Made by a program: the position numbers and the translations under genes. Shown piece after piece: positions 1 to 34,391 of a DNA stretch of 34,391 nt. Source of the DNA: Verrucomicrobiota bacterium (lineage in GTDB: Bacteria > Verrucomicrobiota > Verrucomicrobiia > Limisphaerales > UBA9464); assembly GCA_947454705.1 (NCBI GenBank), contig CANGKZ010000053.1:1-34391 (forward strand). The letters run 5' to 3'. The notes beneath the pieces are model-generated. The model saw only the letters and a program-made list of their open reading frames with translations. It ran no database searches and had not been told where the DNA came from. How positions within the stretch are numbered: the stretch's first letter is position 1; every line of letters begins with the position of its first letter.

Positions 1-567
1 AGTGCGGTGGCAGAGCGCAGCGTCGACACCGCTTTCGAAACCGATCGTGGTGCCGCACCGACCGATGACATCGCATCGGCCTAGAAAACATCCCCGAATC
101 CCCTCTGCGTCTCCGCGCCTCTGCGGTTTCTTTGCCCTGCTGCGCGGTATGCGTTGCAATGCGTCGCCCCTTGTATAAGTGGGGCGCGCGATTATTCACG
201 GCGCGGGTGGAACCGCGCCCTCCACAATGTTTGCGGCCTATGCGCTCGGTGGCCCCCATCCAGGGTGGAGGGCGTGGTTCCACCCACGCCCCATATTCGC
301 CTGCGGACCCCGTGTGAAGTCGCAGGCCGAAATGTGGAAACAACCGCTGAGAATCGCCGCCGCGCGATTTTGGAGTGCGGTGGCAGAGCGGAGCGTCGAC
401 ACCGCTTTCGAAACCGTTCGTGGTGCCACACCGACCGGTGACATCGCATCAGCCTAAGAAACATCCACGAATCCACCCTGCGTCTCCGCGCCTCTGCGGT
501 TCATTTGCCCTGCTCCGCGGTTGGCGTTGACCAAAGCGGCGTGGCGCTGCGCTTCCCGCCGCACTCC
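1..567 (+). repeat. Family 1 large repeat array, copy 1 (left end cut by window)
   Basis: A unit beginning GAGTGCGGTGGCAGAGCG recurs at position 373, so the period is about 373 bp. After the second, partial unit the array ends in CCGCCGCACTCC at 567. That terminus is the reverse complement of the unit start, so the array has inverted termini. The units contain the phrase TCTCCGCGCCTCTGCGGTT and a pair of long inverted arms around GGCGCGGGTGGAACC. Open frames on both strands here are by-products of the G+C-rich palindromes and look non-coding. Near-identical DNA lies at 20120-21060, and an inverted, modified form at 33294-34052. Confidence 0.9.
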
Positions 568-728
568 AAAAGACCGCGTCGTGCAAACCTTCGCGCCCCT
601 TCAACTCTCCAACGTTTCAACCGTTTCACGATCCCACATGATGTGCCCATTTTGCCCAGTTGATCTTAAAAACTCGCGCAGCCGACTCTTGCCTTGAAAC
701 AGACCGGGATCGCTGAATTTGATTTCGC
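568..728. other. Intergenic flank with a TTCAA-type oligonucleotide motif
   Basis: No gene is visible. The stretch 600-629 is a short run of TTCAAC/TTTCAACC phrases in roughly 8-base steps. It resembles the motif at 7784-7820 and the reverse complement of those at 7569-7602 and 28275-28310. The last bases before the next gene (TTTGATTTCGC) are identical to those before the response regulator at 7905. I see no convincing -35/-10 pair. Confidence 0.5.
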
Positions 729-2234
729 ATGAGTTCAAGGAGGGTGGTTGTCACATGGCTGTGTTTTGTCGTCGCTTTGAGTTGGTTCCATTCATCCGGA
801 ATGGCGGCTCCTTGGCGCGTCTACAACGGTCCCACTCTTGTGATGCTGAGCGATGCGGATGAGACGCTCGCACGCAGGCGCATCGAGAATCTGGAGCATT
901 TTCGCACGGCGATGATTGCCTATATGGGCGAAGCATCGGCCACCCGGCTTCCCACCCGTTTGCTGTATTTCGGGAATCACCAGGAATTTGGACGCCACGA
1001 AGCAGACATCCTCGGCAAGAAAAGTGAGTTCGACGGTTTCTACTATGCTGATCGATTCCAGAATCTGATCGCGGCTGACGCAGAGGAAGACGTCACAAAC
1101 CTCGGTCAGGTCCTTCGACACGAGTTCGTGCATCTTCTGTGTCGGGCCCAGCAGAACACCTGGCCGTTTTGGCTCAGAGAGGGAATTGCCGAATGCCTTT
1201 CCACCGCTGCCATGGGGACGAATGAGGTTGTGCTGGGCATTCCCCCCAAGGGTTCGCTCAATGCCGTCAATTACCTGACCCGCCCGCCACTTCGCGAGCT
1301 GATTACTGCCTCCGACGAATCCATACGCGCCTTGTCGGGCGAGAGACTCCAAGCCTACTACGGTGAGAGCTGGCTCCTGACCCATCTCCTGGTGTTCAAC
1401 GCCAAGCGCGAGAACGCCGGCAAGGCCGATCAATTCCTGAAACTGATCACCGACGGAGCCTCCACCACCAATGCCCTGAAACGCGCTTGTGGATGGTCTC
1501 CGATGAACCTCGCATCGGAAGTCGCCCGCTACCAGAGCCGGGGCCGATTCAAGCTGGTGAAACTGCAACTGACCAATGCGGCTCCGGTGGCGATTGCAGT
1601 CCGGCCGGCATCCCCCGGCGAATTCAATCATTGGCTGGGCCACTGGCTGCTCGCCGGAAATAAAACCAATGAAGCCGCAGTCCAATTCCGACTCTCCGAG
1701 AAGGCCGAACCCGGCTCCGCTCTCAGCGAGTTCGGACTCGGGCTCTCGGAGCAACGCATGGGCCGGTTCAATCTGTCCGTGGACCACCTGCGCACCGCAC
1801 GAGCGAAGGATCCGAGGAATTACGAAATCCTGTTTCACCTCGCGTGGTCGCTCGCTCTCGATTCGGAACGCCTGCTTCTGGGGCCCGTCGTCCCGGCACA
1901 CAATCCCAGCGAGGAGATTTGTGATTTGCTTCTGGAATGCCTGCTGCTTCGTCCGGATTTTGTTCCCGCCTACGACCTTCTGGGCCGCGTCGAACACGCC
2001 CGCGGCCATCTCCAGAAAGCCACCGACGCGCTGGTCAAGGCGATCACGCTGGCCACGTTCGAGGATTCAACCCGGCTGGAACTCGCCCGCGTGTTGCGCG
2101 ATGGGAAGCGTCGCGATCTCGCCCGCGTCCAGTTCCAGCTGGTGGCCTCCAATCCCCGCAACAAACTCGCGGCGAAGGAAGCTGCCGCAGACCTCGCGCG
2201 CATGGATTCCAAACCGGAACCGGCCCCGAAGTGA
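729..2234 (+). CDS. Secreted gluzincin-type metallopeptidase (DUF1570/peptidase MA-like) with TPR-like repeats
   Basis: This 501-residue protein has a hydrophobic signal peptide (about residues 8-26). A zinc-peptidase signature follows: HEFVH at 131-135 supplies two histidines and the catalytic Glu, and E151 in the downstream WLREGIAE segment fits the third ligand of gluzincins. Residues about 295-490 carry helical tetratricopeptide-like repeats, as in DUF1570/peptidase MA-like proteins of Planctomycetota and Verrucomicrobiota. It probably acts as a periplasmic or extracellular peptidase with a protein-binding tail; the substrate is unknown. I chose the ATG at 729 because it precedes the signal peptide. 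A GGAGG at 739-743 lies inside the reading frame and does not match a better in-frame start. An SGNH lipoprotein gene follows after 85 bp on the same strand. Confidence 0.8.
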   Translation: MSSRRVVVTWLCFVVALSWFHSSGMAAPWRVYNGPTLVMLSDADETLARRRIENLEHFRTAMIAYMGEASATRLPTRLLYFGNHQEFGRHEADILGKKSEFDGFYYADRFQNLIAADAEEDVTNLGQVLRHEFVHLLCRAQQNTWPFWLREGIAECLSTAAMGTNEVVLGIPPKGSLNAVNYLTRPPLRELITASDESIRALSGERLQAYYGESWLLTHLLVFNAKRENAGKADQFLKLITDGASTTNALKRACGWSPMNLASEVARYQSRGRFKLVKLQLTNAAPVAIAVRPASPGEFNHWLGHWLLAGNKTNEAAVQFRLSEKAEPGSALSEFGLGLSEQRMGRFNLSVDHLRTARAKDPRNYEILFHLAWSLALDSERLLLGPVVPAHNPSEEICDLLLECLLLRPDFVPAYDLLGRVEHARGHLQKATDALVKAITLATFEDSTRLELARVLRDGKRRDLARVQFQLVASNPRNKLAAKEAAADLARMDSKPEPAPK

Positions 2235-2319
2235 ACGCAGCGGACGGGGTTGGAATCCTGGGGCCCGACTTGGTTTTCGGCTTTTCCCGGCGGCAGATCG
2301 GCGAATAGTTTGGGCCACC

Positions 2320-3132
2320 ATGCGCCCGCTCCCCGTCCTGTCGACTTTGATCACGGTTTCAATGCTGCTCGCCTCCTGTTCCACCGTTCCGTCCATCGCC
2401 CCGCGCACTCCGGTTCCGGGCGATGCCGATTATCCCACCGAAGCGCGCAGCGACCGGCACACGGAAAAAGTCGCCGCCGTTCGCTCGGGACATTACGAGC
2501 TGGCCATGATCGGCGATTCCATCACCCACAGCGTCGGGGAGATGCCGGGCTCGATCTACGACTCGCTCAAGGAGGTCTGGGCGCGCCACTACGCCCCGCG
2601 CAAGGCGATCAATCTTGGGTACAGCGGCTACCGCACCGAGAACATCCTGTGGAACCTGATGAACGGGGAACTGGAATTCCAGGAATCACCCAAGGTTGCG
2701 GTCATTCTTCTCGGCACCAACAACACCGACGACCGGAATTTCAAAACCGTCCACACCGCGGAGCAGATCCTCGACGGCACCCGCGCCATCGTGAAGCTCA
2801 TCCGCGAGCGGCATCCCACCACGAAGATCCTCATCCTCCGCATTTTCCCGCGCGGGGGCGACTGGCAGCCCGGCTACGCGGCGCGCGTGTTCCACGGAAG
2901 CGAGCAATGCGTGGCCACGGTCAACAAGGCCGGACTCCTCACCCGCTCGCTGGCCGACAACCAACACGTGTTCTGGCTCGATGTGAACTCCGTGTTCCTC
3001 CGGTCCGACGGCAGCATCAACACCGATCTCATGCCCGACCTGCTGCATCCCAACCAGGCCGGTGCCGAAGCCTGGGCCCAGGCAATCCTGCCCACCGTGG
3101 ATCGCTTGCTCGGCCGCACCGCATCGAAATAA
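2320..3132 (+). CDS. SGNH/GDSL-type hydrolase lipoprotein (PAF-acetylhydrolase-like)
   Basis: This is a 270-residue lipoprotein: a hydrophobic N-terminus ends in the lipobox LLASC, with Cys20 as the lipidated residue. All SGNH blocks are present: GDSIT with nucleophile S67, the block II Gly in NLGYSG (about 99-103), GTNN with N134, and DLLHPN with D240 and H243. The spacing resembles platelet-activating-factor acetylhydrolase-like esterases, which in these phyla often remove acetyl groups from polysaccharides. The real substrate cannot be read from sequence. The frame stays open back to 1576, but that part overlaps the peptidase gene. The ATG at 2320 directly precedes the lipoprotein signal and is clearly the better start. 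It is probably anchored facing the periplasm. Confidence 0.85.
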   Translation: MRPLPVLSTLITVSMLLASCSTVPSIAPRTPVPGDADYPTEARSDRHTEKVAAVRSGHYELAMIGDSITHSVGEMPGSIYDSLKEVWARHYAPRKAINLGYSGYRTENILWNLMNGELEFQESPKVAVILLGTNNTDDRNFKTVHTAEQILDGTRAIVKLIRERHPTTKILILRIFPRGGDWQPGYAARVFHGSEQCVATVNKAGLLTRSLADNQHVFWLDVNSVFLRSDGSINTDLMPDLLHPNQAGAEAWAQAILPTVDRLLGRTASK

Positions 3133-3213
3133 TCGCGGTCCCGCCACAAGGACCATTGCCGATGCGATTAGCGGCCCTCTAGGATCGCGCATCGATTCGA
3201 TCCGTTTCGATTC

Positions 3214-5115
3214 ATGCGCCGCATCACCTCCATCACGCTGGGACTCGCGCTCACCACGGGCCTCGCCGCCCGCGGGGAATCGGCGGACCAACTTTGGTCC
3301 AAGAAGGTGCAGCCCCTGTTTGATCTGCACTGCGTGAAGTGCCACGGCCCGCTGGAGCAAAAGAGCGGACTCGAACTCGACCGGACGGAGGCCGTGTTGA
3401 AGGGCGGCGACGAAGGACTGGTGGTGGTTCCCGGCGATGCGACCAAGAGCCGTCTGGTTCGCTACCTCGCCCCGGATGCCGATCCCCACATGCCGCCGAA
3501 GAAGCAGCTGTCGGAGGCGGACCGCGCGGCCGTCGCTGAATGGGTGATCGCACTTAAATCGGCACCCGCCGCCAGTGCCGCTGCCCCAGCGAAAGCGCCG
3601 CGACCGGCGAAGAAGTACGAAACGCTCACCGCCGCGATCGATGGATGGATCGCAGAGGGCTGGGCCGAACGAGGCATTCAACCTTCGGCCCCGGCAACGG
3701 ATCCAGTCTGGTGCCGCCGGGTCTATCTCGATCTGGCCGGACGCATCCCTACGGCGCAGGAGCTGGCCGAGTTTCTCGCCGCCCCGGCCGACACCCGTCG
3801 TGCCGCGTTGGTGGACCGGCTGCTGTCGGCCCCGGAGTATGCGGTTCGCATGCGTGAATTGTGGGACGTGTTCCTCATGGGCCGCCCCAAGCGCGATTCG
3901 CACGAGGATCGCCGACGCCAGAACGGCTGGTGGTCCTTTCTCGAAACCGCCTTCCGCGAGAATCGCCCCTGGGATGAAACCGTCCGCGCGCTGCTGATCG
4001 GACGTCCATCACGCCCCGAGGACAAGGGCGCGTCCTGGTTCCTCTACGAACGACGCAACGAGCATCAACAAATCGCCGAAGCCGTGGCCCCGGTGGTGTA
4101 TGGAACCAAAATTGATTGTGCCCAATGCCACGACCATCCCCTCACCCGCGAGATCAAGCAGGCGCACTACTGGGGACTCGTCGCTGCGTTCAATCGCAGC
4201 AAGAACGTGGACGGCGGTAGCGAGGTGGGCGAATCAGCCATCGGTGGATTCATCAATTTCACCAACCTGAAGAAGGAGTCGCAGCCCGCCGTGGTGCTGC
4301 TCTTGAACGGACGCAAGGTGGACGAGGTCCGGCCCGCAGCGGATCAGAAGGAGTCCGATTCCGATGCGCTGTACGTCGATCCCAAGGCCAAGGCAAAGGT
4401 GCCAAAGCAGTCGCGTCGGGAGGCCTTCGCCGAAGCTGCCACGCGTGACAATCCCCTGCTCGCCCGGGCGTTCGTGAACCGCATGTGGGCTGCCCTCATC
4501 GGCCGCGGCGTGGTGCATCCGGCCGATGAAATGAACGGGCGCAATCCGCCGAGCCATCCGGAGTTGCTCGATGCGCTGGCCACCGGATTTGCCGCCGACC
4601 ACCACGACATTCGCCATCTGCTCCGGGCCATTCTGCTTAGCCGGGTGTATGGGTTGTCCGGCGGAGTGACCGTGCCCGACGCGTTCGCCTCCGCCCCGGA
4701 GCGTCCGCTCACCGCGGAACAGATTGCCCGATCCTGGTGCGTCGCCCTGGGGCGTCCGACCGATCAGGACTCGCTGCGTCGCGCAGTAGTTCAAGCTCTG
4801 CCCGACGTGCTCCCGCGCGATTACAACGCCACCTTCCAGCAAGCCCAGTTCCTGGCGAATTCTCCGGCATTTGCCGAGATCTTGAAGCCCGTCGAAGGCG
4901 GAGCGATCCGGCGCATTGCCTCCCTTCCCGATCCGGAGGAACGCGTGCGTCAGACTTTTTTGGCCGTGTACGGACGCACGCCCGATGCCGAGGAACTCCG
5001 GGCCTCGGTTTCTTTGCTGAAGCCCAAGGGCAACCCGCCGGCGGATGCGGCCGCCGGCGTGTCCGATCTGTTCTGGGCATTGCTCACCAGCGCGGAATTC
5101 CTCACCCTTCCGTGA
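3214..5115 (+). CDS. Secreted haem protein, PSCyt1-DUF1549-DUF1553 type
   Basis: This 633-residue protein has a signal peptide (about 1-23) and a cytochrome c-like PSCyt1 domain with CVKCH (C40, C43, H44) and a candidate axial Met in HMPP (M93). An Ala/Pro linker leads to DUF1549 (about 136-320), which holds a second haem-type motif CAQCH (C302, C305, H306). DUF1553 follows at the C-terminus (about 400-630), with a typical NRMWA segment. The family is found mainly in Planctomycetota and Verrucomicrobiota and has no established reaction; a secreted redox role is inferred from the haem motifs. It is shorter than many relatives and lacks the CARCHxHKFDP form seen in the homologue at 22630-25524. 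A DUF1501 gene follows 25 bp later and a WD40 gene after that, which suggests one transcript. Confidence 0.88.
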   Translation: MRRITSITLGLALTTGLAARGESADQLWSKKVQPLFDLHCVKCHGPLEQKSGLELDRTEAVLKGGDEGLVVVPGDATKSRLVRYLAPDADPHMPPKKQLSEADRAAVAEWVIALKSAPAASAAAPAKAPRPAKKYETLTAAIDGWIAEGWAERGIQPSAPATDPVWCRRVYLDLAGRIPTAQELAEFLAAPADTRRAALVDRLLSAPEYAVRMRELWDVFLMGRPKRDSHEDRRRQNGWWSFLETAFRENRPWDETVRALLIGRPSRPEDKGASWFLYERRNEHQQIAEAVAPVVYGTKIDCAQCHDHPLTREIKQAHYWGLVAAFNRSKNVDGGSEVGESAIGGFINFTNLKKESQPAVVLLLNGRKVDEVRPAADQKESDSDALYVDPKAKAKVPKQSRREAFAEAATRDNPLLARAFVNRMWAALIGRGVVHPADEMNGRNPPSHPELLDALATGFAADHHDIRHLLRAILLSRVYGLSGGVTVPDAFASAPERPLTAEQIARSWCVALGRPTDQDSLRRAVVQALPDVLPRDYNATFQQAQFLANSPAFAEILKPVEGGAIRRIASLPDPEERVRQTFLAVYGRTPDAEELRASVSLLKPKGNPPADAAAGVSDLFWALLTSAEFLTLP

Positions 5116-5140
5116 AACCATTCCACGGCATCGCGCAGAC

Positions 5141-6478
5141 ATGAACACCCCTGATCCCATCCGCGAGCCCGCCCCCGGGGCGTGCCGCACCGATGAGCAC
5201 GTGTTGCATCGTCGCCTGTTCCTCAAGGGGCTCGCGGGCGGTGCGGCGTCGGTGGCCAGCTTCAGCGGTCTGTTCCAAAACCCCGGGTTTGCCGCCGATG
5301 TGAAGCGCGCCCAAAAACGGTGCATTCTCCTCTGGCTCTGCGGCGCCCCGAGCCAGTTCGAAACGTGGGATCCCAAGCCCGGCCGCCCCAGCAGCGGTCC
5401 CTTTGGAAGCATTCCCACCGCCATTCCCGGCATTCATTTTTCGTCGCTCATGCCGCGGTGCGCGTCGATCGCGGACCGGTTGAACATCGTGCGCAGCATG
5501 AAGACCGCGCAGACGGAACACCTGCAGGCCATCACCCTGCTGCAGCGTGGAAATCCGGAGCGCGCGGGCTTCACGCGTCCCACCCTCGGGAGCTCGATCT
5601 CGCACGCCCTGGGTCAGCTCGATTCGCCGATTCCGAATTTCGTCTTCATCGATCCCATCCCCGGCGGCAACGAGTTTGAAACCTTCAAGGCGGGCAACTG
5701 GGCCGGCTGGCTCGGATCCGAGCACGCCCCGGTTCGTGTGGGCGGTGATTACACGCGGCTCATCGCGCAGGCCGCGGAAACGATTCCCACGCACGATCGC
5801 GAATCGCGCGAAACCCTGCGCCGGTTTCTCACCGCGAAGTTCGAACGCGACCGCCAAAGCTCAGTTGCGCGAAGCCAGAACGCCGCGTTCGAGCGGATGC
5901 GCGGCATGTCGGCAAGCGCAGACCTGTTCGACCTGAACAAACTCCCCGCCGCCGACCGCGAACGCTACGGCCCTGGGAGCTTCGCGCAGCACACGCTGAT
6001 GGCGCGAAATCTGGTCGAACACGGGGCCCCGTTTGTGATGGTTGCGAACGGCATGAACTGGGACAATCACGTGTTCCAGCATGAGATCCACCAGATGCTC
6101 GTGCCCGAGCTCGACCGCGTGCTCCACAACCTGATTCAGGACCTCGAAGACCGGCGCATGCTCGATTCGACGCTCGTGGTGGCCATGGGGGAATTTGGAC
6201 GAACGCCGTGGCTGAACACCTCGCGCGGACGCGACCATTACCCGAATGCCTGGAGCATGATGATGACCGGATGCGGCCTGAAGCGAGGCGTGGTCACCGG
6301 AGCCACCGATGCCGACGGCGTGGACGTGATCGAGAAGCCGTACAACGAACAGAATCTCTTCGCGACGATTTTCACCGCGCTCGGACTCGATCCCCACGCC
6401 GAGTACGACCTGCCTGGAATGCCCACCTTTCACCGGGTGGAAAACCACGCCGAACCCATCCGCGAACTCCTCGCCTGA
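5141..6478 (+). CDS. DUF1501 family protein, Tat-exported
   Basis: The 445-residue product begins with a twin-arginine leader (HRRLFLKG, R24-R25, followed by an Ala/Gly-rich stretch), so export in folded form is likely. The body fits DUF1501, a family related to alkaline phosphatase/sulfatase folds: LWLCGAPSQFETWDPKP near the N-terminus, then ALGQL, GNWAGWLG, NWDNH and a late MGEFGRTP segment. No enzymatic activity is established for the family. DUF1501 genes are normally paired with PSCyt1/DUF1549/DUF1553 genes, as here (25 bp gap upstream). The frame is open from 5045, but the ATG at 5141 avoids overlap with the upstream gene and puts the Tat motif at the usual distance. The WD40 gene starts 10 bp after the stop. 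Confidence 0.9.
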   Translation: MNTPDPIREPAPGACRTDEHVLHRRLFLKGLAGGAASVASFSGLFQNPGFAADVKRAQKRCILLWLCGAPSQFETWDPKPGRPSSGPFGSIPTAIPGIHFSSLMPRCASIADRLNIVRSMKTAQTEHLQAITLLQRGNPERAGFTRPTLGSSISHALGQLDSPIPNFVFIDPIPGGNEFETFKAGNWAGWLGSEHAPVRVGGDYTRLIAQAAETIPTHDRESRETLRRFLTAKFERDRQSSVARSQNAAFERMRGMSASADLFDLNKLPAADRERYGPGSFAQHTLMARNLVEHGAPFVMVANGMNWDNHVFQHEIHQMLVPELDRVLHNLIQDLEDRRMLDSTLVVAMGEFGRTPWLNTSRGRDHYPNAWSMMMTGCGLKRGVVTGATDADGVDVIEKPYNEQNLFATIFTALGLDPHAEYDLPGMPTFHRVENHAEPIRELLA

Positions 6479-6488
6479 GGCCACGTCC

Positions 6489-7589
6489 ATGAAGCTCACT
6501 CTGATCAAGGACCACAAGCTGCCCACCGGCGTGCTGGGGCTCGCGGTGTCGGCCGATGGCAAACGTGCCTTCACCGCCTGCGCCGATGGAACGTTATCAG
6601 CCCTCGATTTGGAAACCGGCCACGCCGAGATTTTCGAAGAGCGGCACACCTCGTTCGCCAGCGGATGCGTGCTCCTGCCCGATGGCCAGACCCTGATCTC
6701 CGCAGGATACGACGGATCACTGATCTGGCACGACGTCGCCACCCGCCGCAGCCGCCTGCGCATCCAGGCGCACCATTTTTGGAGCTGGCAGCTGGCGCTT
6801 TCCCCCGACGGTCGTCGTGTGGCGAGCTGCACCGGCCAGTACCTGCCGGGCGGATGGAAGTACGAGCCCGCCGTGGAAACCGAGGCTTCGGTGAAGGTGT
6901 ACGACACCAAGACCGGAGATCGCATCGCCGCACTGCACCACGGTCCGCCCGTGTTGAGCTGCGCATTCAGTCCGGACAGCCGGAACCTGGCCGCGGCGAA
7001 CATGCTCGGTGAAGTGCGCGTGTGGGATTTGGCGAACGTGCAACCGGGGCAGGCGCGTGAACCGATCTCCAAATGGTCCACGTCGGACTTCACCTCCTGG
7101 GGCACGACCAAGACGCATCATTACTGCGGCGGCATCTACGCCCTCGCCTTCGCTCCGGGTGCGGACCAACTCATCGGCTGCGGCATGGGCCCGATGGGCG
7201 ATCCGATGGCCGGCAACGGCAAGATGACCTGGCAGCGCTGGGCCTGGCGCAAGGGCGAGCGAGTGGACCAAATTCGGGACGGTCAGCACGGCACGGGGTT
7301 GATGGAAACGCTGGCGTGGCATCCCGACGGGAAACATTTCCTCATGGGCGGACGCCAGGCGCAGGGCACGTGGAATGCGGCTGTGTTCTCCGCGGCCGAT
7401 GGAACGCTGGCCCATTCCATCGACACCAAAAAACGCATCACCCGCGCGCAGTTCAGCGCCGATGGGGCCACGCTGTTTCTCGCCGGTGCGAACGGCCAGG
7501 GCGCGCGCAAGGACGGCGTGTGGCCCGCGTGGGGAAGACTGCAGTCGTACCGGGTTGAGCGTGCCGAAGTTGAAGGGCTGAAAAGTTGA
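6489..7589 (+). CDS. WD40-repeat beta-propeller protein without signal peptide
   Basis: This 366-residue protein consists of about seven WD40-like blades. Recurrent LSPDGRRVAS/FSPDSRNLAA strands are followed by V-x-V-W/Y-D segments, for example VKVYDTKTG and VRVWDLANV. No signal peptide or membrane helix is visible at the start (MKLTLIKDHKLPTG), so by sequence it would stay in the cytoplasm although its operon partners are exported. WD40 proteins are usually binding scaffolds, and a role in assembly or regulation of the upstream pair is only an inference. The last codons and the stop lie inside a repeat (GTTGAAG-type motif at 7569-7602), which suggests that a small element defines its present C-terminus. 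Confidence 0.85.
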   Translation: MKLTLIKDHKLPTGVLGLAVSADGKRAFTACADGTLSALDLETGHAEIFEERHTSFASGCVLLPDGQTLISAGYDGSLIWHDVATRRSRLRIQAHHFWSWQLALSPDGRRVASCTGQYLPGGWKYEPAVETEASVKVYDTKTGDRIAALHHGPPVLSCAFSPDSRNLAAANMLGEVRVWDLANVQPGQAREPISKWSTSDFTSWGTTKTHHYCGGIYALAFAPGADQLIGCGMGPMGDPMAGNGKMTWQRWAWRKGERVDQIRDGQHGTGLMETLAWHPDGKHFLMGGRQAQGTWNAAVFSAADGTLAHSIDTKKRITRAQFSADGATLFLAGANGQGARKDGVWPAWGRLQSYRVERAEVEGLKS

Positions 7590-7820
7590 AGCGTTGAAGG
7601 GGAATCCGACGCTGGCGCGAGCGTTGTCTCATCCGTTTGGAGTCCCAGCTTCGGACGGTTCTGGGAGGCGCGCGAGGAGTCGGCCCGAGGAAGGAATCTG
7701 GCCCTTCGGTTGTATTCACCGCCCAACAGCCGAGCCGCGTAAACACGGTACTCCAAACGAGAGACCAGCACCCTGCCCTCCTCTTCAACCCTTTAACTTT
7801 TCAACCCTTCAACTTTCACC
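7569..7820. repeat. Inverted-repeat intergenic element with GTTGAA-type ends
   Basis: The left end (7569-7602) is a run of GTTGAAG/CTGAAAAG phrases. The right end (7784-7820) is the same motif in inverse orientation (TTCAACC/TTTTCAACC). Nested inside is a perfect 10-bp inverted pair, CGTTTGGAGT at 7634-7643 and ACTCCAAACG at 7750-7759. Inner flanks TCTC and GAGA extend the symmetry imperfectly. The left motif recurs with one visible mismatch over about 30 bases at 28275-28310. No gene lies in 7590-7904 apart from these elements. Confidence 0.75.
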
Positions 7821-7904
7821 GACAAAAACCGGCATTCTTCCACAGCATTGCCACAACGCCTCAATCCGGGCACGATTTCTGCGGCGCCTCATTTTTGATT
7901 TCGC

Positions 7905-8624
7905 ATGCGCATTTTGGTCCTGGAAGACGAACCCCAGCTCGCCCGCCACGTGACCCGGGCCTTGGAACGGCACGGTCACGAGGCCACCGCCTGCCATGAT
8001 GGAGCCGAGGGCTGCAAGGTCGCCCTGGAGTACGCCCCAGATTTGATCGTCCTCGACCTGAACCTGCCGAACCTCGACGGCCTGTCCGTCCTCGCCCGGC
8101 TCAAGGAATCGCGCCTGCCCGCGCGGGTCATCATCCTCACCGCACGCGGCGATGTGGAACACCGGGTGAAGGGATTGAAGGCCGGAGCAGACGACTACCT
8201 CGCCAAGCCCTTTTCGATGGAGGAGCTCATTGCTCGAATCGAAGCACTCGGACGCCGCGGGGGCAGTCCGAGTCCGTCGGAATCCCTCCGGGTGGCGGAT
8301 CTTCAGGTGGACATCCAATCGCGTCGCGTCGCCCGGTCGGGTCAAACGCTCGCTCTTTCGCCGCGCGAGTTCGATGTGCTGCTCGTTCTTGCCCGGGAAC
8401 CTGGTCGCGTGTTTTCGCGCACCGAATTGTGCGAACGCGTTTGGCAGCGTGATTACGAGTACGACACCCGCACGGTGGAAATCCTGATCGCTCGTCTTCG
8501 CAAGAAGGTGGACGCAGGATTCGCCTCCGCGTTGATTCACACCATTCGCAGCGTGGGCTACACCCTCCGCCCGGGCGATGCACCAGTCCGCGAGGACAAG
8601 TCCCATGATACAGAAGCCGTCTAA
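7905..8624 (+). CDS. OmpR/PhoB-family response regulator
   Basis: This 239-residue protein has an N-terminal receiver domain with the acidic pair E7/D8, phosphoacceptor D51, T79 and K101 (LAKPF), all conserved. A C-terminal winged-helix DNA-binding domain follows (about 137-232, including LSPREFDVLLVLARE and IRSVGYTLR). It should bind DNA as a dimer when phosphorylated. The cognate kinase is almost certainly the histidine kinase at 9264-11060, two genes downstream. The ATG at 7905 starts directly on the receiver domain and is preceded by TTTGATTTCGC, a leader shared with the gene at 729. The next gene starts 20 bp before this stop, so translation is probably coupled. Direct targets are unknown; its own operon is the natural candidate. 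Confidence 0.93.
   Translation: MRILVLEDEPQLARHVTRALERHGHEATACHDGAEGCKVALEYAPDLIVLDLNLPNLDGLSVLARLKESRLPARVIILTARGDVEHRVKGLKAGADDYLAKPFSMEELIARIEALGRRGGSPSPSESLRVADLQVDIQSRRVARSGQTLALSPREFDVLLVLAREPGRVFSRTELCERVWQRDYEYDTRTVEILIARLRKKVDAGFASALIHTIRSVGYTLRPGDAPVREDKSHDTEAV
8592..8596 (+). promoter_or_regulatory. Ribosome binding site for the copper protein
   Basis: GAGGA lies 8 bases before the ATG at 8605. It supports that start over the upstream in-frame ATG at 8578, which would add nine residues before the signal peptide. Confidence 0.55.
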
Positions 8625-9267
8625 CTTCCTCGCCCTCGCCGCCACGCTTGCCGCATTGCTGGTCGCCCCGGCAATCGTGCGTGCCGACGGCGTGACCCTC
8701 ACGGGCCGCATCGCGCTTCCGAAGGCGCTCTCCACCCCGGTGATGAACAAGCGCTACGACATCATCGCATCGGGCGGCGTGCTCTCCCCCAATCCCCCGC
8801 GCGCCGTCGTGTATCTCGACGGAGTCCACTCGCTCGCCGCGACTCCGCGGACCGAGCAGGTGGTTCAAACCAACTTCGCCTTCGTTCCTGCACTCCTTCC
8901 GATCCAGGTCGGAACGCGCGTGGAGTTCCCCAATGCGGATCCCACGTTCCACAACGTCTTTTCCTACTCGCCTCCGAAGCGATTCGATCTCGGACGCTAC
9001 ACCCCCGAGGAACGCCCCATTCCGTCGCAGCTGTTCGACAAGCCGGGATTGGTTACGCTCCGATGCGACATCCATGAACACATGCGCGGGTTGATCCTCA
9101 TTCTCGACACGCCGCATTTCGTGCTCAGCGGCACCGATGGAAAATACCGCATCGAGAATCTCCCCGCCGGCCACTTCACCCTGAAGGCGTGGCTGAACAG
9201 CAAGAACACGTTGGAAAAGAGCATCGATCTCCCGTCCACCGGCACCGTTGAATTGAATCTTCCGTGA
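8605..9267 (+). CDS. Secreted cupredoxin-like (blue-copper) protein with carboxypeptidase-regulatory-like tail
   Basis: This 220-residue protein carries a signal peptide (about 1-27). The central domain resembles the cupredoxin-like 'methylamine utilization protein' group. H116 lies in PTFHNVFSY, and a C-terminal ligand loop reads RCDIHEHM with C154, H157, H159 and M160. This is the His/Cys/His/Met set expected for a type 1 copper site, with a short loop. The last 50 residues (TDGKYRIENLPAGHFTLKAW) look like a carboxypeptidase-regulatory/transthyretin-like beta domain. It could carry electrons or sense or bind copper in the periplasm. Its place between a response regulator (20-bp overlap) and a histidine kinase (4-bp overlap) suggests a role in signal input or as a regulated product. 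Metal binding is inferred from residues only. Confidence 0.78.
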   Translation: MIQKPSNFLALAATLAALLVAPAIVRADGVTLTGRIALPKALSTPVMNKRYDIIASGGVLSPNPPRAVVYLDGVHSLAATPRTEQVVQTNFAFVPALLPIQVGTRVEFPNADPTFHNVFSYSPPKRFDLGRYTPEERPIPSQLFDKPGLVTLRCDIHEHMRGLILILDTPHFVLSGTDGKYRIENLPAGHFTLKAWLNSKNTLEKSIDLPSTGTVELNLP

Positions 9268-11060
9268 GCCACGCCCCCTCCAGAACTGCGGGTGGGTTTG
9301 GTGGATATCGCATCAAGCTCATGGTGGTGATGATGCTGATGGTCTCCGCCGTCACCGGTGCCGGGCTGTACCTGGCCGAACGCAATCTCGCCGAAAGCGT
9401 AACCAGCGGCCTCCAGCGCGAATTCCTCGCCGAGCTCGGCGCCCTGCATGGCATCCAGGAATTGCGTCAGGCCAATTTCGCCGAGGTCTGCCGAGCCCTG
9501 GTTCGCAAGCCGCGCATTCACGCCGCGCTCGAGGACAACGCGCTCGATCTCCTCTACCCGATCGCCAAGGACGAGCTCCGCGATCTCATGAACTCGGCTC
9601 CCGCCGGCAAGGGTTCCGGATTTGAGGCGGTGTTCTACCGGTTCCTCGATTTCAACGGCCGGGTAATCGCACCGCGCGATTCGCCCGATGCCGGACGACT
9701 GCTTCCCGAGGAGGAAGCACAACTTTCGCTTCGAGAACTCCCGCACGGGCATCAAACGGGATACTTGCTTCGCCACACGGGAACCACCGCCGGTCCTGCC
9801 TCAGGCTCCCCAGCTGACGTCACCGAAGTGATCGCGACTCCGATCATCTCCACGGAAACCGGCGAACCCATCGCGGCCCTGGCCATCGGCTTCAAACCGG
9901 TGGAGCCCGGAACGAAGTCCGGCGACCGCGGCATCCGCAGCGGCATCTGGATGGGCGACCGCCTCCATCTGGCGACCCTCTCCACCGGCGCGCAGTCGAT
10001 GTTGAGCGAAGTGCTGGCCCGAACCCTGAGCAATCCAGACTCCGAGGAACGCGCCACACCGGTGTCGATCGATGGCACGGCTCACCTGCTCTTTCACAAG
10101 CAACTGAATCCGGGATCGATGTTCCCGGCGGCGCACGAAATCTGCCTCTATCCGCTCGTGGACCTCCTCGCACGTCAGCGTCAGCTCCGATGGAGTTTCG
10201 CCGGCGGCGGCGGACTCGTGCTGCTTGGCGGGTTGATCGCGAGTGGGTTCTTCTCCGCGCGGCTCTCCGCTCCGGTGGAACAGCTCGCCGTCGATTCCGA
10301 GGAAAACCGCGCGCAACGCGCCCGTGCCGAGGCCGCCCTGGAACTCACGCACGAGGGTCTGCAACGCGCGATCCGCTTCTCCGCCGACGCGTCGCACCAG
10401 CTCAAGACCCCGGTCACGGTGTTGCGATCCGGGTTGGAGGAAATTCTCTCCCGCGAATCGGTGCCCTCCGAGGTGCGAGAGGAACTGGGGGATCTCGTTC
10501 ACCAAACCTACCGGCTCACCAGCGTGATCGAGGATCTGCTGCTGCTTTCGCGCGTCGATGCCGGCCGGCTTCAGCTTCACAAGGGGCCTGTGGATTTGTC
10601 CCGCTTGCTCGAGGCCGGACTCGATGATTTGGGAATGGTTCCCGAATCCGAGGACTTCGCGGTGGAAGCGGATGTTCCTCCGAATCTCACCATCGAGGGC
10701 GAGAGCCGCTACACCAGCATCATCCTTCAAAACCTTTTGGAGAACGCGCGAAAATACAACCTGCCCGGAGGGAAGATTCGCATCGTCGCACGCACGGAGG
10801 ACGACCGCGTCAGCGTGCGGATCGGCAACACCGGGCGTCCCATCCCGGCCGAGGTGCAGGACCACATTTTCGAACGGTTCCACCGCGGCTCCGTGGGTGA
10901 AAACGTGCCCGGACACGGACTCGGACTAAACCTGGCCCGCGAACTCGCCCGGCTCCACGGAGGCGATCTGCGATTGGTTCGATCGGATTCCACCTGGACC
11001 GAATTTGAGGCGTGCTTCAACCGCATGCGCGATTCCTTTTCGAGGGAGGTCACGGCGTGA
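9264..11060 (+). CDS. Membrane sensor histidine kinase
   Basis: This 598-residue protein starts with GTG, overlapping the previous stop by 4 bp. TM1 spans about 17-37 and TM2 about 310-333, enclosing an extracytoplasmic sensor of about 270 residues that looks Cache-like. A short linker leads to HisKA with the phosphoacceptor H378 (SHQLKTP). The HATPase_c domain has an N-box (LQNLLENARKYN, N490/N494), a G1-type NTGRPIP and a G2 GHGLGL (550-555). The G1 box has Asn where many kinases have Asp, a variant seen in other kinases. The partner is the response regulator at 7905. The sensor has few cysteines and no obvious metal cluster, so if copper is the signal it may be presented by the neighbouring copper protein. 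Confidence 0.92.
   Translation: MSHAPSRTAGGFGGYRIKLMVVMMLMVSAVTGAGLYLAERNLAESVTSGLQREFLAELGALHGIQELRQANFAEVCRALVRKPRIHAALEDNALDLLYPIAKDELRDLMNSAPAGKGSGFEAVFYRFLDFNGRVIAPRDSPDAGRLLPEEEAQLSLRELPHGHQTGYLLRHTGTTAGPASGSPADVTEVIATPIISTETGEPIAALAIGFKPVEPGTKSGDRGIRSGIWMGDRLHLATLSTGAQSMLSEVLARTLSNPDSEERATPVSIDGTAHLLFHKQLNPGSMFPAAHEICLYPLVDLLARQRQLRWSFAGGGGLVLLGGLIASGFFSARLSAPVEQLAVDSEENRAQRARAEAALELTHEGLQRAIRFSADASHQLKTPVTVLRSGLEEILSRESVPSEVREELGDLVHQTYRLTSVIEDLLLLSRVDAGRLQLHKGPVDLSRLLEAGLDDLGMVPESEDFAVEADVPPNLTIEGESRYTSIILQNLLENARKYNLPGGKIRIVARTEDDRVSVRIGNTGRPIPAEVQDHIFERFHRGSVGENVPGHGLGLNLARELARLHGGDLRLVRSDSTWTEFEACFNRMRDSFSREVTA
11045..11050 (+). promoter_or_regulatory. Shine-Dalgarno for the outer-membrane protein
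   Basis: GGAGGT stands 6 bases before GTG 11057 and lies inside the end of the kinase gene. It decides the start: the frame is open from 11012, but only the GTG has a strong site and gives a clean signal peptide. Confidence 0.75.
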
Positions 11061-12280
11061 ATTCGCATTCCTTCCTTCGAGCGTGCGTGGCCTCTGCGGT
11101 CCTCGCCCTGCCCTCGGTGCAGGCTGAGGAGTGGCTCGACCGGTTGGACGACTGGCTCACGGTGTCCTCATGGAATGACCGCATTCGCACGCGACTGAGC
11201 GGGCTGATTGACGTCGAGGGATACCACTTCGACTCCGAACCGCCCGGATTGATCGACACTTCGCGGGAGTTCCTCGCCGTGCCGCGGCTCACGCTGATGC
11301 TCGATTCACAGATCGGCTCCAAGGTGTACTTCTTCGCGCAAACGCGCGTGGACCGCGGATTCGATCCAGGCGACATGGGATGGCGTCACCGGTTTGAAGA
11401 ATACGCGGTCCGATTGACTCCAGGCGAGGACGACCGACTGAGCCTGCAACTTGGAAAGGCAGCTTCCGTGGTGGGCAATTGGATTCCACGTCATCTCTCG
11501 TGGGACAATCCCTTCATCAACGCACCTCTCCCGTATGAGAGCGTCACGGATCTCTACGACGGCGAGGCCCCGCTCTCGCGCGACGACTTCCTGCACGGCC
11601 CTCCGGAAAAGAAGTACGAGTACATCCCCGGGATCTGGGGCCCGGTGTATGCCACCGGAGGATCCGTCGCGTACAAGGCGGGCAAAATCGACATCGCCGC
11701 TGAAATTAAGAACGCCGCGCTTTCATCACGACCCGAGGCGTGGGATCTGGGGCATACCGGTTTCGATCATCCCACATTCAGTGGCCGAATCGGATACCGC
11801 CCCGATCCGCGATGGAACCTCGGAGTGTCCGCCAGCTCGGGTACCTATTTTGAATCCATCGCCCAATCGACGATTCCGCCGGGGCATCAATTCTACGATT
11901 ACCGTCAAACGGTCATCGGACAGGATCTCGGATTTGCATGGCATCACTGGCAGCTCTGGGCGGAGGCCTATGAAATGCGATTCGACGTTCCATTCGTCGG
12001 GAACGCAGATCTGCTGATGTATTACATCGAAGCGAAGTACCGCTTCACGCCGCGATGCTTTGCCGCGGTGCGGTGGAACCAGCAGTACTTCGGAACCGTG
12101 CCCAACGACACCGGCGGATTCGAGCGCTGGGGACACAATCTCTGGCGCGCTGAAGCTGCGCTCGGATTCCGGCTCACCGCACACAGCCAGTTCAAAATTC
12201 AGTACAGCCTGCAACAAACCACGGACGCAGGCCACGAATCGAGCAACACCGTTGCGGGTCAGTTCACGATTCGATTCTAG
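11057..12280 (+). CDS. Outer-membrane beta-barrel protein (porin-like)
   Basis: This 407-residue protein starts with GTG (4-bp overlap with the kinase stop) behind a strong Shine-Dalgarno sequence. The signal peptide ends near residue 23 (SVQA). The rest alternates short amphipathic strands rich in aromatic residues (for example GSKVYFFAQTRVDRG, KFRFTP-like and WHHWQLWAEAYEMRF) and ends in QFTIRF. A terminal Phe is the usual insertion signal of outer-membrane barrels. There is no coiled-coil or OprB-type plug that I can name, so the exact porin family is open. As last gene of the two-component operon it may be the regulated output, perhaps importing or exporting a solute linked to the copper protein. 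No terminator is obvious after the stop. Confidence 0.75.
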   Translation: MNSHSFLRACVASAVLALPSVQAEEWLDRLDDWLTVSSWNDRIRTRLSGLIDVEGYHFDSEPPGLIDTSREFLAVPRLTLMLDSQIGSKVYFFAQTRVDRGFDPGDMGWRHRFEEYAVRLTPGEDDRLSLQLGKAASVVGNWIPRHLSWDNPFINAPLPYESVTDLYDGEAPLSRDDFLHGPPEKKYEYIPGIWGPVYATGGSVAYKAGKIDIAAEIKNAALSSRPEAWDLGHTGFDHPTFSGRIGYRPDPRWNLGVSASSGTYFESIAQSTIPPGHQFYDYRQTVIGQDLGFAWHHWQLWAEAYEMRFDVPFVGNADLLMYYIEAKYRFTPRCFAAVRWNQQYFGTVPNDTGGFERWGHNLWRAEAALGFRLTAHSQFKIQYSLQQTTDAGHESSNTVAGQFTIRF

Positions 12281-12575
12281 CGGTTTTGCTGGGCATTCTC
12301 GCGTTTTTCGCGCGTCGCACCGTGCATGTAACAGCCCCGTTACTGTATCGGCGTTGCCGTTCCGCACACCGATTCGGAATGTGTGGGTGTGTCAACCAGG
12401 CAGGCTTCACTCCTGATCGCAGCGCACCCAACGGAATCTGAGTTCTTCAGATCCCGGGCCGGTTCCCCATACCTGCGATTCCGTGCGTCCGCGCCTGGGA
12501 CATTCAGTTCAGGTACTACCACCCCGCCCAACTCCAAACTGCCAAGTCCCCAAAGTCCCTGAATCCGCATCATTC
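12281..12575. other. Intergenic region before the HAF-repeat gene
   Basis: No gene is seen. It contains two short inverted repeats: GTAAC/GTTAC around AGCCCC near 12330, and ATCTGA/TCAGAT around GTTCT near 12440. Neither is followed by a T-run, and neither matches a riboswitch class I recognise. Confidence 0.4.
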
Positions 12576-15095
12576 ATGAAACACTCCATTCAACAGAAAC
12601 TCCCCCTGATCGGGGCTCTGCTGCTCGCCTCGCAGGCGATCGGTCAGGGTTATCGATCGAACGATCTCACCCCCCTTGGAGCCACGAGCGGCAAATTCGT
12701 GAGCAACGCCGGCGGCGCTCAGGTCGGAACGATCATCACCGGCGCCAGTGGCTATGCGCACGCCGTGATCGAAAACGGAAATGCGCTCGGCGTGGTGGAT
12801 CTGAATCCTCCGAATTTCTACTATTCCGTCGCCAACTGCTCCGATGATTCGCAGCAGGCCGGCTGGGGATACGGCATTGCCTTGGGCAATACCCACGCGC
12901 TCGTCTGGAATGGCTCCGCCGCTTCGTACGCGGATCTCCATCCGAGCGGCTACATGTTCTCGGAATGCCTAGGCGTTCACAGCGGTGAACAGGTCGGCTA
13001 CGCGCAGAATCAGTCCTATTTCATCACCGCCTCCCACGCCTACTGCTGGTTCGGCACCGCAGCATCCGGCGTGGATCTGCACCCGACCCAGTGGGTCTAT
13101 CCGTTCTCCCGCGCCAAGGGCGTTCACAGCGGCGAGGAGGTTGGTTACGTCTCCACCGTCGGTTATCCCGAGGGCGATTACGGTGGCTACCACACCACGA
13201 GCCACGCGGTTCGCTGGACCGGATCCGCCGCGAGTGCGGTCGATCTCCACCCGGTCGGGTTCGATGCCTCCGAAGCACTCGCCTCCACCGGCACCCAGCA
13301 GGGCGGATGGGCCTACACGGCGCTCGGAACGAACCACATGCACGCCATGATCTGGTCGGGCGACGCCGCCAGCGCAGTGGACCTCCACCCGGCAGGCTAC
13401 ACCGATTCCAAGGTCACTTCCATGACCGCGACTCAGCAGGTCGGTGAAGGCTGGGTTGGACCTGCTTTCGGTTACGGCTCTGTTCGCCACGCCCTCGCGT
13501 GGAGCGGCACCGCCGACAGCGTCGTGGATCTCAACCAATACCTGCCCGCGGGCTACACCAATGCGGTTGCCACCGGCGTGGATGCGAACGGCAACATCGT
13601 CGGCTACGCCTACAACACCCCGTATCTCGGCGGATTTAACATCTGGCCCGGTTCCATCGCCGTGGTTTTTGCGCCCGGTGCGAACCAGGTTCAGGGGCTG
13701 CAATCGCTGAGCCTCAGCTCATCGAATGTGGCACCCGGTGCCTCGGTCACCGCCACCGTCACCCTCGGCTCCCCGGCCCCGGTCGGCGGCACGAGCATCA
13801 GCTTCGCGAGTTCTGTGACGAACTTCGTTCCGACCCCGTCCCCCATCGTGATTCCCGAAGGCGCAACGAACGTGGTCTTCACGTTCGTCACCGGCGGAAC
13901 AACGCTGACTTCTCCCGCGTCGCTGAAGTTGTACGCGACCGACGGCGTGGTGAGCTCCACCGCCGCGCTTACACTCACTCCGGTAGTGAACCTCACTGGG
14001 ATCAATGCGAATCCCATTGAAGGAGGTTTCGCCACCTACGCCACGGTCTCGTTGAACATTCCGGCCCAGGGCGCCGCAGCGGTTTCCGTGAACAGCGGCA
14101 ACCCCGCACTCGCCACGGTTCCGGCTACCGTCACCGTGCCTTCCGGCTACCTCGCGTCCTCATTCTCCATCGCCACGGCACCGGTCTCCACCTTGACCAC
14201 CGTTCCCATCACAGCGAACTACAACGGCAGCACGGTCTCCACCACGCTGACCCTCAGCCCCGCCCCGGTGGTCTCGCTGTCCGGAATCACCGCACCAGAA
14301 ATGGTCGGTGGCTACCAGCTCCCGGTGACCGTCACCGTCAACAACTTCCCCCGCGCCGCGGAAGGCGCCGTGGTCACGCTCACCAGCGGTGACACCGGCA
14401 CCCTTCAAGTGCCCACCACGGTGACCATCCCGTACGGGACGTTCAGCGCCACCGTCATGGCCAACACCTCGGTGGTCAACGGTCGCAAGGGAGTCTCCCT
14501 CAAGGCCGCCTACAACGGTTCCACCGCGAGCACCACGGTGTTTGTGAATCCGGTTCCCACCGTGACCATCACCCAGGCGGATTACCTCACCGACACCAAG
14601 ATGCTGAAGATCCAGGCATCGACCAGTTTCACCAACGCCATCCTCACCTACGGCACCAGCCCTGATCTTGCACCGCTCGGCACCATGCAGTTCGAGCTCG
14701 GTGTGTTCAAAGGATCCATCGTTCTCGATACCGCGCCCACTCAGGCAACTGTTTGGAACTCCCTCGGCGGATTCGCCACGGTTCCCGTCAACATCAAGAC
14801 CAGCAGCGCTGCCACCGGCGGCGGCGGCGGTGGTGGTGGTGGCGGCGGTGGTGGCGGTGGTGGTGGCGGAACCACGGCCAGTTCGTACAAGTTGACCATC
14901 GTCACCAACGGCAAGGGCACCGTGACCACGAGCCCGTCGGGAACCTCATTTGCTCCGGGAACCGTTGTCACCTTGACCGCAACCCCGGCGACAGGATCCC
15001 CCTGGATCGGCTGGACCGGTGCCGTGACCAGCACCAGCAAGACCATCACGGTCACCATGAATTCGGCCCTCTCCGTGACGGCCAACTTCAAGTGA
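12576..15095 (+). CDS. Large secreted HAF-repeat / Ig-like / InlB-like protein with polyglycine linker
   Basis: This 839-residue protein has a signal peptide (about 1-24). Residues about 60-370 contain six copies of a unit of roughly 50 residues with the signature HAxxWxGxAASxVDLHPxGY then GVHSGEQVGYA. This matches the 'HAF' extracellular repeat family, whose function is unknown. About 385-700 hold Ig/Calx-beta-like beta repeats (VTVNN, TVPSGY, YNGSTxSTT recurring). Eighteen consecutive glycines (748-765) follow, then an InlB-like bacterial repeat domain (about 770-839) of the form NGKGTVTTSPSGTSF. The last domain and the linker suggest a surface or matrix protein. No PEP-CTERM, LPXTG or type IX sorting signal is visible. 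The ATG at 12576 starts the signal peptide; the frame is open upstream to 12483 but that adds nothing plausible. A strong terminator follows. Confidence 0.82.
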   Translation: MKHSIQQKLPLIGALLLASQAIGQGYRSNDLTPLGATSGKFVSNAGGAQVGTIITGASGYAHAVIENGNALGVVDLNPPNFYYSVANCSDDSQQAGWGYGIALGNTHALVWNGSAASYADLHPSGYMFSECLGVHSGEQVGYAQNQSYFITASHAYCWFGTAASGVDLHPTQWVYPFSRAKGVHSGEEVGYVSTVGYPEGDYGGYHTTSHAVRWTGSAASAVDLHPVGFDASEALASTGTQQGGWAYTALGTNHMHAMIWSGDAASAVDLHPAGYTDSKVTSMTATQQVGEGWVGPAFGYGSVRHALAWSGTADSVVDLNQYLPAGYTNAVATGVDANGNIVGYAYNTPYLGGFNIWPGSIAVVFAPGANQVQGLQSLSLSSSNVAPGASVTATVTLGSPAPVGGTSISFASSVTNFVPTPSPIVIPEGATNVVFTFVTGGTTLTSPASLKLYATDGVVSSTAALTLTPVVNLTGINANPIEGGFATYATVSLNIPAQGAAAVSVNSGNPALATVPATVTVPSGYLASSFSIATAPVSTLTTVPITANYNGSTVSTTLTLSPAPVVSLSGITAPEMVGGYQLPVTVTVNNFPRAAEGAVVTLTSGDTGTLQVPTTVTIPYGTFSATVMANTSVVNGRKGVSLKAAYNGSTASTTVFVNPVPTVTITQADYLTDTKMLKIQASTSFTNAILTYGTSPDLAPLGTMQFELGVFKGSIVLDTAPTQATVWNSLGGFATVPVNIKTSSAATGGGGGGGGGGGGGGGGGGTTASSYKLTIVTNGKGTVTTSPSGTSFAPGTVVTLTATPATGSPWIGWTGAVTSTSKTITVTMNSALSVTANFK
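14817..14870 (+). repeat. (GGN)18 polyglycine-coding microsatellite
   Basis: Eighteen GGC/GGT/GGA codons in a row encode an uninterrupted glycine linker between the Ig-like repeats and the InlB-like domain. Codons are mixed GGC and GGT, so the repeat is not a pure trinucleotide tract, but it could still change length by slippage. Confidence 0.95.
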
Positions 15096-15128
15096 TCCGA
15101 AGCGTCTAGCTCAATTTACCCCCAGCAC

Positions 15129-15166
15129 AGGAGGCGAGGTTCATCCTCGCCTCCTTTTTCTTTTTC
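15129..15166 (+). terminator. Rho-independent terminator after the HAF-repeat gene
   Basis: A perfect 11-bp stem (AGGAGGCGAGG at 15129-15139, CCTCGCCTCCT at 15145-15155) with loop TTCAT is followed by TTTTCTTTTT. It ends transcription of the gene stopping at 15095. Confidence 0.93.
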
Positions 15167-15276
15167 CGGGGGAGTTTTGAATTCGGGGTAAGATTCCCAT
15201 TCCCCACCGCATCCAACCTGTGAGCCCGCTCACCGGGTTCGAATCAAAACAAATTCAAAACTTCACCCCTACCAGA

Positions 15277-15834
15277 ATGACCACCTTGAATCGCCTTCCC
15301 CAACTCGACCCCGCCACCACCACCGGCAAGCCCCGCCAGTTGCTCGATGCCGTTCAGACCAAACTTGGGATTGTTCCAAATCTGATGCGCGTTCTCGCCA
15401 ACGCGCCCGCGGCGCTCGAAGGCTATCTCCAGTTCTCCGGAGCACTTGCCGGAGGCGTGTTAAACGCCCGGATCCGTGAGCAGATCGCCATCGCCGTGGC
15501 GCAGGGGAATCACTGCGACTACTGCCTGAGCGCCCACACCTTTATCGGAGGCAAAGTGGGTGTCGCTGCCGCCGACCTCGCATCGGCCCGCCACGCCGAG
15601 AGTCCCAACGCCAAGGACAACGCCATCCTGAAGCTCGCCCTCACCGTGCTGGTTCAACAGGGGCAGATCAGCGACGAGGCACTTCAGCAGGCCCGCACTG
15701 CCGGCCTCACCGACGCCGAGATCGTCGAAACCACCGCCCACGTCGCGCTCAACCTGTTCACCAACTACATCAACCACGTCGCCCGCACCGTCGTGGATTT
15801 CCCCGAGGTTCGCTCCGCCAATCCGGCCGCTTGA
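15277..15834 (+). CDS. Carboxymuconolactone decarboxylase / AhpD-like family protein
   Basis: This 185-residue cytoplasmic protein has the AhpD-like core: GNHCDYCLSAHTFIG contains the CxxC pair C80/C83 with H87, as in alkylhydroperoxidase-like CMD proteins. The preceding KLGIVPNLMRVLANAP and the later AVAQGN and HVALNLFTNYINH segments fit this family. Members reduce peroxides through the cysteine pair or serve in ring-lactone metabolism; the CxxCxxxH motif favours a thiol-redox role. The ATG at 15277 is preferred over the upstream codon at 15220, because the extra residues resemble translated spacer. It stands alone between two terminators, so it is probably monocistronic. Confidence 0.88.
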   Translation: MTTLNRLPQLDPATTTGKPRQLLDAVQTKLGIVPNLMRVLANAPAALEGYLQFSGALAGGVLNARIREQIAIAVAQGNHCDYCLSAHTFIGGKVGVAAADLASARHAESPNAKDNAILKLALTVLVQQGQISDEALQQARTAGLTDAEIVETTAHVALNLFTNYINHVARTVVDFPEVRSANPAA

Positions 15835-15842
15835 ACCGATTC

Positions 15843-15878
15843 ACGCGGGCGGAGTCCTCCCCCGCCCGCGTCTCCTTT
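15843..15878 (+). terminator. Terminator-like hairpin after the CMD gene
   Basis: A 10-bp stem (ACGCGGGCGG at 15843-15852, CCGCCCGCGT at 15862-15871) with a 9-base loop is followed by CTCCTTTGTT. The T-run is weak, but stem and position fit an intrinsic terminator. Confidence 0.7.
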
Positions 15879-15916
15879 GTTGATTGTCGTCCCGCATTGC
15901 CACCCTCATTCACCCC

Positions 15917-16516
15917 ATGGCCACCCGATACTTGGAGACCCACTTCACTCCTGCGGTGCTGGACGCACAACGACGTCATCAGGGGCGCACCTATCCGATT
16001 CCGGTGAACGCCCCCGAGGATCCGCTCACCGAGGAGGAAGCTGCCTTCATTGCCGAGCGCGACAGTTTCTATGTGGCCACGGTGAACCACGATGGATGGC
16101 CCTACATGCAGCATCGGGGCGGAGCGCCGGGTTTCCTCAAGGTTCTTGCCCCCAACCTCCTCGCCTTTCCCGATTACGGCGGAAACCGGCAAATGCTCTC
16201 CGTGGGCAATCTCGCCGAGAACGACCGCACTGCGTTGTTCCTCATGGATTACCCGAATCAAACGCGGCTCAAGATCATTGGCCACACCACGGTGCTCGAC
16301 CCGCGGGAACATCCGGAGCTCGTTGCGCTATGGACCCGATCTCCTTCCGGTCCCCGCATCGAACGCATCTTTCAGATCCGCGTGATTTCCTTCGACTGGA
16401 ACTGCCCCAAATTCATCACCCCACGATACACCGCCGCGGAAATCGAGAAGGCCGTCGCACCGCTGCACCGAAGAATCGCAGAGCTCGAGGCTGCATTGAA
16501 TCGTCCCCAAACTTGA
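15917..16516 (+). CDS. Pyridoxamine 5'-phosphate oxidase-like flavin-binding protein
   Basis: This 199-residue protein contains the split-barrel PNPOx signature: [33 protein letters not shown], then [23 protein letters not shown] and IGHTTVLD. Such proteins bind FMN or related flavins, and many are oxidoreductases of unknown substrate rather than true PdxH. A C-terminal extension (about 160-199) is helical and coiled-coil-like ([19 protein letters not shown]). The frame is open from a TTG at 15884, but the ATG at 15917 ([11 protein letters not shown]) is the better start. It lies after a terminator and 86 bp before a DUF1348 gene. A detoxification or stress role alongside the CMD protein is possible but unproven. 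Confidence 0.85.
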
Positions 16517-16545
16517 TTCGCCGAGATTCAAACCATTCACTTCCT

Positions 16546-16579
16546 AATCTGCGCCCATCCGCGTTCATCTGCGGTTCTA
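16546..16579. repeat. Oligonucleotide phrase of the TCTGCGTTCATCTGCGG type
   Basis: ATCTGCGCCCATCC then GCGTTCATCTGCGGTT is a stepwise repeated phrase. Variants are at 25926-25956 and 28622-28661. It precedes the DUF1348 start by 23 bases. Confidence 0.65.
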
Positions 16580-16602
16580 ACAAAAGTGACATTCACCCCA
16601 CC

Positions 16603-17031
16603 ATGAATCCCCGACCACCCCTGCCCCCGTTCACCGAAGAAACCGCGCTCCAAAAGGTCAAAGCCGCGGAAGCTGCCTGGAACACGCGCGATCCCGAACG
16701 CGTCGCGCTCGCGTACACCGTCGACACCGAATGGCGAAACCGGACCGACTTCCTCCACGGCCGCGCCGAAGTGGTGGATTTTCTCCGCAAGAAGTGGGCG
16801 CGGGAATTGGACTACCGACTGGAGAAAACCCTCTGGGCCTTCACCGGAAACCGGATTGCCGTGCGCTTTGAATACGAATTTCACGATGCCTCCGGACAGT
16901 GGTTCCGGGCCCACGGCAATGAGAACTGGGAATTCGATGAACTCGGCTACATGCAACGCCGCTTTGCCAGCATCAACGACCAACCCATCGATGAATCCGA
17001 ACGAAAATTCCGTTGGGAGCGCACCCCCTGA
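16603..17031 (+). CDS. DUF1348 family protein (NTF2-like/SnoaL fold)
   Basis: This 142-residue protein matches DUF1348: [33 protein letters not shown], then [64 protein letters not shown] and a C-terminal FRWERTP. The fold is that of nuclear transport factor 2, with a cone-shaped pocket often used for small-molecule binding or catalysis; the family has no assigned reaction. The long frame from 15877 is a read-through of non-coding frames, and the ATG at 16603 gives the full normal family length. There is no signal peptide, so it is cytoplasmic. Confidence 0.9.
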
Positions 17032-17066
17032 GAACCCCGGTGAAGCCGGTTCGCAATCATCCGGCT

Positions 17067-17094
17067 GGAATCTCTTCCGGTACACGATAACGTC
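17067..17094 (+). promoter_or_regulatory. Candidate ECF-type promoter of the sigma-factor operon
   Basis: GGAATCT at 17067-17073 and CGTC at 17091-17094 are 17 bases apart, the layout of many ECF sigma promoters (GGAAC-like -35, CGTC-like -10). Transcription would start about where the GTG codon at 17101 begins, which implies a leaderless message and autoregulation. This is pattern matching by eye on a single site. Confidence 0.4.
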
Positions 17095-17100
17095 GCCGCG

Positions 17101-17706
17101 GTGGGTGAAACGGAGATCAACTGGCCGGAATTGCTGCGAGCCGCGGACAATGCGTCCGCAGTCGAGCAACTCCGCGGCCTCGTGCTCGCCGCACTCCGTG
17201 TGGCGCTTCGGGATCGTTCCGATGTGTCCGAGGCCCACCTCGAGGATTTCACGCAGGAATCGATTGTTCGCATCCTCGCGCAGCTCGATCGATTTTCCGG
17301 CCGAAGCCGGTTCACCACCTGGGCCCATGCGGTGGCGATCAACACCGCCTTCACCGAGCTCCGACGCAAACGCTGGCAGGACGTGTCGCTCGACGCCCTC
17401 ACCGAGGGAGGACGCCAACTCGCCGAGCATCCCTTTGCCCCTGCGGAATCCACCGAGTCGAGCGAGGAGCGGACCGTTCTTCTGGACGTCCTCCACCGGG
17501 CCATCGCCGAAAAACTCTCCGAACGCCAGCGTACCGCGATTGTCGGGGAATTGCAGGGACTGCCCTTCGACCAGGTCGTCGCCCTGCTCGGGACCAATCG
17601 AAACGCCGCCTACAAACTCCTTCACGACGCCCGCAAGGCCTTAAAACAGCACCTCGCCGCCGCGGGCATTTCCGCCGAAACGATCCGCTCCACCTTCGCC
17701 CCATGA
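17101..17706 (+). CDS. ECF-like RNA polymerase sigma factor
   Basis: This 201-residue protein has sigma region 2 at about 24-92 (HLEDFTQESIVRILAQLDRF, then SRFTTWAHAVAINTAFTELRRKRW), which covers core binding and -10 recognition. Region 4 at about 126-183 (LSERQRTAIVGELQGLPFDQVVALLGTNRNAAYKLLHDARKAL) binds the -35 element. Region 3 is absent, as in ECF factors. GTG 17101 is the only start before region 2 that keeps the normal length. The stop overlaps the next gene's ATG (ATGA), so the small zinc-finger protein is translationally coupled and is the probable anti-sigma factor. The next gene, a haloperoxidase, is coupled in the same way and is the likely target or effector. Confidence 0.9.
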   Translation: MGETEINWPELLRAADNASAVEQLRGLVLAALRVALRDRSDVSEAHLEDFTQESIVRILAQLDRFSGRSRFTTWAHAVAINTAFTELRRKRWQDVSLDALTEGGRQLAEHPFAPAESTESSEERTVLLDVLHRAIAEKLSERQRTAIVGELQGLPFDQVVALLGTNRNAAYKLLHDARKALKQHLAAAGISAETIRSTFAP

Positions 17707-17939
17707 ACCCGCTCAATTCCCAACAAGTGCGCGAGCTGATCCGAGTCGTGGATCAGACCCGGGAGGTCGAGATCACCTGCAGCGAATGCCGCGACGCAGT
17801 GGGCGAATACCTGGAACGCCGCCTCGCCGGTCTTCCCATCGATGCCGCCCTCGAACGGGTGGAACATCACTTCACACTCTGCCCGGAATGCCGTGAGGAA
17901 TTCGAGGCTTTGAAAAAGGTCCTGAACGCCACCGGATGA
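17703..17939 (+). CDS. Small zinc-finger anti-sigma factor (ZAS-like)
   Basis: This 78-residue protein overlaps the sigma gene by 4 bp. It contains H56-x3-C60-x2-C63 (HFTLCPEC), the core of zinc-binding anti-sigma domains, and an earlier CSEC pair (C26, C29). It has no membrane helix, so it would be a soluble cytoplasmic anti-sigma factor, perhaps responding to thiol oxidation or metal. The extra CxxC could make the site redox-sensitive, but this is inference. Its ATGA overlap with the downstream haloperoxidase gene keeps the stoichiometry linked. Confidence 0.82.
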   Translation: MNPLNSQQVRELIRVVDQTREVEITCSECRDAVGEYLERRLAGLPIDAALERVEHHFTLCPECREEFEALKKVLNATG

Positions 17940-20086
17940 ATCCTTCGAGGCCGCACCCGATTCCCGCGACTCAGGTGTACCAATATCGGTACTCGCATCT
18001 TTCGATGGATTCGCGGCCGCGCAGCGTTGCCGTAGTTCTGCTTCTGCTGCTTCTGTCGCTGACCCAAGGAGTGGTCCTTGCTGCCCCCACCATCGCACGG
18101 ACCTGGTGCGAAGAGACACTCGCCGCCATCCGCATCGATCGTCCCCACCCGCCCGCGCACGCCCGAAACCTGTTTCATCTTTCCGTCGTGATGTACGACG
18201 CGTGGGCCGCCTACGACCCCACCGCCCTCGGCTATTTGCATCACGAGCGCGCCTCGGCCACCGACGTGGAGGGCGCGCGTAGGGAAGCCGTCAGCTTCGC
18301 CGCCTACCGGCTCCTGCTTCACCGCTACTCCTTTTCCGCCAACGCGACGGCCACCCGAATTGCGCTCGATGCCCGCATGGTCGAACTGGGGTACGATGCC
18401 ACGTTCACCAACACCGTCGGTTCCACTCCGGCCGCGCTTGGAAATCGAATTGCCGCCGATGTGATCGCCTGGGGCGCCACCGATGGTTCCAACGAATCCG
18501 GCGGTTATGACGACCCCGGATACGTGAATCCGCAACGCCCACTGATCGTGCTGCTCAACGGCGAGGTCGGCGGATTCGGCATCTCGCCCCTCACCGATCC
18601 CAACCGCTGGCAACCGCTCGGATTCGACGGAGCTGCACGGTTCCAGAACGGCCTCGCCGCCAGTTCGCTCCAGCCCTACCAAGGCGTCACGTGGCTGCGC
18701 ACCCTGCCCTTTGCCCTGTACCGTCCCATCCCCGGAATTCCCTGGTTCGACCCCGGTCCGCCCTCACGACTCGGAACCCTCACCGACGCGCAATACAAGG
18801 AAGGCGCGATGTTTGTGCTCAAGGCCGCAACCGAATTGGAAAGCGATGAAGTGGTGGATCGCTCCCCGGGCAATATCGGGAACAATTCCGTTGGCGCCGA
18901 CGATGGACACGGGCACGCCAACAATCCAGTCACCGGCCAACCCTTTGCCCCAAATCCGGTACGCCTCGGCGACTACACCCGCGTGATGGCGGAATACTGG
19001 GCCGACGGGCCAAGCTCCGAGACGCCCCCCGGACACTGGTTCCTGCTTGCGAACCAGGTTTCCGATAACCCCCTCACCCAAAAGCGAATCGGTGGAAGTG
19101 GTCCGCTCGTGGATGATCTGGAATGGGACATCAAAACTTATCTGTTGGTCGGCTCCGCCATGCACGATGCCGCGTGCTCGGCGTGGAGCCTCAAACGGTT
19201 CTATGAGGGCACCCGCCCCATTACCGCGATTCGCTACATGGCGTTGCTTGGCCAGTCCAGCGATCGATCACTTCCCTCGTACCATCCCAGTGGATTGCCC
19301 CTGCAATCCGGCCTCGTGGAACTCGTCACCGCCGCCACGGCAGCGCCTGGCGGACGCCATGCAGGAGTCGGCGTGGCGGGCGACGTCGTGGTGTTCTCCT
19401 GGCCCGGTGAACCGGTGGATCGAACCAATCAAGTGCAGAACCTGCGCTGGGTTCGGGGTGTCGATTGGGTTCCGTACCAGCGGAAGAATTTCGTCACCCC
19501 GGCCTTTCCGGGCTACGTGTCAGGGCACAGCACCTTCAGTCGCGCTGGAGCCGAAGCGCTTACCAGCATCACCGGATCGCCGGTTTTTCCCGGTGGATTC
19601 GGCCGCGTGGTCGCCAAGGCCAATTCATTTCTCAGCGCCGAACGCGGACCGAGCCGCGACACGGAGATTCAATGGCCCACCTACTACGACATCGCCGACC
19701 TCGCCGGTCAGTCGCGTCGTTGGGGCGGCATCCACGTGCCGGAGGATGATTTTGTGGGACGTGTCCTCGGGCTCAAGGTGGGACAGCGCGCGTGGAGTCT
19801 CGTGCAACGCTACTGGGATGCCAGCATCCTGACCGATGGCGTGACCACCACCGTGAAGCGTTCGTCCGACGGCCAATCCCTGCTCTTCAGCACCGTGGAA
19901 GCGCACCGCTCCCTGGCGTACCAACTTCAGTCCACCACCGACTTCACCACTTGGCAGCCGGCATCCGCAGCGGTGGTCGCGACCGATGTGAACCTTACCT
20001 TCCCCGCGCCGCTGTCCTCCAACGCGCGGTATTTCCGAATCGCGGTCGCGGCCTCGGTCGATGGGCTGCCCAAGGGAGCGTTTTGA
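17936..20086 (+). CDS. Secreted vanadium-dependent haloperoxidase-like protein (PAP2 superfamily)
   Basis: This 716-residue protein carries the vanadate-binding residues of the family: K420 and R427 (LKRFYEGTRPITAIR), S529-G530-H531 (PGYVSGHSTFSRAG), R594/R595 and H600 (RRWGGIHVPEDD). These are the Lys/Arg, SGH and Arg/His parts of the vanadium haloperoxidase and acid phosphatase site. The C-terminal 80 residues are a beta domain (YQLQSTTDFTTWQP...ARYFRI) common at the ends of secreted verrucomicrobial proteins. ATG 17936 overlaps the anti-sigma stop (ATGA). The ATG at 18005 (residue 24) gives a tidier signal peptide of hydrophobic leucines (about 31-50) and may be the true start. Whether it halogenates or dephosphorylates cannot be decided here. 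Confidence 0.85.
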   Translation: MNPSRPHPIPATQVYQYRYSHLSMDSRPRSVAVVLLLLLLSLTQGVVLAAPTIARTWCEETLAAIRIDRPHPPAHARNLFHLSVVMYDAWAAYDPTALGYLHHERASATDVEGARREAVSFAAYRLLLHRYSFSANATATRIALDARMVELGYDATFTNTVGSTPAALGNRIAADVIAWGATDGSNESGGYDDPGYVNPQRPLIVLLNGEVGGFGISPLTDPNRWQPLGFDGAARFQNGLAASSLQPYQGVTWLRTLPFALYRPIPGIPWFDPGPPSRLGTLTDAQYKEGAMFVLKAATELESDEVVDRSPGNIGNNSVGADDGHGHANNPVTGQPFAPNPVRLGDYTRVMAEYWADGPSSETPPGHWFLLANQVSDNPLTQKRIGGSGPLVDDLEWDIKTYLLVGSAMHDAACSAWSLKRFYEGTRPITAIRYMALLGQSSDRSLPSYHPSGLPLQSGLVELVTAATAAPGGRHAGVGVAGDVVVFSWPGEPVDRTNQVQNLRWVRGVDWVPYQRKNFVTPAFPGYVSGHSTFSRAGAEALTSITGSPVFPGGFGRVVAKANSFLSAERGPSRDTEIQWPTYYDIADLAGQSRRWGGIHVPEDDFVGRVLGLKVGQRAWSLVQRYWDASILTDGVTTTVKRSSDGQSLLFSTVEAHRSLAYQLQSTTDFTTWQPASAAVVATDVNLTFPAPLSSNARYFRIAVAASVDGLPKGAF

Positions 20087-20119
20087 GCTCGATCGCATGG
20101 GAGGATGTAGCGTGAATTT

Positions 20120-21060
20120 GGAGTGCGGCGGCAGAGCGCAGCGTCGACACCGCTTTCGAAACCGTTCGTGGTGCCGCACCGACCGATTACACCGCATCGG
20201 CCTAAAAAACATCCCCGAATCCACTCTGCGTCTCCGCGCCTCTGCGGTTTCTTTGCCCTGCTGCGCGGTATGCGTTGCGATGCGTCGCCCCTTGTATAAG
20301 TGGGGCGCGCGACTATTCACGGCGCGGGTGGAACCGCGCCCTCCACAATGTTTGCGGCCTATGCGCTCGGTGGCCCCCATCCAGGGTGGAGGGCGTGGTT
20401 CCACCCACGCCCCATATTCGCCTGCGGACCCCGTGTGAAGTCGCAGGCCGAAACGTGAAAGCAACCGCTGAGACTCGGCGCCGTGCGATTGTGGAGTGCG
20501 GTGGCAGAGCGCAGCGTCGACACCGCTTTCGAAACCGTTCGTGGTGCCGCACCGACCGACGACGTCGCATCGGCCTAAAAACATCCCCGAATCCACTCTG
20601 CGTCTCCGCGCCTCTGCGGTTTATTTGGCCGGCTGCGCGGTTGGCGTTGCAATGCGTCGCCCCTTGTATAAGTGGGGCGCGCGATTATTCACGGCGCGGG
20701 TGGAACCGCGCCCTCCACAATGTTTGCGGCCTATGCGCTCGGTGGCCCCCATCCAGGGTGGAGGGCGTGGTTTCACCCACGCCCCATATTCGCCTGCGGA
20801 CCCCGTGTGAAGTCGCAGGCCGAAACGTGAAAGCCACCGCTGAGAATCGGCGCCGTGCGATTGTGGAGTGCGGTGGCAGAGCGCAGCGTCGACACCGCTT
20901 TCGAAACCGTTCGTGGTTTCACACCGACCGATGACATCGCATCGGCCTAAAAAACATCCCCGAATCCACTCTGCGTCTCCGCGCCTCTGCGGTTCATTTG
21001 CCCTGCTGTGCGGTTGGCGCTGACCAAAGCGGCGTGGCGCTGCGCTTCCCGCCGCACTCC
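20120..21060 (+). repeat. Family 1 large repeat array, copy 2 (complete)
   Basis: The unit start GAGTGCGG is at 20121, 20494 and 20866, giving periods of 373 and 372 bp, and the array closes with CCGCCGCACTCC at 21060. The ends are imperfect inverted copies (TTGGAGTGCGGCGG and its complement). Within each unit, 26-base arms at 20321-20346 and 20386-20411 (second pair about 373 bp later) are inverted copies with two mismatches. GCCTGCG/CGCAGGC is another stem. It sits between two convergent genes. The open frames here (up to 219 codons) change frame with each copy and are treated as non-coding. Confidence 0.92.
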
Positions 21061-21098
21061 AAAAGGCCGGGGCTTCGAACCCCTCGCGCCTCCCGCCC

Positions 21099-22601
21099 TC
21101 AGGCCAACACATTCTTCACCACCTGCCCATCCACATCGGTGAGCCGACGCTCCAATCCGTTGTGATAGTAGGTGAGTCGCTCGTGATCGAGGCCGAGCAG
21201 ATGCAGGATCGTGGCGTGGAAATCGTGAACCGTGACGATGTTCTCCACCGCCTTGTAGCCAAACTCGTCGGTCGATCCGTGGCTGAATCCCTTCTTCACC
21301 CCGGCCCCCGCCATCCAGGTGGTGAACCCCGAGGGATTGTGATCCCGCCCCTTCGACCCTTTTTGGAACGTCGGCATGCGACCAAATTCGGTACACCACA
21401 CGACCAGCGTGTTTTCCAGGAGTCCGCGCTGCTTGAGGTCGATCAGCAGCGCCGCCGTCGGCTTGTCCAGCACCGGGCCATGCACGCTGTACTGGCCGAG
21501 AAGGTCCTTATGCCCGTCCCAGTTGCTCACGCCTTCGCCGCCGGTCTGATACGCGCCGTTGAACACCTGCACGAAGCGGACGCCCTTCTCCACCAGCCGA
21601 CGCGCTAAAATGCAGTTCCGCGCGTACGCCGCGCGGGTTTCCAGGATCTTGGATCCGCCCTCGTCTGCCCCGTAAAGCTTGAGGATGTGGGCCGGTTCAT
21701 TGGAAAGATCGGCCACCTCCGGAACGGTGAGCTGCATGCGCGCCGCCAGCTCGTAGCTCGCGATGCGGGCCGCGAGTTCGGAATCCCCGGGAAACCGTGC
21801 CGCGTGCTGCTCGTTCAACCGCTGGAGGAATCCACGGGTGGCGCTGTCGCGGTCCGATGCAATCGAACCCGGCCGCGAGAGATTTCGAATCGGGCGCGTG
21901 GCGTTGAACTCCGTCCCCTGGAACGCCGCGGGAAGGAATCCGGGAGCCCAATTGTTCACGCTGTTCTGCGGCTTTCCTCGGTGATCCGGAATCGCGACAT
22001 ACGCCGGCAGCGACTGATCCGAACTCCCCAGCGCATACGTCGCCCACGCCCCGAGGCTGGGAAATCCGTCCAGCGTGTTGCCGGTGGACATGTAGTTTTC
22101 CCCGGGGCCGTGCGTGTTGGTCTTCCCCTGCATCGAATGGATGAAGCACATCTCATCGGCCAGCGCCCCGAGGTGCGGCACCAATTCTGAAATCATCTTG
22201 CCCGACTTGCCGCGCGGCTTGAATTCCCACGGACTCCGGGTCAGCGCTCCCTGCTCGCCCTGGAACGTGATCAATTTTTCCTGCCCAGGCATGGGCATGC
22301 CGTGACGGCGAATCAGCTCGGGCTTGTAGTCGAACGTGTCCAGATGACTGCACGCGCCGCTGCAGAAGATCATCAGGACGTTCTTGGCCTTCGGATCGAA
22401 GTGCGACTTCCTCGGCGCGTACGGACGCCCCGGCTCAATGGCCGGCCGGAGGGGTTCCAATCCTGATACCGTCGCCCCGAGCAGGCCCTGGCGCGACAGC
22501 AGATGCGCCAGCGCGATCGATCCGAGGCCGATGCCGGCATCCCCGAGAAAACGGCGACGATTCAACATCGGACTTCCCAGCGCTGGCATTGGATTGCTCA
22601 T
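21099..22601 (-). CDS. DUF1501 family protein, Tat-exported (second copy)
   Basis: This 500-residue protein has a twin-arginine leader near the start ([22 protein letters not shown]15-R17), implying export in folded form. It continues with [55 protein letters not shown] and a final WCTEFGRMP, the DUF1501 pattern. It differs clearly from the copy at 5141-6478, so the two are not a recent duplication. The frame is open to 22835; the ATG at 22601 is preferred because residues before it look non-coding and the Tat motif would be too far in. An alternative start is Met12. The gene lies 28 bp downstream of the PSCyt1 partner, on the same strand, so they probably share a message. Confidence 0.88.
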
Positions 22602-22629
22602 GGAGAGGGAGGGACGAAGAACTTGAAAC

Positions 22630-25524
22630 TCAGGGAATAAACACGAACTCGCTCGAGTTGAGAACCGCGCGACACAGCGCAGGCAACCCTTGTGAGGCCA
22701 CAAAAGCCGCGGCATCGGACGCCTCGCGTCGATCCGGCTCGCGGTTGTAGGCCAGCACCCACCCCCGGCGAATCTGCGCCGAAACCTTCCCGCCTGCCTC
22801 GCGACGCAGACGGCTGGCGAACTGTTCCGCCTCATCGAGCACGAACTGGCTGTTGAACAAATTCAATGCCTGCAGCGGCGTGGTGGACACACTGCGCTTC
22901 GGCGTCACGAGGCTGCCATCCGGACAATCGAATGCGCCGAAGATTCCATCCTGCTCCATGCGCACCTTGAAGGCGTAGATCATCCGACGCGACTCCGCCG
23001 GACCAAACCGTTCCTTCGGTTGATAGTGATACACATTCTCTCGATCCACCTCGTGCAGGTAAAACGCGGGTCCACCGGCGGTGCGGTCCAGGTTTCCACT
23101 CACCGCGAGCATCGTGTCGCGAATCCCCTCCGCCTCCAGTCGCCGCGGCGGAAAGCGCCACAACAACCGGCTCCCGGCATCCACGCGCAAGGCGTCGGGA
23201 CGCGGCCGGCTCGATTGGCGCCACGTGGCCGAGATGAGGATCTGCCGCTGCAACCGCTTTAGACTCCAGCCGTGCGACACCAGGTCCGACGCGAGCCAGT
23301 CGAGCAACTCCGGGTGCGTGGGCTTGGCCCCGTTGCGTCCGAAATCATTCGGCGTGGTGACCAATCCGGATCCGAACTGATGCTGCCAGATGCGGTTGAC
23401 GATCACGCGCGCAGTCAGCGGGTTATCGGGACTCGCGATCCAGTCCGCGAGAGCCACGCGACGCTCCTGCTCCGACGCGTTGGTCGAGAGATTGAGCGGA
23501 CGGAATATCGCCAGCGTTCCCGGGGCCACCGGTTCCCGTTTGGACATCGGATCGCCGCGATGCAACCGGTGCGTGACTCCGGGCGAACCAAAATTCCCCG
23601 CGTAAACCATCTCGGACTTCGCAAGAACATCGCGCTGTTTGCGCAGCGACTCCAACGACGCCAATGCGGCACGTCCCTCACCGGCCTCCGCCTTGGACCA
23701 CCCTTCGAACCGATACACCGGCACCTTGGATTTGGCCTTGGCGACCGGCGTCTTCAACGGTTCGCGATCCGCAGAACTCGCCACCAAGCGCCATTCGTTG
23801 GTCCGCGTGGCCACCTCGATGCGATAATCGGTCGGCAGCCGATCCCGATAGGCCCCCTCGCGGTCGCGTCCCCACACCACCCGTTCGATCCGCTCCGGTT
23901 TTGCCAGTTCCAGCTGCACCCATCCGCCGCCCGACTCGCTGGAGATCCACGAAAAATTGTTCCCGTATTTGCCGTCGTTGATGTGTTCCAACGCATGCGC
24001 GGCGAATCCGGGAAGCGTCCCCGAGGCCGTGGCCCGGGTGCCGCGACTCGCGAGGGCCACATTCACGTTCCCCGACCACACCTCCAATTCATCCAAACAC
24101 GGCTGGCTGCCCGTCGTGGCCAAAACGGTGAATCGAATCCAACGCGCTTCAGTGGCCGGGAACTCCTCGCGATTGATTGCGAAATCCACCGCCGGCCGAA
24201 GTGTCGTCGCAGCCGCTGCACTTCCGGGAATGCCGTTGGTTTGATTGGCGCCTTCCTTGAACCGGGCCAACTGCCGTTCGAGCCCGGCCATCTCCGAGTC
24301 GATCCGCTTCAATTCCGCATCGCGTCCCGCTGGAAGTGGCAGCGCACGCTCGCCGTGCCGGACGCCGGAAAACAACGCGACCATCGAGTAATACTCCCGA
24401 TGCGAGATCGGATCGAACTTGTGCGAGTGGCACCGCGCGCACCCGAGCGTGAGGCCGAGGAATGCGGTGCCGGTGGTGGACACCATGTCGTCGAGCTCAT
24501 CCGCCCGCTGCTGCAAGGTGAGCGTGGGATCCGGGCTGCCCACGATGTCCACCGGACCGCCGACCAGAAAGCCCGTACCCACATCCACCCCGAGCGCGTC
24601 GCCGGCGATTTGTTCGCGGACAAAACGATCGAAGGGTTTGTCCGAGTTGAACGCAGCAATCACGTAATCCCGGAACCGCCAGGCGTTGAGCCGTTCGCGA
24701 TTCGTCTCAAACCCGTTGCTTTCGGCGAAGCGTACGATGTCGAGCCAATGCCGTGCCCAACGTTCGCCATAGCGGGGATCATCGAGCACACGATCCACGA
24801 GACGCTCGAAGGCCAGCGGTTTGCGGTCGGAGACAAAGGCTGCCACTTCCTCCGGCGACGGCGGCATCCCGAGCATCACGAAATACAACCGACGGATCAG
24901 CGTGACCCGGTCGGCCTCGGGCGAAGGAGTCAGGCGATCCTGCATCAAGCGAGAGGCGACGAACGCATCGATCGGATTCGAAGCCGCTGCAGTGCGGTTC
25001 GCTCCAGCGCCTGCGGGGACGGAAACGGCAGGAACGGCAGGAGCCTGAACGGGACGGAAGGCCCAGTGCGAACGGATCGGGTCTTCCTCGACCTGCGCGA
25101 CGTCCGGAGCCTTTGCGCCTTGGTCGATCCACGCGCGGAGCGTGCTGATCTCGGCAGACGAAAGTGGGTCGCCCTTGGCCGGCATTCGGGAATCCGGAAT
25201 GAGCCCCGCCACCAAATGAATGATCGCGCTGTTGGCGCTGTTGCCCGGGAGGATGGCAGGTGCGTGGGTCTCGCCTCCGCGGATCAGGGCGGGAAGCGAA
25301 TCGACGCGAAATCCGCCCTTCTGCTTTTCAGGCCCGTGGCATGACAGGCACGACCGTTCCAAAATCGGTCGAATCTCGCGGGTGAAATCCACCGGGCGGG
25401 TCGCCGCCGGGGGCAGCGTCGAAGTATCGGGAGTTGCTGCGATCGCCGCGGCGGCGCTGCTGGTGACAACGGCGACGACGGACAGAATCCAGATCGCGAT
25501 TCGCGATCGGAGGTCTGTCGTCAT
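22630..25524 (-). CDS. Secreted haem protein PSCyt1-DUF1549-(F5/8C-like)-DUF1553
   Basis: This 964-residue protein has a hydrophobic N-terminus (about 10-30) and PSCyt1 with CLSCH (C59, C62, H63). DUF1549 (about 182-400) ends in [22 protein letters not shown] (C361, C364, H365). An inserted beta domain (about 445-590) follows: [24 protein letters not shown] then [23 protein letters not shown], which resembles an F5/8 type C (discoidin) carbohydrate-binding fold. DUF1553 is at the end ([36 protein letters not shown]). The F5/8C insertion suggests binding to a polysaccharide, but the ligand is unknown. The ATG at 25524 starts MTTDLRSR; 25542 is also possible. The DUF1501 partner is 28 bp downstream. 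Confidence 0.88.
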
Positions 25525-25683
25525 GGAGGAGGATGTCAGCATGAGCCGCGGGACCGGGTCTAACTTGGCGAAGATTCTAGGGAAGCCCGCCGGATTGTCT
25601 TTCGATTTCCACCCGACTCCGACGTTTCCCGCCGCCGCACCCATTCAGCGAATTCCAGCGCCGGGAGAAAAGAGACATTTCAA

Positions 25684-25711
25684 ACCGCGGAGGCGCGGAG
25701 ACGCGGAGGTT
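25684..25711. repeat. Short GCGGAGACGCGGAGG phrase
   Basis: AACCGCGGAGGCGCGG then AGACGCGGAGG is the reverse complement of the TCTCCGCGCCTCTGCGGTT phrase inside family 1 units. Here it stands alone, outside an array. Confidence 0.6.
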
Positions 25712-25756
25712 CGAAGGAGTGGAGATTCGAGCCCCGTCCTGCACCCAATGAATGGT

Positions 25757-25858
25757 AAAGCGCCAGAGGACTGGCGCACTCCACGACGCTGTCGTGACTC
25801 CATCCCCCGCACGGCGAACTCCGCCAGGTCTTGGACTGCGGTAGTCCTCTACCGCTTT
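25757..25858. repeat. 102-bp inverted-repeat element (MITE-like)
   Basis: The left end AAAGCGCCAGAGGACTGGCG and the reverse complement of the right end AAAGCGGTAGAGGACTACCG differ at only a few positions. Each end is itself a small near-palindrome (CGCCAGAGGACTGGCG). The left arm continues into CACTCCACGAC and the right into GTCTTGGACTG. There is no coding content. Confidence 0.75.
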
Positions 25859-25925
25859 TGCCGGAGCGAACGACGCCAAGCTGAAAACGGTCCAGGAAAT
25901 CGATGACCAACGCTGATTACTACCT

Positions 25926-25956
25926 TCGTCCACCCACGTTCATCCGCGGTTGAAAC
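25926..25956. repeat. Oligonucleotide phrase TCCACCCACGTTCATCCGCG
   Basis: A variant of the stepwise phrase at 16546-16579 and 28622-28661. It lies next to the 3' end of recQ, so it is not a leader of that gene. Confidence 0.55.
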
Positions 25957-25966
25957 AGTCCGGGTC

Positions 25967-28165
25967 TCAGGTCGGTTGCGATACGGCGCGGAAGAGGCGC
26001 AGGCGGCCGTAGTCGATTCGCCCGCCCAGATGCGCGTGGGCGCCGCTGAGGGTGTTCCAGCTGACTTTCTCGAAGGCATTGCGAATTTCGGAGATCTCCC
26101 CGGCGGTGAACAACGACTCCAGCTCCAACTTCTCCCCGGCTTCCACGGCCGAGGCCAGATGCCCCACGATGGTCGATTCCACCAGTTCACGTTGCTTGGC
26201 AATCGCCGACACCGTCACTCCCGCGCGGAATTGCCGCAGGGTTTCCCGGACGCTGTCGTTCATCAGTTCTCCCCGCGTCTTTCGCGCCGCGGATGGCGAA
26301 GGGGCGGAAGACGGCAGGCCACCGACAAATTCCTGACGCGGATTCGCCGCAAGGTGCGCCGCGATCTCTTCGATGAACGTCGCCCCGTAGGCCTCCCATT
26401 TCGCATCGCCCACGCCGGAAATCCGCCGGAACTCGGATTCGTTCACCGGATACTGACGCGCCATCATCCGGAGCGAGTTGTCCCCAAAAATGATGTACGA
26501 CGGAACGCCCTTCTCATCCGCGATCTGCTTTCGCGTCCGACGCAGTTTTTCAAACAGCAGTTCGTCGCAGGCGATTTCTCCGACGCGCTCCACCTTCGGC
26601 CGACTCGGCTCCATCGGCCGGGTCAGCGTGATCCGGCGTCGATCCTTCAACGCGGCAAATCCCTCGGCGGTCACGGCCAGGGTCGGAAACTGCCCGCTCT
26701 CCTGCTGCAGATAGCCGAGGCGCATGAGCTCGCGTCCGATCGAACCCCACACATTCCGCGCGTGCTCCTTGCCGATTCCGTAGGTCGACAGCGTGTGGTG
26801 CTCCCATTGACGGATCTTCTCCGTGTCCGCCCCCATGAGCACGCCGACCACGTGGTTCATTCCCACGCCGAATCCGCTCTTTTGCCGAATTCGGTACACA
26901 CAGCTCAAAAATTTTTGCGCCGCCTCGGTGCCGTCCCATGTCGCCCGCGGTGTGAGGCAATTGTCGCACGATCCACAATTGCCCTCGGGAAACTCCTCCC
27001 CAAAGTAATCCAGCAGCGCGGCCCGGCGGCATTCGCCGATCTCGGCGTAGTGCACCATTTGCTGCAGTTGCTGGCGCGACCGTTCGCGTTCCACCTCATC
27101 CGGTTTTTCGTCGATGAAGATCTTCTGCTTCGCCACGTCGCCCGCGCTGAACAACAGCAGGCATTCCCCGGGCAACCCGTCGCGCCCCGCACGCCCGGTT
27201 TCCTGATAATAGCCTTCCAGGTTCTTGGGCAGGTCGTGGTGGATCACAAACCGCACGTTGGGTTTGTTGATCCCCATGCCGAACGCGATCGTGGCACACA
27301 CCACGCGAACCTCATCGCGCAGGAACGCTTCCTGATTCTTGGACCGGGCGCCCTGGTCAAGCCCGGCATGATACGGCACGGCGCGAACGCCATCGGTCGC
27401 CAACTTGGAGGCGAGCGATTCCGTGCCCGCACGACTGGAGCAGTAGATGATGCCGCAGTCGGCCGGACGCGACCGGAGGTAGTCGAGGATCTGCCGATAA
27501 CCGGAATCACGCGGGGTGACCCGGTAGGTGAGGTTCGGCCGATTGAAGCTGGCCACGAACACCGCCGGATCGGTGAGGTGCAACTGCTCCAAAATATCCT
27601 CACGCACCCGCGGCGTGGCCGTGGCGGTGAGGGCCATGAACGGAACGCCTTCCGGAAGACGCCCGCGGAGCTCGCGCATCTGGCGGTACTCGGGACGGAA
27701 GTCGTGTCCCCATTCGCTGATGCAATGCGCTTCATCGACCGCCACGCAGGCCACTCCCCACCGGCGGAGATCGTCGATCAAGGTTCCCAGCATCAACCGT
27801 TCGGGGGCGAGGTACAGCAGGCGGTACTCGCGTTGATTCAATCCGCGCCACCGGGCTGAGGCCTCGGCATCGCTGAGCGAAGAATTGAGATAGGTCGCCG
27901 CCACGCCGTTTGCGGTGAGGGAATCCACCTGATCCTTCATCAGCGCGATCAACGGGGAAATCACCACCGTCAGCCCCGGACGCACCAGCGCGGGGAGCTG
28001 GAAGCACAGCGATTTTCCCCCGCCCGTGGGCAGGAGCGCGAAGACGTCGCGTCCCTCGAGGGAGGCGCGAATGATGTCCTCCTGGAGCGGACGAAAACTG
28101 CCATAGCCGAACACCTCCTTGAGCGGAGTGAGCAGATCGGTTTGAGATGGGGCAACCACGGGCAC
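25967..28165 (-). CDS. recQ: ATP-dependent DNA helicase RecQ
   Basis: This 732-residue protein has the RecQ domain order. The helicase core has Walker A TGGGKS (47-52), DEAH (144-147) and HDFRPEY. The zinc-binding Cys cluster (about 375-400) has CRRAALLDYFGEEFPEGNCGSCDNC, followed by a winged-helix RQC region (about 405-510) and HRDC (about 535-605). A C-terminal helix-turn-helix (about 634-680, VSAIAKQRELVESTIVGHL) follows. It unwinds DNA 3'-5' in recombination and fork repair. The frame continues to 28555, but that extension runs through intergenic repeats. I place the start at GTG 28165, next to PVVAPSQTDLLTPLKEVFG; the next GTG at 28159 is equally possible. No ribosome binding site is visible for either. 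Confidence 0.93.
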   Translation of the reverse strand: MPVVAPSQTDLLTPLKEVFGYGSFRPLQEDIIRASLEGRDVFALLPTGGGKSLCFQLPALVRPGLTVVISPLIALMKDQVDSLTANGVAATYLNSSLSDAEASARWRGLNQREYRLLYLAPERLMLGTLIDDLRRWGVACVAVDEAHCISEWGHDFRPEYRQMRELRGRLPEGVPFMALTATATPRVREDILEQLHLTDPAVFVASFNRPNLTYRVTPRDSGYRQILDYLRSRPADCGIIYCSSRAGTESLASKLATDGVRAVPYHAGLDQGARSKNQEAFLRDEVRVVCATIAFGMGINKPNVRFVIHHDLPKNLEGYYQETGRAGRDGLPGECLLLFSAGDVAKQKIFIDEKPDEVERERSRQQLQQMVHYAEIGECRRAALLDYFGEEFPEGNCGSCDNCLTPRATWDGTEAAQKFLSCVYRIRQKSGFGVGMNHVVGVLMGADTEKIRQWEHHTLSTYGIGKEHARNVWGSIGRELMRLGYLQQESGQFPTLAVTAEGFAALKDRRRITLTRPMEPSRPKVERVGEIACDELLFEKLRRTRKQIADEKGVPSYIIFGDNSLRMMARQYPVNESEFRRISGVGDAKWEAYGATFIEEIAAHLAANPRQEFVGGLPSSAPSPSAARKTRGELMNDSVRETLRQFRAGVTVSAIAKQRELVESTIVGHLASAVEAGEKLELESLFTAGEISEIRNAFEKVSWNTLSGAHAHLGGRIDYGRLRLFRAVSQPT

Positions 28166-28274
28166 GAGTGGAGAGTGGGAGATTTGGGTCAAAGCGTGGA
28201 AGAAAATCGCTCGGCCGCCAATCTGTGCAGTTTGTGCACGGGGGAAAAAGTGGGGGCGGGGACGCGAGGAGGCG

Positions 28275-28310
28275 GTTGAAGGGTTGAAAAGTTGAAGCGT
28301 TGAAGGGGGG
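28275..28310. repeat. GTTGAA-type motif
   Basis: GTTGAAGGGTTGAAAAG then TTGAAGCGTTGAAGG is nearly identical to 7569-7602. It lies upstream of recQ within the false N-terminal extension of that frame. Confidence 0.75.
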
Positions 28311-28344
28311 AAATCGCGGCGGCGCGCGAGCGCGAGCGTAAGAC

Positions 28345-28487
28345 AATAGCCCATGGCCTTCAGGCCTGGGTTCAGAAGCAGTGGACGTTTTCGAGTACCA
28401 GCGGGACGGCAGAGGCGCGTTTCTGTCGCCCCTCCGGGGCTCGACCCGTGTTGCACCCCAACCCCCGGCCTGAAGGCCGCGGCTATT
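28345..28487. repeat. 143-bp inverted-repeat element with GGCCTTCAGGCC ends
   Basis: AATAGCCCATGGCCTTCAGG at the left end and the inverse of GGCCTGAAGGCCGCGGCTATT at the right end form terminal inverted repeats. Each end contains the near-palindrome GGCCTTCAGGCC. The middle has GTCGCCCCTCCGGGGCTCG. There is no coding content. With 28275-28310 and 28622-28661 it fills most of the 28166-28827 intergenic stretch. Confidence 0.8.
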
Positions 28488-28621
28488 TTCATCCAATACC
28501 GATTTGCATCGCACCCAAACCCGGTCATCGCGTCGATTGCGGCAAACCCGCGCAAACCACCCCGAATTCAACCACTCCAAGCAGGCGAAAAATTCCAAGG
28601 CGAATCCCGCCCTTTCTCCCT

Positions 28622-28661
28622 CTCTGCATCTGCGTTCATCTGCGTCCATCTGTGGTTTTGA
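28622..28661. repeat. Oligonucleotide phrase CTGCGTTCATCTGCGTCCAT
   Basis: The CTCTGCATCTG / CGTTCATCTGCGTCCATCTG phrase, in steps of 9-10 bases, is related to 16546-16579 and 25926-25956. Confidence 0.65.
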
Positions 28662-28827
28662 AAGCGTCTCCTCAAAACCCATCTGCTAGCTGCCATCTGC
28701 CATCTTCTCCGAGTCTTCCGCGTTTTCCATGAATGGACGACACCCGGGAATCGACAAACACCCGGCCGACTCCGATTCTGACCGCATTGAACCCCAATCC
28801 GCACCCGACCGCAGCGTGAATGCTCCG

Positions 28828-31800
28828 ATGGATCCAGCACGTCCCCTCCCCGCTTTGCCCCGCCCGCGCTCCCGCGTCAGCGCCGGCCTCGGGATGATCG
28901 GATTCATCGTCTCTTTTTTGGTACATTCCCTGGTCCGGGCGGCAGGCGCGGAACCGTCCGACAAGGTGCTCAACCAACGGTTCGAGACCCAGGTGCAGCC
29001 GTTTTTGCGGACGTATTGCCTTTCATGCCACGGGCACGACAAGCCGAAGTCCGGGCTGGATCTGTCGAAGCTGAACTCCCTGGCCGCGACACGTGAGGCC
29101 GCCGAGGTTTGGAAGGGCGTGCTCGAGCGATTGGAGGCGGGCGACATGCCGCCGGAGAAGGCCAAGCAACAGCCCGATGTGGCCGCGCGACAAGAGCTGA
29201 TCCGCTGGAGCCGGGATTTCCTGCGCTCCGAATCGCGCCGCAACGCGGGCGACCCGGGACCGGTGCTGGCGCGTCGACTGAGCCACGCGGAATACGACAA
29301 CTCCATCCGCGACCTCACGGGACGCGACCTGCATCCGACCCGCGAATTCCCCGATGACCCGTCGAACTCCGCCGGATTCGACAACTCCGGGGAATCGCTC
29401 TCCATGTCCCCCGCCCTGGTGGGCAAGTATCTCACGGCGGCGCGCGAAGTGGCCGACCACATGTACCTGCGGCCGGATCGCATCGCCTTCGCGCCCCATC
29501 CCATGCGGGCCGAGACCGACCGGGACAAATTCTGCGTCCAGCAAATCATCGATTTCTACCACCGCCACAACACCAACCTCACAAGCTACTTCGAAGCCGC
29601 CTGGCAATACCGGCATCGGGCAGCCTTGGGACAGCGGGGGGCCACGCTCAATTCCGTCGCCACCCAGGCCAAGTTGAGTCCGCGGTATCTCACCAACGTC
29701 TGGAACCTGCTCACCGACCGTGAGACGCCACTCGGACCGGTTCTCGCGCTGCGAACCCGGTGGAACGCTCTCCCGCCGCCCGGACGCTCCAGCCCGGAGG
29801 CCCTTCGCGCCGGTTTGCAGGGCATGCGCGATTACGTGGCCCAAGTGCGGCACAAGGTGGAACCGCGCTTCGCCAACATGAGCGCGGGCAACGTGGACTC
29901 CGGACGCCAGCCCCTCATCACCTGGCGCAACATCCAGTACGCCACCCACCGTCGAACCTTCGATCCCGCGCAGCTTCAGGTGGACGGCGAACCCCGCCGC
30001 GAACCCGCGGTGTACGTCGAGCCCGGGACCTCGAATCCGTTCGGCCCGGGCAACACGGTCCTCATCACCAATGTTCCCGGCGATGTCGATCTGAAGGTTC
30101 CCGCGGGCGAGCGGGCGCGCTACGAGGCGGCGTTCGCCCGGTTTTGCAGCGTGTTTCCCGACATGTTTTACAAGGAGGAACGCGGACGGAATTACTTCGA
30201 CGCCACGCAGGATCGCGGACGCTACCTGAGCGCCGGATTCCACAACATGATGGGCTACTTCCGCGACGATCAGCCCTTGTATGAATTGATCCTGAGCCCC
30301 GCGGAGCAGCGCGAGCTCGATGCCCTGTGGTTTGATCTCCACTTCGTCGCCGCCGCCAATGCCCGCACCTTTGTTCAGTTCTTCCGCGCAGGCAGCCGCG
30401 GGGAGGGCCAGCTCGTGCAGAACGAAGCCGGGGCCGTGCCCGAACGTCCCGAGGACCGCGACCCCACCAGCGATTTCCAGATCAACGCGCTCGAAAAGCG
30501 CTACCTCGAACAAGCCAAGGGCGGAGCCAACATCGCCATTCGAGCCATCCGCGAGTTCTTCCAAAACTACCGGGAAAGCCTGCGCGGCACGGAACGCGCG
30601 CACGTGGAGTCGGAGCCGGTTCACCTCAAGGCCCTGGTGGACTTCGCCGGACGCGCCTTCCGACGCCCCCTCACGGCCGAAGAACGCGCCGAACTAATCG
30701 CCGATTACAAAGCCGCGCGGGAACGCGACGGACTCGATCACGAATCCGCCATTCGCGACGGCATTGTCGGCATCCTGATGTCCCCGCAGTTCTGCTACCG
30801 ACTCGACCTCGCGCGGCTCGATTCCCCAGTCGGACCGGGATTCACGCGGTTGTCCGACTACGACCTCGCGAGCCGGCTGAGCTATTTCCTCTGGTCCGCG
30901 CCACCCGACGAGGAACTCCTCCGCCACGCCGCTGCCGGCGATTTGCATCTGCCGAAAATCCTCACCGCGCAGACCCGTCGGATGCTCCAAGATCCACGCC
31001 TGCGCGCCCTGGCCGTCGAGTTCGGCGGAAACTGGCTCGAGTTCCGGCGCTTTGAATCGCTGTCCTCCGTGGACCGCGGCCGCTTCCCGCAATTCGACAA
31101 TGCGCTCCGCACCGCCATGTTCGAGGAACCCGCCCGCTTCCTCCTCGATCTCATCCAATCCAACCGGCCCGTCACCGACTGCCTGCTGGCCACGCATACG
31201 TTTGTGAATCCGGTGCTGGCCCGTCACTACGGCATGCCGGAACCGACCGGCACCAACTGGGTTCGCGTGAATCGTGCAGACCAATACGGCCGCGGCGGAA
31301 TCCTTCCCATGGCGGCGTTCCTCACCAAGAACGCGCCCGGCCTGCGAACCAGTCCGGTGAAGCGCGGCAACTGGGTGGTGCGAAATGTCCTCGGCGAGCA
31401 CATCCCGGCCCCGCCCCCGACCGTGCCGGAGCTCCCGCGCGATGAATCAAAAATGGATCTCCCCCTGGCGCAGATGCTCGCCCGCCACCGGGCCGATCCG
31501 AACTGCGCCTCGTGCCACGCGCGGTTTGATGCGCTCGGATTGGTCTTCGAGGGCTACGGGCCAATCGGGGAGCGTCGTAACGCCGACCTCGCCGGACACC
31601 GCGTGGATCCCTCGGCGGTGTTCCCCGGCGGGATGAACGGCACCGGATTGTCCGGCCTCCAGGCCTACCTCCGCGCTCGACGCCAGACGGAATTCGTCGA
31701 TACGTTCTGCCGGAAACTCCTGGCCTTTGCGTTGAATCGGAGCCTCATCCTTTCGGACGATCTGCTCGTCGAGGACATGACCCGCGCGCTGGCCAGGGAC

Positions 31801-31902
31801 AAGTTCCGGGTCCAGACCGCGATCGAACACATCGTCACCAGCCCCCAATTCCTGAACCTGCGCAACCGCAACGCCGTCACGTCCACGGAATCCCCCCGAT
31901 GA
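28828..31902 (+). CDS. Secreted haem protein, PSCyt1-DUF1587-DUF1595-DUF1592-DUF1588-DUF1585
   Basis: This 1024-residue protein has a signal peptide or single hydrophobic segment (about 22-40) and PSCyt1 with YCLSCHGH (C64, C67, H68). DUF1587 follows (RRLSHAEYDNSIRDLTGRDL, about 195-265), then a long lineage-specific insertion (about 265-590). DUF1595 (VDFAGRAFRRPLTAEERAEL), DUF1592 (SDYDLASRLSYFLWSAPPDEEL), DUF1588 (RGGILPMAAFLTKNAPGLRTSPVKRG, with a second CASCH at C893/C896/H897) and DUF1585 (HRVDPSAVFPGGM to the end) complete it. It is a standard partner of DUF1552 proteins; its reaction is unknown. The frame is open from 28729. I take the ATG at 28828 because it brings the hydrophobic segment near the N-terminus; 28729 remains possible. 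The stop overlaps the next start by 4 bp (ATGA). Confidence 0.87.
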   Translation: MDPARPLPALPRPRSRVSAGLGMIGFIVSFLVHSLVRAAGAEPSDKVLNQRFETQVQPFLRTYCLSCHGHDKPKSGLDLSKLNSLAATREAAEVWKGVLERLEAGDMPPEKAKQQPDVAARQELIRWSRDFLRSESRRNAGDPGPVLARRLSHAEYDNSIRDLTGRDLHPTREFPDDPSNSAGFDNSGESLSMSPALVGKYLTAAREVADHMYLRPDRIAFAPHPMRAETDRDKFCVQQIIDFYHRHNTNLTSYFEAAWQYRHRAALGQRGATLNSVATQAKLSPRYLTNVWNLLTDRETPLGPVLALRTRWNALPPPGRSSPEALRAGLQGMRDYVAQVRHKVEPRFANMSAGNVDSGRQPLITWRNIQYATHRRTFDPAQLQVDGEPRREPAVYVEPGTSNPFGPGNTVLITNVPGDVDLKVPAGERARYEAAFARFCSVFPDMFYKEERGRNYFDATQDRGRYLSAGFHNMMGYFRDDQPLYELILSPAEQRELDALWFDLHFVAAANARTFVQFFRAGSRGEGQLVQNEAGAVPERPEDRDPTSDFQINALEKRYLEQAKGGANIAIRAIREFFQNYRESLRGTERAHVESEPVHLKALVDFAGRAFRRPLTAEERAELIADYKAARERDGLDHESAIRDGIVGILMSPQFCYRLDLARLDSPVGPGFTRLSDYDLASRLSYFLWSAPPDEELLRHAAAGDLHLPKILTAQTRRMLQDPRLRALAVEFGGNWLEFRRFESLSSVDRGRFPQFDNALRTAMFEEPARFLLDLIQSNRPVTDCLLATHTFVNPVLARHYGMPEPTGTNWVRVNRADQYGRGGILPMAAFLTKNAPGLRTSPVKRGNWVVRNVLGEHIPAPPPTVPELPRDESKMDLPLAQMLARHRADPNCASCHARFDALGLVFEGYGPIGERRNADLAGHRVDPSAVFPGGMNGTGLSGLQAYLRARRQTEFVDTFCRKLLAFALNRSLILSDDLLVEDMTRALARDKFRVQTAIEHIVTSPQFLNLRNRNAVTSTESPR

Positions 31903-33278
31903 ACCCCCACCGCCTCTCCCCGGCCCCGCAGCGCGCCGCGTTCCAGTTCCCGCGCCGCACCTTCTTGCGTGGCGTGGGCGTCACCATGGCGCTGCCGTGG
32001 ATGGAATCCATCAACACCCTCGGCGCCGCCGTGGCCCCGCAGGATGGATCCGTCGATCCCGCCGCGCCCGCCACCGGTCATCCGCAGCGCTTCGCGGTGA
32101 TGTTCATGGGATGCGGCGTGAACATGGACCACTGGTGGGGCAAGAACGGCGTATCAGGATTGGAACTCGGAAAGTCGTTGCAGCCGCTCGACCCGGTGAA
32201 GTCGAAGGTCAACGTCATCCACGGCCTGTTCAACAAGCGCGCCACCGGCCAGGGAATCCATCCCGCGATGACCGGCAACCTGCTCTCCGGCGTGCCGATT
32301 CAGAAGGGCGCGATCATCCACGGCGGCATCAGCATGGACCAGGTGCTGGCCAATCACCTCGGACAGCAGACGCTGCAGTCGAGCCTGGTGCTGGCCTGCG
32401 AGCCGCCGATGACCGGCTATCACGAGACCAATTTTTCCAACGCTTACAGCTCGCACATCTCGTGGCAGAACGCGGACTCACCGGTGCCCAACGAGCTGTT
32501 TCCATCGCTCGCCTTCGACAGCCTGTTTGAGAACCGCGGCAGCGCGCGCAACATCAGCATCCTGGACCGTGTGAAGGAACGGGCCGAGAAGCTCGGACGC
32601 CGCATCAGTGCGGCCGACAAGGGCAAGCTCGACGAATACCTCACCAGCGTCCGCTCCGTGGAGCAGAACATCGAACGACTCCGCGCCACCAAGGCCCGCG
32701 CGGAATCGCGCTCCCGGGAAACCGGACGCGAACTGTTCACGATGAAGCGTCCCGACAACGGACTCCCCGAGGACCTTCGCGAACACGCGCGGCTGATGGT
32801 CGACATCATCGCCCTGGCCTTCCAGACCGACAAAACCCGCGTCGCCTCGCTGATCCTGGCGCGCGATCTGTCGTCGCTCTATTACCCGTTCCTCGACGTC
32901 CGCGACGGACACCACGGAGCCTCGCACAACGATCTCTCCGACGGCTACGAACGCATCTGCCGGTTCCACCTCGGTCAACTCGCCTACCTGGCGAAGCGCC
33001 TTGAAGCGATGCCGGAAGGCGAAGGCACGGTGTTGGACAACAGCTGCCTGATGTTCCTGTCGAACATGATGTCCGGCACCAAGCACGACAACCGCAAGGT
33101 CCCCGTGGTGACCGTGGGCGGATTGGGCGGAACCCTGAAGACGGGCCGTGCGTTGAACTATCTCGATGCGGGCGACGACAACCGGAAGCTCTGCAGCCTG
33201 TACTTGGGAATCATGGACCGCATGGGCGTACGTCTCGACCACTTCGGCGACGCCGATCACCGCCTAGCGAATCTCTGA
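31899..33278 (+). CDS. DUF1552 family protein, Tat-exported
   Basis: This 459-residue protein overlaps the preceding gene by ATGA. It begins with a twin-arginine leader FPRRTFLRGVGVTMALPWME (R19-R20), which is typical of DUF1552. It continues with FMGCGVNMDHWWGKNG, VNVIHGLFNKRATGQGIHPAMTGNLLSG, VDQVLANHLG and later DKTRVASLILARDLSSLYYPF plus NSCLMFLSNMMSGTKHDNRKVPVVTVGG. The family is thought to share a phosphatase/sulfatase-like scaffold with DUF1501 but has no assigned activity. Pairing with a DUF1587-DUF1585 haem protein is the usual arrangement in Planctomycetota and Verrucomicrobiota. The final segment is MGVRLDHFGDADHRLANL. It is probably exported folded together with, or bound to, its haem partner. 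Confidence 0.9.
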   Translation: MNPHRLSPAPQRAAFQFPRRTFLRGVGVTMALPWMESINTLGAAVAPQDGSVDPAAPATGHPQRFAVMFMGCGVNMDHWWGKNGVSGLELGKSLQPLDPVKSKVNVIHGLFNKRATGQGIHPAMTGNLLSGVPIQKGAIIHGGISMDQVLANHLGQQTLQSSLVLACEPPMTGYHETNFSNAYSSHISWQNADSPVPNELFPSLAFDSLFENRGSARNISILDRVKERAEKLGRRISAADKGKLDEYLTSVRSVEQNIERLRATKARAESRSRETGRELFTMKRPDNGLPEDLREHARLMVDIIALAFQTDKTRVASLILARDLSSLYYPFLDVRDGHHGASHNDLSDGYERICRFHLGQLAYLAKRLEAMPEGEGTVLDNSCLMFLSNMMSGTKHDNRKVPVVTVGGLGGTLKTGRALNYLDAGDDNRKLCSLYLGIMDRMGVRLDHFGDADHRLANL

Positions 33279-33293
33279 TTTGCCGCCCCGCCG

Positions 33294-34052
33294 TGGAGGG
33301 CGCGGTTCCACCCGCGTCCCATTCAATCGCGATCCCGACGCGAGCACGTCGCCCACTCGCTTGGGTCGCCCCCCCAAACCCAGCCCGCGCCAAATCAACC
33401 TTGGAGTGCGGCGGGAAGCGCAGCGCCACGCCGCTTTGGTCAACGCCAACCCGCGATCGGACGCAGGAGAATCAAAGAACCGCAGAGACGCGGAGACGCA
33501 GAGAGATCCGTTTTCGAGGCCGATGCGATAAAGCCGGTCGGTTTTTCCCCAACACCCGATCCCCAAAGCGGTGTCGACGCTCCGCTCTGCCACCGCACTC
33601 CACAATCGCGCGGCGCCGAGTCTCGGCGGTTGCTTTCACGTTTCGGCCTGCGACTTCACACGGGGTCCGCAGGCGAATATGGGGCGTGGGTGGAACCACG
33701 CCCTTCACCTTGGATGGGGGCCACCGAGCATAGGCCGCAAACATAGTGGAGGGCGCGGTTCCACCCGCGCCCCATTCAATCGCGATCCCGACGCGGCCAC
33801 GTTGCCCACTCGCTTGGGTCGCCCCCAAAACCCAGCTCGCGCCAAATCAACCTTGGAGTGCGGCGGGAAGCGCAGCGCCACGCCGCTTTGGTCAACGCCA
33901 ACCTGCGATCAGACGCAGAAAAATTAAGGAACCGCGGAGACGCGGAGGAACAGAGGGTTCCGTTTTCGAGGCCGTTGCGATAAAGCTGGTCGGTTTTTCC
34001 CAACACCCGATCCCAAAAGCGGTGTCGACGCTCCGCTCTGCCACCGCACTCC
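33294..34052 (-). repeat. Family 1 large repeat array, copy 3 (inverse orientation, 452-bp period)
   Basis: GGAGTGCGGCGGGAAGCG at 33403 and 33855 and GTGGAGGGCGCGG at 33294 and 33746 both recur after 452 bp, so this array has a longer unit than copies 1 and 2. The extra module (about 33294-33402 and 33746-33854) reads GTGGAGGGCGCGGTTCCACC then CGCGATCCCGACGCG. The rest is the reverse complement of family 1 units, including TGTCGACGCTCCGCTC. The array closes at CCGCACTCC, 34044-34052. Confidence 0.88.
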
Positions 34053-34243
34053 AAAATCAAACCGCCCCTCCCTCAATTTTGAATTTATAATTTAAATTCA
34101 GTACTGTCCGGTTGGATTTCTGAGGAATGCTATCGGACCGCTGCAAACATTGGCTAGAAGTGGATTTTGGCGTTTTTTCGATTTGAATTCCACGGCGGCC
34201 AGTTGGTGCTTTTCGGCTGGAGATTGACGCGAAAGCCTGCCCC
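34053..34243 (+). other. AT-rich spacer and probable left end of an insertion sequence
   Basis: 34080-34100 is an AT-rich inverted repeat (TGAATTT/AAATTCA around ATAATTT), unlike the surrounding G+C-rich DNA. From 34101, GTACTGTCCGGTTGGATTTC may be the left terminal inverted repeat of the IS whose transposase starts at 34244. The matching right end and target duplication are outside the window. Confidence 0.5.
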
Positions 34244-34391
34244 GTGAATCAGGGTCGCACCGTTTTCGCCCAACTGCTGGATTTCCTCCCCAAGTACGAA
34301 TTCGATAAGTGCGTCGCGCGGTATCGCGGCGACCACAGGATTCGGCGCCTTTCCACCTATGAGCAGTTCCTGATTCTGGCTTTTGCTCAGC
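34244..34391 (+). mobile_element. IS4-family insertion sequence transposase, 5' part (partial CDS)
   Basis: From GTG 34244 the frame reads V(M)NQGRTVFAQLLDFLPKYEF then DKCVARYRGDHRIRRLSTYEQFLILAFAQ and runs off the window end. This matches the N-terminal DUF4372 region of IS4-family transposases, which typically start MNxGRTxFAQLxDFLP. About 49 codons are present; the catalytic DDE domain lies beyond. The GTG is the natural start by comparison with the family. It lies about 190 bp past a family 1 array, in the same kind of repeat-rich intergenic zone. Confidence 0.88.

Follow-up and report, generated by a model that had tools for sequence, protein, structure and literature searches.

The window analysed here, a stretch of 34,391 nucleotides from a Verrucomicrobiota bacterium, carries four overlapping genes in which that of a secreted copper protein lies between a response regulator (RR) and a histidine kinase (HK), with an outer-membrane barrel last (Table 1). 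It raises the question of what a periplasmic copper protein, from a class whose usual role is electron transport, does within a two-component system. A preliminary description had offered two answers, that the copper protein feeds the signal to the kinase or that it is under its control. We favour the reading, at a probability of about 0.58, that the four genes specify an envelope sensor of three parts and its regulator, with the secreted cupredoxin as periplasmic input subunit of the receptor. Contact between the proteins, the direction of signalling, the thing sensed and the role of the barrel are parts of this reading that we infer.

Table 1. Genes of the operon, with the basis of each assignment
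Gene product	Position	Strand	Basis
OmpR/PhoB-type response regulator, 239 aa	7905-8624	+	Pfam Response_reg 8e-28, Trans_reg_C 5e-25
Secreted cupredoxin, 220 aa	8605-9267, ATG at 8605	+	Signal peptide read from the sequence, predicted model
Histidine kinase, 598 aa	9264-11060, GTG start	+	HisKA and HATPase_c
Predicted outer-membrane beta-barrel, 407 aa	11057-12280, GTG start	+	C-terminal F

Operon layout and its conservation

All four genes were confirmed, as were their overlaps of 20 bp (RR/cupredoxin), 4 bp (cupredoxin/HK) and 4 bp (HK/barrel). The promoter scan found none, terminator-like sites numbered 6 against a shuffled mean of 4.4, and no Rfam model matched at gathering scores. Gene order was compared in 80 loci fetched from other Verrucomicrobiota, which were chosen by peptide patterns from the window protein and are therefore biased to close relatives; the genes flanking them were grouped by clustering, without names. 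By tblastn the kinase sensor follows the cupredoxin in 80/80 loci, and the barrel comes next in all 62 that have room for it. Stop-to-stop frames gave a lower count (76/80 sensor-adjacent), and the tblastn counts were used instead. Given this recurrence, the cupredoxin-sensor-barrel grouping is more than chance.

The regulator was found upstream in 40 of the 80 loci, downstream of the barrel in 20 and not seen in 20 (tblastn, preferred to 36, 17 and 27 by stop-to-stop frames); in two further loci, L022 and L032, part of an RR is seen where the contig ends downstream. A fixed order of RR, cupredoxin, HK and barrel as a unit was rejected, since the RR is downstream or not seen in 40/80, and the position of the cupredoxin between regulator and kinase, previously taken as meaningful, loses its weight on the same counts. 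The regulator is one output partner, without a fixed place. The 4-bp cupredoxin/HK overlap is kept in 64/80 loci and the 4-bp HK/barrel overlap in 47/66 (start codons picked by rule), whereas the 20-bp RR/cupredoxin overlap is not recurrent, the spacing running from -17 to +321 bp in 39 loci with an upstream RR; a fortieth value (L063, 653) is the product of a mis-called frame. Translation had been proposed to be coupled throughout. Because the short overlaps recur and the long one does not, coupling can be held general for the last three genes only.

The cupredoxin and the sensor

The cupredoxin comprises a putative signal peptide (read from the sequence), a blue-copper domain at about residues 80-168 and a CarboxypepD_reg-like tail. 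Its sequence provides the ligands H116, C154, H157 and axial M160, in that order, from which copper binding is predicted. H, C, H and M are kept in 136/138 family rows, which contain one repeated record (L143 = L041), and in 38/39 rows of a second sample, the exception, L271, being without two ligands. Lack of conservation here had been named as grounds for giving up a sensing module with a periplasmic copper protein; the module is instead supported. The protein lies below every Pfam and NCBIfam cut-off (best CarboxypepD_reg 3e-4, halocyanin 0.007), and Pfam Cupredoxin_1 and Copper-bind were both absent from it at E <= 1, a criterion of detection only. Its AlphaFold model (pLDDT 81.9) has a blue-copper fold of the amicyanin/plastocyanin type. 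The best 50 VIA rows (Z 12.4-10.6) include NirK, plastocyanin, amicyanin and pseudoazurin, and mostly cover residues ~80-168. F127-D128 forms a family signature. In the second sample, which spans the window's genus to order, 12 of 14 records with an acidic residue at 128 have a receptor (3 of these 14 had been used before), and 0 of 25 with a non-acidic one. Among the family rows, one 'none/respiratory' row, L161, is acidic at 128.

The N-terminal part of the kinase, of ~330 aa, is predicted to cross the membrane with two helices and to hold a double-Cache sensor between them in the periplasm. In the sensor model (pLDDT 87.7), which resembles dCache sensors, a long N-terminal helix carries both Cache modules. 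Comparison of the sensor profile by hhalign with an 11-row set of dCache_3-type sensors gave a probability of 97.7 (E 1.6e-12, 273 columns); the compared set consists of cupredoxin-linked receptors, and the alignment may be superfamily-level rather than specific. Pfam Cache models gave no match in the window's sensor, again as a matter of detection only, and in 38 sensor rows sCache_3_2 was found in 3 (best 7e-5) and dCache_1 in 1 (0.29). A sequence search against solved structures gave no match with the sensor.

Relatives with exchanged outputs

Cupredoxins of this family adjoin receptors whose outputs are a histidine kinase, a hybrid kinase, a class III cyclase or a Ser/Thr kinase and, on some proteobacterial plasmids (7 of 53 matching records were examined), GGDEF-EAL. 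In 387 sampled Verrucomicrobiota genomes, 50 family members were found in 38 genomes. Ten stand beside an RR and an HK of the operon's type. Eight come immediately ahead of a hybrid HK whose sensor is related (L137, a ninth, is more loosely placed), 16 precede a cyclase, again with a related sensor, and 2 precede a Ser/Thr kinase that has a Cache/CHASE4 sensor; 3 are beside a barrel only, 5 near COX1, and 5 have none of these partners. Among the last, L167 has an HK match about 2.8 kb upstream, L164 a receiver match close by, and L169 is on a 4.4-kb contig. Ten partner proteins were scanned with Pfam, and HAMP was found in all 6 cyclases scanned (of 16). A profile of the operon's own sensor type, A1, recovers the hybrid HK of L121 (8e-73) and the cyclases of L122 and L125 (6e-40 and 3e-39).

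Within 1.5 kb, 36/50 family members have a receptor output on the same strand, against 0/58 best-ranked loci of other cupredoxins from the same phylum. The controls were the 60 best-ranked matches, of which L199 and L201 were set aside as family members; the 58 left represent 56 distinct places, and two, L208 and L221, have a receiver-domain match. When stretches were cut to control length, a receptor output was present in 27/30 best-ranked family loci. In the tree, 55 receptor- or barrel-linked rows stand apart from 12 unlinked rows (branch SH-aLRT 97%), and the receptor-less relatives form a separate branch, several of them near oxidase genes. Among receptor-linked rows the tree implies 7 changes of output; if only well-supported branches are counted, fewer changes are required (2 for two-component, 2 for hybrid and 1 for each of the other groups). 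Absent from the tree are the second cupredoxin of L137, which has no ligands, 69 of the 80 loci, and the plasmid-borne L089, whose receptor gene is annotated only as a short Cache protein. Thirteen cyclase loci appear to share further neighbours, and the counts are not independent.

What varies among these relatives is the inner, signalling half of the receptor; its outer half and the cupredoxin are kept, suggesting that sensing involves a detachable part, the copper protein. Since the cupredoxin remains beside receptors with cyclase, Ser/Thr kinase or GGDEF-EAL outputs, feeding of the signal fits better, as judged from gene order, and the other half of the earlier suggestion, control by the kinase, fits less well. 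At 7 places an A1-type sensor has no adjoining cupredoxin gene, which counts against an absolute need of the receptor for the cupredoxin, and two of these are RR-HK pairs with a cupredoxin elsewhere in the genome. D91 and E104 of the sensor form a candidate docking patch, lost in two cupredoxin-less paralogs; these are two cases only, and the cyclase paralogs are alignable only in part there. In the family loci of both samples, no reading frame matched a cupredoxin and a receptor together, so that no fusion argues for contact.

The barrel and alternative explanations

The barrel has no Pfam match, and a sequence search against solved structures gave one match, which is meaningless. Its C-terminal F is present in 36/39 aligned rows, as in outer-membrane barrels. 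A search for DUF3034 in the window's genome and 5 relatives gave 0/6, and the positive control gave no match either. Full-length or nearly full-length barrels in the 387 genomes lie in a cupredoxin cluster in 16 of 17 cases, and the seventeenth adjoins a cupredoxin remnant. L123, L124 and L126 keep cupredoxin and barrel but have no receptor on that strand, so that the pairing with the barrel may be the primary one. The working unit might then be cupredoxin plus barrel, serving surface electron transfer or the uptake of copper or a substrate, with a receptor that monitors or controls the unit and a cupredoxin that is no sensor subunit. The nearness of some receptor-less relatives to cytochrome oxidase genes would agree with this, and in a mirror-tree comparison of 65 loci the distances of sensor and barrel covary most (partial r 0.59), against 0.24 for cupredoxin and kinase core and 0.26 for cupredoxin and sensor; the cupredoxin thus follows the kinase core about as closely as the sensor, a point against the favoured reading. 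These are raw values and a weak result, slow and fast proteins may pair by rate, and L065 and loci lacking a part were left out. However, 14/16 cyclase loci and 2/2 Ser/Thr kinase loci have no match to three barrel queries while cupredoxin and receptor are kept, barrel pieces also occur without a cupredoxin (G119), and an output of the cyclase, Ser/Thr kinase or GGDEF-EAL kind does not by itself control the genes next to it. We regard this explanation as unlikely, if worth keeping in view.

A second possibility is that the cupredoxin serves as a periplasmic carrier or copper buffer of the usual sort, expressed under the control of the two-component system, so that co-location reflects regulation. 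Regulator and target are commonly found in one operon, and the best NCBIfam match of the RR is the heavy-metal family TIGR01387, although at 207.7 of 279.2 bits it is under the curated cut-off. It is hard to see from this why the cupredoxin-receptor pairing persists with other output types, why the 58 loci of other cupredoxins from the phylum have no receptor output nearby, or why the cupredoxin comes directly before the receptor in the same operon; the explanation seems distinctly improbable. Still less can be said for a CopRS/CusRS-type copper-resistance system to which a copper protein has been added. Heavy-metal models are the top NCBIfam matches of RR and HK alike, but the HK reaches 135.4 of 292.55 bits (TIGR01386), so that both scores are far under their cut-offs, and the sensor models as a double Cache domain. 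The identity as a copper-resistance two-component system was rejected on these scores, and the explanation is very improbable, although copper-efflux genes may be present among the flanking genes of the 80 loci. Chance or lineage inertia, by which an old operon is kept without functional meaning, is hardly credible: the loci are related and their counts are not independent, yet cupredoxin and sensor stayed together through the 7 output changes, and their 4-bp overlap was preserved as described above.

Proposed mechanism and implications

If the cupredoxin is the input subunit, its type-1 copper site would adopt one of several states (oxidised or reduced, copper-loaded or empty, or ligand-bound), and this state would report conditions at the cell surface. 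The barrel may admit the stimulus, or may dock the cupredoxin at the outer membrane. The cupredoxin would then bind, or release, the double-Cache domain of the kinase, which would alter phosphorylation of the OmpR-type regulator.

More broadly, we consider it an even bet that the relatives constitute a class of cupredoxin-coupled receptors. A blue-copper protein akin to the oxidase-linked ones would have been recruited for signalling, perhaps a single time, and would now act as a detachable subunit through which Cache receptors sense copper or redox state, with at least five outputs (OmpR-type two-component, hybrid kinase, class III cyclase, Ser/Thr kinase and GGDEF-EAL) in Verrucomicrobiota and Pseudomonadota. 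It would often have its own outer-membrane barrel, and D/E128 beside the copper-ligand loop would mark the signalling branch. No description of the cupredoxin-receptor-barrel gene set was found in the open-licence literature, among the matches listed. Many Cache receptors are orphan receptors; should the copper protein here provide the input, one group among them would be reading the copper or redox state of the envelope. A constant cupredoxin with exchanged outputs makes this testable, as one input assay could serve five signalling chemistries. If true, it would also point to a function for proteins of the family that at present carry the label 'methylamine utilization protein', and would provide a natural set of parts for building redox or copper sensors.

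Comparison with known systems

CusRS and CopRS share with the operon an OmpR-type regulator and a HisKA kinase, and supply the best NCBIfam models, but the operon's scores lie far under the cut-offs, the sensor is another one and the copper protein here is separate. Amicyanin has the blue-copper fold predicted here and the same ligand spacing, C-x2-H-x2-M, and several plasmid relatives of the cupredoxin carry the methylamine annotation; it differs in that the cupredoxin here is linked to receptors. A role as methylamine electron carrier was provisionally set aside, the only ground being that the methylamine dehydrogenase light chain (PF02975) was found in 0/10 carrier genomes, in a search without a positive control.

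LuxP-LuxQ joins a Cache-like kinase sensor to a separate periplasmic protein, as is proposed here. LuxQ periplasmic domains are VIA rows 1-4 and 6 for the sensor model (Z 12.2-11.7, rmsd 5.1-5.4 A, 194-203 residues); because an MCP model (Z 11.8) and Cache sensors (about 10-11) score close, these ranks are no more than a hint. LuxP itself folds as a solute-binding protein, whereas the partner here models as a cupredoxin, and the operon adds a barrel. Solute-binding proteins are reported to stimulate receptors widely (PMC9602780).

HmsCDE of Yersinia is described as a tripartite signalling system of periplasmic HmsC, the diguanylate cyclase HmsD and HmsE, in which HmsC responds to redox state and binds the inner-membrane signalling enzyme (PMC5550408, PMC8846402). 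HmsC uses disulphides, not copper, the output is GGDEF alone, and the likeness is not sequence-based. The operon is alike in anatomy, with a periplasmic redox-type protein, an inner-membrane enzyme and an envelope partner, and might work in a like way, as far as its genes tell. The sCache_heme receptors, described in a preprint, join a redox-active metal cofactor to Cache sensors and have stand-alone redox as well as signalling forms; their heme lies inside the Cache domain (PMC12889525), whereas in the operon a protein of its own would carry the cofactor.

The window operon and its products

The preliminary description's four genes, overlapping by 20, 4 and 4 bp, were borne out at their positions (see the table). 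Pfam assigns the regulator to the OmpR/PhoB type and finds HisKA and HATPase_c in the kinase. The second product has an N-terminus resembling a signal peptide and gave no above-cut-off family in the Pfam scan. Its AlphaFold model (pLDDT 81.9) matches NirK, plastocyanin, amicyanin and pseudoazurin (best Foldseek E 1.2e-6; best VIA Z 12.4, rmsd 2.3 Å over 97 residues, with the other alignments mostly spanning 81-88 residues at about 2 Å); as modelled, the protein is a cupredoxin. No Pfam match was found for the window's barrel copy. Among 39 rows of the barrel family weak porin-like matches occur in a minority (BBP2 9, KdgM 5, Phenol_MetA_deg 4), and 36 rows have a C-terminal F.

Coordinates of the operon and of features noted in the window and in fetched loci
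Record	Position	Feature
Window	7905-8624 (+)	OmpR-type regulator
Window	8605-9267 (+)	cupredoxin
Window	9264-11060 (+)	histidine kinase
Window	11057-12280 (+)	barrel
Window	3214-7589	directly upstream of operon: planctomycete-type cytochrome PSCyt1/PSCyt2/PSD1 gene, DUF1501 gene, WD40 gene (last two also kept in locus L004)
Window	7569-7813; 28275-28313	TTTCAACCCTTCAAC: seven matches (≤2 mismatches, both strands; 0.08 expected), two pairs upstream of operon, three near 28.3 kb
Window	12483-15095	870-aa protein, long glycine run, C-terminal InlB-type repeat domain
L139	5458-8584	cupredoxin, then dCache_3 HAMP Ser/Thr kinase
L160	5337-8733	cupredoxin (start lipoprotein-like), then CHASE4 HAMP Ser/Thr kinase
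L137	6415-7973	tandem cupredoxins, second lacking three of four copper ligands
L178 (genome G013)	6326-7598	most of barrel, short weak cupredoxin remnant (7e-4), no receptor match
L172	4019-4721; 8121-10693	sensor and barrel remnants about 3.4 kb before cupredoxin-less regulator-kinase pair, same sensor type
L171 (genome G169)	2158-5282	second regulator-kinase pair, same sensor type, no cupredoxin, about 4 kb downstream of complete set
L084	4506-5893	group 1 truncated globin (start resembles signal peptide) and DUF3034 gene adjoining plasmid cupredoxin
L086	4396-5855	group 1 truncated globin and DUF3034 gene, likewise
L089	4533-5797	as L086
L090	4541-5757	as L086

The cupredoxin, kinase and barrel form a unit with a movable output

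Peptide patterns of the cupredoxin, searched in one genome per species (84,980 species), gave 133 relatives. The best 80 loci of the 133 were kept, all from Verrucomicrobiota by their record titles. Downstream of the cupredoxin, the start of the kinase sensor is at most 400 bp away in every one of the 80, and the barrel comes next in all 62 loci that leave room for it (2.6 kb or more). For the regulator, the position is directly upstream in 40 and downstream in 20 (where it shares 47-54% identity with the window regulator); it was not seen in the other 20, many of which are cut off at a contig edge. Since the position of the regulator varies while the order of the other three genes is constant, the unit is cupredoxin-kinase-barrel, and the regulator is its movable output.

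A profile search located the cupredoxin family in 38 of 387 Verrucomicrobiota genomes, at 50 places (the window's own and 49 others that were fetched). Ten share the window's arrangement, OmpR-type regulator included. In eight the cupredoxin is directly followed by a hybrid kinase whose sensor is related, and in L137 a hybrid kinase stands further on; 16 have a class III cyclase, again with a related sensor, and two a Ser/Thr kinase whose sensor is of the Cache/CHASE4 type. Three places have cupredoxin and barrel with the same-strand receptor absent, five are near COX1, and in five no partner was found within reach of the queries. All ten partner proteins scanned (L122, L125, L127, L132, L134, L138, L139, L136, L151 and L160) were confirmed by Pfam, as was that of L137. 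Locus L065 retains a close cupredoxin, the sensor and the barrel, yet its kinase is a hybrid.

Specificity and origin of the linkage

Counting the same strand only, 36 of the 50 family members have a receptor output (the cytoplasmic signalling part) within 1.5 kb; counting both strands, 38 do. The same-strand count is zero for 58 control loci from this phylum that hold other cupredoxins (PF00127, PF13473) at 56 distinct places; a receiver domain was matched in two of them and COX1 in eleven. Over equally short stretches, 27 of the 30 best-ranked family loci have a receptor output. In a tree of 67 cupredoxins, a branch with 97% SH-aLRT separates 12 oxidase-linked or unlinked sequences from 55 linked to a receptor or barrel. 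The receptor-linked rows require seven output changes, of which well-supported branches alone force fewer. The topology suggests a single origin of the receptor- or barrel-linked cupredoxins, short of proof because the tree method was quick and several branches are long.

In the reciprocal search, the 387 genomes yielded 17 barrels of full or nearly full length. Sixteen are in a cupredoxin cluster; the other, in G013, lies beside a cupredoxin remnant, an apparent decay of the system. Shorter barrel pieces without an intact cupredoxin occur in G119 and G181. The sensor type of the window kinase is less strict, with 13 places beside a cupredoxin and seven without (two regulator-kinase pairs, five cyclases), so it can persist without a neighbouring cupredoxin gene.

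The copper site and residue 128

The preliminary description had assumed a copper protein, and the ligand residues H, C, H and M are indeed conserved, in 136 of 138 aligned family rows (the exceptions being the second L137 copy and L169) and in 38 of 39 further places drawn from the genus, family and order to which the window belongs; this conservation implies that the copper site matters. The 138 rows comprise the 80 loci, the 50 phylum-sample places, seven plasmid members and the second L137 copy, with one record present twice. The C-x2-H-x2-M spacing is that of amicyanin.

An acidic residue (D or E) occupies position 128, three beyond K125 in the segment after the first copper ligand, in 124 of the 125 linked rows, a set that includes the 80 close loci; the 12 others have N in nine cases and D in one. 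Among the 39 further places, a receptor accompanies an acidic residue 128 in 12 of 14 and a non-acidic one in 0 of 25. Of the remaining two acidic places, L258 is truncated within a sensor by the end of its contig, and L249 carries the barrel. Three of the 14 (L246-L248) had been used before, so 11 are new, nine of them with receptor.

Plasmid relatives

Relatives occur in 53 plasmid records, of which seven were inspected. On four (two Caballeronia, Comamonas, Novosphingobium) the relative, annotated as 'methylamine utilization protein' or 'carboxypeptidase regulatory-like', is directly upstream of a dCache_3-HAMP-GGDEF-EAL protein, the Novosphingobium dCache_3 match being below the cut-off. 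A third Caballeronia plasmid has just a Cache fragment annotated beside it. The Caballeronia and Novosphingobium relatives also have a truncated globin and a DUF3034 gene in their vicinity; those of Sinorhizobium meliloti and Phyllobacterium have no receptor and lie close to genes for SCO and cbb3 oxidase.

The sensor domain

The N-terminal 330 residues of the kinase (pLDDT 87.7) model as a double Cache domain. At the top of the Foldseek list, most rows are Cache sensors belonging to kinases, GGDEF proteins or chemoreceptors, and some PAS proteins also appear. VIA ranked LuxQ first (Z 12.2, rmsd 5.2 Å, 200 residues), with an MCP model at Z 11.8 and numerous Cache sensors at about 9-11 close behind. 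The window-family sensor profile covers nearly the whole sensors of the L121 hybrid kinase (8e-73) and the L122 and L125 cyclases (6e-40 and 3e-39); against the GGDEF-EAL proteins alone no significant match was found (E 0.06 or worse). Profile-profile comparison with an 11-row dCache_3-type set of GGDEF-EAL, cyclase and hybrid kinase sensors gave a probability of 97.7 (E 1.6e-12, 273 columns), which may be a superfamily-level match.

Mechanism and comparison with known systems

The constant parts are periplasmic (cupredoxin and Cache domain), in many loci with an outer-membrane barrel as well, and the variable part is cytoplasmic. This is the pattern that one would expect were the cupredoxin to stand upstream of the receptor in signalling. 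Redox state, copper and O2 or NO are candidate signals. A respiratory or gas signal is plausible from the gene neighbours, because a truncated globin stands beside four plasmid members and the sister branch has oxidase links.

No description of the gene set was found in open-licence literature among the matches listed, and cupredoxin, copper and methylamine do not occur in the main text of a c-di-GMP sensory review. In HmsCDE, a periplasmic redox-responsive protein binds a membrane signalling enzyme (PMC5550408; PMC8846402), and receptor stimulation by solute-binding proteins is described as widespread (PMC9602780). Receptors that take their input through a periplasmic partner are of an already known kind; what appears to be new is a blue-copper protein as that partner, combined with outputs that can be interchanged.
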